A stretch of DNA of 44,925 bases, from the NCBI GenBank assembly GCA_022848865.1, contig JAJISE010000011.1, forward strand, positions 1 to 44,925. Reading direction: 5' to 3'. This document shows positions 1 to 44,925 of this stretch, in pieces (position 1 is the first letter of the stretch; each line of letters opens with the position of its first letter). This DNA comes from Candidatus Thermoplasmatota archaeon (GTDB taxonomy: Archaea; Thermoplasmatota; Thermoplasmata; RBG-16-68-12; JAGMCJ01). A program made the position numbers and the translations under genes. The notes below the pieces were generated by a model. It made no database searches and had not been told where the DNA came from. It saw only the letters and a list, made by a program, of their open reading frames with translations.

Positions 1-1
1 C

Positions 2-679
2 CCGCAAGGCGAAATAGGACCCCAGGGGCTGGATGGAGATGATGGAGACGATGGAAGCGATGGGAGCGATGGTGCACAGGGACCAACCGGACCTCAAGGA
101 CCCTCAGGCGCGGACGGCGCGGCCTGCTGGGACCTCAACGGAAACGGAACAGGAGATCTCCCAGATGAAGACATAAACGGGGACCTCGTCGTGGATGTGC
201 TGGACTGCGCAGGACCACAGGGACCGGACGGGCCGCAGGGAATACAGGGACCGCCTGGCCCGGGATCACTTATGGCCTATGCCTCAAGTGCCACTCATGT
301 GACCATTGAAATGTGGGCGACATGCACGCACTTCGGATTGAGTGTCACGATCGACGTACCCTCCGACGGGTATGTTGTCGTCAGCGCAACGACGTGGCTA
401 AGCATGGTCCATACAGCAGGGACTGATGATGTTTGGGTCGTCATGATTGCGGATTCGCCGACTGAGTGTTCTCAACCCGCTGATTATCGCTATCAGGAGA
501 CTATCTCCGAGGGCAACCCAAGCGACACGGCGATTTGGAGGACTGCCGCCCCCCAGAATGTCTTTTCAGTGACTCCAGGAAGTTACACATTCTACGTGAA
601 TGGGGCGATGTTCGATACCGGGGCTGTTGACGACCAATTCTGGAGGGGGAATGTAGTCGCGGTCTTCTACCCATCCTGA
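2..679 (+). CDS. Collagen-like secreted/surface protein, C-terminal part (5' end outside window)
   Basis: The reading frame is open from base 2 to a TGA at 677-679, so only the C-terminal 225 residues or so are present. The first part is made of Gly-X-Y triplets (for example GPQGPSGADG). These are interrupted by a segment of about 28 residues bracketed by two cysteines, rich in Asp/Asn in a DxNxNG pattern (bases about 125-208), which looks like a calcium-binding EF-hand/dockerin-type loop. Triplets then resume (GPQGPDGPQG) before a globular C-terminal domain of about 130 residues with no recognised family. Collagen-like tracts of this type occur in extracellular bacterial and archaeal proteins. 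Surface location is inferred, because the N-terminus and any signal peptide are missing. ATG at 191 lies inside the repeat tract and is unlikely to be the true start. Confidence 0.8.
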   Translation, partial: PQGEIGPQGLDGDDGDDGSDGSDGAQGPTGPQGPSGADGAACWDLNGNGTGDLPDEDINGDLVVDVLDCAGPQGPDGPQGIQGPPGPGSLMAYASSATHVTIEMWATCTHFGLSVTIDVPSDGYVVVSATTWLSMVHTAGTDDVWVVMIADSPTECSQPADYRYQETISEGNPSDTAIWRTAAPQNVFSVTPGSYTFYVNGAMFDTGAVDDQFWRGNVVAVFYPS

Positions 680-1478
680 TCGCATCCGCATCACGGTTCC
701 TTCGGCAACACACGAGATCGCACAGTAGAGCAAGCCCTCACAAGAGCGTGAGCGATAATACCGAATCGTCGTTAGCTTCCGTCTTGCCTCCATCTCAGAG
801 GCTCTGGTTTGTAGTGTGCGAGCCGTAGGTCGCGATGGCAGAGGTTGTGGAGGGATTAAAAAGTTCCACCACCGCAACGGCACAGGCAAGCGTTGAATGT
901 AGTTAATCCTTTCGCAGTTCCCGGAATCTAGGACAAGCCGAGGAGCTGTCACGAAATGTGTGTTCAGGTGCAGCTTCGTGTACAAGGGAACTAGACGAGG
1001 GCTAGAGAGAGCTTTCTGGCTCTCCGCCCAACACGAGGCACTGGACGCACATCGCCCTCAGCATGTCAACGAGGGCAATGAGCATCTTCTTTCCAGCCTC
1101 TGTGGGGATGAACCCGAGGCAGGTGCCCATCTCCAAGATGCTCAGGCACACAAGCATCGAGACCACACAGAGATACTGCGCACGGATAAGGAGCGAGGTC
1201 GCCTTCCGAGGAGTTTGAGCGGATTTGGGAAACGCCGACTATCTCGGTGCAAGAACCGCGAATTGATTCTCAGCCATCAAGAGAAGTACGGGCTCACGGG
1301 TCTCCGTTCCGCGGTGAAAAGGTGAAGAAGCTGGAGGAGATCGCAGCCAGCTCTTCGCTTGTCGCCAAGAGCCCCCTGGGAGACCGCATGTTCTACTACC
1401 CGAATAAAACCGATCCCACCCACCCTATGAGGCCGTGAGGCCTCCCCAACAATGTAGTCCCCAGGAGGAAGGGGCGAC
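680..1478. other. Poorly coding 800-base stretch
   Basis: No convincing complete gene was found on either strand. Several frames stay open for 60-140 codons but have Arg/Pro/His-rich, low-complexity translations with no start signals. Two scraps look more protein-like: a minus-strand hydrophobic fragment ending at 1002 and a plus-strand frame from about 1322 to 1438 (KKLEEIAASSSLVAK, then a Tyr-rich end). No rRNA, tRNA or clear repeat was seen. The stretch may hold gene remnants. Confidence 0.5.
1002..1157 (-). CDS. Short hydrophobic ORF or gene remnant
   Basis: This minus-strand frame ends with TAG at 1002-1004. From ATG at 1157 it would give 51 residues that begin MLVCLSILEMGTCLGFI, a plausible membrane segment, followed by an amphipathic stretch and three further cysteines or methionines. 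The frame stays open upstream for about 28 more codons without an ATG, to an in-frame TAG near 1239, and there is no Shine-Dalgarno sequence. It could be the tail of a degraded membrane-protein gene or a chance ORF. No family is recognised. Confidence 0.2.
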   Translation of the reverse strand: MLVCLSILEMGTCLGFIPTEAGKKMLIALVDMLRAMCVQCLVLGGEPESSL

Positions 1479-1745
1479 CTAAGAGTCGAGTAAGTAGTAG
1501 ATCTTGGTCCAGTGGTCCTTCGGACTCCTCAAGCACTTCAGGAGCCTGAGGTTCACGAGGATGTCCAGATTCTTCCTCGTTGTCTTGTTTCCCCACCGGT
1601 ACTTCTTGGCCATGTATTCCGTCAGGTTCTTCTCCATCTTCACTTCCCCGTTGAAGTGCGACTCGATCACCCGGAGAAGCATAGCCAGATTTCTCAACCT
1701 TCTCACGTCATGCACATGTTCCTTGAGAACTTCCCATCTTGTCAT
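1479..1745 (-). CDS. Small basic, probably winged-helix protein
   Basis: This 88-residue protein is basic and helical. It has a pattern (YRWGNKTTRKNLDILVNLRL, then a short basic wing-like end) that resembles a small winged helix-turn-helix domain, so a DNA-binding role is possible. Its ATG at 1743-1745 overlaps the TGA of the upstream gene as ATGA, and a strong Shine-Dalgarno (GGAGGATG) lies just before it. The two genes are therefore probably translationally coupled. No family name can be given from sequence alone. The coding assignment is fairly secure because of the overlap and ribosome-binding site. Confidence 0.6.
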   Translation of the reverse strand: MTRWEVLKEHVHDVRRLRNLAMLLRVIESHFNGEVKMEKNLTEYMAKKYRWGNKTTRKNLDILVNLRLLKCLRSPKDHWTKIYYLLDS

Positions 1746-2026
1746 TTTTCATCCTCCAGTAGTAGGTTTGGGGCGGATTCCTGCTCAAGAAGAGTCAGGT
1801 CAGAAAATCGAGGACCTACTTCTACCGCTCCGTAGAACCATTTTCGGATTCTTAGGAGGTGATTCCCCAACGTTAGGATCCAGTAGCTGTCGGAAGGATC
1901 TGACTGGTGGACGAGCGACGAATCGTGCACGTTTCGTGTCCTTTCCGGCGTGGACTGCTTCGACTGTTGTTCCACAGAATCATTCGACCCGTCTCGGAGC
2001 GATGCAGAGATCCGCTCACAAACCAT
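1742..2026 (-). CDS. Hypothetical 94-residue protein, first gene of a two-gene cassette
   Basis: A minus-strand frame of 94 codons with ATG at 2024-2026 and a TGA shared with the next gene's start. A TATA-like element at 2051-2060 lies 25-34 bases upstream, the spacing expected of a leaderless archaeal transcript, which supports this start. The N-terminal half is polar and Ser/Gln-rich. The C-terminal half holds a hydrophobic-aromatic core (WILTLGNHLLRIRKWFYGAV). No known domain is recognised. Coupling to the small basic protein downstream suggests a joint function, perhaps regulatory or toxin-antitoxin-like, but nothing in the sequence proves this. Confidence 0.45.
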   Translation of the reverse strand: MVCERISASLRDGSNDSVEQQSKQSTPERTRNVHDSSLVHQSDPSDSYWILTLGNHLLRIRKWFYGAVEVGPRFSDLTLLEQESAPNLLLEDEK

Positions 2027-2050
2027 GGGTCCTATGAAAAAGGAATGTCA

Positions 2051-2060
2051 GATATTAAGA
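2051..2060 (-). promoter_or_regulatory. TATA element of the 1479-2026 cassette
   Basis: The minus-strand reading is TCTTAATATC, centred about 29 bases before the ATG at 2026. This fits a leaderless archaeal promoter. Confidence 0.4.
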
Positions 2061-2222
2061 CGCTTTCGACATGTTCCTTGCATGCAAAGAATACTTGACA
2101 TTCTGGAAAGTCCTGCTGACCTTTCTTTCCCATTTCACGAAGTGGCGTTTTGGCCCCTTTCCCCTCGAGGAACCGGGCATGGCACTCAGCCTCTCGCCTG
2201 GAGCGTTCGGTCCGCCAAGATG

Positions 2223-3026
2223 CTACAACCCGAGAATGCGCTTCATCTTCAGTGAGTCCCTGTCTCTGACGGGGCTCTCGCTTATGATCGTCATGTCGTA
2301 CTCCCGCTTCTTCAGCACCGTTGCCAGCTTCGCGAAGTCAGGCGACCTCGCCTCGATCTCGAGGTGCTTCCTCTCCCCCCTCTCACCGTACTCTATGCAG
2401 CTGAAGTGGCAGTGGAGGAAATCCGTCGTGAACTCCTCGTACTCCTGGAGGAGGTCCTCGAAGTCCTGCACTCTCTTGAAGCGCCCTTGTTCGCGGGCGT
2501 GGGCATGGGCCCAGTCGATGACGGGGTAAACGCCCTCGATGTCCTCGCAGATCCTGATGATCTCGTCCAGCGTCCCGAAGCCCGCCAACTTCCCCGTCAT
2601 CTCGAGGCCGATGAACATCTCCCAGCCCTCATCCCGGATGCGTTTCACGCAGCCCGCGAGCCTCCTCTTGACGTTCCTCGTGACAGCGGATGGTTTCATC
2701 CCGTGCATGAAGCCCGGATGGTGCACGAGCATGTACCCGCCCCAGGCGTTCATCATCTCGGCGGTGCGGTGGATCCACGTGCAGCTCTTTTTGAGCACGC
2801 CCCTGTCCCTGGAGTTGAGATTGATATAGTATGGTGCGTGGCAACTTATGCGGATGCCGTTCTCCTTCGCGATCCTCCCCAGCCTCTCCGCCGTCTCCAG
2901 CTTCGTCTGGATCCCGTACGTGTACTGGACCTCCATGGCGTTGAGCCCCATCTCCTTAAGCATGGGAAGGCCGTCCTCCATCCCCTTCGCGTCGAACGGG
3001 GCGCCCGCGGGGCCGAGGTAGAACAT
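2223..3026 (-). CDS. Endonuclease IV-like TIM-barrel protein (AP endonuclease family 2)
   Basis: The 267-residue protein has the features of the xylose isomerase-like/AP endonuclease 2 TIM-barrel family (Nfo type): an N-terminal start at MFYLGPAG, SCHAPYYIN, VHHPGFMHG, a metal-type Glu in GLEMTGK, the Asp/His cluster IDWAHAHA, and HCHFSCIEYG near the C-terminus. Family members cut DNA at abasic sites using a trinuclear zinc centre, and several candidate His/Asp/Glu ligands are present. The frame stays open upstream as far as 3812, but that extension is Arg/Pro-rich and runs antisense through the next gene. The ATG at 3026 has a TATA-like element at 3049-3058, a leaderless spacing. It is divergent from the adenosine-specific kinase. 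A sugar isomerase-like role cannot be excluded. Confidence 0.8.
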   Translation of the reverse strand: MFYLGPAGAPFDAKGMEDGLPMLKEMGLNAMEVQYTYGIQTKLETAERLGRIAKENGIRISCHAPYYINLNSRDRGVLKKSCTWIHRTAEMMNAWGGYMLVHHPGFMHGMKPSAVTRNVKRRLAGCVKRIRDEGWEMFIGLEMTGKLAGFGTLDEIIRICEDIEGVYPVIDWAHAHAREQGRFKRVQDFEDLLQEYEEFTTDFLHCHFSCIEYGERGERKHLEIEARSPDFAKLATVLKKREYDMTIISESPVRDRDSLKMKRILGL

Positions 3027-3048
3027 CGTCCGTGAATCGGCAGGACAT

Positions 3049-3080
3049 CGATAAAGGCTTTGTTGAGCAATCCTTTTTAG
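3049..3080. promoter_or_regulatory. Divergent promoter pair between 3026 and 3102
   Basis: Two A/T elements sit back to back in a 75-base spacer. GCCTTTATCG (minus strand, 3049-3058) lies 23-32 bases before the ATG at 3026. CTTTTTAG (plus strand, 3073-3080) lies 22-29 bases before the ATG at 3102. Both fit leaderless transcripts. Confidence 0.4.
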
Positions 3081-3101
3081 CGGGAACGCGATTCTCGGAA
3101 C

Positions 3102-3584
3102 ATGGAGCTCGAGACAGTACAGATCGAGAAGCCCGATGACGTGAACCTCATCCTGGGTCAGACTCACTTCATCAAGACCGTGGAGGACATCTACGAGGCC
3201 GTCGTCACGTCCGTTCCAGGCGTCGAGTTCGGCATCGCCTTCTGTGAGGCGTCCGCGGAGTGCCTCATCCGATCGGACGGGACGGATGACGAGCTTCGCG
3301 GTTTGGCGGTCAAGAACGCGGAGAGGATCGGAGCGGGCCACACGTTCGTGATCCTGATGCGGGGCGCCTATCCGATCAACCTGCTTCCGCGGATCAAGAG
3401 CGTGCCAGAGGTCTGCGGCATATTCGCGGCAACCGCGAACGCACTCCAGGTCATAGTCGCCGAATCGGAGCAGGGCAGGGGGATCGTGGGGGTCATCGAC
3501 GGCGAGAGCCCGAAGGGAGTGGAGACCGAGGAGCAGGCCGAGGAGAGGAAGGAGTTCCTCAGGAAGATCGGGTACAAGAGGTGA
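3102..3584 (+). CDS. Adenosine-specific kinase (DUF355 family)
   Basis: The 160-residue protein matches the whole length of the small archaeal/bacterial adenosine-specific kinase family (PF04008). Typical segments are [59 protein letters not shown] and the end [12 protein letters not shown]. Members bind adenosine and ADP/ATP and are thought to phosphorylate adenosine to AMP in nucleoside salvage. The physiological role is less certain than the family assignment. The gene stands alone, with its own TATA-like element, and is followed by a 245-base spacer. Confidence 0.9.
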
Positions 3585-3795
3585 GCGGGGCGAGGGGCTC
3601 ATCCATTGACTGGCTCCTCCCGCTGGGTGAACGTCGCCTCTCGAATCACAGGTGTGGGTCGTGAACGCCTCCTCAGATTCGGATGTGTCCGCCCCCCAAA
3701 CTGCAAGGAACTGCCAGGACAAAAGCTTCCGAGCTTCCCAGAACCCAAACTTTGGTGAGATTGTTCGACATAATGTCAATTCTTCGCAAGCAACC

Positions 3796-3804
3796 CTTTT
3801 ATAG
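3796..3804 (+). promoter_or_regulatory. TATA box of the TFB gene
   Basis: CTTTTATAG lies 26-34 bases before the ATG at 3830, consistent with a leaderless transcript. A second A/T run (3815-3823) is too close to the start to serve. The rest of the spacer 3585-3795 shows nothing else recognisable. Confidence 0.5.
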
Positions 3805-3829
3805 TTAGACATCAGTTTTATATCAGCTT

Positions 3830-4750
3830 ATGGAATCGGACGAGGGGAGGACTGTTTGTCCGGAATGCCAATGCGAGAGACTAGTTAGGGACTACGAGCG
3901 CGCGGAAGTCATCTGCGGTAACTGCGGCCTCGTGCTTTCTGACTCCATCATAGACGAGGGTCCAGAATGGAGGGCCTTCGACGCCGATCAGAGGGAGAGC
4001 CGCGAGCGGACGGGACCGCCACTGAGCATAATGTCCCACGACTACGGGCTTTCCACGCAGATCGGGTGGAGGAATCAGGACGCGTACGGCAAGGCGATCC
4101 CGCACAAGTCCAGGTCGCAGATATACAGGCTGCGGAAGTGGCAGCACAGGATCAGGACGTCGAAAGCGGGGGAGAGAAGCTTGGCCCAGGGCCTCACGGA
4201 GATCAACACCATGGCCTCCAAGATGGGGCTCCCGAGGCACGTGAGGGAGACAGCCGCCGTCTTCTACAGAAAGGCGTCTTCGAAGAACCTCGTGAGGGGA
4301 AGGAGCATCGACGAGGTCGTTGCGGCTACCCTGTACGCGGCATGCAGGAAGTGCAAGGTTCCGAGAACGCTGGACGAGATGGCGAACGAGGCCAGGGTGG
4401 ACAGGAAGAGCATAGGGAGGACGTACAGGACGATCGCCCGGGAGCTCAACCTGAAGCTGATGCCCCAGAGCCCGGGGGACTACATCCCGAGGTTCTGCAA
4501 CAGGCTCAGGCTGGGCATGGAGGTCCAGAGGAAGGCCAAGGAGATCCTGGAGGACGTCGAGCAGGCCGAGCTCGCGTCGGGTGTGGCGCCCTCGGGCGTC
4601 GCCGCGGCGGTGATATACATCTCCTCCGCGATATGCGGCCAGCCGTGCACGCAGAAGGACGTCGCCGAGGTCTCAGGAGTGACAGAGGTCACCATAAGGA
4701 ACAGGTACAAGAGGATAATCGCGAGCCTCGACCTGAACTTGAGGAGCTAA
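3830..4750 (+). CDS. tfb: Transcription initiation factor IIB (TFB)
   Basis: This is a full-length TFB of 306 residues. The N-terminal zinc ribbon has Cys10, Cys13, Cys29 and Cys32 (CPEC...CGNC), followed by the conserved B-reader/linker region (GPEWRAF, then SRERTGPP and QIGWRN). Two cyclin-fold repeats follow, roughly residues 110-200 and 205-300, with [18 protein letters not shown] in the first and [13 protein letters not shown] plus [14 protein letters not shown] in the second. TFB bridges TBP at the TATA/BRE elements and RNA polymerase. Archaea often carry several paralogues, and whether this is the housekeeping copy cannot be decided here. It is monocistronic and followed by the FKBP gene with its own TATA element. 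Confidence 0.97.
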
Positions 4751-4799
4751 CTGGCAAAAAGCTTTATGCCAAGTGTCATATCCGACCGCAGGTGCTCTG

Positions 4800-5696
4800 A
4801 TGCCCGAGGAAGCCGAACAGACAATCTCAGATGGAGACCTGGTATACGTCGACTACAGCGTTTGGGTTATACTCCCTGACGGCAAGGAAGACCTATTCGA
4901 TACGACGAGCAAGGAGCTCGCCGAAGAGCATGACAACTTCGACGAGAAGAAGGTCTACGCCCCGCAGCCGATTGTCGTGGGCAAGGGCAGGATATTCCCC
5001 GGATGGGAGGAGTCCCTGAGGAGCACGAAGGTCGGCGACAAGACCGTCGTCGAGATCCCACCGGACAAGGCGGCGGGAGAGAGGGACCCCCGACTGGTGG
5101 AGCTGCACTCGATCAGGGAGTTCGCCAGAAAGGAGATCGCCCCCGAGGTCGGGAAGATGGTCGTCCTTGGGAACAAGAAGGGCACGATCACCGCCGTCAC
5201 GGCGGGCCGTGTTCGCGTGGACTTCAACAACCCGCTGGCGGGAAGGACCCTGAAGTACGAATACACTGTCACGAAAAGAGCCGAGTCGCCCGCTGACAAG
5301 GCGAGGGGGGTTATCGAGATGGACTACGGCGACCCGGAGGAGTTCGACGTGAAGGTCATCGGTGAGGACGTGATGATCAAGCTGCCGGACGTCTGCAAGT
5401 ACGACGAGCTATGGTTCGTCGCGAAGTACAGGGTCGTCAGCGACCTGAGGGACATCGCAGGTTTTGACTCCATACGCTTCGTCGAGGAGTACGTGAAGAC
5501 GGAGGAGCCCGCCGAGGACGAGCCGAGCGAGGAAGCTCCTGAGGAAGAGAGAGCACCAGAGGAACTCCCCGCTGAAGGGGCGAAGGATGATGAGGAAACC
5601 GTCGAAGATGAACCGAGCGAGGAAGCCCCGGAGGAAGAGAGAGCACCGGAGGAGCTCCCCGCCGAAGAGGCGCCCGAGCCCGAGGCGGAAGAGTAA
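4800..5696 (+). CDS. FKBP-type peptidyl-prolyl cis-trans isomerase with duplicated acidic tail
   Basis: The first 160 residues form an archaeal FKBP domain with its inserted flap (VYVDYSVWV, FDTT, IVVGKGRIFPGWEESL, VGDKTVVEIPP), related to SlyD and long archaeal FKBPs that combine prolyl isomerase and chaperone activity in the cytoplasm. A C-terminal archaeal FKBP extension of about 80 residues follows, and the last 60 or so residues are Glu/Pro/Ala-rich. The ATG at 4800 is preferred over the GTG at 4773, because a TATA-like element (about 4761-4769) would otherwise overlap the leader. The acidic tail contains two copies of a 21-residue unit. The tail is probably disordered and may aid solubility or mediate contacts. 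It is followed directly by the tRNA-Arg promoter. Confidence 0.9.
   Translation: MPEEAEQTISDGDLVYVDYSVWVILPDGKEDLFDTTSKELAEEHDNFDEKKVYAPQPIVVGKGRIFPGWEESLRSTKVGDKTVVEIPPDKAAGERDPRLVELHSIREFARKEIAPEVGKMVVLGNKKGTITAVTAGRVRVDFNNPLAGRTLKYEYTVTKRAESPADKARGVIEMDYGDPEEFDVKVIGEDVMIKLPDVCKYDELWFVAKYRVVSDLRDIAGFDSIRFVEEYVKTEEPAEDEPSEEAPEEERAPEELPAEGAKDDEETVEDEPSEEAPEEERAPEELPAEEAPEPEAEE
5514..5666 (+). repeat. Two 63-base in-frame direct repeats in the FKBP tail
   Basis: The unit spans 5514-5576 and again 5604-5666, separated by 27 bases. The 21 encoded residues are identical (EDEPSEEAPEEE, then RAPEELPAE), while several third codon positions differ. The duplication is therefore not brand-new and the peptide has been kept under selection. 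Confidence 0.8.
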
Positions 5697-5709
5697 CCCC
5701 TCGACACAG

Positions 5710-5718
5710 TTTTATAAG
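5710..5718 (+). promoter_or_regulatory. TATA box of tRNA-Arg
   Basis: TTTTATAAG is centred about 26 bases before the first base of the tRNA at 5740, the usual archaeal spacing. Confidence 0.5.
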
Positions 5719-5739
5719 TTCGTGCATTCTGCATCATTG

Positions 5740-5814
5740 GGACGCGTGGCCTAGTCTGGATAGGGCACCAGCCTCCTAAGCTGGCTGTCGGGGGTTCAAA
5801 TCCCCCCGCGTCCG
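5740..5814 (+). tRNA. tRNA-Arg (anticodon CCU)
   Basis: A 75-base cloverleaf with a 7-bp acceptor stem (GGACGCG/CGCGTCC), D stem GCCT/GGGC, anticodon stem CCAGC/GCTGG with loop CTCCTAA (anticodon CCT, reading AGG), T stem GGGGG/CCCCC with loop TTCAAAT, and discriminator G. No intron and no encoded CCA. AGG is heavily used for arginine in the neighbouring genes, so this is a major tRNA here. Confidence 0.95.
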
Positions 5815-5829
5815 CTCCCGAGAAGTGGT

Positions 5830-6768
5830 CTAGGCGATCCCCGCCAATCCGAGAAGCTTCTCCGCCGCCGAGTGCGGGTCCATCTCCTTCTTGGTGATCA
5901 TCTGGACCAGGTTGTTGAACTCCCCGATGAGCTCGGGCCTTTCGAGAACTCTCAAGAACAGGTGCTGCGACAGCGCCGCACGGAGCTCTTCCTTCGCCCG
6001 CTCGACACGCTCGGTTTCCAGCGTCCCGCTCTCCTTGAGGAAGTCGTAGTGCTCCTCGATCAGGTCCGCGAGGTCCGTTATGCCCTTGTCCTCCGTCGCC
6101 ACGGTCAGCTGCATCCTCGGTTTCCACCCGCTCGGCTTCTCCCGCTCGACCACAAGGCTGAGGTTCGCCAAGGTGCTGTCCACACCGTCCAGGTCCGCCT
6201 TGTTCACGACGAAGATGTCGCCTATCTCGAGGATGCCTGCCTTCATGGCCTGGATGTCGTCTCCAAGGCCCGGCATCTCCACGACGATCGACGTGTGCGC
6301 TATCCTCGCGATGTCGACCTCCGACTGGCCCGCACCGGCGGTCTCCGCGAAGATTATCTGCATGCCCATGGCGTCGAGCACCTTGATCACGTCCGCGGTC
6401 GCCCTCGACGTCCCGCCCGCGTGCCCGCGAGTGCCCATGCTCCTGATGAACACGCCCTCGTCGAGGGTCAGGTTCCCCATCCGTATCCGGTCCCCGAGCA
6501 GCGCGCCGCCCGTGAACGGGGACGTGGGGTCGATGGCGATGATGCCCACCTTCTTGTCCCGCTTCCTGAACTCCTTGGCCAGAGCGAAGACGAGCGTGCT
6601 CTTCCCCGTCCCCGTCGGACCAGTGATCCCGATGATGTGGGCCTTTCCCGTGTGAGGGTAGATCGCCCCGAGGACCTCGGCCGCCTTCTTGTCATAGTCC
6701 TCCAGAAGCGATATCGCCTTTGCCGCCGCCCTCTTGTCACCTCTGAGCAGGCGCTCGACTAGCTCCAT
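5830..6768 (-). CDS. meaB: MeaB/ArgK-type GTPase, chaperone of the B12-dependent acyl-CoA mutase
   Basis: This 312-residue G3E-family P-loop GTPase has a Walker A at residues 50-58 (GPTGTGKST), followed by the Switch/Walker B region (IIAIDPTSPFTGGALLGDRIRM), the MeaB-typical FIRSMGTRGHAGG, ETAGAGQSEVDI and the guanine-specificity motif VNKADLDG. MeaB proteins gate adenosylcobalamin loading and protect or reactivate the mutase. The older name LAO/AO transport ATPase is misleading. Its ATG directly follows the stop of the B12-binding subunit gene without a gap. The operon order is large subunit, B12 subunit, MeaB, so co-expression with the mutase is near certain. Confidence 0.93.
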   Translation of the reverse strand: MELVERLLRGDKRAAAKAISLLEDYDKKAAEVLGAIYPHTGKAHIIGITGPTGTGKSTLVFALAKEFRKRDKKVGIIAIDPTSPFTGGALLGDRIRMGNLTLDEGVFIRSMGTRGHAGGTSRATADVIKVLDAMGMQIIFAETAGAGQSEVDIARIAHTSIVVEMPGLGDDIQAMKAGILEIGDIFVVNKADLDGVDSTLANLSLVVEREKPSGWKPRMQLTVATEDKGITDLADLIEEHYDFLKESGTLETERVERAKEELRAALSQHLFLRVLERPELIGEFNNLVQMITKKEMDPHSAAEKLLGLAGIA

Positions 6769-7161
6769 CTACTTCCCCGCGATCTTCCTGTGGAAATCCA
6801 CGATATCTCGGAGCGGCGTCCCTGGACCGAAGACCGCCGCGATCCCCATCTCCTTCAGCTTGGTGACGTCCTCGTCCGGTATTATCCCACCGCACGTCAC
6901 GACGATGTCGTCGATCCCCTTCTCCTTGAGGATGTCCATCACGGTCTTGAAAAGCGTCATATGGGCGCCGGAGAGGCAGCTCATTCCGATGGCATCGACA
7001 TCCTCCTGGATGGCGGCCTCGACGATCTGCTCCGGCGTCTGGTGCAGGCCCGTGTAGATGACCTCCACGCCCGAATCCCTGAGCGCGCGGGCCACGACCT
7101 TCGCGCCTCTATCATGACCGTCCAACCCTGGTTTTGCGACCAAGACTCTCAATTTCGTCAT
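6769..7161 (-). CDS. B12-binding small subunit of acyl-CoA mutase
   Basis: This free-standing 130-residue cobalamin-binding domain has a Rossmann-like fold and the base-off/His-on signature DxHxxG at residues 14-19 (DGHDRG, His16 as lower cobalt ligand), followed by [20 protein letters not shown] and [11 protein letters not shown]. In many archaea the mutase is split into a catalytic alpha subunit and this small subunit, as here. It lies 9 bases downstream of the large subunit and abuts meaB. The domain itself does not tell methylmalonyl-CoA mutase from isobutyryl-CoA mutase; that choice rests on the large subunit. Confidence 0.95.
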
Positions 7162-7170
7162 TGATATTCC

Positions 7171-8850
7171 TCAATAGATGATTGGTTCCGTGTACTCCCC
7201 GAACACCTCTCTGAGCACGCCGCAGGTCTCCCCGAGCGTGGCATGGGCCTTCACGCAGTCGAGTATGAAGGGCATCACGTTCTCCTCGCCCTCCGCCGCC
7301 CTGCGCAGCCTGTCGAGGCTCCTCTCGGTCTCCTTCTGGTCCCTCTCTTTCTTGAGCCTGTTGAGCCTGTCCAGATGCTTCCTCTCGCCCTCCGGGTCCA
7401 TGTCGACGAGCGCGATCTCGATGGGCTTCTCCTCCGCGTACTCGTTGACGCCGACTATGATTCTCTCCTTGTCGTCCGTCTCCTTCTGGTAGCGGTACGC
7501 CGCGAGCGCGATCTCCTTCTGGAAGAACCCCTTCTTGAGGGCCGGTATGACCCCTCCCAGATTCTCGATCTTGTCGAAGTACTCGTAGGACTCCTCCTCC
7601 ATCCTGTCCGTGAGGTACTCGACGAAGTAGGAGCCGCCGAGCGGATCTATCGTGTTGGCGACGCCGCTCTCGTGCGCGATTATCTGCTGCGTTCTTAGGG
7701 CGATCTTCACGGCCTTCGCCGAGGGCACCGCGTAGGCCTCGTCCATGGAGTTCGTGTGGAGCGATTGCGTCCCGCCGAGGACGGCGGCGATGGCCTGGAT
7801 GGCCACCCTGACGATGTTGTTCTCCGGCTGCTGGGCGGTGAGCGAGCACCCGGCGGTCTGCGTGTGGAACCTCATCCACCAGGACCTGGGGTTCTTGGCG
7901 CCGAAGGTCTCCTTCATCTCCCTCGCCCATATGCGCCTCGCGGCCCTGTACTTCGCGATCTCCTCGAAGAGGTCGTTGTGAGCGTTGAAGAAGAAGGACA
8001 GGCGGGGAGCGAAATCGTCCACGTCCAGCCCTCGCTCCTTCGCCGCGCGCACGTACTCGAAACCGTCCGCCAGCGTGAAGGCGAGCTCCTGCACGGCAGT
8101 CGAGCCGGCCTCGCGGATGTGATAGCCGCTGATGGAGACGGTGTTCCAGAGCGGGACCTCCTTGGAGCCGAACTCGAACGTGTCCACGATGAGCCTCATG
8201 GACGGCTCCGGCGGGAAGATGTAGGACTTCTGGGCGATGTACTCCTTGAGGATGTCGTTCTGTATAGTCCCCCTGATCCTCGTGGACGGGATGCCCTGCC
8301 TCTCGGCCGCCGCGATGTACATCGCCCAAACCACCGGGGCGGGGCCGTTGATGGTCATGGACGTGCTTATCTCGTCCAGCGGGATTCCGCCGAAGAGGAT
8401 CTCCATGTCCTTTAGCGAGCTTATCGCGACGCCGCACTTGCCGAACTCCCCCCTCGCCATCGTGTGGTCGGTGTCATAACCGTACAGCGTGGGGAAGTCG
8501 AAGGCGACGCTCAGTCCCGTCTCCCCGTGCTCGAGGAGGTACTTGTACCTCGCGTTCGTCTCCTCCGCGGTCCCGAAGCCCGAGAACATCCTCATCGTCC
8601 ACAGCTTGCTCCTGTAGAGCGTCGGGTGGACGCCCCTCGTGAAGGGGTACTCGCCCGGCAGACCGAGCTTCTTGAAGTAGTCGAAATCCGGAGTGTCGTC
8701 CGGAGTGTAGAGCCTGTCGATGGGGGCACTGGACGTCGTTGTGAAGGCCTTCCTTCTCTCCGGAAGGGCGTCGAGCGACCTCTTCAGGGTCGAGCCTTCC
8801 CAATCCCTTTTGCTCTTCGCTATCTCCTTGATGTCGCCCTCTTCAGACAT
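7171..8850 (-). CDS. Acyl-CoA mutase large subunit, isobutyryl-CoA mutase-like active site
   Basis: The 559-residue TIM-barrel catalytic subunit belongs to the methylmalonyl-CoA mutase family ([57 protein letters not shown]). Aligned by hand to the Propionibacterium mutase as I recall it, the carboxylate-binding Tyr89 and Arg207 of methylmalonyl-CoA mutase are replaced by Phe89 (in WTMRMFSGF) and Gln207 (in KEYIAQKSY). In the literature this Phe/Gln pair marks isobutyryl-CoA mutase, which interconverts isobutyryl-CoA and n-butyryl-CoA. The conserved His of GYH, which contacts B12 and substrate, is kept. The gene heads the operon with the B12 subunit and MeaB. A family-level call is certain and substrate specificity is inferred. 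Start ATG is at 8850 with a TATA-like element upstream. Confidence 0.93.
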
Positions 8851-8888
8851 CGCCTAGCCCCTTGCCATTCATGGAAAGAGAAGTCCGC

Positions 8889-8925
8889 TTATCTAATTTG
8901 CGGGGACTAGGACACATAAATACGG
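8889..8925. promoter_or_regulatory. Divergent promoters, mutase operon and exonuclease
   Basis: In the 96-base spacer a minus-strand A/T element (AATTAGATAAGC, 8890-8901) faces the mutase operon, with a leader of roughly 15-20 bases. A plus-strand element (CATAAATACG, about 8914-8923) lies 24-33 bases before the ATG at 8947. Confidence 0.4.
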
Positions 8926-8946
8926 GTAGCCCGATTCGCTTCTCAG

Positions 8947-9513
8947 ATGACCGAATACTACTTCGACATCGAGACGGAGGGAACGGACCCGCTCATGGAC
9001 AAGATCATCACCATTCAGTTCCAGGAACTCGACGGGGGCAAGCCGGTCGGGGACTTCCACGTTCTCAAGGAGTGGGAGGAGGGCGAGAAGAAGATCGTCG
9101 AGAGGATCCTCGATGAAGGGATCCTCGACCCGAACTGGACCTTCGTTCCTATCGGTAACAACCTGAGGTTCGACATCGTCTTCGTCATGGAGAAGGCGCA
9201 GCAGTACGGACTGCGAGAGTGGAGTGCTGGCGAGGTGAGATACTTCTTCTACAGGAAGGCCATGATCGACATCCGCTCGGTGCTCGTGCTGATGAACGGG
9301 GGGAAGTTCAAGGGCTCCGGCTTGGACGCGTTCACGGGGAAGCAGAAGGGTGTCCAGGTGCCGATCTGGTACCGGGAAAGGAAGTACGATGAGATAATGT
9401 CGTACATCGAAACGGAGAAGCAGGAGACGATAGCATTGTACCGGGAAGTCGCGAGCCTTTTGGAAACTTTCGGAACGAGAAAGAGGAAGCGCGTGGAAGG
9501 GCCCGAAGCGTAG
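8947..9513 (+). CDS. DnaQ-like (RNase H fold) 3'-5' exonuclease-type protein
   Basis: A 188-residue protein with the first two motifs of the DEDD exonuclease superfamily: motif I DIETEG (Asp7, Glu9) right at the N-terminus and motif II GNNLRFD (Asp76). A later acidic region (YDEIMSYIETEKQE) may supply motif III, but the usual Tyr/His-x3-Asp is not clear. The domain resembles the exonuclease part of archaeal B-family polymerases and stand-alone archaeal ribonuclease H-like proteins. It probably acts on nucleic acid, as a repair or RNA-trimming nuclease. The C-terminal tail is basic (TRKRKR). It is divergent from the mutase operon. Confidence 0.7.
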   Translation: MTEYYFDIETEGTDPLMDKIITIQFQELDGGKPVGDFHVLKEWEEGEKKIVERILDEGILDPNWTFVPIGNNLRFDIVFVMEKAQQYGLREWSAGEVRYFFYRKAMIDIRSVLVLMNGGKFKGSGLDAFTGKQKGVQVPIWYRERKYDEIMSYIETEKQETIALYREVASLLETFGTRKRKRVEGPEA

Positions 9514-9580
9514 GTTTTCCGCCCGGCAACTGGACGATCTCCCGTTCTCTGAGCCAGACCTCGTTTGCCCCGTCCGGGAA

Positions 9581-9590
9581 AAATATAAAT
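9581..9590 (+). promoter_or_regulatory. TATA element far upstream of the 9765 gene
   Basis: AAATATAAAT is a strong TATA-like element. The next strong start, at 9765, is about 180 bases away, so the transcript would have a leader of about 150 bases, long for this window. A 48-codon GTG-started frame at 9641-9787 lies in it but is weakly supported. Confidence 0.35.
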
Positions 9591-9764
9591 ACATCCAATA
9601 AAATTGAAAAACCGGAGGATAGGGAGCAAGAGAGACTACTGTGGACACTCGAAGAAAAGGGGGATTCGTGACAGCGATGCGACCGCTCCGGGGTGTAATC
9701 GACACCGCATTCCCTCGCTCTCCACTGCGGGGGCCTCGTTCTAGTTTGAAGGATTTCGCGGGAG

Positions 9765-10835
9765 GTGACTCATCTGAGGTCGGCTGACCGCGAGGTGCCC
9801 GAGGGCAGGGAGGAGAAGATCGATGAGAGCCTTGCCAGGGCCAACGTGGACGAGCTGGGAGCGGTCGTGGAGGAAATTCGGGGACTGGGCCTGGACGTCC
9901 CAGAGCTGGACGAGATGCTCCTCGAGAGCATCGAGGCGGTCGAAGGTCTTTCGGACGTGAACCTAGTCCCGTCCTATACGGACGCGGCCAGGACGGCGGC
10001 CGAGGGCCTCGAAAAAGGTCAGGAGATACTCTCGTCCTTCCGTGCCACCTCGGACGCCATCGAGAAGGCCGAGGAGCTCATCAGGGAGGAATACGAGAAG
10101 CAGGGGGACATCCACGGGAACGTGTTCCAGCATCTCATTCTGTCGCCCAGCCTCGACATGCTCAAGGAATCCAGGCACTTCCTCAGGAGCGGTGACTTCG
10201 AGCGCGTGCACGCTCTCCTGCGGGGCATGAGGACCCTTCCCAGGAAGGTCAGGAAGGAGTGCCAGGAGAACGCCGAGATCTACCGCTACTGCGAGACGAT
10301 CCTCGAGGACCTGAAGAATGAGGGCGTCACGACGCAGGAGGTCGAGGACATACTGAGGATATCAAGAACCGCATTCCTGAACGGGAGATTCGATCGCGTG
10401 AGGGAGCTGTCGGAGGTCATCGAGGAGAAGGCTATCCAGCTGAGGGAGAGGCATCGGTCCGCCGTGCGAGCCCTCAAGAGGGCGAAGAGGGCCGCCATCT
10501 CTGTCGAGAAGATAAACGCCAGGTCGGGCGAGGCCCAAGAAACGCTTGTCGAGGCGTGCATGTCGATGAGGGAAGGGGACTACGAGAAGTGCGTGGACCT
10601 CGCGGAGAAAGCCGCCGCGATGGCGAGCCAGACGTGCAGGCGGTACGGGAAGTTGGTCAAGAGGATCAAGGCGCTCAGGAAGGATATGAATCGCATAGGA
10701 TCGGATGTCCCGGACGACCTGGAGGACATGATGTCGAGGGCCGAGAGGGAACTGAAGAAGGGGAACCATCAGAGCTCACAGGCCGAGGTCGAGATCGCCT
10801 CGCTGCTGCTGAACCGGTTCGAGTCCTCGTTCTGA
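9765..10835 (+). CDS. Hypothetical all-helical/coiled-coil protein
   Basis: The 356-residue acidic, Glu/Lys/Arg-rich protein has no signal peptide or membrane segment. Heptad-like hydrophobic spacing runs through most of it, and several 35-45 residue helical pairs of similar design recur (for example SRHFLRSGDFERVHALL, ISRTAFLNGRFDRVREL, ACMSMREGDYEKCVDLAEKA). This suggests degenerate TPR-like or helical-hairpin repeats in a cytoplasmic scaffold protein. The GTG at 9765 follows GGGAGG with almost no spacer, so the true start may lie slightly downstream; the next ATG is at residue 49. Function is unknown. It shares its style of repeat with the giant TPR protein at 12066-16247, but no direct relationship is shown. 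Confidence 0.7.
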   Translation: MTHLRSADREVPEGREEKIDESLARANVDELGAVVEEIRGLGLDVPELDEMLLESIEAVEGLSDVNLVPSYTDAARTAAEGLEKGQEILSSFRATSDAIEKAEELIREEYEKQGDIHGNVFQHLILSPSLDMLKESRHFLRSGDFERVHALLRGMRTLPRKVRKECQENAEIYRYCETILEDLKNEGVTTQEVEDILRISRTAFLNGRFDRVRELSEVIEEKAIQLRERHRSAVRALKRAKRAAISVEKINARSGEAQETLVEACMSMREGDYEKCVDLAEKAAAMASQTCRRYGKLVKRIKALRKDMNRIGSDVPDDLEDMMSRAERELKKGNHQSSQAEVEIASLLLNRFESSF

Positions 10836-10888
10836 TTTCCCGCCAAGGTTTTTAAGAGCGCTCCCTTTTTCATTGGAGGGGTGAGAGT

Positions 10889-12034
10889 ATGGATTTCGCG
10901 CTCACTGAAGAACAGACAATGCTCAGAAAGATGGTGCGGGACTTCGCCGAGAAGGAGCTCAAGCCCGTCGCGGCGGAGATAGACAAGACCGGAGAGTTCC
11001 CCAGGGACAATGTCCGCAAGATGGGGGAGCTGGGCCTCATGGGTATGACGGTCGCCCCGGAGCACGGCGGGGCGGGCATGGACACGATCTGCTACGCCAT
11101 TGCGGTCGAGGAGGTCTCCCGTGCGTGCGGCTCGACGGGGCTGATAATGGCATCCCACAACTCCCTTTGCGCAGGGCACATAGATATCGCGGGGAACGAG
11201 GAGCAGAAGAGGAAGTACCTGCCCGCCCTGGCGGGAGGGAAGGTCATGGGCGCATGGGGGCTCACGGAGCCTGGCGCTGGATCGGATGCCGGGGCCGTCG
11301 CCATGACCGCCGAGCTGAAGGGCGGGGAATGGATACTCAACGGCAGGAAGACATTCATAACGAACGGCCACGAAGCGGAGACATTCGTCATCATCGCCTC
11401 CACCGATAAGTCGAAGGGCACTAGGGGCATCAGCGCCTTCGCCGTTGAAAAGGAAACGCCCGGGTTCTCCCTCGGGAAGAAGGAGGAGAAGCTCGGGCTC
11501 AACGCGTGCGTTACATCAGAACTGATCTACGAGGACTGCGCGGTCCCGGAAGGGAACCTGCTCGGTGAGAAGGACACTGCCTTCAGAGACGTCCTCAAGG
11601 TTCTGGACGGGGGGAGGATAAGCATCGGCGCGATGGCGGTTGGAATCGCGCAGGGATGTCTTGAAGCGTCCCTCGAATACTCGAAGACGAGGGAGCAGTT
11701 CGGGCAGCCCATAAGCAACTTCCAGGCCGTGCAGTGGATGCTGGCGGACATGGCGACAGAGATCGAGGCCGCGAGACTGCTCGTCTACAAGGCCGCGTTC
11801 CTGAAAGACCAGGGCAAGAGGTTCAAGAAACATGCGGCCATGTGCAAGCTGTTCGGGTCCGAGGTGGGCATGCGGGCCGCGAACAAGGCGATACAGGTCC
11901 ACGGCGGGTACGGATACACGAAGGACTACCCCGTCGAAAGGATGTTCAGGGATGTCAAGCTCACGGAGATAGGCGAAGGAACGAGCGAGATTCAGCGGCT
12001 CGTCATCGCCCGCGAGATCCTGAAAGGCACATAA
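10889..12034 (+). CDS. Acyl-CoA dehydrogenase, short-chain type
   Basis: This 381-residue FAD enzyme matches short-chain/butyryl-CoA dehydrogenases along its whole length: [20 protein letters not shown] at the N-terminus, [15 protein letters not shown] and GRKTFITNG in the FAD/substrate region, [19 protein letters not shown], and [20 protein letters not shown] at the C-terminus. The catalytic base is Glu363 in GEGTSEIQR, the position used by short-chain enzymes. It forms the trans-2-enoyl-CoA and passes electrons to an ETF. The start is fixed by a strong Shine-Dalgarno (GGAGGGGTGA, from 10875) and a TATA element at 10849-10856. Together with the mutase operon it suggests breakdown of branched amino acids or fatty acids by way of butyryl-CoA. 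Confidence 0.95.
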
Positions 12035-12065
12035 CTAGGCAGGGCATTCCCGCCGCTCGGGAGCG

Positions 12066-15000
12066 TCACAGTCTGGAGAAGTCCCTCGTCTCGTCCTTCG
12101 GCGGCCTTTCCCGCCGCTCGGGCTGCGGCTTCGGTCTCAGCACGGCAGCCTTCCGCAACGGCTCCTGGCAGTACGGGCACAACTCCTCATCCTTCGTGCA
12201 TGCGGCGCACAAGTACTCGCCGCAGTCGTGCTTCATGACCGCCTTCCCGTTGTGCATCCCGCAGTGTTTTCCCTCGAGGGGACCCTTCTTGGCGGGAGGC
12301 TTCGCCGCTTTCGTGGTGGGCATTGCCGCTTTGGCGGGCATCTTTGGAGCGCCACCGTGGTAGTCCTCGCCCATCAGCGACTTCACTCTCACGACCTCCG
12401 GTGGACCCTCGTCCGGTGCGAACTCCTTCAGCGACGCCTCCAGCCTCTTCGCCTTGTAGATCCCGATGTTGAAGTGCCTGACGAGTGCCAGTACCGTCCT
12501 CTTCTCCGGCGGGAGGTCAAGCGTCTGCCTCAGCAGGGAATCGAGCTCCTGGTCGTATCTCGGCTCGACCCTCATCCTGTCCACGGTCTCGATGTAGCTG
12601 AGGATCTTCTTCGACCTCTCGACGTCGTACTGCGGGAAGCTGGCGGTGATGTCGCAGAGCCTTAGGCCATACCTGCCACCGCTCTCGATGCAGCTCCTCA
12701 GGACGGGGATCGACGCCCGTTCCATGTCCTCCAGCTCGGCCGATGTCATCTTCGCAATGTCGATGGTCTCTCTCTCGCGGAGGTGGCCGATGACCTCGCC
12801 CAGGTAGTCGAACGGTATGTTCAGGTCGCGGAAAGCCTCCTCTTTCGTGATGGCCCTTCCGTTCTGGAACTCGAACTCCAGAACCCTCTTCCCATACTCG
12901 CTCAGCTGTCTCTTCCTCTTCCTATCCTCGCATATCTTCTTCGCCTCGATGGAGGGCTCGTAGTTGGGATCTATCGCCAGAGTGCTCTCGAATGCTCTCA
13001 CGGCGCTCTCGAACCTTCCCTGATGCATCAGCGCGAGCCCCTTGCTGTTCCAAGGGACCTTGTCCTTCGGGTCGAGACCGATCGCCCTGTCGTAGGCCGC
13101 GATCGCCTCCTCCCAGTTGTTCATCTTCTCGAGGGCCAGTCCCATGAGCTGCCAGATGCTCTTGTCCTCCTCGTTGATCTCGGAGGCCCTCTCGTACGAG
13201 TTCAGCGCCAGCTCGTAGTTCCTCGTCTTCGCCGCGAGGAGCCCCCTCTCCTTCCAGGCTGCGAAGCTGTGATAGTCGATCTCGATGGCCCTTTCGTAGC
13301 TTCCATCCGCATCCTCGAACCTCTTCATCTTCTCGAGTATCCTTCCTCTCTCAAGCCACACCGTCGGGTTGTCGTCCCTTATCCTGAGCGCGCCGTTGAC
13401 CGCCTCGAGGGCATCTGGATACCTGTTCTGCTCCGCGAGGATCCTGCCCTTCGTCACAAGGGCTTCGAGGTTCTTCGCCTCCTTCGTCAGTATGTCATCC
13501 ACAACGGCCAGGCCCTCGTCGAACCTCTGCAGCTTGGAGAGCGTCAGGGCCTTTCGGTTCAGCAGCGCCGTGTTGTCCCGGTCCATGGTCAGGGCGTCCT
13601 CGTAGGCCTTGAGGGCCCTCTCGAACTTCTCCAGGCCGAAGAAGATCTCGCCCCTCTTCGCGAATGCGTGGGAGTTGCCCGGATCTATCTCAAGGACCTT
13701 GTCGAAGCTCTGGATCGCCCCCTCGTAGTTCCTCATCGTCAGGAGCGCGTCGCCTCTCATGTTCCACGTGTGCTTGTCCATAGTGTCCAGCGATACGGCC
13801 TGGTCGAAGCTCTTCAGGGCCTCCCCGTACTTGCCCATCTTGGCCAATGAGTGCCCCCTCGCCCTGATAGAATCCAGATGGTTGGGCTGCATCTGGAGTA
13901 TGTAGTTGCACGTCTCGATAACGCCTTCGTAGTCGCCCGTCCGTTCAAGAACGTCCTTCTTCACCTGCAGCAGTCTCAGGTCCTTCGGGTCCATGGATAT
14001 GGCGGACTCTATGGCGTTGAGGGCGTCATCGTTCCATCCCAGGTTCTTCGCCGCCAGGGCCTTCTCGTAGTACCCCTCGATGCTTCCGTAGTCGATAGTG
14101 GTCATCAGGTCCGCGGCCTCGTAGGTTCCTTTCCATTCGCCCAGCCTCTTGAATATGTCCTTCCTGGCTCTGGCGGTCTCGAGGTCGTTCGGGTCTATCT
14201 CGAGTGCCCTCTCGTAGGAGCCGAGCGCCTCCTTGTCCCTTCCGAGCTTGACGAGGGCGTCGGCCATCCTCACGTGCGCGAGCTTGTTCGAGGGGTCGAA
14301 CTCGATCACCTTCTCGAAGCTGGCGCGGGCGTCATCGTACCGCTCGAGCGATGAAAGCGTCAGACCCTTGCTGTACCACACGTGCTTGTCCTTCGGGTCC
14401 AGCTTGAGCGCCCTGTCGTACGCGACGAGGGCCTCCTCGTAGTTCTTCAGACCTTCCAATGCCAGACCCTTGCTGTACCATGTGACCCTGTCCGTTGCGT
14501 CGAGTTGAATCGCCCTCTGCAAGCTGTCCAGCGACTGCTCGAAGCGACCGAGCCTCCCCAGCGCCTGGCCCCGGTTCTTCCAGGCCTTCGCGTCCTTGGG
14601 GTTTATCTCCACAGCCTTGTCGTAGGCCGAGACCGCCTTCTCGCGGTCCTTCATCCTCTCGTATATGGCCGCTTTCTCCATCCAAGCCGAGTAGTCCTCC
14701 GGGCTCAGCCCGAGAGCCCGGTCGAGGGACGTCAGCGCCTCCACGGGTCGCGAAAGGGCGCTCAGAGCCATTCCCCTGTCCTTCCACGTCTCAGCGTCAT
14801 CGGGATCGAGCCCGGTTATGGCGTCCGCGCACGCAACGATCTCCTCTCTTGCGCGCAGCCTCTTGAGGACGGTGAGCTTCTTCCTGAGGACCTCGAGGTC
14901 CCTCGGGCTCATCTCGAGGGCGATGTCGAACGCATTCTTCGCCTCCCGCAGATCGTCCAGCTCCAGGAGGGCCACGCCCTTGTGAAAGAGCGCCTCCTTG

Positions 15001-16247
15001 TTCGAAGGGTCCGATCTGATGATGTAGTCGCAGACGTTCGCGACCTCTCTCCAGTCCTCCAGCTTGATCAGCGCCTCCTTCTTGCCCGTGAGGGCCTCGA
15101 CGCTCTCCGCGTTGATCCTCAGGACGCCGTTGTAGGCGCTCACGGCCTCCTTGTGCTTTCCCAGGTTCATGTAGGCGTTTCCCATGTCCAGGTAGGCCTC
15201 CTGATCCTTCGGGTCCAGTTCGACGATCGACTCGCCAACGCTCACGACCTCCTCCCATCTCTTCATCACCGTGAAGGCGGCTTTTTTCCCCCTGAGCGCC
15301 TCGAGGGATTTCGCGTCTATGGCGAGGGCCTCGTCGAAGGCTCTGACCGCAGCCTCGTGCTCCTCGAGCTCCATGAGTATCCTCGCTTTCAAGAGGTGGC
15401 TCTCCCCGTCCCTCGGGTCGTACGTGATGGCCTTTTCAAAGGATCCGAGGGCCTCGTCCCTCTTCCCAAGTTCGTGAAGAATCCTTCCCTTCCGCTTCCA
15501 CAGGGTAGTGTTCTCATAGTCCAGTTCCAGACACTTCTCCAGGGAGAAGAGGGCGTCCTCTTTCTTGCCGAGGTTCTCCAGCGCCTCCGCCTTCTTCAGC
15601 CACATGTCCTTGTCCGAGGGCTCGAGTCTCAGCCCCTCGTCAAAGGTCCTGACGGACTCCTCGTACTGGCTCAGCCTGAAGTAGGCCATCCCCTTCCTCT
15701 TCCACAGGCTCCCGTCCTCCGGACGGATGCTGAGGAGCTTCGTGTAAGTGGGGATGTCGGTGTCATCAATCTTCAGGACCTCGAAGAAGCAGTTCTCGGC
15801 ATCCTGCGTGTCCCCAAGGTCAACGAGGACATCGCCCTTGTTCGACCACACATCCTTTCTGGCGGGGGCCAGGTTCAGCGCCTTGTCATAAAGCCCGAGA
15901 GCCTCCTCGGCCTCCCCTCCATGGTAGAGCATGAGCCCCTTGTGGTTGAGCGCGTCTATGTTGTTCGGGTCCAGCTGGAGAGCATAGTCGATGTGTCCGT
16001 TCGCCTCTGTGTCCCTGCCTATCTCGTGGAAGCCATACCCAAGCTCGTCGTACACGTCCGAGAAGTCGGTCGTCAGCTTCGATATGAGCTCCCGGTTCTT
16101 CTCAAGGGTCTGGGACGCCTTGGCGAAGTAGACGTAGGCGGCATCTCTGGAACCCTTCTGGACACACTCCTTGCCTCTCTTGATGTTCTTCGAGGCCTTG
16201 CCTAAAGTCCTTTTCTCCTTGTCGAAGAGGGAATCCAGAAACCCCAT
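12066..16247 (-). CDS. Giant TPR-array protein with C-terminal zinc-ribbon-like domain
   Basis: The 1393-residue protein is mostly about thirty tandem tetratricopeptide repeats of 34 residues (residues about 55-1130), recognisable by repeats of the form A-(Y/F)-x2-A-L-x-(L/I)-D-P-x-(D/N) and W-x-x-(K/R)-G. They form a long superhelical protein-binding scaffold. A helical domain of about 160 residues follows (residues about 1135-1300, with winged-helix-like segments). The C-terminus carries a Cys/His cluster (HCGMH, HDCGEYLCAAC, ELCPYC) resembling a zinc ribbon or B-box. There is no signal peptide or membrane segment, so it is likely cytoplasmic. ATG at 16247 is preferred over 16268 because GGTGGAAGG precedes it and a TATA element (about 16281-16292) would be too close to 16268. 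Partners are unknown. Confidence 0.9.
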   Translation of the reverse strand: MGFLDSLFDKEKRTLGKASKNIKRGKECVQKGSRDAAYVYFAKASQTLEKNRELISKLTTDFSDVYDELGYGFHEIGRDTEANGHIDYALQLDPNNIDALNHKGLMLYHGGEAEEALGLYDKALNLAPARKDVWSNKGDVLVDLGDTQDAENCFFEVLKIDDTDIPTYTKLLSIRPEDGSLWKRKGMAYFRLSQYEESVRTFDEGLRLEPSDKDMWLKKAEALENLGKKEDALFSLEKCLELDYENTTLWKRKGRILHELGKRDEALGSFEKAITYDPRDGESHLLKARILMELEEHEAAVRAFDEALAIDAKSLEALRGKKAAFTVMKRWEEVVSVGESIVELDPKDQEAYLDMGNAYMNLGKHKEAVSAYNGVLRINAESVEALTGKKEALIKLEDWREVANVCDYIIRSDPSNKEALFHKGVALLELDDLREAKNAFDIALEMSPRDLEVLRKKLTVLKRLRAREEIVACADAITGLDPDDAETWKDRGMALSALSRPVEALTSLDRALGLSPEDYSAWMEKAAIYERMKDREKAVSAYDKAVEINPKDAKAWKNRGQALGRLGRFEQSLDSLQRAIQLDATDRVTWYSKGLALEGLKNYEEALVAYDRALKLDPKDKHVWYSKGLTLSSLERYDDARASFEKVIEFDPSNKLAHVRMADALVKLGRDKEALGSYERALEIDPNDLETARARKDIFKRLGEWKGTYEAADLMTTIDYGSIEGYYEKALAAKNLGWNDDALNAIESAISMDPKDLRLLQVKKDVLERTGDYEGVIETCNYILQMQPNHLDSIRARGHSLAKMGKYGEALKSFDQAVSLDTMDKHTWNMRGDALLTMRNYEGAIQSFDKVLEIDPGNSHAFAKRGEIFFGLEKFERALKAYEDALTMDRDNTALLNRKALTLSKLQRFDEGLAVVDDILTKEAKNLEALVTKGRILAEQNRYPDALEAVNGALRIRDDNPTVWLERGRILEKMKRFEDADGSYERAIEIDYHSFAAWKERGLLAAKTRNYELALNSYERASEINEEDKSIWQLMGLALEKMNNWEEAIAAYDRAIGLDPKDKVPWNSKGLALMHQGRFESAVRAFESTLAIDPNYEPSIEAKKICEDRKRKRQLSEYGKRVLEFEFQNGRAITKEEAFRDLNIPFDYLGEVIGHLRERETIDIAKMTSAELEDMERASIPVLRSCIESGGRYGLRLCDITASFPQYDVERSKKILSYIETVDRMRVEPRYDQELDSLLRQTLDLPPEKRTVLALVRHFNIGIYKAKRLEASLKEFAPDEGPPEVVRVKSLMGEDYHGGAPKMPAKAAMPTTKAAKPPAKKGPLEGKHCGMHNGKAVMKHDCGEYLCAACTKDEELCPYCQEPLRKAAVLRPKPQPERRERPPKDETRDFSRL

Positions 16248-16406
16248 GCCCTTCCACCCGAACGTCAATGGATGGCGGTCGATTTATAATCTTCGGACAA
16301 CCAGCGCTGCTGGAGAGCGGGTCCCGGGACGGATGCGCGACCCTTCGAGTCGCACGGAAACGGTCTAGCGTGCGATCAACGTCCCTTGGTGGGAAGAGGG
16401 GAACGT

Positions 16407-16416
16407 TTTTATATTG
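16407..16416 (+). promoter_or_regulatory. TATA box of the 16460 gene
   Basis: TTTTATATTG sits 44-53 bases before the ATG at 16460, leaving a leader of roughly 20 bases. The remaining spacer between the two divergent genes (16268-16406) shows only the TATA-like element for the TPR gene. Confidence 0.4.
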
Positions 16417-16459
16417 GCAGCCATATACAGTTGATTTGTCTGACAATTATCGGACACCA

Positions 16460-16684
16460 ATGAGATGGGATGTGATATCAGTGGTACGGAAAAAGGCAGT
16501 CAGGAAGAAGAAGGTCAAGATGAACGATGCGGAAGCCATGGACTGGATGAAGCATCACACGATCGAGGACGCCAAGGAGCTCGTCTGTGAGATCTCAAGC
16601 AGAGGAAAGGACGTGCAGGATATGGTTGAGGTCGTGCGGGAACTCGAGGACATCGCGCATATCGTTGACGACCAGTCAGACTGA
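16460..16684 (+). CDS. Small hypothetical protein, basic N-terminus and acidic C-terminus
   Basis: A 74-residue protein whose first 20 residues are strongly basic (VVRKKAVRKKKVKM). The rest is acidic and helical (HHTIEDAKELVCEISS, DMVEVVRELEDIAHIV). This charge split suggests a small nucleic-acid or ribosome-associated protein, but no family is recognised. The frame is open upstream to 16268, but ATG at 16460 fits the TATA position. The gene ends 17 bases before the 3' end of the tRNA-Gly gene on the opposite strand. Confidence 0.6.
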   Translation: MRWDVISVVRKKAVRKKKVKMNDAEAMDWMKHHTIEDAKELVCEISSRGKDVQDMVEVVRELEDIAHIVDDQSD

Positions 16685-16701
16685 CGTAGAGCAGCGTGCA
16701 G

Positions 16702-16776
16702 TGCAGGCGCCGGGATTCGAACCCGGGCAGTTGGCTTGGAAGGCCAAAATCCTAGACCAGGCTGGATCACGCCTGC
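16702..16776 (-). tRNA. tRNA-Gly (anticodon UCC)
   Basis: A 75-base cloverleaf on the minus strand: acceptor GCAGGCG/CGCCTGC, D stem ATCC/GGAT, anticodon stem TTGGC/GCCAA with loop CTTCCAA (anticodon TCC, reading GGA), T stem CCGGG/CCCGG with loop TTCGAAT, and discriminator A. No intron and no encoded CCA. Confidence 0.95.
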
Positions 16777-16810
16777 CCGTCCTAGCATAAACAAGCCTCT
16801 CTTCATTACC

Positions 16811-16855
16811 TTTTCGAAAAAAGAAGATAGGTGGGGATCACCCCACAGCTATCTT
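16811..16855 (-). terminator. Hairpin followed by a T-run (minus strand)
   Basis: AAGATAG-GTGGGG (16824-16836) and CCCCAC-AG-CTATCTT (16841-16855) can form a 13-bp stem with a 2-base bulge and a 4-base loop. On the minus strand the stem is followed by CTTCTTTTTTCG. It therefore looks like an intrinsic terminator or stable 3' end for the small unit transcribed from 16990 or so. Confidence 0.5.
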
Positions 16856-16882
16856 AACGGGATGGGCACGGAACTCAGTCAT
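16838..16882 (-). CDS. Candidate 14-codon ORF overlapping the 16875-16949 ORF
   Basis: ATG at 16882 overlaps the end of the preceding 24-codon ORF by 8 bases in another frame. It encodes MTEFRAHPVKIAVG and stops inside the terminator hairpin. It may be translated by coupling or may simply be the 3' leader of the transcript. Support is weak and rests on position only. Confidence 0.2.
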   Translation of the reverse strand: MTEFRAHPVKIAVG

Positions 16883-16949
16883 CTTCATAGTCAGTGGAGC
16901 AACCGTATGAGCGGTAGACATCTTCCCAACTGTAGTGGTTTTCGTCCAT
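16875..16949 (-). CDS. Candidate micro-protein, 24 residues
   Basis: ATG at 16947-16949 is preceded by a perfect-quality Shine-Dalgarno (GGGGTGA, minus strand 16956-16962) with a 6-base spacer. A TATA element (minus-strand reading TATTTAAA, 16988-16995) lies some 40 bases upstream. The acidic product begins MDENHYSWEDVYRSYG and ends CSTDYEDD, with one Cys and four Tyr. The unit ends in a hairpin plus T-run about 20 bases after the overlapping second ORF. Promoter, ribosome-binding site and terminator within 190 bases argue for a dedicated small transcript, either a micro-protein or a regulatory RNA. No family is recognised. Confidence 0.4.
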   Translation of the reverse strand: MDENHYSWEDVYRSYGCSTDYEDD

Positions 16950-16987
16950 CTTTCTTCACCCCTGTGAGATGAGAGAAGTCCTCGTCC

Positions 16988-16995
16988 TTTAAATA
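16988..16995 (-). promoter_or_regulatory. TATA box of the small unit at 16811-16965
   Basis: The minus-strand reading is TATTTAAA, between the end of the 17031 gene and the micro-ORF. It predicts a transcription start near 16965, just before the Shine-Dalgarno. Confidence 0.4.
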
Positions 16996-17030
16996 CGTAA
17001 GAAGGGGGGAGTGGAGTGAAAGTGCTCGCG

Positions 17031-17267
17031 TCAATAGAACTGTGTGTGAGAGAGCACCTGCTTCACGATGAGCGCAAAGGAGAGGGACAGCACGACCGTC
17101 CCCCAGTCAGCGACCCCGAGAGCGAAGAGCCCCAGGGAAATGCCCACGATGACGAAGAAGGCTCCCAAGAGCACCTTGAGGTCGATATCGTCAAGGAAAA
17201 GAATGAGTATTCCAAGAGCCACGAAGAGCACGGTCCCCGAGACTAGCGCGGTAACAAGAGCGTCCAT
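17031..17267 (-). CDS. Small membrane protein, three predicted transmembrane helices
   Basis: This 78-residue protein is almost entirely hydrophobic: helix 1 about residues 3-25 (LVTALVSGTVLFVALGILIL), helix 2 about 30-48 (LLGAFFVIVGISLGLFAL), helix 3 about 52-68 (TVVLSLSFALIV), ending in a short polar tail. The frame is open further upstream but becomes Arg/Pro-rich and antisense to the arcS gene end. ATG at 17267 with a TATA-like element near 17301-17309 is the sensible start. No family is recognised. Confidence 0.6.
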   Translation of the reverse strand: MDALVTALVSGTVLFVALGILILFLDDIDLKVLLGAFFVIVGISLGLFALGVADWGTVVLSLSFALIVKQVLSHTQFY

Positions 17268-17310
17268 TATCCCATCCTTGTGACGTATAGTGATTCTCTC
17301 TAATAAATCC

Positions 17311-19095
17311 TTATGCTTTGTGCCTGACGCGCACGGCCTCGCCGCGCTTGCTCTCGACCATCTCCTTGGCGGGCATGCGGGCCACGCCGACCGCTCGGAC
17401 CTCGTCCCCGCAGACGACGGCGACATCGTCCCCTTCCCTTATGTTCGGGTCCGCGCCCGTGACGCCGATCGCGAAGATGTTCCCCTCAGGGCGGAAGTCC
17501 TCGATCGTGACGCAGTAGGACTTCTCCCGCGCAAGGACACTCCCTCCCTCCAGCGTGAGCGAGAGCATCCCCCTTGACGGCACGAGCGTTGCGAGATGCT
17601 CCTCCCCGATTATCCTGACGTTCGGGTACCTTCCCCTGAGCCCGCAGTCCTTCACGAGGTCCCCGCCCACGTCCCCGAACTGGAACACGGCCAGGTTCCT
17701 GACGTCCTGGATGAGCCTCTCCTTCCTCCCCGTCCGCTCGACGTCCTCGGTCGCCTCGGAAAGGGCCTTCCCGAGAGCCACGATCGAGGATGACGAGGTC
17801 AGCGATCCCTCCGTCATGAACACGGCGTCCTCCAGCATGTCGGAGAGGAGCTCCTTCTCCGCCCCGAGATGGACGACCATGCGGGTGTACTCGTTGCCCT
17901 CCAGGAAAGATTGCAGTTCCTCGCGGATGATCTTTGCCTCCTCCCCGCTCCAGTCTCCCGTGACCGGTATGTCGTAGTCCTGGGCGGGATGGAAGAGCTC
18001 CAGCTCCCTCGGGACGAGTCCGAGGGGAGACGTCACTATCATCTCGTGGATCGCAGACCTGTTCCCGGACGCTTTGACAGCCCGCCTGAATATCCTGTGG
18101 GACTTGGAGAGCGAGTACGGCTTGCGGGCCGAGCACGGGATCAGCAGGAGCACCGCCGCAGCTGGCGGCCTCGAGTAGCGCTGAAGCAGTCTCATCCTGA
18201 ACCTGAGCACGTCCGGTCGGTACAGCGAGGCCTCGGACAGGGCAAGAACCTCCCCGCCCGTCACGGGGACGCTCGGTTCCACCGCGGCGTAGAGCCTCCG
18301 GTCCATGTGCCTCATGACCGAAACGCACCAAGCGCTCGAGAGCATCCTCCTCTCCGCTAGTTCCCTCAACCGACCGCGCTCGATGGCGTTCCTGCACACC
18401 TGGAGCTCCCTCATCAGGACGTGGGAGTTGTGGTCCCTCAGGTTGTCTTTGGTTACTCCTTCCTCGCAGGTCGGGCAGTGGCAGATCTTCCTGCCAGCCT
18501 CCTCGTAGGGCATTGACCCCCTCTCCGTGTGGAACCTGCCGTAGCCCGATTCCACGACCACCCTCAGGGAGTCCGCGAGGTCCACCCCGCAGTAGATGAG
18601 CACGCTCAGGTTCGCGGGCGTGGCGATGCCCGGGGCGTATGCCAGTCCGTGGGGCGACATGTTGGACCTGACCGCCATCACCCTCTTCGCGAACTCCAGC
18701 GGGTGCCTGAGCATCTCCATGGCGTTCCCGAGGACGAAGACCCGCTCGTGGAGCTCCCTGACGCGCTCTGCAAGCTCCCTGCTCCGGTCGCGGACGACGA
18801 CGAAGTCGTCCCCGTCCCCCGTGACGTTGATCTCGTCCAGGCTCATCGGGTAGCCCAGGTCTGGCGGTATGACGTTCTCCCCTGACAGGTCCGACGGTAG
18901 AAAGGCGCTCCCCGCGTCCAGGACGAACGGCTTGTCCGTCTCCGTCTCCTTCGAGAGGAGGAGGACCTCCGAGCTCTCAGGAGGACGCACCCTGTCGCTC
19001 TGAAAGAAGAGGACGTTGGGCGTCTCCACGGTCCAGTCCATCAGGTCCCATTTCCCTATGCGGGCCAGCCAGTCTCGTCTCAGCGTTTCGAGCAA
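17311..19095 (-). CDS. arcS: Archaeosine synthase ArcS (TGT-like, PUA domain)
   Basis: The 594-residue protein has the ArcS layout. An N-terminal TGT-like domain opens with the ARIGKW motif and carries a Cys/His cluster (CHCPTC, Cys205, Cys207, Cys210). The ArcS-specific motif PC-x3-KPY-x2-S-x2-H lies at residues 320-333 (Cys321, His333), and a C-terminal PUA domain follows (from about residue 515, with REGDDVAVVCGDEVRAVGVA). ArcS adds lysine to preQ0 at tRNA position 15, and the product is turned into archaeosine, alone or with RaSEA. The start is a TTG at 19095: the next ATG would remove the conserved N-terminal ARIG segment. A TATA-like element (about 19115-19126) lies upstream. Confidence 0.92.
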   Translation of the reverse strand: MLETLRRDWLARIGKWDLMDWTVETPNVLFFQSDRVRPPESSEVLLLSKETETDKPFVLDAGSAFLPSDLSGENVIPPDLGYPMSLDEINVTGDGDDFVVVRDRSRELAERVRELHERVFVLGNAMEMLRHPLEFAKRVMAVRSNMSPHGLAYAPGIATPANLSVLIYCGVDLADSLRVVVESGYGRFHTERGSMPYEEAGRKICHCPTCEEGVTKDNLRDHNSHVLMRELQVCRNAIERGRLRELAERRMLSSAWCVSVMRHMDRRLYAAVEPSVPVTGGEVLALSEASLYRPDVLRFRMRLLQRYSRPPAAAVLLLIPCSARKPYSLSKSHRIFRRAVKASGNRSAIHEMIVTSPLGLVPRELELFHPAQDYDIPVTGDWSGEEAKIIREELQSFLEGNEYTRMVVHLGAEKELLSDMLEDAVFMTEGSLTSSSSIVALGKALSEATEDVERTGRKERLIQDVRNLAVFQFGDVGGDLVKDCGLRGRYPNVRIIGEEHLATLVPSRGMLSLTLEGGSVLAREKSYCVTIEDFRPEGNIFAIGVTGADPNIREGDDVAVVCGDEVRAVGVARMPAKEMVESKRGEAVRVRHKA

Positions 19096-19128
19096 TCGGT
19101 CTGTGCAAGAGATGGCGGAGATAAAAAC

Positions 19129-19476
19129 CTATCTCGAGCCCATCAGCTCTTCGACCTTCTCCTGGATGACGCGCTTCTGGACCCCGCCCGTTATCCTGTC
19201 CTCGTACTCGCCGTTGCTGAAGAACAGTATGGTCGGCAGGGACATTATCCCGAGCTTCCTGGCGGTATCCAGGTTCGCGTCCGTGTTCATCTTCGCGAAG
19301 AGTATCCTGCCCTCGTATTCCTTCGCGAGCTCCTTGATCGCAGGCTCCAGAGCGAGGCAGGGACCGCACCAGGGCGCCCAGCAGTCGATGACCACGTTGT
19401 CGTTCGTCGATACGACGCTGTCGAAGTTGCCGTCGTTCAGCTCCATGAGCTCGGATGGTGAATCAGAACTTCCCAT
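19129..19476 (-). CDS. Thioredoxin
   Basis: A 115-residue thioredoxin with the active site WCGPC at residues 36-40 (Cys37, Cys40), a preceding VVIDCWAP strand (with one extra Cys at 32), and the cis-Pro loop in GIMSLPTILFF. No signal peptide, so cytoplasmic. Start ATG at 19476 has Shine-Dalgarno GGAG five bases upstream and a TATA element at 19518-19527. It lies just downstream of the arsenite methyltransferase on the same strand, 108 bases away. ArsM enzymes need thiol reductant such as thioredoxin, so a functional link is plausible. Confidence 0.95.
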   Translation of the reverse strand: MGSSDSPSELMELNDGNFDSVVSTNDNVVIDCWAPWCGPCLALEPAIKELAKEYEGRILFAKMNTDANLDTARKLGIMSLPTILFFSNGEYEDRITGGVQKRVIQEKVEELMGSR

Positions 19477-19584
19477 GAGATCTCCTTCAGAACCAGTGAT
19501 GGCGCAATGCTCCGTCAGTATAAATCGTTTGTCGCGGGATGCGGTTCGGAGGGACGCGCGAGAACCGCCCGAAGCTCTTCGCCC

Positions 19585-20412
19585 TCAAACGGGTTTCGTG
19601 CCCTCGACTATCACGCTGATCACGGAGCGGATGGCTTCCTCCGCCTCTTCCCGGGACAGGTCGAAGCTGCTCATCATGGCGCTCACCGTCGGGTCGTTCG
19701 ACAGGACCTCCATGGAACAGCTGGACTCCGTCCTGATGCTCACGTCCTGGAAGCCGGCCCGCTCAATCAGTCCGATGTAATCCTCTCTGAGGACCGCCCC
19801 GGAAAGGCAGCCGACGTACGCTCCCATGTCGGCCTTGACCGCCTCCGGCAGCTCCTTCAGCAGGACGATGTCGGAGACGAACATTCTGCCCCCTGGTGTC
19901 AGGACCCTGAAGGCCTCCCTGAAGACCTTCCCCTTGTCCGGTGAGAGATTGATCACGCAGTTCGAGATTATCACGTCGACCGAGCCGTCATCGACCGGAA
20001 TGTCCTCGATGTCGCCGAGCCGGAACTCCACGTTCTCGAAACCGCCCCTCTTGGCGTTCTCTCTGGCCTTCTCGACCATCTCTGCGGTCATGTCAACGCC
20101 GATGACCCTCCCCTTCTCGCCGACCCTCCCGGCCGCGAGGAAGCAGTCGATGCCCCCGCCCGAGCCGAGGTCGAGGACGGTCTCGCCCTCCCTGAGAGTG
20201 GAAAGGGCGACCGGGTTCCCGCATCCGAGACCCATGTCCGCGTCCTCGGGAATGGCCTTCAGCTCCTCGTCCGTGTAGCCAACGCCCTTGCTGACCTGGG
20301 ACCCCCTCGGAGTTCCACAAGCATCGACCGTGGGTCCGCAGCATGAACAGCTCTTCTTTGCGATCTTCGCATAGCCTTCCTTCACTGCCTTCTTGACCTC
20401 ATCGTCCTTCAT
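19585..20412 (-). CDS. arsM: Arsenite methyltransferase
   Basis: This 275-residue class I SAM methyltransferase has the ArsM pattern: SAM-binding LDLGSGGGIDCFLAA, GVDMTAEMVEKAR, FRLGDIEDIP, and the three As(III)-binding cysteines in LGCGNP, SNCVINLSP and GCLSGA. An extra N-terminal cluster (KKSCSCCG) is present. ArsM converts arsenite to methylated arsenicals, a detoxification step. The start at 20412 is chosen over 20442 because AGGTGAAGGA precedes it. The upstream regulator gene ends 13 bases before it, so they form one operon. Confidence 0.92.
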   Translation of the reverse strand: MKDDEVKKAVKEGYAKIAKKSCSCCGPTVDACGTPRGSQVSKGVGYTDEELKAIPEDADMGLGCGNPVALSTLREGETVLDLGSGGGIDCFLAAGRVGEKGRVIGVDMTAEMVEKARENAKRGGFENVEFRLGDIEDIPVDDGSVDVIISNCVINLSPDKGKVFREAFRVLTPGGRMFVSDIVLLKELPEAVKADMGAYVGCLSGAVLREDYIGLIERAGFQDVSIRTESSCSMEVLSNDPTVSAMMSSFDLSREEAEEAIRSVISVIVEGTKPV

Positions 20413-20425
20413 TCCTTCACCTCTG

Positions 20426-20707
20426 TTACTCCTCCAGTACATCCTTCATGATGGGCCCGAGATGACCCTTGACCATCTCTGCCAGCCCCTCGACCTTGAT
20501 CAGTGTGATGCAGCAGATCTCATCACCCCTTTCCCAGATGACGACTGCCAACTTGTCTCCAGCGCCGATCCCAGCCCTGTCCCTGATGTCCTTGGGGAGC
20601 ACCATCTGCCCCCTCTCATCGATGCTCACCACCGACTCCACCTTGCAGCAGGCGGTCTCCTTGTCCGAGGATCCGCAGCACGAACCGTTCTCGCTTTCCG
20701 TTCCCAT
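20426..20707 (-). CDS. AbrB/SpoVT-type regulator with three Cys-Cys pairs
   Basis: A 93-residue protein with a swapped-hairpin AbrB domain at residues about 22-65 (VESVVSIDERGQMVLPKDIRD, then AGIGAGDKLAVV). Cysteine pairs occur at 10-11 and 20-21 in the N-terminal arm and at 65-66 directly after the DNA-binding fold. Vicinal cysteines bind arsenite or soft metals, so this may be an As(III)-sensing repressor of itself and arsM; that is inference from the cysteines and the operon. An inverted-repeat cluster at 20752-20775 lies upstream of its TATA region. It is not of the classical ArsR fold. Confidence 0.8.
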   Translation of the reverse strand: MGTESENGSCCGSSDKETACCKVESVVSIDERGQMVLPKDIRDRAGIGAGDKLAVVIWERGDEICCITLIKVEGLAEMVKGHLGPIMKDVLEE

Positions 20708-20751
20708 GTTCCTCGCCTCGATATGATACGTCTCTCAGAGTACTTATGCTT

Positions 20752-20775
20752 TTCTGAATAATCAGAATGTTCTGA
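20752..20775. promoter_or_regulatory. Candidate operator: three 6-base inverted half-sites
   Basis: TTCTGA (20752-20757), TCAGAA (20762-20767) and TTCTGA (20770-20775) alternate in orientation, spaced by 4 and 2 bases. They sit immediately upstream of a minus-strand TATA-like AGCATAAGTA (about 20741-20750) for the AbrB-arsM operon, inside the spacer shared with the thermosome promoter. The position suits control of initiation-factor access by a dimeric regulator. Confidence 0.5.
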
Positions 20776-20826
20776 TGTTTGGGTCTGCTGCAGGTGGTCC
20801 GTTCGTTGCTGCAACCCCAATGTAAT

Positions 20827-20838
20827 GATTTATATAGA
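20827..20838 (+). promoter_or_regulatory. TATA box and ribosome-binding site of the thermosome gene
   Basis: GATTTATATAGA is a strong TATA element about 40 bases before the ATG at 20873. AGGAGG at 20861-20866 is a full Shine-Dalgarno. Both fit a highly expressed gene. Confidence 0.55.
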
Positions 20839-20872
20839 AGAACAAACATAGGGACTCTGAAGGAGGTTCAGC

Positions 20873-22519
20873 ATGTTTGCAGGACAACCAATAATACTCC
20901 TAAAGGAAGGTACTGAAAGAACAAGAGGAAAGAGCGCCCAGTCTAACAGCATCGCCGCGGCAAAGGCGGTCGCCGAAGCCGTGCGGTCCACGCTTGGACC
21001 AAGAGGAATGGACAAGATGCTTGTTGACAGCATGGGTGATGTCGTAATCACAAACGACGGTGCAACGATTCTGAAAGAGATAGACATCGAACATCCAGCC
21101 GCCAAGATGGTGGTCGAGGTCGCGAAGACGCAGGACGATGAGGCCGGCGACGGGACCACGAGCGCTGTCGTTCTCGCTGGTGAGCTCCTCAAGAAATCCG
21201 AGGATCTGATCGAGCAGAATGTTCATCCCACGATCGTGGTGAACGGCTTCAGGATGGCCGCCGAGAAGGCGATGAAGGTCCTGGACAAGATGGCTGTGAA
21301 CGTCAGGAGAGGCGACAAGAAGAAGCTGTTGAGTATCGCCACGACCTCCATAGGCGGCCGCAGCATGGGTGCCATTCGTGAGCACCTGGCAACGATGGCC
21401 GTGGACGCCGTTTCGAAGATCGTCGAGGAGAGGGACGGCAGGTTCATCGCGGACACGGACAACATCAAGGTCGAGAAGAAGCACGGGGCTTCCGTTCTCG
21501 AATCGGAGCTCATCGATGGCATGATCATCGACAAGGAGAGGGTCCATCCGCGGATGCCCAAGTGGGTGAAGAACGCGAAGATCGCTCTCATCAACTCCGC
21601 TCTCGAGATCAAGAAGACCGAGGTGGATGCGAAGATCCAGATCACCGACCCGTCCCAGATGGAGAGGTTCCTCCAGGAAGAGGAGAAGACCCTGAAGAGA
21701 ATGGTCGACAAGCTGAAGAAGAGCGGGGCCAACGCAGTATTCTGCCAGAAGGGCATCGACGACCTCGTCCAGCACTACCTGGCGAAGGATGGCCTCTACG
21801 CGCTCAGAAGGATCAAGAAGAGCGACATGGACAAGCTCTCGAAGGCGACGGGTGGCAAGATAGTCACCAATCTCGACGATCTCGGTCGGCAGGAGCTCGG
21901 AAAGGCCGCTCTGATCGAGGAGAAGAAGATTGGCGACGATGACATGACGTTCGTCACTGGCTGCAAGGACAGCAAGGCCGTGTCCATCATCGTACGCGGC
22001 GGGACGGAGCACGTGGTCGATGAGGTCGAGCGGGCTCTGCACGACGCCATCAGGGTCGTCGGTGTCGCGATCGAGGACGGCAAGGCCATACCGGGCGGAG
22101 GAGCCACCGAGATCGAGGTGTCGCTCAGGCTCAAGGACTACGCTTCCACCGTTGGCGGAAGAGAACAGCTCGCGATCGAGGCGTTCGCGGACGCTCTGGA
22201 GATCATTCCGTGGACGCTGGGCGAGAACGCCGGGTTGGATTCTATAGACCTGCTCATCGAGCTTAGATCGAAGCACGAGGGCAAGAAGGCCAACAAGAAC
22301 GCGGGCGTGGACGTCTACAGCGGCAAGGTCAAGGACATGATCAAGCTGAACGTCATAGAGCCCATCCGCGTGAAGACCCAGGCGGTCAAGTCGGCCACTG
22401 ACGTCGCAGCCATGATCTTGAGGATAGACGATATCATCGCCTCGAAGCAGATGGAGGGCCCCCCGCCAGGAGCAGGTGGCCCCGGAGGAATGGGCGGCAT
22501 GCCCCCAGGAATGATGTAA
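20873..22519 (+). CDS. Thermosome (group II chaperonin) subunit
   Basis: A full-length 548-residue chaperonin subunit with the ATPase motifs [10 protein letters not shown] (residues 41-50), GDGTTS (92-97) and the intermediate and apical domain segments ([16 protein letters not shown]-like region near residue 405). The C-terminus is Gly/Met/Pro-rich ([14 protein letters not shown]), lining the chamber as in other thermosomes. It folds proteins in the cytoplasm in an ATP-driven double ring. A strong promoter and Shine-Dalgarno precede it. Its stop codon abuts the stop of the convergent OB-fold gene with no spacer. Confidence 0.98.
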
Positions 22520-22981
22520 TCATTCCACAACAACGGCCCCGTACCTGCCCTTCGATATCTCGAGTCCGAAGTCGGTCATTCTGGCGTAGCCATTGATCAC
22601 TCTGAGGTTTCCTCCGGTCTTCAGCGCCCCATTCGAGACCAGCTCAGTGTCCTCATCCCATAGAACGAGCCTGCACTCCCCGCTCCCGTCCGAGATCGTG
22701 ACGTTCGCCACCCGCCCAAGGCGCTCCTTCTTGCGGAACTCCCTGACGGGACTGACTCTGAGGACCTCACCACGCACGCGGACAGTCTGATCGGGCTGGA
22801 TGTCCGAGATGCTGTCGTACGTCACCTCGTACCTCCCCAGCTCCTCCAATACAAGGAGCGCGGCGACATCTTCCGTAAGGAGGCCGCCGAACTTGCTCAC
22901 CGTGTCCGACATTCTCTCGCGGAACTCGTCGTAGGTGACGAGGTCCCTGACATCCTCGAAGGAATCCCTCACGCTTCTCAT
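22520..22981 (-). CDS. OB-fold nucleic-acid-binding protein (RPA-like)
   Basis: This 153-residue protein begins with an acidic helical region and continues into one OB fold (residues about 65-150). The fold has the RPA/aspartyl-tRNA synthetase-type pattern VRVRGEVLRVSPVREF, NVTISDGSGECRLVLWDED and LRVINGYAR. Archaeal single-OB proteins of this type bind single-stranded DNA or act as RPA accessory subunits. The start ATG at 22981 is supported by a TATA-like element at about 23003-23013 (leaderless spacing). Exact role unknown. Confidence 0.75.
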   Translation of the reverse strand: MRSVRDSFEDVRDLVTYDEFRERMSDTVSKFGGLLTEDVAALLVLEELGRYEVTYDSISDIQPDQTVRVRGEVLRVSPVREFRKKERLGRVANVTISDGSGECRLVLWDEDTELVSNGALKTGGNLRVINGYARMTDFGLEISKGRYGAVVVE

Positions 22982-23043
22982 CCGGTTCGATAGCGCTGTC
23001 TAGGAATATAACATGAACGCTGGATTTGTCCCGGTCGCAACGC

Positions 23044-26000
23044 TCAGTTCACAATCGTCCAGACAACATCCTCGGGGACCTCGATCCAATATCCGCGGCC
23101 CGCCAGAAGAACGTCCGAATCGATCATCCGCTTCAAGCAGAAGGGCAGCGCCAACGGGTCCGGTTCCTCGACGTTCGAGGCGTTGACGTCGACCTTCAGG
23201 TCAGCGACAGTGTACGCGGATGCGAAGGACGGGAATCCGACGAGGTTCCAGCCCGCTCGAAGCGTGATGGTAGTCGTCTCCGGCACGAGGCCCGCCACGA
23301 CGAAGTCGCTGGCCGAGGTCACGTTGACCCAGAATGCCATCGTCCTGTTCACTGTCCAGAGATCGCCTTTGTACGTCTTGAATGGCATGTAGGACTTCCA
23401 CGGGTCGCTCGCGTCCGAGGAATCGTAGTAGTAGGCCATGTCGAACTGGACCGTCTGGAGGGCGAGGGCGATGTCGTTGCTCGACAGGACCAACGGAACG
23501 GATATCAGCTGGGCAGCGGCCGTGAGTGGCTGCGTGAACTTGGACGCCTTGTTGGGCGCAGGCTCCGTCAGAGCACCGTTGTCCGCTTCGACGTAGTAGA
23601 AGTAGTTGTCAGCATCGCCTACGCCACAACCGACGCATGTCCAGCTGTACGTCGGCGAGTCCGTCGCGGGCACGCTCGTGACGTAGATGTACGGTCCCGC
23701 GAAGCTTGTTCCCTGGTAAACGTCGTACTCGATGACGTCGTCTTTTCCGAGGCCGTCGTCCCCTGACCGGTCCCATCGTATCTCTACGTCGGGCAGTCCG
23801 GGACTGACGAGATCCGCTCCCGTCATCATCGGCGCCAGCGGCTTCACGGCCAGGATCTCGATGTTCACGCACTCCGTTGAGGTCGTGTTCTCATTCGGCA
23901 CGATATCCGACGCGTATATGCAGAGCGTGTGGTTCGCCATCGTCCATCCGGTCGTGTCGATGTTGAGCGTCACGTCCTCGACGGAGGAGTCGAAGGATCC
24001 GTCCACCGCGTCAAGCGGAATGCCTGGCCAGTTCTGGGCGCCAAGAGTATAGTTCGCGCCGGCTATCACCGAATCTCCGGTGGTCAGATCGGTAACCGTT
24101 GCAGTGAGAGCGACCAGATCGCCTTCATTGACGCCGACCCAAGTGTTCCCGTCCACGCGCGCGTTGAGGATCATCGGCGGCCAGATGTCAGGAATCGTGA
24201 TGTTAATGCTCACGTGCTCCACGGACGTGACGTTCCCGTTGCTGGCAGCGTCCGTCGCGTAGATATACAGGTCGTGAATGCCCATGGTCCAGCCGCTCGT
24301 GTCGACTGAGGCTTCAACGTCCTCCTTTGGCGAGTTGAACGAACCGTCGCCGGGATTCATGGCCACGCTGCTTGCCCAGTTCGCAAGCCCCTCGGTGTAG
24401 TTCGCCGAGGCGATGTTGCTGTTGCCCGTCGAGACATCGCTCGCGGTGGCCGTCAGTGTGAAAATAGTTCCCTGCGAGATCGTGATGGAAGGCATCCCGT
24501 TCGCGAGCGCGGTCGAGATCTCTGGCGGGATATCGTCTTGGATAATCAGGAAAGCGAACGGCGCTGTGTTGTTGAAGTTGCCCTTCACGTCCCACGCATA
24601 GACGTAGTAGGCGTATGTGCCCACAATCGAAGGTGCGGAGAAGGAGGACTCAACATCCTCCAAATGCGAGTCGTAACTGCCGTCAGCCGGGTTCATGAAA
24701 GTACCAGGCCAACTGGCGGGTGTGGGTGTTGTGTAGTTCGCGCCCGCGATGTTCGAGCCGCCTGTGCCGCTGTCATCTACCGTCGCTGTCAGCGTGCAGA
24801 TGACTGGAAGGGTCGACAGGGGTACAATCTTGGCGGGCTGACCATCAACGCGGACGGTCGTGACCTCCGGTGCCGCCGTCTCCGGGACGACCTCTAGCTG
24901 CGCGCACAGTCCCGTCGTGTTCTCGTTCAGGCCATCATCCACAGCGTAGACGCACAGATTGTGGAATCCCGGGACAAGAGCGGATGTGTCCACGATCGCA
25001 TCGACATCTTCCATGGATGTGTCAAAGGACCCGTCTATCGGGTTCATGACCGAACCTGGCCACGCTTGAACGCCGACGGTGTAGTTGGCTGCAAGGATTA
25101 GGGAATCACCGGTGCTGCTGTCGTCCACTGTCGCAGCCAGAGTCACAGACGGTGTACCCTCAGCGATGGTAGCGCTGGGCTGACCGTCGATGAGCACGTT
25201 CGATATCTCTGGCGGGATGTCATCCGATATGGTCAAAGAGGCGGAAGGTCCCGTGTTGTTGTAGTTGGGGACTATGTCCCATGCGTGGACGTAGTAGTCA
25301 TAGGTTCCCACACCAAGTGTCGGAATGTCGATATAGGCGGTCTCGGTCGGGGTATCGAACGATCCGTCCAGCGGTGACATGGCTGTTCCTGGCCAAGCCG
25401 CTGGAGCCGTCGTGTAGTTGGCACCACCTATGTCGTTGTTTCCCGTGGGGGTATCATCGATGCTCGCAGATAGCCGCACCGTTGGAGGCTTCGTCGAGAT
25501 GTAATAAGTCTGGCTGGGTGCCCCGTCTATCCAGACATTGAATACTCCGGGCGGCTCAGTATCCGGACCGATGATGGTGATTGTCGCGTGCGCCAATGAG
25601 TCCGTGTTGTAGTTTGGCACGTCATCCCAGCCGTAGACGTAGATGTCGTAGTCTCCAGGCAACCAGCCCGTCGTGTCGACGGTGGCATCCACGTTCTCCG
25701 TGACCTCGTCGAACGCTCCGTCCGTGGCAGACATTGCCATTCCCGGCCAGACCTGTTGACCAATCGTGTAGTTCGCCCCACCAAGGTTGGATCCACCAGT
25801 GAAGAAGTCCGACACCTGCGCTGTCAAAGCGACCGACGTTCCCTCTGCTACTATGATAGAGGTCAGACCATCAACAAGGACACTCTGGATCGTTGGTGGC
25901 GTGGTATCACCAGGAGTCCCGATTGTGAAGTCGGCGTCGCTCATGACGCAGTTGCTTTGGCCCTGGGAGTCGATGGCACACACCCTCACTCTGGCCTTGT

Positions 26001-27780
26001 CTGTCTGCGCGACCGGGACGTTCCAGAGATGAACGCCATCGTTGGGCTCCCCACTCACGATCGTCATCCACACCGGGGAACCAGAGTCCAGGGTGTATTG
26101 AACTTCAATGCCGTCCTGCCGTATGTCAACATCCTTGGCGTCCCACCAGATCTCGTAGAGTCCACCCGGTGTCAGGACTTCTCCGCCGTCAGGCCGGACC
26201 ACATCCACCCTCGGCGCCGCTACGCCGTCCAGGTAATTGCGCACGTTCCCCATCAGCACCTCGCCGTTCGGGTCGTAGTTGAAATCCCCGAAGTACGAAC
26301 CGATGCCTTCGAAGTAGTTGAAGGCCATGTAGAAGACGCCCGAGTTGAGGTCATGGTTCATTCTGACCGCGGCAGTAGTACCCACTCCTGTGTACCTGAA
26401 GACCTCGAACGCTCCTGGACCGCTTGTGATCACGTCCGGGTCAAAGCCAGAGATTTGCAGACCCATCATACCATTTGATATAGGATCGGCAGGGATGCCG
26501 TCGACCGTTGCCGCACCGGCATTGTCACCGCTGTAGTCTGCGTGAAGACTACCCTGAAGCCATCCTAAGTTCCCCGTTGAGAATGCCTGGTACGCAATCT
26601 CTTCCCCGACGACGTAGATTGCCTGATCCGCCGACAGGCCACTGTCAATCGCGGTCATCTGCGGGGGGTCAAACGTGCTACCGCTCGTCCCTGTGAACCA
26701 CAGCTGAACGGCATAGTCCTGGATTGCGCCATAGGTCGGCGGGTTCCTCATGTTCGTCATTTCGGTCTCGAAGGCTTCCATAGTGTCCCAGTTCTTGTGT
26801 CCGAGACCTGCTTTCGTCAGGAACTCGTCATAGCGGTCGAATCCGTCATCGTATGGGTCGTTCAGGTCCTTGTTTATCAACACGATCGGGCTCTGGACGA
26901 ATTCCATGGATGCGGCCTGCATGACCTCTGCGTTGTAGCGGTTCGGGTCAGTGATCCAGGGGGTCTTGCTGTCCGTCTGGACGAAAACAGCGACTCCGAG
27001 CTCTCTTCGATCTGTCGACGGGTACCAGAACGGGTTGATGGTGAATATCGTCTCAGTCTCAAAGGTATCACCCATGCTGAAGGCAGGCGGCAGAGCCGTC
27101 TGTGACCCATCCCTGACAACATGGTTGAACACTCTGTGGAGGATGCCGTTGTTCTCGTTGGTGTTTCCATCTCTGTGGTATATGTTGTTCTGGTAGAGCA
27201 CGAATCGCACCCACAGATTGCCGACGGTTATCGGGTCGGTGGCCTCGATGGTCGCCTTGACGTTGACGGTGTTCGCGGTTATGTTCCCAGTGAGAGATAT
27301 GGTCATGTTGCTCATGGCGTTCCCCTGCCTCTCCTGGTTGTACAGAGCCTTGTCCTCGTCATACTTCCCGTACTTCATGGCCGATCCGGACTCCCAAAGG
27401 CGGTTGTCATTGTACGGACCGCCCCCGTCGAAGCCTACGGCGGGAAATGCCAGACCGGGATTCCTGTAGTATGAGCTCCTCTGCTGGGAGTACGCACTCG
27501 TTAACTCATCTGAACCAGAAGCGTGATACTCCAAGATCACCAGATTATCATGTCCCAGCTCGTTGTACAGCCTATCGAGAGAGTGCTTCTGACCTGGGCA
27601 CCAAACGCACCAGTCCGCAGTATTCACGTCCACGAGCACGGCCCTCTGGCTCGAACCGCCACGGCACCTTGCCGCCGGTGTCGGCCCCGGGGAATCATCC
27701 GATTCCACGTGAACGAGAAGCACGCTGCTCAAAAGCAAGAAACACAATAACGAGGCCCAAACTAGCGTTAATCTCTTCAT
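23044..27780 (-). CDS. Large secreted protein: thioredoxin-like domain, alpha/beta domain, six Ig-like repeats, FN3-like end
   Basis: A 1578-residue protein with an N-terminal signal peptide (residues 1-27, LLCFLLLSSVLLVHV core). Residues about 45-290 resemble the Omp28/thioredoxin-like extracellular family, with a CxxC at 58-61 (WCVWCP). Residues about 295-520 look like an alpha/beta (glutamine amidotransferase-like) domain, then an Ig-like domain to about 620. Six tandem repeats of about 113 residues follow (about 626-1305), each opening PPxIxxVxVDG and containing GGANYT, WPG and FD. An FN3-like segment and a C-terminal domain with GWNLVGFPS end the protein. It is probably surface-attached; no clear C-terminal anchor helix is seen. 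Shine-Dalgarno AGGAGG precedes ATG 27780. Confidence 0.88.
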   Translation of the reverse strand: MKRLTLVWASLLCFLLLSSVLLVHVESDDSPGPTPAARCRGGSSQRAVLVDVNTADWCVWCPGQKHSLDRLYNELGHDNLVILEYHASGSDELTSAYSQQRSSYYRNPGLAFPAVGFDGGGPYNDNRLWESGSAMKYGKYDEDKALYNQERQGNAMSNMTISLTGNITANTVNVKATIEATDPITVGNLWVRFVLYQNNIYHRDGNTNENNGILHRVFNHVVRDGSQTALPPAFSMGDTFETETIFTINPFWYPSTDRRELGVAVFVQTDSKTPWITDPNRYNAEVMQAASMEFVQSPIVLINKDLNDPYDDGFDRYDEFLTKAGLGHKNWDTMEAFETEMTNMRNPPTYGAIQDYAVQLWFTGTSGSTFDPPQMTAIDSGLSADQAIYVVGEEIAYQAFSTGNLGWLQGSLHADYSGDNAGAATVDGIPADPISNGMMGLQISGFDPDVITSGPGAFEVFRYTGVGTTAAVRMNHDLNSGVFYMAFNYFEGIGSYFGDFNYDPNGEVLMGNVRNYLDGVAAPRVDVVRPDGGEVLTPGGLYEIWWDAKDVDIRQDGIEVQYTLDSGSPVWMTIVSGEPNDGVHLWNVPVAQTDKARVRVCAIDSQGQSNCVMSDADFTIGTPGDTTPPTIQSVLVDGLTSIIVAEGTSVALTAQVSDFFTGGSNLGGANYTIGQQVWPGMAMSATDGAFDEVTENVDATVDTTGWLPGDYDIYVYGWDDVPNYNTDSLAHATITIIGPDTEPPGVFNVWIDGAPSQTYYISTKPPTVRLSASIDDTPTGNNDIGGANYTTAPAAWPGTAMSPLDGSFDTPTETAYIDIPTLGVGTYDYYVHAWDIVPNYNNTGPSASLTISDDIPPEISNVLIDGQPSATIAEGTPSVTLAATVDDSSTGDSLILAANYTVGVQAWPGSVMNPIDGSFDTSMEDVDAIVDTSALVPGFHNLCVYAVDDGLNENTTGLCAQLEVVPETAAPEVTTVRVDGQPAKIVPLSTLPVICTLTATVDDSGTGGSNIAGANYTTPTPASWPGTFMNPADGSYDSHLEDVESSFSAPSIVGTYAYYVYAWDVKGNFNNTAPFAFLIIQDDIPPEISTALANGMPSITISQGTIFTLTATASDVSTGNSNIASANYTEGLANWASSVAMNPGDGSFNSPKEDVEASVDTSGWTMGIHDLYIYATDAASNGNVTSVEHVSINITIPDIWPPMILNARVDGNTWVGVNEGDLVALTATVTDLTTGDSVIAGANYTLGAQNWPGIPLDAVDGSFDSSVEDVTLNIDTTGWTMANHTLCIYASDIVPNENTTSTECVNIEILAVKPLAPMMTGADLVSPGLPDVEIRWDRSGDDGLGKDDVIEYDVYQGTSFAGPYIYVTSVPATDSPTYSWTCVGCGVGDADNYFYYVEADNGALTEPAPNKASKFTQPLTAAAQLISVPLVLSSNDIALALQTVQFDMAYYYDSSDASDPWKSYMPFKTYKGDLWTVNRTMAFWVNVTSASDFVVAGLVPETTTITLRAGWNLVGFPSFASAYTVADLKVDVNASNVEEPDPLALPFCLKRMIDSDVLLAGRGYWIEVPEDVVWTIVN
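23866..25905 (-). repeat. Six tandem 340-base repeats coding Ig-like domains
   Basis: Six units of roughly 110-115 codons within the large secreted protein. Protein-level landmarks recur (a VDG start, AEGT or ISQGT, GGANYT or AANYT, WPG, DGSFD, YDIYVYGWD or similar). The DNA has diverged between copies, so this is an old amplification. Boundaries are approximate. Confidence 0.75.
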
Positions 27781-27888
27781 GCCCTGCCTCCTCCTAGCGG
27801 GGCATATTCGTCTATGCGTATATCAATATTACCCAGTTATAGCCTTGGCGTGCACAATCCCGCAGAAAAGCCAGCCACGCTGGGCGGT

Positions 27889-29799
27889 TCACTTCAGCCT
27901 GATTGTCTCGAGGTTCATGGGCGCTCTCGTTTCCATCCCGAACTTCTTGTACAGGCTGCTCGCGAGGTCGGAGCACTTGTACTCCTCACCGTGGCCGATG
28001 ATCACCCGCTCGGGCCGCGGCTCGAGCGTTCCCACGTAGTTGAGGAGCTGAAGCCTGTCCGAGTGCCCGCTGAAGCCGTCGACGACCTCCACGTCCATCT
28101 TGATCTTCAGAGTCAGGACATTGCCCCTGTCGTTCAGGGTTATCTCCTTCCACTCCTTCTGGATCTTGCGGCCGATCGTGCCCTCCGCCTGATAGCCCAC
28201 GAACATGAGCGCGTTCTTTGGGTTGTCGGCCCATGCCTTGAAGTACTCGATCACAGGCCCTCCGTTCATCATGCCTGAAGTCGCCAGAATGATGCACGGG
28301 TCCGTGTCGTTGATGATCCTCTCCCTCATCTCCTGGCTGTCCACGCGGTTGAAGACCTCCGCAAGGAACGGGTTCTGCCCGGTCTGGAATATCTGGGTCC
28401 TCAGCGAGCTGTTGAGGTACTCCGGATAGGCCGTGTGAATGGCCGTCGCCTCCCAGATCATCCCGTCCAGATATATCGGGACGGTGGGGATGCGCTTCAT
28501 CCTCATCAGCCCTTCCAGGACCAGCATGACCTCCTGCGATCGTCCTACAGCGAAGACGGGGACGAGCATCTTGCCGCCCCTGTTGAGGATCCTCGCCGCT
28601 ATGCCCTTCACCTGGCCCGAGGCCTCCCTCCTGCTCGGCTGCAGGTCGTGATAGCCTCCGTAAGTGGATTCTATGACGAGCGTCTCGAGCCTCGGGAACC
28701 TGTTCGTGGCAGCGTTGAACAGCCACGATTTCTCGAACTTGATGTCCCCGCTGAGCGCGACGTTGTACAATCCGTCCCCGATGTGGAAGTGGGCGATCGA
28801 TGAGCCGAGTATGTGACCGGCGTTCTGGAGCGTCAGCCGCACGTCGGGCGAGATGTCAGTGGTCTCGCCGTACTTCAGCGGGATGCAGTGCTTGACCGTG
28901 TCCCTTATGTGGCTGGAGTCGTACGGGGACTTCTTCGCCTCCCCGAAGGCGACCTTGACGTAGTCGATCTGGAGAAGCGACATGAGATCGCGCGTGGGGG
29001 GCGTGCAGTAGACGGGCCCGTCGTATCCGTACTTGAACAGGACGGGAACGAGCCCGGAGTGATCGAGATGAGCGTGGGTCACGACAACGCCGTCGAGCGC
29101 TTCCAGGGGCATGACCTCAGGAGCCTGGAGATACGGGCTTCCGTTGTTATCGGACGAGACGTCGACGCCGCAGTCTATCATTATCTTGCTTCCCCTTGTC
29201 ATCAGCAGCGAGCATGACCTTCCCACCTGCCTGAACCCGCCAAGGGTCGTCAACCTCACCCAGTTCTCTCCTTCCGCGGTGTCGCGGGCGAGTCTTCTCC
29301 CCACCCGCTTCAGGAACGCCTCCCTGTCGTCGCGGTACTTCCTGAGGAAGCTCCTGATATCCGCGACAGTCTTCGACGGTATCGGCGGGGTCCTCACCAC
29401 CCTGGGCGCCCAGCCGATGCTCTTCTTGATCTCGTTCAAAATGGTCCCGCGCTTCCCGATCACCAGACCGGGAGAAAGGGCCTCTATCGTGACCTCGCCG
29501 TTCTCGTGCTCGAAATAGATGTCGGTGATCTTGGCGTCCTCAGGGATTATCTCCCTTATGCTCTTCTCCGCTTCCTCGGTCGGGGAGAGGAGCGAGGGGT
29601 CGGGCCTTATGGCCACTCTTCGTCTCATTCCCTGCGCCAGTTGCCTGACGATGTCGTTGTTCTCCGCGAACTCCTCCATGCTCTTGGTGTATATGACCAC
29701 GACTGGACCTTCGAGTTCAATCTCCGTTATCTCCACATCTTTGGGGACGACCTTTCGGACTACCTTCTCAGCGTCCCGAAGAATACTTTCCACGCTCAT
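27889..29799 (-). CDS. fttA: Transcription termination factor FttA / aCPSF1 (KH, metallo-beta-lactamase, beta-CASP)
   Basis: A 636-residue protein with two N-terminal KH domains (second with GLVIGKRG at residues 111-118), a metallo-beta-lactamase core with HAHLDH at 242-247, and a beta-CASP domain (ESTYGG, VFAVGRSQEVM, ATSGMMNGGP, GHSDRLQLLNYV). This is the conserved archaeal CPSF73 homologue. It cuts nascent RNA at U-rich sites 3' of genes and drives transcription termination. It lies 31 bases downstream of the proteasome beta gene on the same strand, probably co-transcribed. All expected zinc-ligand motifs are present. Confidence 0.97.
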   Translation of the reverse strand: MSVESILRDAEKVVRKVVPKDVEITEIELEGPVVVIYTKSMEEFAENNDIVRQLAQGMRRRVAIRPDPSLLSPTEEAEKSIREIIPEDAKITDIYFEHENGEVTIEALSPGLVIGKRGTILNEIKKSIGWAPRVVRTPPIPSKTVADIRSFLRKYRDDREAFLKRVGRRLARDTAEGENWVRLTTLGGFRQVGRSCSLLMTRGSKIMIDCGVDVSSDNNGSPYLQAPEVMPLEALDGVVVTHAHLDHSGLVPVLFKYGYDGPVYCTPPTRDLMSLLQIDYVKVAFGEAKKSPYDSSHIRDTVKHCIPLKYGETTDISPDVRLTLQNAGHILGSSIAHFHIGDGLYNVALSGDIKFEKSWLFNAATNRFPRLETLVIESTYGGYHDLQPSRREASGQVKGIAARILNRGGKMLVPVFAVGRSQEVMLVLEGLMRMKRIPTVPIYLDGMIWEATAIHTAYPEYLNSSLRTQIFQTGQNPFLAEVFNRVDSQEMRERIINDTDPCIILATSGMMNGGPVIEYFKAWADNPKNALMFVGYQAEGTIGRKIQKEWKEITLNDRGNVLTLKIKMDVEVVDGFSGHSDRLQLLNYVGTLEPRPERVIIGHGEEYKCSDLASSLYKKFGMETRAPMNLETIRLK

Positions 29800-29830
29800 T
29801 TGGTTTCACTTGAATACGTATAGAGAAGAG

Positions 29831-30472
29831 CTAGCTCAGTTTCATCGCTGACTTCCTCTTCTCGACCTCCTTGTCATCGAGGTGAACGTAACCCTTCTTC
29901 GTTATGGAAACGATGTCAATCCCGTCACCCGAGACCGCATCCCTCTTCATGGCGGCCGTCAGGGCCCTTATCGCGAGGTCTATGCCGTTGTCCAGGCTCA
30001 CGTCGTCCTTGTAGTGGTCCTCCAACACTCCGTACACGTAGGGAGATCCTGAGCCTGTCGTCACGTACTTGTCGGGTATGCTCCCTCCTGCCATGTCCAG
30101 GGAGTACACGTGATTACCATCATCGTCCACGCCGCCGATGACGAGCTGCACCCAATAGGGGAAGTACCTCCTTCCCGCCAGGATGTTCGAGAGAAGCGTA
30201 GCGCACGACTTCACTGGCATGGGAGCGTTCCGCTTGAGCTTGAAGAGCTCGACCTCTGCGGTGATATACCTCGCCAGCAGTTGGATGTCTCCCACCAGAC
30301 CGGCGGTCGTCAAGCCCAGATTGTCATCCAGCTTGAACACCTTCTTCGTCGCCTTGTGAGCGATTAGCGTCCCCATGGTTGCCCTTCGCTCAGCCGCCAA
30401 GACCACACCTTCCTTGCAGACCATACCTAGTGTGGTTGTCCCTGTCTTAACCTCATTTGCCATCTGCGTCAT
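29831..30472 (-). CDS. psmB: Proteasome beta subunit
   Basis: This 213-residue proteasome beta subunit has a short propeptide that would be cut after Gly11 to expose the catalytic Thr (TTTLG). Counting from this Thr, Glu17 and Lys33 of the active site are in place (AERRAT and ATKK), as are GSGSPYVYGVLE and the Ser/Asp region RDAVSGDGID. It forms the proteolytic chamber of the 20S core. The alpha subunit is not in the window. A TATA element is at 30523-30532. The fttA gene follows after 31 bases. Confidence 0.97.
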   Translation of the reverse strand: MTQMANEVKTGTTTLGMVCKEGVVLAAERRATMGTLIAHKATKKVFKLDDNLGLTTAGLVGDIQLLARYITAEVELFKLKRNAPMPVKSCATLLSNILAGRRYFPYWVQLVIGGVDDDGNHVYSLDMAGGSIPDKYVTTGSGSPYVYGVLEDHYKDDVSLDNGIDLAIRALTAAMKRDAVSGDGIDIVSITKKGYVHLDDKEVEKRKSAMKLS

Positions 30473-30522
30473 ATCATACCCTCGAAAACTGGGAAAACTG
30501 ACGCCTGAGCTATTGTTGTCCT

Positions 30523-30532
30523 GCTATATAAC
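30523..30532 (-). promoter_or_regulatory. TATA box of the psmB-fttA unit
   Basis: The minus-strand reading is GTTATATAGC, predicting transcription start some 25-30 bases before the psmB ATG at 30472. Confidence 0.5.
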
Positions 30533-30677
30533 TATTTTGAGACTATTCGTGTTCAGGCCATGAGATTCGGCGCTGGTCAGGGTCCTTGGTTGCTGTAATC
30601 ACTCATGACATGTTCAAGGCTACATTTTTATAGTCGGTTGTCAATTTTCGTCGAAAGGTTATGGGATGGGATATGTT

Positions 30678-30842
30678 ATGAGAGGTCTAAAGATGAGAAG
30701 AAATGGAAGTATGTTTACGGTCGTGTTGATGGCCGTCCTCCTGCTCGGGAGCACACTGATTATGGTGTCGCCTCAGAGCAGAGCCGAGACAAACCCGCCA
30801 GAGGAGACCTACGAGGCACCGCCGGAAGAGCCAGAGGAGTAA
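30678..30842 (+). CDS. Small secreted or membrane peptide, 54 residues
   Basis: ATG at 30678 opens a 54-codon frame: a basic start (MRGLKMRRNG), a hydrophobic segment (VVLMAVLLLGSTLIMV) ending in a signal-peptidase-like SRAE, and a short Pro/Glu-rich acidic tail (ETNPPEETYEAPPEEPEE). It looks like a single signal/anchor segment with a disordered acidic exterior. A TATA element (TTTTTATAG, 30625-30633) and a GGATGGGAT leader sequence precede it. The next gene starts 50 bases downstream on the same strand. No known family. Confidence 0.55.
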   Translation: MRGLKMRRNGSMFTVVLMAVLLLGSTLIMVSPQSRAETNPPEETYEAPPEEPEE

Positions 30843-30892
30843 GGCGCGGGAAAGCAGCCCCGCCTTCCTCGTCTTCTGGGGAGGGCAGATCG

Positions 30893-31123
30893 ATGTCAGG
30901 CAAAGGTAGCAAGGTCAGCAAAGAGACCGCGGAGGAGATGATCCTGGACATCCTCAAGGAGGAAGGTCCCATGACCACGATCCAGGTCGAGGAGGTCTTC
31001 AGGTCGCAGAACGCCGAGTGCCCGGACTCGGCCGCCCTTTTCCTCAACAAGATGAGGCTGAGCGGCAAGATAAACGGAGAGTTGTCCATCGAGCACAAGG
31101 GTTGGCTTTGGTGGATGGACTAA
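30893..31123 (+). CDS. Small winged-helix-like protein
   Basis: This 76-residue protein has a helical fold similar to a winged helix: ETAEEMILDILKEEGPMTT, IQVEEVFRSQ, DSAALFLNKMRLSGKINGE, then a short hydrophobic wing (GWLWWMD). Shine-Dalgarno GGGGAGGG lies just before the ATG at 30893. The frame is open upstream but only through the preceding small gene's region. The C-terminal four bases overlap the convergent FN3 protein's stop. A DNA-binding role is a reasonable guess, unproven. Confidence 0.7.
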   Translation: MSGKGSKVSKETAEEMILDILKEEGPMTTIQVEEVFRSQNAECPDSAALFLNKMRLSGKINGELSIEHKGWLWWMD

Positions 31124-32394
31124 GGTACGGCCCACGAATGCGTGTCCAAGTTGTCGTCGGTCGCCCGCCAGAATACCGACAGATCGTAGATGTGTCCGCT
31201 TGAGACGCTTATGACGAACACGTCCCCGACGGTCAGCAGCCCGTCCGAGTCCATGTCCAGGAACGTGATGTTCCCCGCTGACGTACCGTCCGATAGTGGG
31301 TCCATTCTGTCCGTCTCGTTCGAATCGGTCTTCAGGAAGGCCCCGAAGAGGCCTATGTCCAAGGCCTCGGAGACGAAGTCCACGGTGATGTTGCACGTGA
31401 CGTTGTCGTAGAAAGAGCCCAAGACGGACACTCCTGGAACCGACGACGTGGGGGCTCCCGTTGCTGGATCGGACTTCGGACCCTCGTTGCCCTGGAAATC
31501 CAGAGCGCTCACTTCGAACTCGTACAGCTGGCCGTCCACTAGCCCAGTATCCTGGAACGCTGTCCCTGTAGGCTCGTCGGTGAGCCTCGAACCGTCCCGA
31601 TAGACATAGTACTTCGCAACGCCAACATTGTCAGTGGCTGGGTCCCAAGTGAGGTTGAGCTTCCCGTCCCTCGCGTCCGTGACAACGAGGGCCATGACCT
31701 TGGACGGGGGCTCGGAATCATACTCCGTGGACATGCCGCTCACCTGCACCGACCTCTGCCCCTCGTTTCCCGAGGTGTCAACTGCGGCGACCTCGTAGGC
31801 GTAGATCTGATTGTTCGTGAGGTCAGTGTCCTGGAAGAATGTTGTCAGCGGCTCATCGATGAGAGCGACGCCATCCCTGTGAATCGTGTAGTGATCGACC
31901 GCGACATTGTCGAAAGCCTCGTCCCATGTCAGATTGAGCTTTCCGTCGAATGCATTCTCCACCACCAGCCCCTCGACGCGGCTGGGCGGGACGTTGTCAG
32001 AGGGTGTGGGCATGCCCGAGACCGTGCCAGAGAAGTCACCCACGTTGTCCGAGCTGTCCACCGCCCGTACTTGGTAGAAATATAGGGTGCCATCAATGAG
32101 GGCAGTGTCAACATAGAACGGGTACGACGGCTCGCTCGGGAGCAGATTGCCGTCCCGGTATATCTGATAGACAACAACCTTTCTGTTGTCTGTCGCCTCG
32201 TCCCAGAAGAGGAAGAGCCTGCCGTCACGCAGGTCGTATATCTCAAGCCCCTCCACCTTGCTCGGGGGCGTGCGGTCCTCCGGAAGCTCCATCTGAAGGA
32301 CGTAGAGTATCGACGCCACGACAACCGTCGCTGTGACGACGATCACGATGATGGCCAGGTTGCGGTTCCGATTGCTTCCGATCTCCATTGTCAT
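31120..32394 (-). CDS. Membrane-anchored extracellular protein with three FN3 domains
   Basis: The 424-residue protein has a short cytoplasmic N-terminus and one membrane helix (residues about 13-33, LAIIVIVVTATVVVASILYV). Three fibronectin type III domains of about 95 residues follow (starts near PPSKVEGL, PPSRVEGL and PPSKVMAL; each with LxxTWDxAxDN and YxVxAVD). A C-terminal domain of about 95 residues contains a calcium-loop-like DMDSDGLLTVGD, reminiscent of dockerin/cohesin-type elements. It is probably an exposed adhesion or binding protein. A TATA-like element lies at about 32415-32426. Confidence 0.85.
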   Translation of the reverse strand: MTMEIGSNRNRNLAIIVIVVTATVVVASILYVLQMELPEDRTPPSKVEGLEIYDLRDGRLFLFWDEATDNRKVVVYQIYRDGNLLPSEPSYPFYVDTALIDGTLYFYQVRAVDSSDNVGDFSGTVSGMPTPSDNVPPSRVEGLVVENAFDGKLNLTWDEAFDNVAVDHYTIHRDGVALIDEPLTTFFQDTDLTNNQIYAYEVAAVDTSGNEGQRSVQVSGMSTEYDSEPPSKVMALVVTDARDGKLNLTWDPATDNVGVAKYYVYRDGSRLTDEPTGTAFQDTGLVDGQLYEFEVSALDFQGNEGPKSDPATGAPTSSVPGVSVLGSFYDNVTCNITVDFVSEALDIGLFGAFLKTDSNETDRMDPLSDGTSAGNITFLDMDSDGLLTVGDVFVISVSSGHIYDLSVFWRATDDNLDTHSWAVP

Positions 32395-32534
32395 CCGTTT
32401 GATGAATCCTTGGCTTTAAAACCTTTCGGCAGGTCCGCGGAGTCCATCCTGCCCGCTCATCCCAGAGGCGTGGAATCCTTCCACACAAAACATAAAATAC
32501 TGAGATTCGCATACAGGGGACAGATGGGATTGCC

Positions 32535-32789
32535 ATGTTGGAGGAAATTTCTGAGATTATAGGGCTGCAGGTTTACACTCACGAAGGGGTCTTCCTCGGT
32601 AACGTGAACAACCTGATAGTGAACGTCGAGAAGTCCACGGTCGAGAGACTGTTCATCGGAGAACCCAACCCGTTGCTCGTCGAAGGTGCGAGATCGGTGG
32701 CCGTTCCCTATCGATGGATACAGAGCGTGGGCGACGTCATAATACTGAAGTACTTCCCCAAGCGCGTGAGCATCAAGAAGGGGAAGTAG
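32535..32789 (+). CDS. PRC-barrel domain protein
   Basis: An 84-residue single PRC-barrel (GLQVYTHEGVFLGNVNNLIV, then VPYRWIQSVGDVIIL), the usual size for the small archaeal members. The fold is shared with RimM and photosynthetic reaction-centre H subunits. Archaeal stand-alone forms are thought to act in RNA metabolism or division-associated complexes (CdpB-like), but no specific role is shown. TATA element CATAAAATAC at 32491-32500. The next gene follows 47 bases downstream with its own TATA element. Confidence 0.88.
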   Translation: MLEEISEIIGLQVYTHEGVFLGNVNNLIVNVEKSTVERLFIGEPNPLLVEGARSVAVPYRWIQSVGDVIILKYFPKRVSIKKGK

Positions 32790-32836
32790 CCCAGGAAATG
32801 TTTTAAGTCCTCTAGCCATATTCGGACGCATGGGGC

Positions 32837-33304
32837 ATGCTGAGTCCTCACGGGCGGGGGTTCGTTTTGCAGGGAATCATGTATTCCGAGGATGAGGGAG
32901 TTTGGATGAGGTCCCGCTTCGAGATCCTGGAGATCGAGGTTCTGCACAGCCACGAGGAGATAAAGCCCGACATCCTCGACTGCCTCGCGGACCAGATCGC
33001 CAAGGACGGCGCCCTCTTCAAGCCCATAGTCGTGGACGAGAAGACCTACGTCATTCTGGACGGCCATCACAGGTTCGAGGCCCTCAAGCGGCTCGGATGC
33101 AAGAGGATACCCGTATTTCTCGTCGACTACATGGACACTGCAATCGAGGTCGTGACCTGGCCCGGGGCAGTTGTCAATGAGATATCGAAGGACGAGATCA
33201 TCGCCATGGGCCTGAGCGACAACGTGTACCCGCCAAAGACGTCCAGGCACATCATCAGGGTGATTCTCGAGGACAGGCCGGTGGAGCTCCCGAAACTCCG
33301 CTAG
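32837..33304 (+). CDS. ParB/SerK-like protein
   Basis: This 155-residue protein has the ParB-like core: LHSHEEIKPDILDCLADQIAKDG, FKPIVVDEKTYVILDGHHRFEALKRLG and IPVFLVDYMD. DGHHR is the motif shared by ParB CTPases and archaeal free-serine kinase SerK. There is no ParB helix-turn-helix, so it is closer to SerK or a short regulator than to a partition protein. TATA-like GTTTTAAG at 32800-32807 favours the ATG at 32837. ATG at 32906 has a better Shine-Dalgarno (GAGGATGAGGGAG) and is an alternative. Stop overlaps that of the convergent membrane-protein gene. Confidence 0.7.
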   Translation: MLSPHGRGFVLQGIMYSEDEGVWMRSRFEILEIEVLHSHEEIKPDILDCLADQIAKDGALFKPIVVDEKTYVILDGHHRFEALKRLGCKRIPVFLVDYMDTAIEVVTWPGAVVNEISKDEIIAMGLSDNVYPPKTSRHIIRVILEDRPVELPKLR

Positions 33305-33972
33305 TCCTCCGGCTCCTCTTCGGTTTTCGGAGGAGACTCGACGAACCAGATCGAGAACAGCATTATGACGCATGTCACGAAGGCCGCATACCACCCGATC
33401 TGTGGTCCCCATGTCGTTTGGACGCTTCGTGCGAATGTCTCATTCAGGTCAGTGCCCGCGAACGTGTGAATGTCCGGAAGGACTGTTTCCAGAGTCTGTT
33501 CCAGGTTTTCGCCGGAGTCCCCGACCGCGGAGGGGAGGTTCACGTTCATATAGGCTGCAGATCCCAGGACGAGGAGCGCCACAGCGAACGCAAGTCCCAG
33601 GGCGATCAGTCTGTAGGCCTTCTTCCGCTCCGACAGACGGTTCAGAACCAAGAAGAGCACGATGAAGACAATCCCCAGCGTCACCATCGAGGCCATGATC
33701 ACGGAATGGAAACCGAGGGCGGAGTCTTCGACTTCCCAGTAGGATGCGTCCCAACTCCTCTCGTGGGGCTCACCGAGGGTCGTGTCCTTGTGGTATGTGG
33801 AGACCCATAGAAGCTTGAAGTCGTGCGTGCTGTTGACATAGATGACAGGGTTCACCGTGGGGGACCTCTCCTCGCGCTCGATGGTCCACCATGGGAGGAA
33901 GAAGCTCGACACGAGCAGTACCAGACAGACGATGGCGAGGACCGTTCCGATGTGGGACTTGCCTACGTTCAT
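33301..33972 (-). CDS. Membrane protein with four predicted transmembrane helices
   Basis: A 223-residue membrane protein: helix 1 about residues 8-28 (LAIVCLVLLVSSFFLPWW), an extracellular loop with NST glycosylation-type sequon, then two helices around residues 90-150 (MVTLGIVFIVLFLVL; ALGLAFAVALLVLG), a second outside loop, and a last helix (YAAFVTCVIMLFSIWFV) with an acidic tail. The ATG at 33972 is preferred over the GTG at 33981 because AGGTGA precedes it by five bases. No family is recognised. It ends on the same CTAG as the convergent ParB-like gene. Confidence 0.75.
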   Translation of the reverse strand: MNVGKSHIGTVLAIVCLVLLVSSFFLPWWTIEREERSPTVNPVIYVNSTHDFKLLWVSTYHKDTTLGEPHERSWDASYWEVEDSALGFHSVIMASMVTLGIVFIVLFLVLNRLSERKKAYRLIALGLAFAVALLVLGSAAYMNVNLPSAVGDSGENLEQTLETVLPDIHTFAGTDLNETFARSVQTTWGPQIGWYAAFVTCVIMLFSIWFVESPPKTEEEPED

Positions 33973-34003
33973 TGTGCTCACCTGTTATTCCTCTACCGCT
34001 ATT

Positions 34004-35065
34004 TCACCGTATTGTTCTTCCGCAGGCCGGGCACGCCCCCTGTCCTTCTGGAATCTCCGATCCGCACCTTCTGCACACCCTTTCGCCGGAGGATGGAGTC
34101 CGCTCAGCTGCTGCCTCTCGGGACCTCTTTCTCAGCAGGAGGGCGACGATCAGTCCGACGATCAGGAGAAGCGCAAGCGCGATGAGCAGACCAGCGGTCC
34201 AGTCGCCCGATCCGTCCTGGCCCTCCCCGTAGGAAACGAGGCTCCACACTCCTATAAGCTCGTCCTCGCTGTCATATATGTCGACCTCGACGCTGTTGTT
34301 GACCTCGTTCGAATAGAACTCGCGCCTGTAGCCCTCGGAGTAGCCGAAGAGGTACATCCCGGGGGAGGAGACGTTCAGCTCGTACGCCTGAAACCTGCCC
34401 GCCTCGACATCCACTTGCTGGAGCCCTTCGCATTCGTAGGCAGAGCTGTACGCGAATGGCACCGTCGCCTCGTCCTCCTCAACCACGTCGCCGTTCACCT
34501 TTGCCACGTAGTGGACATGGCTCTGACCCTGTCCCGTGGTCATCCCAGTGTCCCCGGCGTCGAAGGGGAAATGCCAAGTGTCGCTCTCTATGTCCAAAGA
34601 GGTCTCCACCTCGACGGCCATCTCGAAGAGCACTGAGAACTTGGAGAACCTCGACGTTATCTCCTGCGACGACTTGACGTACTCGAAGGACTCGTTGTCG
34701 AGGAAGAGGGACCCCTTCAAGTACGCTGGCGCGGTCATCGTGAGAGGGCCCAGATCCTGGATAGTGTACGTGAACGTCACCTCGAAATCCCCTCCCAGGG
34801 CGATGATCCATGCATCGTACGTCCTGCCGAGAACCTCGACCATCCGTCTGGACTCGACGGCCATCCTGATCGTCCCCTCGACGGACACGTCTTCGAACCC
34901 TCCCTCCACCTGGCCGATGAGATTATCCAGCGACATGTGAACGGAATACTCCCACTCGTTGCCCACCGAGAGGGCAGGCTCCTCGGCCTCGGCGGTCACA
35001 CTCACCGCTGTCCCAAGGTAGAGGATAATGACCAGAAGAACCGATAGGCGGGACCTAAGTGGCAT
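34004..35065 (-). CDS. Secreted-domain membrane protein with C-terminal cytoplasmic zinc ribbon
   Basis: The 353-residue protein has a signal peptide (residues about 1-27), a beta-rich extracellular region of about 260 residues, one membrane helix near residues 294-313 (LLIALALLLIVGLIVALLL), a basic stop-transfer (RKRSRE) and a zinc ribbon at the very C-terminus (CRRCGSEIPEGQGACPACG). This type-I topology with an internal zinc ribbon is common in uncultured euryarchaeal proteins, perhaps for cytoplasmic partner binding. The extracellular fold is not recognised. It lies 31 bases downstream of the previous membrane-protein gene's start, same strand. Confidence 0.8.
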   Translation of the reverse strand: MPLRSRLSVLLVIILYLGTAVSVTAEAEEPALSVGNEWEYSVHMSLDNLIGQVEGGFEDVSVEGTIRMAVESRRMVEVLGRTYDAWIIALGGDFEVTFTYTIQDLGPLTMTAPAYLKGSLFLDNESFEYVKSSQEITSRFSKFSVLFEMAVEVETSLDIESDTWHFPFDAGDTGMTTGQGQSHVHYVAKVNGDVVEEDEATVPFAYSSAYECEGLQQVDVEAGRFQAYELNVSSPGMYLFGYSEGYRREFYSNEVNNSVEVDIYDSEDELIGVWSLVSYGEGQDGSGDWTAGLLIALALLLIVGLIVALLLRKRSREAAAERTPSSGERVCRRCGSEIPEGQGACPACGRTIR

Positions 35066-35116
35066 CTCTTTCTCGACCCAGTGTTTGGATTGATGCGGGG
35101 ATATAAGTATGTTGTC

Positions 35117-36130
35117 TCACAGGTCGTCCAGGTCCATCCCGCACTTCTCGCTGAGCTCGTCGTGGAGGCGCCTTATCCTCTTCGCGGCGGTCGGGAGACC
35201 CCGCTCCTCCATCCGGTCGATGAGCACATCTATCTTTCCCTCTTCCGCGAGGTTGTCAGCGTGGGCCACGACCTTCTCTTCCAGCGTCTTGGGGACATAG
35301 CTCTTGGCGGGGAGGCCGATCTTCTTGGCCTCGTCCTTCGGGATGCCCGCTCCAACGTGCCTCTCCACAATCCCCGCCAGAACCGCCGGGAAACCCTTCT
35401 CCCGGAGGATCTGCCCGCCCGCGTGTCCGTGGTCTATATCGTGGGTCCTCCCGCGACCGATGTCATGGAGCAGCCCGCCCAGCTCACACAGGCTCTCGTC
35501 CGCACCGCACAGGGAGGCGATCTTCTTCGCCAGCCTGGAGACCCTCTTGCAGTGCTCGACAACCGCACGGTCGCATCCGGCCTCTCGGAGGGCTTCGAGA
35601 CAATCCCTCCGGGACGGGAGTTCTCCGGCCCTCTCGATTACATTCTTGCCCTTCTTGGATGGGACGATGCTCATCCTCCCCCCGAACTCCCGCTCGAGCG
35701 GGTTGCCCTCGAGCAGCCTGTCGAGGAAGACGGCCAGCGCGGCGACCTCCGAATGAGGCTGGTTCCCCACGGAGACGTTGACGTCCGCGATGTCGTAGAC
35801 CTCGGGAGGGACCTTCTCCCCGCCGATCACAATCATCAGGTCCTTCTTTCCGATCTTCGGCAGCGCGTCCTTCAGCCTCTCTCCGTACATGGTGAGGTGG
35901 ACGACCGTCCCCCGCCACTCCTTGAGCGTCTTGCGCCAGCTGACGCCCGTGGAGATGTGGAAGTCCCCGCCGAACTTCTCCACGACATTCCTCACGCTCC
36001 TCTCTAGTACCGAGTCCTTCGTGGAGACCAGGACGCAGTCCGCGCCGAAGGCCCTCGCGACCAAGGCAACGTGCGTCGTGACTCTGCGGTCTCTGGGAAT
36101 CCTGTGACCGAGCCGTAGGACGGAGATCAT
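35117..36130 (-). CDS. tRNA (cytidine56-2'-O)-methyltransferase Trm56 fused to an HD domain
   Basis: The first 150 or so residues are the archaeal SPOUT enzyme aTrm56, with LRLGHRIPRDRRVTTHVAL, VHLTMYGERL, IGGEKVPPEVYDIADVN and NQPHSEVAALAVFLD (123-137). It methylates C56 in the T loop of tRNAs. Residues about 170-337 are an HD phosphohydrolase-like domain (His193, His222-Asp223 in GGLLHDIGR, and His234/His236 in DHGHAG). The upstream frame extends to 36412 but only antisense-like through the next gene; ATG 36130 overlaps that gene's stop as ATGA. The fusion suggests that nucleotide or phosphoester hydrolysis is linked to tRNA modification. Confidence 0.9.
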   Translation of the reverse strand: MISVLRLGHRIPRDRRVTTHVALVARAFGADCVLVSTKDSVLERSVRNVVEKFGGDFHISTGVSWRKTLKEWRGTVVHLTMYGERLKDALPKIGKKDLMIVIGGEKVPPEVYDIADVNVSVGNQPHSEVAALAVFLDRLLEGNPLEREFGGRMSIVPSKKGKNVIERAGELPSRRDCLEALREAGCDRAVVEHCKRVSRLAKKIASLCGADESLCELGGLLHDIGRGRTHDIDHGHAGGQILREKGFPAVLAGIVERHVGAGIPKDEAKKIGLPAKSYVPKTLEEKVVAHADNLAEEGKIDVLIDRMEERGLPTAAKRIRRLHDELSEKCGMDLDDL

Positions 36131-36630
36131 TCTTCCCACATCATAGAATAGAGGAACAGTGCGACGCTGGCGTTGGTCACGATCATGACCACGAATACGG
36201 GCATGGCCATCAGTACGTCGCTTTGGTAGACCATCGCGGTTGAAATGGTCAGGAGCACGAGGACGCCGAGGGATATTCCCGCAAGGAAGTGCGCACCCCT
36301 CTCCGTCATGGACTTGGGCCTGATTCTCAGATCGTCGAGCATGTAGAAGAGGGCCACGAGGGCGGATACGACAATCGCCGTGATGGACAGCATCATCAGC
36401 ATCGTGTCCCATGTGAGGATGACGAAGAAGTAGAGGAATATGGCAAGCGACACGAAACCGACCCCGGATATCATGGCGAGCTTGCTCCTGTCGAACTCGT
36501 CCGCCATTATGGGGAGGTCGTCGAACTCGTCCTCTGCCGTGGAAGGAACGTTCTCAAAAGGGCTCTCCTCGTAGGACGACTCATCGTCGGTAGGACGATT
36601 CTCGAACGGATTCTCGGAATCGCCTTCCAT
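36127..36630 (-). CDS. Membrane protein with acidic N-terminal tail and four transmembrane helices
   Basis: A 167-residue protein: about 50 acidic residues with two NPFEN/SPFEN motifs, then helices around residues 55-75, 77-97, 115-135 and 140-162 (GVGFVSLAIFLYFFVIL; MLSITAIVVSALVALFYML; LAGISLGVLVLLTISTAMV; MPVFVVMIVTNASVALFLY). The duplicated PFEN peptide suggests a binding motif. Function unknown. It lies between the ArsR-like regulator and the Trm56-HD gene in one probable operon, with 11 and -4 base gaps. Confidence 0.75.
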   Translation of the reverse strand: MEGDSENPFENRPTDDESSYEESPFENVPSTAEDEFDDLPIMADEFDRSKLAMISGVGFVSLAIFLYFFVILTWDTMLMMLSITAIVVSALVALFYMLDDLRIRPKSMTERGAHFLAGISLGVLVLLTISTAMVYQSDVLMAMPVFVVMIVTNASVALFLYSMMWEE

Positions 36631-36641
36631 ATCAGGTGCTC

Positions 36642-37139
36642 CTATTTCAGCTTCCTAATCTGGTGACCCTTGTACTCCAGCTTGGCGGATCGTTTTATGA
36701 GACCCTTGAGCATCGTCTGCGAGACTCCCAGGTCGTCGGCGATGTCCCCGGAGAACTTCCCCTCTTCGTCCACTTCCTTGAGTATCTTATCCTCGATCTT
36801 GCGATACTCGTTCTCCGGCATCACGACTGCCGCTAGAATGTCGCACATCTCGTTCACGGGCGATGAAGCGTTTATGTGAAACGACGTGTAAAAAGCATGG
36901 TAGGACTTCTCGGGATCTGGGTCGGACTCGCTCGTCTGCCACTTCGTCTCGACCAAGTTCATCTTCTCGAAGAACTTGAGAGCTTCGAGACCCTCCTCTC
37001 CGAACTTCTCCTCGATCTCTCTCGCGGTCCGCCAGTTATCGGACACGTCCTTCAGGACCTCCCTCTTGACCTCTTTGTCGACCGCCATGAGGATGGGGAC
37101 AAGCTCTGCTGGCTCGTTCACGAATTTGATGCGATTCAT
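36642..37139 (-). CDS. ArsR-type winged-helix transcription regulator
   Basis: A 165-residue archaeal regulator with an ArsR-like N-terminal winged helix (LVPILMAVDKEVKREVLKDVS, WRTAREIEEKFGEEGLEALKFFEKMNLV). A second helix-turn-helix-like region near the C-terminus (GKFSGDIADDLGVSQTMLKGLIKR) resembles those widespread in methanogens and Thermoplasmata. No metal-binding cysteine pair of classical ArsR is seen. It is the first gene of a likely three-gene operon. A perfect 12-base palindrome overlaps its TATA region at 37173-37184, a possible autoregulatory site. Confidence 0.85.
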   Translation of the reverse strand: MNRIKFVNEPAELVPILMAVDKEVKREVLKDVSDNWRTAREIEEKFGEEGLEALKFFEKMNLVETKWQTSESDPDPEKSYHAFYTSFHINASSPVNEMCDILAAVVMPENEYRKIEDKILKEVDEEGKFSGDIADDLGVSQTMLKGLIKRSAKLEYKGHQIRKLK

Positions 37140-37172
37140 TATTCGACCTATGGGTATATTGGTCTCACCGAA

Positions 37173-37184
37173 TAAAAGCTTTTA
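37173..37184. promoter_or_regulatory. Perfect palindrome TAAAAGCTTTTA in the regulator promoter
   Basis: The 12-base palindrome lies 34-45 bases upstream of the ATG at 37139 and runs into a TATA-like sequence (TTTTATATC). It is well placed as an operator for the divergently or self-regulating ArsR-like protein, or may simply be a symmetric TATA/BRE region. Confidence 0.35.
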
Positions 37185-37245
37185 TATCATCCGTCGTGAA
37201 AGCGACATCTGCCAGCACCGCATCCGGACAGTCTGGTCGCGAGGA

Positions 37246-37557
37246 TCAGAGCTCTTTGTCCACTCCTTCGACGCCCTTTCTGGCTATGTCCTCGTATATG
37301 TCCCGGTGCTTTCTGAACTTCCAGATCCTGGCATCGTCAATCGCCATGATCCTGATGATGTCCTCCACTTCCTTGTCCCACTTCGTCTCGCTTTCCAGGC
37401 GGGTCTCCATGTCCCTGACACGGCTGACCAGGAAGGTGATGACCTCCGCCTGGCGGTTGAGTATCTTCTTCACCTCATCCATGTTGGAGTTCTCCGCATC
37501 CTTGAGGTCGCGGATTTCGTGGTCTATGCTCTCGAAAATGCGTTCAATCTCTCTCAT
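37246..37557 (-). CDS. Small coiled-coil protein
   Basis: A 103-residue, highly charged, all-helical protein with heptad spacing (REIERIFESIDHEIRDLKDA, VKKILNRQAEVITFLVSRV, DMETRLESETKWDKEV). It has no cysteines and no membrane segment. It is likely a cytoplasmic coiled-coil dimer. TATA element at 37586-37595 (minus reading CTATATATCC). Monocistronic. No family is recognised. Confidence 0.7.
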   Translation of the reverse strand: MREIERIFESIDHEIRDLKDAENSNMDEVKKILNRQAEVITFLVSRVRDMETRLESETKWDKEVEDIIRIMAIDDARIWKFRKHRDIYEDIARKGVEGVDKEL

Positions 37558-37677
37558 GAGTGCACCGTGGATAGTAATGGATTGGGGATATATAGACTTA
37601 GTCCATTGCCCGCGGGACGCCGCCCCGAGATAGTAAGGTTCAAGTCTTTGGTCGCAATTCCCGTGTCGGTGGTTCCC

Positions 37678-37968
37678 ATGTTTATCAAGGATCTCAAGGC
37701 CAACTCTTCGTTCGATACGATCGAGCTCTCAGTCGTCTCCAAGGGAGAGGCGAGGGACTTCACCAGCAGGTACGGATCGAGCGGTAGGGTCTGCGATGTC
37801 AAGTGCGAGGACGGGATGGGTGGCGGCGTCTCCCTCACCCTCTGGAATGATGAGATTGACAAGGTCGGTGTTGGTGACAAGATCAGGATATCGAACGGAT
37901 GGGTAAAGGAATGGCAGGGCGACCTGCAGGTCAGCATCGGAAGGAAGGGCAAGCTCGAGATCGTCTAG
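37678..37968 (+). CDS. Small OB-fold single-stranded nucleic-acid-binding protein
   Basis: A 96-residue single OB fold similar to archaeal SSB/RPA-type domains: VCDVKCEDGMGGGVSLTLWNDEID, VGVGDKIRISNGWVKEWQGDLQVSIGRKGKLEIV. It probably binds single-stranded DNA or RNA. The frame is open far upstream (from 36976), but that part runs antisense through two genes. ATG at 37678 gives the usual domain start. The stop TAG at 37966-37968 overlaps the convergent membrane-protein stop by sharing CTAG. It is distinct from the larger OB protein at 22520-22981. Confidence 0.82.
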   Translation: MFIKDLKANSSFDTIELSVVSKGEARDFTSRYGSSGRVCDVKCEDGMGGGVSLTLWNDEIDKVGVGDKIRISNGWVKEWQGDLQVSIGRKGKLEIV

Positions 37969-38558
37969 ATCGACGACACGACGGTCATCACAACGAGCGG
38001 GACGACAAGCATCAGGAAGTCATCATCCACGAATCTGACCCTTCTGTGCTCGGCGGCGATGCCAGATGCGGCGCCCGCAGCGGCGATGAGGACGATGCTC
38101 AGCGGGGCGAAACTCGAGACGACGGTCAAGGCGACTGCCGCAAGGACGAGATATGAGGCGAAGGGCAGCCACGGGTACAGTCCGCTCTTCCTGCTGCGGA
38201 GGAAGCCGCTGAGCGGGTCAATCCACGCCATACCGAGGAGCGCTGGAACGACGAGCGCATAATCGAAGAGGAGGAAGGCCACCGTGAACCCGATCCCCGC
38301 CCACAGGTAGGCCGCCACGTTGTCCATCTCATACTCCCTGGTTCCGAACACGCGGATCTGATACGCCAGCCTGAGGAACTCGAAGATGATGAAGACGAAC
38401 AGGGCGCCCAGCAGAACGAGCCTCTTGTCTACCCCTATCCAAGTGTCATCTGGGATTATGTAGTAGAGCAGGAAGACTGGGAGACAGAGATGAACGAGCC
38501 TTCTCACGGCAGACTCCTCGGCCCTAATCCGTGAACTCAGCTCTCTTCCACTTGTCAT
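37965..38558 (-). CDS. Polytopic membrane protein, possibly dolichol/phytol kinase-like
   Basis: A 197-residue protein with six or so membrane helices. The N-terminal SAVRRLVHLCLPVFLL and the later helices with RVFGTREYEMDNVAAYLWAGIG, SGFLRSRKSGLYPW and basic AEHRRVRFVDDDF near the C-terminus resemble the SEC59/phytol kinase (CTP-dependent) family, but the match is by eye and weak. ATG 38558 overlaps the ABC permease gene by 35 bases. A GTG at 38507 with GAGGAG upstream is a good alternative start (180 residues). It is third gene of the ABC transporter operon. Confidence 0.6.
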   Translation of the reverse strand: MTSGRELSSRIRAEESAVRRLVHLCLPVFLLYYIIPDDTWIGVDKRLVLLGALFVFIIFEFLRLAYQIRVFGTREYEMDNVAAYLWAGIGFTVAFLLFDYALVVPALLGMAWIDPLSGFLRSRKSGLYPWLPFASYLVLAAVALTVVSSFAPLSIVLIAAAGAASGIAAEHRRVRFVDDDFLMLVVPLVVMTVVSSI

Positions 38559-39993
38559 CTATCCCCTTGTACAGGATGAAGGTCGTCAATATTAATATTG
38601 AGCAGACGACGAGGATCCCGAGCGAGGCGAAGAAGAGGCTCCTGTCTATCGTGAAGGAGATGATGACGAGGCAGACGTCTGGCAGCATGGACATCGCGGT
38701 GAACTTGAGGAGGATGTTGGCGTCGAAGAGGAAGGTGTTCGTCCGCAGACCAGTGAGATAGGCGGTCATCACGACCATGTATATGGAGACCACGAACATG
38801 ACCGGTATGGCCAGCCACAGCAGGGACATGTCATCGTTCAGGAAGCTGATCCCCAACAGAAATATCAGGCTTATCCAGGAGGTGAGCATGAGGAACGCCA
38901 TGATCTTCGTCTTGATGACCTTCGTCGGCGGGACGGGCAGCGTCTCGAAGTACTCCATGATGTCCACATTGTTGAGCCAGCTGTAGAGTATGACACCGAA
39001 GAAGCCGACCATGGCCCCATAGAAGACCGTGTTGAATCCGACGGGGATCGCGAGCCCCGTTCTGACGAACCACGCGGTGAAGCTCAGGAAGAGCAGAGGA
39101 GTGACGAAGCTGAAGAACATCTTGGTTATGGTCCCGCTCCTCCTCAGGTCGACCAGCTCCTTCGCCAGGAGGTGACGGTACTGCTTCGCGAAGGCGAGCT
39201 TCTCGAACATCCGGGGTAGGTCCCTCGTCTCGGTCTTCGGGCTCACCGGGCTGAACCTCGTCGGTATCAGGGCATATGCGGCCGCGACGAAGATGGCGAT
39301 GAGCGCAACGCCGCCCAGCGCGGAGAGGACCAGCTCGCTCGTCAGCGCGTACGAGTACGGTGGCAGCGAATGCTGCATGGCGAGTCCCGGGAGAAGGAAC
39401 GTGAGCGGGATGGCGTCGAATCCGACCTGGGCCACGAAGAGCCCAACGATGAGGACCGTGACACCGATGAAGGCGGCGTGGTTCCTGATGTACACGACGG
39501 AAGCGAAGAAGCTGAGCGAGATCCCGATGAGGAATGAGACGAGGGCGGCCAGGAAGAGGAGGACGATCGATGTCCATCTGAAGCCGCTGAACGGAACGGA
39601 GAACAGCAGTCCGAGCGTCGCGGGAAGCAGGAGCAGGAGCACGTAGAATATCACGTCTCGGAGATACATCCCTAGGAACGTCTTCCTGAACGATATCGGG
39701 AGGGTCAGAGGGCTCGCGACCAGGTATTTCCGTCGGCCGTGCTGCCTCTCCACATACTCCCTTCCCATGAATCCGAAGGCCCCCACGCTCAGGCCGTAGA
39801 GGAAGACCGACACGTGGAGCAGGAGCATTACCTCGTCGAGGTTGGTGTCCGCGAGGATCCTGTCGGAGGTCAGGGCAACGCCGAAGGAGAACATGCACAC
39901 GATGAACGGAAAGGCGAGGAACATGCGGGGGTTCGTGTAGTACGTGTGCATCCTGAACTCCTCCCGCAGGAAGAGCCTGGTGAACTCCATCAT
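38524..39993 (-). CDS. ABC-2 type transporter permease
   Basis: A 489-residue integral membrane protein with about 12 predicted helices in two halves (a break near residues 260-290, KTETRDLPRMFEKLAF), typical of large ABC-2-like permeases for export or envelope processes. The frame extends further upstream only antisense to the ATPase gene. The start at 39993 (MMEFTRLFL) overlaps the ATPase stop as ATGA. Substrate is unknown. Adjacent ATPase and downstream membrane protein make a three-gene unit. Confidence 0.85.
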   Translation of the reverse strand: MMEFTRLFLREEFRMHTYYTNPRMFLAFPFIVCMFSFGVALTSDRILADTNLDEVMLLLHVSVFLYGLSVGAFGFMGREYVERQHGRRKYLVASPLTLPISFRKTFLGMYLRDVIFYVLLLLLPATLGLLFSVPFSGFRWTSIVLLFLAALVSFLIGISLSFFASVVYIRNHAAFIGVTVLIVGLFVAQVGFDAIPLTFLLPGLAMQHSLPPYSYALTSELVLSALGGVALIAIFVAAAYALIPTRFSPVSPKTETRDLPRMFEKLAFAKQYRHLLAKELVDLRRSGTITKMFFSFVTPLLFLSFTAWFVRTGLAIPVGFNTVFYGAMVGFFGVILYSWLNNVDIMEYFETLPVPPTKVIKTKIMAFLMLTSWISLIFLLGISFLNDDMSLLWLAIPVMFVVSIYMVVMTAYLTGLRTNTFLFDANILLKFTAMSMLPDVCLVIISFTIDRSLFFASLGILVVCSILILTTFILYKGIDDKWKRAEFTD

Positions 39994-40712
39994 CGGTTTC
40001 CACTCTTCCCGACGAGGCTGATGAAAGCATCCTCGAGGCTTCCGAACTCGCCGACAAGCTGGTCGATGCCCTCTCGGACGACTATGCTTCCCCCGTTGAT
40101 AATCGCCACGGAACTGCAGATCTTCTCGGCCATCTCCAGAAGGTGCGTGCACATGAAGATGGTCCCTCCCTTCTTCACGTAGCCGGACAGGTAGTCCTTG
40201 ACCTTCCTCTGGTACAGCGGGTCCAGGTTGATCAGCGGCTCGTCGAGAAAGAGGACCCTGGGCTCGTGCATGAACGCCCCCGCGAGCATGAGCTTCTGCC
40301 TGTTCCCCTTCGACAGGTCGCGGCACACTACGCCCTCGTTCTCGGTCAGGTCGAAGAAGTCCATCCACTTCCTTATCTTGCCCTCGCTCGCCTCGATCTT
40401 TCTCACCTTGGAGACGAAGTAGAGGAACTCGTAGGCGGTTAGATAGCTCGGGGGGGACTCCACCTCGGGCACGATCCCCATGATGCTCTTGACTCCGATG
40501 GGCTCCTTCACCGGGTCCGTGCCGAGCACGCTGGCATGCCCTTCCGACGGCACGAGCTGCCCCGTCAGTATCCTCAGCAGGGTCGTCTTGCCCGCTCCGT
40601 TGGGTCCGCACAGGCCGAACAGCTCGCCCTCGTCGACCGTGATGTTGATGTCCTTGAGGGCTGAAAAATCGCCGAACCTCTTCGATATGTTCTCTGTCTG
40701 AATGACGGACAT
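39990..40712 (-). CDS. ABC transporter ATP-binding protein
   Basis: This 240-residue ATPase has Walker A GPNGAGKTT (residues 36-44), a Q-loop region (GIVPEVESPP), signature LSKGNRQK, Walker B VLFLDEP and an H-loop (CTHLLEM). It is of the DrrA/NatA-like ABC-2 class. It is cytoplasmic and pairs with the permease downstream, coupled by ATGA. The start at 40712 has an A/T element 26-35 bases upstream (40738-40747), compatible with a leaderless transcript. Confidence 0.95.
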   Translation of the reverse strand: MSVIQTENISKRFGDFSALKDINITVDEGELFGLCGPNGAGKTTLLRILTGQLVPSEGHASVLGTDPVKEPIGVKSIMGIVPEVESPPSYLTAYEFLYFVSKVRKIEASEGKIRKWMDFFDLTENEGVVCRDLSKGNRQKLMLAGAFMHEPRVLFLDEPLINLDPLYQRKVKDYLSGYVKKGGTIFMCTHLLEMAEKICSSVAIINGGSIVVREGIDQLVGEFGSLEDAFISLVGKSGNR

Positions 40713-40737
40713 GAGACGGCTGGTTCTATGGTCGGCG

Positions 40738-40747
40738 GTTATTTAGC
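40738..40747. promoter_or_regulatory. Shared A/T element in the 70-base divergent spacer
   Basis: GTTATTTAGC (plus) reads GCTAAATAAC (minus). It is well spaced for the ABC operon start at 40712 and lies about 40 bases before the ATG at 40783, so it may serve one or both directions. Confidence 0.35.
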
Positions 40748-40782
40748 GTTTCTCATACGGTTATCGATTCTGAACCGGCTCA

Positions 40783-41664
40783 ATGAAAAGGGTTAATCGT
40801 CTCCTCTGCATTTCGGCGGCAATGACTCTTCGCATGGTCACCAATTGCGGGGCGGGTTCCACCGATGACGCTCTGGGCCTCGCCGAGAGAGCCGGTGAGG
40901 CGGGCATGGCCGTCCTGGAGGGTGGCGGGGACGCCATCGAAGCCGTCGTCGAGGCGATAATCGTGCTGGAGGACGATCCCCGCACTAATGCGGGATTGGG
41001 CTCACGGCTCAGGCTCGACGGCTCGTTGCAGATGGACGCGTCCCTGATGGACTCCGACATGAACTGCGGCTGCGTTGCCGGCATCGAGGACGTGAAGAAC
41101 CCGATCTCCGTCGCGAGAAAGGTGATGGACACCCCGCACATCATGCTGGCGGGCGAGGGTGCGCTCTCCTTCGCGAGGGAGCAGGGGTTCGAGTACTTCG
41201 ACCCGAAGACCGAGAAGTCCGTCGAGTGGTTGAAGACGATCAAGAAGAAGCTCGAAGAGGGCGACGTTCCCGATTGGGCGGGCAAGTGGAGGGACTATCG
41301 CGTCGGCACCGTTGGCGCGGTCGCGGTCGACGGTGAAGGGAAGATGGCGTCGGGGAACTCGACTGGCGGGACTTCCTTCATGCTTCCCGGGCGGGTCGGG
41401 GACACGCCCATCATCGGCGCCGGGATATACTGCGGAGGACATGGAGCGGTCTCCGCCACGGGCATAGGGGAGGATATAGTCCGCCAGGTCATGTCGCTCA
41501 GGGTCCACGACAAGATGGGCGAGGGCATGTCCGCAAAGGAAGCGTGCGAGTGGGGGATGACGCTCTTCCCGCATGAGATCCCCGTCGGGGTCGTGGCCGT
41601 GTCACGGTCCGACTCGGCCGCGGTCAGCAACAGACAGATGGCGTCGTGGATCGGAGAGATATAG
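40783..41664 (+). CDS. Isoaspartyl peptidase / L-asparaginase (Ntn hydrolase, T2 family)
   Basis: A 293-residue Ntn-hydrolase with the family pattern: N-terminal MVTNCGAGS, DAIEAVVEAIIVLEDDPRTNAGLGS, and the autocleavage/nucleophile site GTVGAVAVD with Thr176. The pattern continues with STGGTSFMLPGRVGD, PIIGAGIYC and GAVSATGIGEDIVR. The precursor would split before Thr176 into alpha and beta chains; it removes isoaspartyl dipeptide residues or hydrolyses asparagine. Relatives usually begin near the MVTN segment, so ATG at 40822 is an alternative start; the one at 40783 is nearer the putative TATA element. Confidence 0.92.
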   Translation: MKRVNRLLCISAAMTLRMVTNCGAGSTDDALGLAERAGEAGMAVLEGGGDAIEAVVEAIIVLEDDPRTNAGLGSRLRLDGSLQMDASLMDSDMNCGCVAGIEDVKNPISVARKVMDTPHIMLAGEGALSFAREQGFEYFDPKTEKSVEWLKTIKKKLEEGDVPDWAGKWRDYRVGTVGAVAVDGEGKMASGNSTGGTSFMLPGRVGDTPIIGAGIYCGGHGAVSATGIGEDIVRQVMSLRVHDKMGEGMSAKEACEWGMTLFPHEIPVGVVAVSRSDSAAVSNRQMASWIGEI

Positions 41665-41699
41665 CCCCGCAACATTTTAAGCCCTGAAACGCATCAAGG

Positions 41700-42029
41700 G
41701 TGCAGGCCAGGAGGCTTTCGGTGGAGATGACGGAAGAGTTGGAGGAAGGCACCCTCGAATCGAGGATCGAGCTCCTCCAAAGGCACGTGGAGATGCTCAA
41801 GACGATCAGGGACAACCAGCCCATCGGCATCATCAAGCTCTCCGAGATGTTCAACTACCCGCGCCACAAGGTCAGGTATTCCCTTCGCATCCTGGAAGAG
41901 GAGGGTCTGATCCTGCCCACACCCGACGGGGCCCTCGTCACGGACAAGGTCGCCGAGTATCTAGACCGCGTCAAGAAGAGCCTTGACGAGACGCTGAACA
42001 TCATTGATGAACTCAGGAAATCCCTCTGA
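41700..42029 (+). CDS. Winged-helix transcription regulator-like protein
   Basis: A 109-residue protein with a central winged helix: SRIELLQRHVEMLKTIRDN, PIGIIKLSEMFNYPRHKVRYSLRILEEEGLILPTPDG, ending in a helical tail (LDRVKKSLDETLNIIDELRK) that could dimerise. It is a likely DNA-binding regulator, common in euryarchaea as an uncharacterised family. GTG at 41700 is about 20-25 bases after a TATA element (41673-41681), fitting a leaderless start. ATG at 41727 is the alternative. It lies 35 bases after the asparaginase gene. Confidence 0.7.
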   Translation: MQARRLSVEMTEELEEGTLESRIELLQRHVEMLKTIRDNQPIGIIKLSEMFNYPRHKVRYSLRILEEEGLILPTPDGALVTDKVAEYLDRVKKSLDETLNIIDELRKSL

Positions 42030-42070
42030 CGAAAAGCTATTTTAGTTGTCCACCTTATGGGACGCTCGTT

Positions 42071-42159
42071 GCCGCCGTAGCTTAGTCTGGTGGAGCTCCC
42101 GGCTGTTAATAGCTGCAGCAGAAACCGGAGGGTCACCGGTTCAAATCCGGTCGGCGGCG
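42071..42159 (+). tRNA. tRNA-Asn (anticodon GUU) with a 15-base intron
   Basis: Acceptor GCCGCCG/CGGCGGC, D stem GCTT/GAGC, anticodon loop CTGTTA-A (GTT at 42105-42107), T stem ACCGG/CCGGT with TTCAAAT, discriminator G. The intron is 42109-42123, between positions 37 and 38, the canonical archaeal site. The mature tRNA has 74 bases. The base pair 27-43 of the anticodon stem is C/A unless a bulge is allowed, so the exact pairing needs a fold. TATA-like GCTATTTTAG at 42036-42045. Confidence 0.9.
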
Positions 42160-42163
42160 CTTC

Positions 42164-44925
42164 TCATATCGTTATCAGGAACGTTGTCGTGACCGCTCCG
42201 CCGTCATCGTCACGCAGGCTGACCGTGATGATATAGGTCCCGTGACCACCGAAGGCATGGGTGGCGACGCAGTGCGCCGTGAACGGATACGTCCCGAACC
42301 AGAAGCTCGGGTACGTGTCAGGTGCCGCCCCGTCGTTGTAGTACGGAACGGTGCTGACGGAGCCATCTCCCCAGTCCCATTCGAACACGAGGTCATCACT
42401 GCCCGGGTCCGTGCCATCCGCCAGGAACGTGACGTTGTGCCCGAGGAACAGGTCCGAGACGTTCCGGACATCCCAGAACCATGTGTCCTCGTGCCTCACG
42501 TTGAACGTGTGGTGTATCCTTGACTCCGAGCCGTCCCCGAACTCCGCGATCAACCAGGCGGGAGTCGCTCCCCAGATCTGCCCGTTGACCGGATCGTCGG
42601 TGGGAGTGTAGTAGACCTCGGCCCTATACGCTCTGGACAGGTTGACGGAGAAGTTCTCGAACCACGCCATCTGCTCGTTCGGGCTTCCTGGATACCTCAC
42701 GAGAGTGGCGGTCCATATCTCCGCGTCGTCCTCGAAGAGGTGAATCGTGACATCGTGCCACTTCTCTCCCGCTATTCTCAGACCGAAGGATGCGTTGAAG
42801 AAGTACACGGGCTCCGTGGTCATCTGCGGGGCGACATTCTCGATCGTGACATCGACGGCGGTCGTTCCGAGCCCACCATCATCGTCGAGTACGTAGAGGT
42901 ATACGGGCCCGTCGTAATCGTCGTTGAACGTCCACTGGACGGTCGGGAGCTGTCCCGCGACCTGTGTTTGCCCCTCAACGTCTCTATCATTCGCGGGATC
43001 GCCGTCGCCGTCCGAGTCGTGGTCTGGCCTGAAGTCCCACCACCATTCCCAGGTGTCCAGCCAGCCAGGGTCTGCGAAGCTGCCGTCAAACGAGAGTGTC
43101 GTGGGCTCGAATCCAGTACCGCTGACACAGGCCGAGACACTCGGTGCGACGTTCAGAATCATGACACTCACTTGGTCGGAATCCGAGTCGAGGAAATCAT
43201 CCTCGACCATCAATACGACGGAATAGACGCCGTTGTCCCCGTAGGCGTGCTGGACGGCGTCCATCTCATGGTGTGAGGATCCGATCCCCGGAGCGAAGCT
43301 CCCAGATGTCGACGAGGCGTCGCCGAAGTCCCAAGTTGCGGTATGGCTATCGAGCCAGCTCGGGTCATCGAAGTAGCCGTCCAAGTTCACGAAGCTGCCC
43401 TCGTTCGCGGGATTGGGGGCGACGACGCTGATCACCACCTCGGGCGGCAGGTTGGAGATGCTCGCTTGAGCGGAGACGGCAGTCTCGCCGCCGTCATCGT
43501 CCGTCAATGTAACGATGACACCGTAGGCTCCAGCGTGACCATACGAGTGCGTCTGTGCCAAGTCGAGGCTCACCGGGTTCACTTCAGGACTCGGATATGG
43601 GTCCGGTGCCAAACCGTCGTTGTAGTGCGTCTCCGCATCGCTCGTCCCGTCTCCCCACGACCACAGGACGGTGATGTCATCGCTTCCTGGATCGGACACG
43701 GATATCTCGAACAGTATCTCGGAGCCTTCGTCGCCCGAGAAGAGCGTACCCATCTGTCCATCCGGCAGTACGTTCAGCACGGCTGTCTGAACGGTGTCAC
43801 TGTCATGGAGTCCCTGCGCATCGGTCACCGTCAGCGTGGCGTTGTAGATGCCGTTGTCGCCGTACGTGTGGTTGACGATCACGCCTGTCGCGTCGGCATC
43901 GTTCGTGTAATCACCATCTCCGTCCGAGTCGACTCCATCATCAAGGTCCCATTCATACTGGAGGTCAGGTCCTCCGGGCCTGCTCGTCCAGTTGAGCGTG
44001 TTCACGAAGAGTCTGGATTCTTCCTCAGACGGGAGCGTGAAACCCGTGCCGTCGCACCCCATGACAACGTGTCCGATCTCGCTCACGGAGACCCTGCCCT
44101 CGCCGTATTCGTGAACAGTCAGGTAGAAGTTGTTGTTCGCGGGCGGAGAGCCGGCAAAGATCGCCACCGCCATGGCAGTCGTGACCTCACCACCCACGGT
44201 GTGCGTGTCCTGCACGGGGATTATCTGTCCGGGCACTGCCACTTCGAAGGGAGCGTGCATCACTTCGTGGTCCATGGGAAAGAGGACCGTGTTCCCGCTG
44301 CTCCAAGCGGCACCGACATCGTCAACTCCCGCAGGGACCTCAGCAAGGGGACCGTAGTCGAACTTGTACTCCAGGGCGTCGTGCGTCCAGACGATCCCAC
44401 CGCCGCCTTCGACGAACATCTTGAGCTCGGCTATCCGCTCCACGCCCTCGTCGGGTTGCTCATAGCAGTCGTTTATTCCGAAGACAATCGCGTCGTAGTC
44501 GCTCAAGTCTACCGGCGTACCGGTGTTGAACTCGTGCAGGCTGACTTGCGTGATATCGAAGAGGTCCCCTGGATCGACGCTGTCCACGATCTTCTGGACC
44601 TCGTCTTGCATGAAGATCGAAACGTGAAGGACCTCGGACACCTCGTTCTCTTCAGCGTCTGGGTCGAACGAGCCCGAGCCATCGAGAGTGACTGTATCTC
44701 CCTCGTCCACGGCCTGGTCCTCTCCGGCGTCCGCGACCGGGGGCTGCGGTCCGATGAACGTGTACGGAAGGAAGGCGCCGAAGGTCTGCGGTTCGTCATA
44801 GTCCCCGTTTATGACCGTTATGGGCTGGTCGGAGGTCATATGGAGGATCTCTCCGCTCCAGACATCGCTCCCCCACCAGTACCCGAATCCATCGGTGCCC
44901 TTCGTCCAAGGCGTTCCGGCGGGCC
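42164..44925 (-). CDS. PKD-repeat surface protein with inserted alpha/beta domain (N-terminus outside window)
   Basis: The minus-strand frame runs from the window edge to a stop at 42164, giving 919 residues. The ATG at 44839 is internal, because the upstream codons stay in frame (FGYWWGSDVWSGEILHM). A PKD-like domain opens with PPVADAGEDQAVDEGD but is interrupted after SGSFDPD by about 225 residues (bases about 43970-44650) with an alpha/beta pattern (YDAIVFGINDCYEQPD, LKMFVEGGGGIVWTHD). It then resumes with LQYEWDLDDGVDSDGDG. Four or five further PKD/Ig-like domains follow (WSWGDGTSD, WDFGDAS, WEWWWDF, WDWGDGSV). It is probably a secreted surface or adhesion protein. No C-terminal anchor is visible. 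Confidence 0.85.
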   Translation of the reverse strand, partial: PAGTPWTKGTDGFGYWWGSDVWSGEILHMTSDQPITVINGDYDEPQTFGAFLPYTFIGPQPPVADAGEDQAVDEGDTVTLDGSGSFDPDAEENEVSEVLHVSIFMQDEVQKIVDSVDPGDLFDITQVSLHEFNTGTPVDLSDYDAIVFGINDCYEQPDEGVERIAELKMFVEGGGGIVWTHDALEYKFDYGPLAEVPAGVDDVGAAWSSGNTVLFPMDHEVMHAPFEVAVPGQIIPVQDTHTVGGEVTTAMAVAIFAGSPPANNNFYLTVHEYGEGRVSVSEIGHVVMGCDGTGFTLPSEEESRLFVNTLNWTSRPGGPDLQYEWDLDDGVDSDGDGDYTNDADATGVIVNHTYGDNGIYNATLTVTDAQGLHDSDTVQTAVLNVLPDGQMGTLFSGDEGSEILFEISVSDPGSDDITVLWSWGDGTSDAETHYNDGLAPDPYPSPEVNPVSLDLAQTHSYGHAGAYGVIVTLTDDDGGETAVSAQASISNLPPEVVISVVAPNPANEGSFVNLDGYFDDPSWLDSHTATWDFGDASSTSGSFAPGIGSSHHEMDAVQHAYGDNGVYSVVLMVEDDFLDSDSDQVSVMILNVAPSVSACVSGTGFEPTTLSFDGSFADPGWLDTWEWWWDFRPDHDSDGDGDPANDRDVEGQTQVAGQLPTVQWTFNDDYDGPVYLYVLDDDGGLGTTAVDVTIENVAPQMTTEPVYFFNASFGLRIAGEKWHDVTIHLFEDDAEIWTATLVRYPGSPNEQMAWFENFSVNLSRAYRAEVYYTPTDDPVNGQIWGATPAWLIAEFGDGSESRIHHTFNVRHEDTWFWDVRNVSDLFLGHNVTFLADGTDPGSDDLVFEWDWGDGSVSTVPYYNDGAAPDTYPSFWFGTYPFTAHCVATHAFGGHGTYIITVSLRDDDGGAVTTTFLITI

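What the first reader, a model, noticed from the sequence alone, without database searches (positions are those of the whole stretch)
7171..8850. Acyl-CoA mutase carries the isobutyryl-CoA mutase residue pair, not that of methylmalonyl-CoA mutase
The protein would be annotated by default as methylmalonyl-CoA mutase. Lining it up with the Propionibacterium enzyme gives the same numbering: the Tyr89 position is Phe (codon 8584-8586) and the Arg207 position is Gln (codon 8230-8232). Those two residues bind the carboxylate in methylmalonyl-CoA mutase, and isobutyryl-CoA mutases have Phe and Gln there. With a short-chain acyl-CoA dehydrogenase 2 kb away and MeaB in the operon, the genes suggest a valine-derived isobutyryl-CoA to butyryl-CoA to crotonyl-CoA route in an archaeon.
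Basis: partly seen in the sequence, partly recalled or inferred. Interest (0 to 1): 0.78.

Follow-up and report, generated by a model that had tools for sequence, protein, structure and literature searches.

The report
Archaeal isobutyryl-CoA mutase with shared subunit
This archaeon carries, beside an ordinary methylmalonyl-CoA mutase, a second vitamin-B12 enzyme whose active-site residues, family tree and genomic company all say it rearranges isobutyryl-CoA (from valine) to butyryl-CoA, an enzyme tested biochemically only in bacteria as far as I know, and both enzymes seem to share one B12-carrying subunit.

Summary
The 559-aa mutase large subunit (7171-8850, minus) has Phe89 (8584-8586) and Gln207 (8230-8232), the isobutyryl-CoA mutase (ICM) pair. 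Its operon adds a B12-binding subunit and MeaB. The genome holds a separate canonical mutase (61% identical, Tyr/Arg) followed by methylmalonyl-CoA epimerase, biotin ligase and propionyl-CoA carboxylase. No F/R or Y/Q hybrids occur among 164 mutases; in a tree built without those two columns the Tyr/Arg enzymes form one clade (95/96) that excludes this protein. A co-occurrence test in the class agrees: 18 of 18 typed genomes with a Tyr/Arg copy have an epimerase over cut-off, 0 of 51 Phe/Gln-only genomes do; all 67 Phe/Gln genomes have acyl-CoA dehydrogenase, the 6 Tyr/Arg-only genomes none. Function as an ICM is therefore likely but untested; pivalyl/isovaleryl-CoA cannot be excluded. It is not unique: Phe/Gln mutases run through Thermoplasmatota, Asgard archaea, haloarchaea and Chloroflexota, and a Cuniculiplasma small subunit is already named ICM. 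New here: outside family f6, genomes of this order with both large subunits have a single B12 subunit, next to the Phe/Gln gene, implying one subunit serves two mutases.

The parts
7171..8850 (-). Acyl-CoA mutase large (substrate-binding) subunit, 559 aa, ICM-type
   Evidence: TIGR00641 783.8 bits, PF01642 746.7 bits; AlphaFold model pTM 0.86, best PDB match 4R3U (HCM) TM 0.89
8584..8586 (-). Codon of Phe89 (Tyr in methylmalonyl-CoA mutase)
   Evidence: alignment with 1REQ/2XIJ/4R3U; invariant F89 in A1 and A2
8230..8232 (-). Codon of Gln207 (Arg in methylmalonyl-CoA mutase)
   Evidence: alignment; invariant Q207 in A1 and A2
8119..8124 (-). Codons of Tyr243-His244 (catalytic His244 kept)
   Evidence: invariant Y243 and H244 in A1 and A2
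6769..7161 (-). B12-binding small subunit, 130 aa, with the DxHxxG cobalamin motif (LDGHDRG)
   Evidence: TIGR00640 180.9 bits, PF02310; the only TIGR00640 match in the genome
5830..6768 (-). MeaB-type GTPase chaperone, 312 aa, directly after the small subunit
   Evidence: TIGR00750 353.5 bits over cut-off, PF03308
10889..12034 (+). Short-chain-type acyl-CoA dehydrogenase, 381 aa (proposed next step, butyryl-CoA to crotonyl-CoA)
   Evidence: Pfam acyl-CoA dehydrogenase N, M and C domains; best NCBIfam hit acryloyl-CoA reductase 501 bits, under its cut-off; same place at 91% identity in the sister genome

Best explanation
The operon 5830-8850 encodes an unfused, two-subunit, adenosylcobalamin-dependent isobutyryl-CoA mutase with its MeaB chaperone. 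The large subunit binds the CoA ester; Phe89 and Gln207 replace the Tyr and Arg that hold the carboxylate of methylmalonyl-CoA, so it takes a substrate without that carboxylate. The small subunit carries B12, and a 5'-deoxyadenosyl radical drives migration of the thioester group to interconvert isobutyryl-CoA and n-butyryl-CoA. The likely net flow is valine to isobutyryl-CoA (2-oxoacid:ferredoxin oxidoreductase) to butyryl-CoA to crotonyl-CoA (acyl-CoA dehydrogenase plus ETF) to acetyl-CoA. Shown by sequence: gene layout, residues, phylogeny, co-occurrence, presence of the downstream enzymes. Inferred: substrate, direction, source of isobutyryl-CoA. Further inference: the same small subunit (and perhaps MeaB) also serves the genome's Tyr/Arg methylmalonyl-CoA mutase, which has no small subunit of its own.
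For: Residue pair by alignment to structures, invariant in relatives. No hybrid pairs among 164 mutases. Tree without columns 89 and 207: Tyr/Arg enzymes, human and Propionibacterium MCM included, form one clade 95/96; this protein lies outside with the Phe/Gln enzymes. Fused IcmF rows are also Phe/Gln. Own genome has a separate Y/R mutase with epimerase, BirA and PCC. Class-wide: epimerase in 18/18 genomes with Y/R and 0/51 with F/Q only, Fisher 5.8e-17 by genome and 3e-5 by family; acyl-CoA dehydrogenase in 67/67 F/Q genomes and 0/6 Y/R-only. Archaeal loci where the F/Q mutase, B12 subunit and MeaB form one operon with acyl-CoA dehydrogenase (L081, L082) or stand beside dehydrogenase, acyl-CoA synthetase and ETF (L076, L104, L111). 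Same neighbours beside bacterial IcmF. Beta-oxidation enzymes in the genome. Shared subunit. Specificity role of the two sites and their use in annotation: PMC7238569, citing Jost 2015.
Against: No biochemical activity for any archaeal Phe/Gln mutase was found. Best PDB match by sequence and by fold is 2-hydroxyisobutyryl-CoA mutase, not IcmF. Residue 88 is Met and 90 Ser instead of the Gln and Ala of MCM, so the pocket is not identical to the tested ones. In some bacterial loci Phe/Gln mutases stand near epimerase-like or carboxylase genes (L123, L124, L144, L151). No 2-oxoacid oxidoreductase could be assigned as isobutyryl-CoA-forming. The dehydrogenase in the window is on the opposite strand with two genes between.
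Confidence: 0.8

Rival explanations
1. It is a methylmalonyl-CoA mutase in spite of the Phe/Gln pair, working in propionyl-CoA metabolism.
For: Family models name it so; overall 61% identity to the genome's own Y/R mutase; some bacterial Phe/Gln loci lie near epimerase-like or carboxylase genes.
Against: Both carboxylate-binding residues are replaced; no epimerase over cut-off in any of 51 Phe/Gln-only genomes; a canonical Y/R mutase sits with the epimerase and carboxylase in this genome; tree separates the two.
Confidence: 0.04
2. It is a mutase for another acyl-CoA without the second carboxylate: isovaleryl/pivalyl-CoA (IcmF also acts on these), 2-hydroxyisobutyryl/3-hydroxybutyryl-CoA, or an unknown branched acyl-CoA.
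For: Closest solved structure is HCM; IcmF with the same pair also turns over pivalyl- and isovaleryl-CoA (PMC10481361); Met88 and Ser90 differ from the usual Gln and Ala.
Against: HCM has Ile at 89, and its sister row Val, not Phe; close association with short-chain-type acyl-CoA dehydrogenase, ETF and 3-hydroxybutyryl-CoA dehydrogenase fits butyryl-CoA best.
Confidence: 0.12
3. It is an isobutyryl-CoA mutase that runs mainly from butyryl-CoA to isobutyryl-CoA, feeding synthesis rather than valine breakdown.
For: The reaction is an interconversion; Streptomyces uses ICM to supply polyketide units (PMC2847961).
Against: Archaeal relatives sit with acyl-CoA dehydrogenase, ETF and acyl-CoA synthetase, a degradative set.
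Confidence: 0.1

Closest known systems
Two-subunit isobutyryl-CoA mutase (IcmA/IcmB of Streptomyces cinnamonensis; Slip_0757-0760 of strain TGB-C1)
   Same: Unfused large and B12 subunits with MeaB-like protein; linked to beta-oxidation. The TGB-C1 cluster has large, small, adenosyltransferase and MeaB-like genes (PMC5017805).
   Different: Archaeal; Met88 and Ser90 in the Phe89 loop; no adenosyltransferase in the operon; small subunit apparently shared with a methylmalonyl-CoA mutase. The Streptomyces and TGB-C1 sequences themselves were not aligned here.
IcmF, fused isobutyryl-CoA mutase
   Same: Phe/Gln pair (L198, L199); acyl-CoA dehydrogenase and 3-hydroxybutyryl-CoA dehydrogenase next door.
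   Different: Not fused here: B12 domain, GTPase and mutase domain are three genes; 36-38% identity only.
2-hydroxyisobutyryl-CoA mutase HcmA (PDB 4R3U; Methylibium RPME01)
   Same: Separate large subunit, Gln at 207, highest identity (47%) and TM-score 0.89 among solved structures.
   Different: Ile at 89 instead of Phe; different clade.
Isobutyryl-CoA mutase subunit B of Cuniculiplasma divulgatum (CSP5_0925)
   Same: A Thermoplasmata archaeon with this annotation, protein detected by mass spectrometry (PMC7285479).
   Different: Annotation only; residues, substrate and partner are not discussed in the passages read.
Methylmalonyl-CoA mutase (1REQ, human 2XIJ; own genome C10:49290-50849)
   Same: Same fold and AdoCbl machinery, 61% identity to the own-genome paralogue.
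   Different: Tyr89/Arg207 against Phe/Gln; epimerase and carboxylase linkage against acyl-CoA dehydrogenase linkage.

Membership tests
Isobutyryl-CoA mutase | Phe and Gln at the two substrate-determining sites | tested here: met
   F89 and Q207
Isobutyryl-CoA mutase | AdoCbl radical machinery: B12 subunit with DxHxxG motif, His244, MeaB partner | tested here: met
   LDGHDRG in 6769-7161; H244 invariant; MeaB over cut-off
Isobutyryl-CoA mutase | Lies outside the methylmalonyl-CoA mutase clade | tested here: met
   Tyr/Arg clade 95/96 excludes it with columns 89 and 207 removed
Isobutyryl-CoA mutase | Groups with biochemically tested ICM large subunits | tested here: inconclusive
   Only IcmF relatives, as a distant outgroup, and HCM were in the tree; Streptomyces IcmA was not obtained; the Phe/Gln group is paraphyletic when rooted on IcmF
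Isobutyryl-CoA mutase | Interconverts isobutyryl-CoA and n-butyryl-CoA | not testable with these tools
   needs purified enzyme
Methylmalonyl-CoA mutase | Tyr89 and Arg207 | tested here: not met
   Phe and Gln
Methylmalonyl-CoA mutase | Goes with methylmalonyl-CoA epimerase | tested here: not met
   0 of 51 Phe/Gln-only genomes have one over cut-off; in this genome the epimerase is beside the Y/R copy
IcmF | Single fused B12-GTPase-mutase polypeptide | tested here: not met
   three separate genes; NF045497 far under its 1500-bit cut-off
2-hydroxyisobutyryl-CoA mutase | Small aliphatic residue (Ile) at position 89 with Gln at 207 | tested here: not met
   Phe at 89; 4R3U and Methylibium HcmA have Ile

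The most novel reading that the evidence does not exclude
One B12-binding small subunit (with one MeaB operon) serves two large subunits of different specificity in the same cell, an isobutyryl-CoA mutase and a methylmalonyl-CoA mutase; and, if the root on IcmF is right, the Phe/Gln enzyme is the older state from which the Tyr/Arg methylmalonyl-CoA mutases arose once.
Probability: 0.4. Interest if true: 0.65.

Novelty: new member of a known kind. Interest (0 to 1): 0.52.

Why it matters
A large set of genes in uncultured archaea and Chloroflexota, read by default as methylmalonyl-CoA mutase, most likely does a different reaction and links valine breakdown to beta-oxidation. Two residues plus one genome-content test (epimerase or acyl-CoA dehydrogenase) separate them. 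Wrong labels give wrong pathway reconstructions, such as propionate routes in archaea that lack the epimerase. The shared small subunit would be a new way for one B12 carrier to feed two mutases.

Tried and rejected
Jost 2015 (PMC4646380), the structural paper on the two sites, is not held; the site rule is taken from PMC7238569 and own knowledge. Papers on an archaeal isobutyryl-CoA mutase with biochemistry: none found, which is no proof of absence because most subscription journals are missing. Assigning a 2-ketoisovalerate oxidoreductase: three PorA-like alpha subunits score best as pyruvate synthase and under every cut-off, inconclusive. Thiolase hits beside the mutase in f2, f4, f5 and f6 genomes are only about 30% identical to the query thiolase and may be mevalonate-pathway genes, so they were not counted as support. 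The genome-contig scan used patterns that contain the Phe, so its all-Phe/Gln result was not used as evidence of frequency. First tree kept the diagnostic columns; repeated without them.

Full report
WHAT IS THERE. The window is contig C11 of a 2.03-Mb, 136-contig genome, 95.8% complete. A sister genome in the same genus has a 96%-identical copy in a record named 'Thermoplasmata archaeon isolate RS_9_17' (L096; G004), so the organism is a member of the Thermoplasmata. On the minus strand lie, in order of transcription, the mutase large subunit (8850-7171), a B12-binding small subunit (7161-6769) and MeaB (6768-5830), with gaps of 9 and 0 bases.

RESIDUES. phmmer alignments to solved structures place residue 89 (Phe) opposite Tyr89 of the Propionibacterium enzyme and residue 207 (Gln) opposite Arg207. 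HCM (4R3U) has Ile and Gln, human and Propionibacterium MCM have Tyr and Arg, and two IcmF proteins from plasmids have Phe and Gln. That two sites mark specificity in this family is stated in PMC7238569 (citing Jost and others 2015, not held here); the atomic roles rest on general knowledge. Phe89 ends a strand (85-89) of the predicted barrel and Gln207 follows helix 200-206; the model's best PDB match is 4R3U, TM 0.89.

IS IT MORE THAN CHANCE. Among 164 distinct mutase rows there are 135 F/Q, 25 Y/R, 2 I/Q, 1 V/Q, 1 V/V and no F/R or Y/Q hybrid. In the order (37 genomes, found by whole-protein similarity) every copy of 65% identity or more whose two sites could be read is F/Q and every other typed copy is Y/R. 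In a careful tree of 54 proteins with columns 89 and 207 removed, all 14 Y/R proteins form one side of a branch (95/96) and the window protein lies among the F/Q ones; the four states need only three changes, the minimum. The bootstrap had not fully settled and two long Y/R branches meet, but 94% of bootstrap trees keep the Y/R set together.

THE OWN GENOME HAS BOTH. The second mutase (C10:49290-50849, 61% identical) is Y/R. It is directly followed by an epimerase (145.8 bits, cut-off 114.95), and then, named from the reading frames, a biotin ligase, a propionyl-CoA carboxylase beta subunit, a biotin carboxylase and a biotin carrier. So the methylmalonyl-CoA route is complete without the window enzyme.

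AN INDEPENDENT TEST. If F/Q enzymes made succinyl-CoA, genomes with only F/Q copies should need the epimerase. I searched 250 genomes of the class for mutases, epimerase and acyl-CoA dehydrogenase, and read the residue pair in 69 genomes that enter the test. All 18 genomes with a Y/R copy have an epimerase over the cut-off; none of 51 F/Q-only genomes has (5.8e-17 by genome; 7 families against 11, 3e-5, f20 having one genome on each side). Every one of 67 F/Q genomes has acyl-CoA dehydrogenase; the six Y/R-only genomes (family f19) have none. In f15 the F/Q copy stands alone and the Y/R copy is next to the epimerase. Genomes are related and a few are incomplete, so the family-level figure is the honest one. 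Three F/Q-only genomes (G050, G074, G190) hold an extra mutase fragment that was not typed, and f14 genomes a 30%-identical distant relative.

NEIGHBOURS. Among 76 F/Q loci of at least 9 kb an acyl-CoA dehydrogenase lies within 8 kb in 26 (no matched background was computed). In the Thermoplasmata loci L076, L104 and L111 the mutase operon stands beside dehydrogenase, acyl-CoA synthetase and ETF; L076 and L111 add 3-hydroxybutyryl-CoA dehydrogenase. In L081 and L082 dehydrogenase, B12 subunit, MeaB and mutase form one operon. Haloarchaeal F/Q mutases on plasmids lie beside acyl-CoA dehydrogenase or dehydrogenase, 3-hydroxybutyryl-CoA dehydrogenase and thiolase. IcmF loci show the same company. 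The own genome has three acyl-CoA dehydrogenases, an ETF alpha beside one of them (named by eye and used as a query), and a 3-hydroxybutyryl-CoA dehydrogenase next to a short-chain enoyl-CoA hydratase, plus five 2-oxoacid:ferredoxin oxidoreductase alpha subunits, none assignable to 2-ketoisovalerate.

A SHARED SMALL SUBUNIT. In 29 genomes of the order outside family f6 there is exactly one TIGR00640 B12 subunit over the cut-off, next to the F/Q large subunit wherever both coordinates are listed; at least 19 of these genomes clearly also hold a Y/R large subunit, which lies with the epimerase. In f6 a second small subunit accompanies a third, more distant Y/R mutase (L055, L056). In f19, where only Y/R exists, small subunit and MeaB sit in the Y/R operon (L084). 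An Anaerolinea locus has Y/R mutase, epimerase, F/Q mutase, B12 subunit and MeaB in tandem (L152). The simplest reading is that one B12 subunit, perhaps with one MeaB, serves both large subunits. This is inference from gene counts; an unrecognised second small subunit is not excluded, and in this genome the Y/R gene is cut at the contig end.

HOW IT COMPARES. It works like, and probably is, a two-subunit isobutyryl-CoA mutase. A 2010 review states that ICM is known only from bacteria (PMC2847961), but in 2020 a Cuniculiplasma protein was listed as isobutyryl-CoA mutase subunit B in a proteome (PMC7285479), and a two-gene ICM cluster with MeaB-like and adenosyltransferase genes was proposed for the isobutyrate-isomerising bacterium TGB-C1 (PMC5017805). 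So the class of enzyme is known; the archaeal breadth, the clean epimerase/dehydrogenase split and the shared subunit are the new parts. Novelty is judged only against the papers held here.

VERDICT. Observation confirmed, interpretation supported at about 0.8. Interest is moderate: a firm, useful re-annotation with a testable twist, not a new kind of enzyme.

Noticed in passing
window 6769-7161; whole order: One B12 small subunit per genome in 29 non-f6 genomes of the order, at least 19 of them clearly with two mutase large subunits (F/Q and Y/R); it lies next to the F/Q gene.
   Followed up: partly
L152:5863-11214: Anaerolinea tandem: Y/R mutase, epimerase, F/Q mutase, B12 subunit, MeaB in one direction.
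   Followed up: partly
L055, L056 (family f6 genomes): A third mutase, about 49% identical, with Tyr/Arg in an odd context (RQYSGF, YIGRGTW) and its own B12 subunit; substrate unknown.
   Followed up: no
window 8587-8589 (Met88): The residue before Phe89 is Met in 87 of 135 F/Q rows and 2 of 25 Y/R rows, Gln in most others; it may shape the pocket.
   Followed up: no
tree: Rooted on IcmF, the F/Q mutases are paraphyletic and all Y/R methylmalonyl-CoA mutases arise once inside them; the root rests on a long branch.
   Followed up: partly
L194 and L202 (plasmids of Sinorhizobium medicae and Sphingobium): Mutases with Val/Gln and Val/Val at the two sites, beside MeaB genes; specificity not obvious.
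   Followed up: no
L259-L262 (family f14 genomes): Mutase-like proteins about 30% identical to the window protein, of unknown kind.
   Followed up: no
window 12066-16268: A 1400-aa ORF made of many tetratricopeptide-like repeats on the strand facing the acyl-CoA dehydrogenase (read by eye only).
   Followed up: no

Follow-up and report, generated by a model that had tools for sequence, protein, structure and literature searches.

A small stand-alone gene next to tRNA-Gly(TCC)

The window, by which we mean the whole stretch of 44,925 nucleotides that was analyzed, contains on its minus strand a 24-codon gene (16949..16875) for the predicted acidic microprotein MDENHYSWEDVYRSYGCSTDYEDD, with a net charge of about -7. 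All features given below with window coordinates lie on the same strand. The ATG at 16949 is preceded, at a distance of exactly 6 nt, by the Shine-Dalgarno-like sequence GGGGTGA (16962-16956), and further upstream are the TATA box TATTTAAA (16995-16988) and the promoter element ACTTTCACTCCACTCCCCCC (17023-17004), which is composed of an ANTTTC hexamer, here ACTTTC (17023-17018), and a C-tract and is located 28 nt upstream of the TATA hexamer. On the 3' side, the motif CATCCC (16864-16859) lies between the stop codon and a 13-bp hairpin (16855-16824; 7 + 6 bp with a 2-nt bulge), which together with the following T6 forms a terminator-like end (16855..16817). The hairpin has a predicted energy of -17.3 kcal/mol and a z score of -4.7 with respect to dinucleotide shuffles, of which 0/200 were as stable. 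The next gene downstream, and a conserved neighbor, is tRNA-Gly(TCC) (16776-16701); the segment 12066-16268 codes for a 1,400-aa protein with many tetratricopeptide repeats. The upstream neighbor is a 78-aa hydrophobic protein without a family match (17034..17267), whose stop codon precedes the ANTTTC element by 8 nt. Also located upstream is a tRNA-guanine transglycosylase/PUA protein that contains DUF5591.

A sequence-only reading of this DNA had described the TATA element, the GGGGTGA sequence, the acidic ORF and the hairpin with its T-run as a self-contained small transcription unit, and we found these parts as described; the ANTTTC/C-tract element, the CATCCC motif and the downstream tRNA-Gly(TCC) had not been mentioned. 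The notion of a self-contained unit is also supported by the sequence, given the gene's own promoter and its terminator-like end. The tRNA-Gly gene lies beside the gene in much of the archaeon's own order, is convergent in many genomes of the family designated f4, and is not adjacent in other families; because of its sometimes convergent orientation, it is regarded as a separate unit. In part of the family f2 (loci L006 and L023-L025) this tRNA contains an intron, and in genomes G018 and G014 the interruption is such that ARAGORN fails to recognize the gene.

The same reading had noted a 14-codon ORF (MTEFRAHPVKIAVG; 16882-16838) that overlaps the 24-codon ORF by 8 bases. This ORF exists, but it is not conserved in relatives: within the genus, it is merely a by-product of the C terminus ending in GATGACTGA, in f2 it is shortened and altered, and in f4, whose main ORF ends with GACGACGACGGCTAA, it is absent. 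It was thus rejected as a gene. The Shine-Dalgarno sequence is kept in the genus, where the leader is short, and genus g8 of f2 has GGTGA at the corresponding position. In genus g2 of f2 and in many f4 members, the start codon is about 24 nt past the TATA box, and judging from this spacing these genes look leaderless. In a global fold of the transcript from the archaeon's own genome, GGGGUG pairs with CAUCCC. Sequestration of the Shine-Dalgarno sequence by CATCCC was nevertheless rejected, since the whole transcript is no better folded than shuffles (z = -0.01) and since the leader or the complementary sequence is missing in many homologues.

Distribution and coding selection of the microprotein family

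DNA searches retrieved near-identical loci in four genomes of the same genus and loci with 72 to 76% identity in f2, where the ORF encodes MDYDHYSWEDMYDSLGCSSSYDDD or MANTEVDHYSWEDVYDSLGCSPSYDDD and tRNA-Gly(TCC) is again located downstream; an example of the f4 homologues is SWQDVYASYGCSLDFDVSDDDG. We then used profiles of increasing size. A seven-peptide profile detected homologues in nearly the whole order. In all, 34 of its 37 genomes have a homologue at E < 0.03, and the three members without a match (G020, G031, and G036) are represented by genomes that are 65 to 81% complete. A 17-member profile extended the family to about 90 of the 250 class genomes sampled, and a profile of 42 members carried it beyond the class, where at least three genomes (G253, G264, and G286) have a homologue, each with the core, the promoter and the TATA box.

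The family core reads [HYC]-[SG]-W-x-[DE]-[VIM]-Y-x-x-x-G-C and is followed by an acidic tail. Positions S7, W8, Y12, G16, and C17 are invariant or nearly so in the aligned homologues, none of which has a hydrophobic stretch or membrane-spanning segment. The length of the peptide ranges from 24 aa at the locus described here to about 70 aa in relatives, as in G013, with its longer ORF of about 70 codons. The 42 members gave no match beyond chance in Pfam, NCBIfam, or PDB, and a search for viral relatives found none. A bacterial candidate from Anaerolineales (L106) was rejected, since its reading frame resembles a HAD-type hydrolase and the match is attributable to chance; weak profile matches in f11, f19, and f22 (e.g., L144 and L148) were also taken as chance because they lack the promoter.

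To assess selection, pN/pS was calculated by the Nei-Gojobori method over 18 core codons. In frame 0, the ratio was 0.06 in f2, 0.09 in f1, 0.13 in f8, 0.14 in f12, 0.20 in f9, 0.29 in f14, and 0.31 in f4, with a range of 0.06 to 0.32 across nine of the larger families, and the shifted frames of the same families gave about 0.8 to 4.8. Small, divergent comparisons were less clear, with 0.98 in f5 (two sequences) and 0.52 in f3 (two copies from one genome). In addition, the stop codon varies between TGA, TAA, and TAG among homologues. According to these substitution patterns, purifying selection on the 24-codon ORF family is strong and confined to the coding frame, and this restriction to frame 0, combined with the interchange of stop codons, indicates a translated protein family, although there are no ribosome-profiling data. 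As inferred from comparative genomics, the locus is thus a member of an unannotated microprotein family that is conserved across much of the Thermoplasmatota.

The 3' part of the locus is conserved in a different manner. A hairpin, usually with a T-run, follows the stop codon in most homologous loci, and its stem is 92% paired over f1, f2, f6, and f8, with double changes at three pairs, which is far above slid controls; by this measure, what is conserved in the hairpin is mainly its structure, via compensatory changes. CATCCC is present between the stop codon and the hairpin in 52/80 homologous loci (shuffle mean, 3.3; maximum, 10). In G013, both follow the new stop codon of the extended ORF and can therefore be assigned to the 3' untranslated region. 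Their role beyond termination is unexplained, and an extra RNA function is not excluded, since the hairpin is kept as a structure and is preceded by CATCCC. The sequence-only reading had left the choice between a microprotein and a regulatory RNA undecided and had suggested asking whether relatives keep the peptide or only the fold. The peptide is conserved, so the microprotein is backed at the protein level; an RNA function in addition to it remains possible. Loss of the ORF, the Shine-Dalgarno sequence and the hairpin in related genomes would have counted against the unit, and the ORF, the start context, the hairpin and the TATA box are all kept in homologous loci.

A promoter element shared with DNA repair genes

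The sequence upstream of the TATA box conforms class-wide to ACTTTC-ACTCA/GGTGA-CCYCC. An ANTTTC hexamer starting 22 to 36 nt 5' of a TATA-like hexamer was observed in 55 of the 80 homologous loci, representing 19 of 27 families, and the distance is 26 to 31 nt in most loci; shuffles yielded a mean of 0.85 and a maximum of 3 loci. The shuffles for the ANTTTC and CATCCC counts were mononucleotide shuffles and the loci are related by descent, and the family count is hence the safer of the two. Eight families of loci have no recognizable hexamer at the right spacing. When families were scored for the element and the microprotein, 19 had both, 6 had neither, and 3 and 3 had only one of them (Fisher P = 0.007). 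The families with neither are f15, f19, f22, f27, f28, and f31, comprising 92 genomes. In f11, the element is present without a recognizable microprotein; its G210 locus keeps the element, the TATA box, CATCCC, the hairpin and tRNA-Gly, but the peptide core is not recognizable, which leaves room for either an RNA function or an unrecognized peptide.

The pattern ACTTTCRSTSACCYC matched about 145 times in the 250 class genomes, compared to about 6 times for the reversed pattern, with several sites per genome and up to 15. The genes behind the class sites that were fetched include those for RadA, Ssb/RPA-like proteins, Mre11, MCM, NurA, DprA, Hjc, and topoisomerase, as well as N6/N4 DNA methyltransferase, a GyrI-like protein, and several TnpB/OrfB proteins. 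Within the archaeon's genus, the exact 15-nt element was absent save for one site in G002, and a search allowing two mismatches gave no excess over the control; for this reason, a pattern combining element and TATA box was needed in the order. This pattern, TTTCAC-N-CYCC-N-TTAWA, gave 41 matches in ten genomes of the order, compared to 2 in the control. The genes downstream of these sites code for the microprotein, RadA, a third paralogue that is RadA-like, XPD/Rad3, PolB, a HARP-domain protein, a protein without a Pfam match that was recognized as NurA-like by eye, and a zinc ribbon resembling the C terminus of B12-dependent ribonucleotide reductase. The archaeon's own genome has only two strict sites, those of the microprotein and of the RadA-like ATPase, and before its radA the element is degenerate, AGTTTTACTCATCTCC-N10-CTTATA. 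In f2 and f6, radA promoters carry the element and the radB promoters of the same genomes do not, which provides a paralogue control. Taken together, these promoter comparisons make it well supported that the microprotein gene belongs to a putative regulon with DNA repair genes.

Several further observations concern the reach of this element. Across the phylum, the element and a TATA box are found before genes for RPA/SSB, Mre11, RadA, XPD, PolB, and others, and example loci of the putative repair regulon are L183, L190, L197, L207, L246, L309, and L326. The RadA-like ATPase paralogue has about 250 aa and a weak Rad51 match (L317:1569-2315 on contig C19 of the archaeon's genome, G000, and L306, L313, L314, and L333), and its promoter is almost identical to that of the microprotein. 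A second tiny family with the element is the zinc ribbon of 29 to 45 aa (L334:586-720, L184, and L191), which lies upstream of MCM in f2 and resembles the C-terminal tail of B12-dependent ribonucleotide reductase (NCBIfam NF006417; E value, 1.6e-4). Transposon-encoded TnpB/OrfB_IS605 genes at L188, L192, L193, L203, L204, L210, and L217 have the repair-type element, as if IS605-type elements had captured a host damage promoter. In the soil relatives L219 and L234, the element site is followed by an intein-interrupted protein with a topoisomerase VI subunit B-like N terminus; this name is derived from the N-terminal sequence, and Pfam shows intein domains.

Possible function and comparison with known systems

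The ACTTTC hexamer and the set of genes agree with a DNA damage response, but its spacing does not, and there are no expression or damage data. The simplest account of the data is a repair regulon of the ANTTTC type in Thermoplasmatota, of which the microprotein is a widely kept member. The gene would then be a stand-alone unit, with its own promoter and a hairpin/T-run terminator, for an acidic cytosolic microprotein that is most likely coinduced with recombination and replication-repair genes in an SOS-like DNA damage response, coinduction being inferred from the promoter element common to these genes. The SW-E-D/E-V-Y---G-C core probably forms a short helix, leaving the acidic tail free. 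The S-x-x-E/D at the beginning of the core is a helix-capping sequence. In the AlphaFold model of the relative L121, residues 9 to 16 form a helix and the tail is unstructured, albeit at low confidence (mean pLDDT, 65). The modeled helix is short and bears W, V, Y, and L; together with the Gly-Cys end and the acidic tail, this would fit a docking peptide. Such a peptide probably docks on a replication, repair or cell cycle protein and modulates it in the style of a checkpoint protein or RecA modulator; with the partner being inferred, a recombinase/RPA modulator and a checkpoint inhibitor are the leading options. We consider it probable, but by no means certain, that the microprotein is a DNA-damage-responsive effector peptide that binds a protein partner via a short helix, where induction, helix, partner, and effect are all inferred.

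Other explanations were weighed against this one. The transcript itself may be the active product, either with a dual function or as a purely regulatory RNA for which the peptide is secondary; CATCCC would then be a seed pairing near the start codons of target mRNAs (GGGATG), and the hairpin would be a stabilizing 3' end. The frequency of CATCCC, the compensatory changes in the stem, the longer ORF of G013 with both features after its new stop codon and the G210 locus all speak for an RNA. However, strong amino-acid-level selection in one frame needs translation, and CATCCC and the hairpin sequence are absent or different in the peptide-keeping families f9, f12, and f18, so that we judge a primarily RNA-based function unlikely, if worth keeping in mind. 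The arrangement of a short ORF and a terminator hairpin, beside tRNA-Gly(TCC) in much of the order, is also that expected of a leader peptide or attenuator for this tRNA or another downstream gene; this possibility is largely refuted by the loci with a convergent tRNA, the tRNA is not adjacent in other families, there is no run of Gly codons, and it is amino acid identity and not codon content that is conserved, which makes a leader very improbable. That the ORF arose by chance in a terminator-containing spacer is favored only by its short length of 24 codons, an explanation that conservation and coding selection refute and to which we attach next to no weight.

A further alternative accepts the protein but not the trigger. 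The shared promoter could belong to an S-phase or general DNA metabolism program, with the microprotein not as a damage-induced effector but as a small, constitutive accessory subunit of the replisome or of a complex for repair. Genes for MCM, RPA, PolB, and topoisomerase are among the targets of the element, and vertical conservation is very broad. Yet recombination genes dominate (RadA, Mre11, NurA, Hjc, DprA, RadA paralogues, and XPD), TnpB and DNA methyltransferase genes are also targets, and ACTTTC is the damage element of Sulfolobales. A replication or cell cycle regulon therefore appears improbable, although the trigger could be the cell cycle rather than damage, since replication genes are also members. 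A more far-reaching version of our reading, namely, an SOS-like ANTTTC-ACTCA-C-tract DNA damage regulon and, within it, a phylum-restricted, widely kept family of helical microproteins of 24 to 50 aa that are not enzymes but serve in a damage checkpoint or modulate a recombinase, seems to us to have somewhat better than even chances of being correct. Transcriptional sensing of and response to DNA damage are poorly known in Euryarchaeota-type archaea, and the ANTTTC system has been described in Sulfolobales. For another phylum, the present data provide a candidate regulon whose promoter code can be read, as well as a tiny conserved protein whose function is unknown and which current family libraries fail to detect.

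The UV-inducible promoters of Sulfolobales require a nonpalindromic A(N)TTTC at -39 to -44, the upsE site being ACTTTC (PMC5817253), and the element is bound by Orc1-2 (PMC9738581). The element described here shares with it the exact upsE hexamer upstream of the TATA box, before DNA transfer or repair genes (PMC5817253, PMC9738581). It differs in occurring in another phylum, in being followed by ACTCA and a C-tract, and in preceding mainly recombination genes. The hexamer is not found at the Sulfolobales position, just 5' of the BRE; it lies at about -53 to -58 if the TATA box is taken as -30, i.e., about 14 bp, or at least roughly one turn of the helix, further upstream, and because of this greater distance, the regulator may differ. 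The Orc1 copy number was uninformative as a marker of an Orc1-2-like regulator, a non-initiator paralogue of Orc1: there are two Cdc6/Orc1 matches in G000 and mostly two as well in the large element-less families f15 and f22, so that a pair of copies is frequent whether or not the element is present. Like the unannotated small proteins of ≤70 aa found by Ribo-seq in Methanosarcina mazei (PMC11456600), the microprotein is an unannotated archaeal protein, but it belongs to another phylum and is defined by comparative genomics only. With the bacterial SOS division inhibitors SidA, DidA, YneA, and SosA, it shares its tiny size and, putatively, a DNA-damage-type regulon; these inhibitors possess a membrane segment and work at the divisome, whereas the microprotein is acidic and without a hydrophobic stretch. 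DinI of Escherichia coli is an SOS-induced small acidic RecA modulator of about 81 aa with its own fold. While the 42 homologues of the microprotein have no sequence or domain match to a known family in Pfam, NCBIfam, or PDB, the microprotein resembles DinI in being small, acidic, and apparently coregulated with a recombinase.
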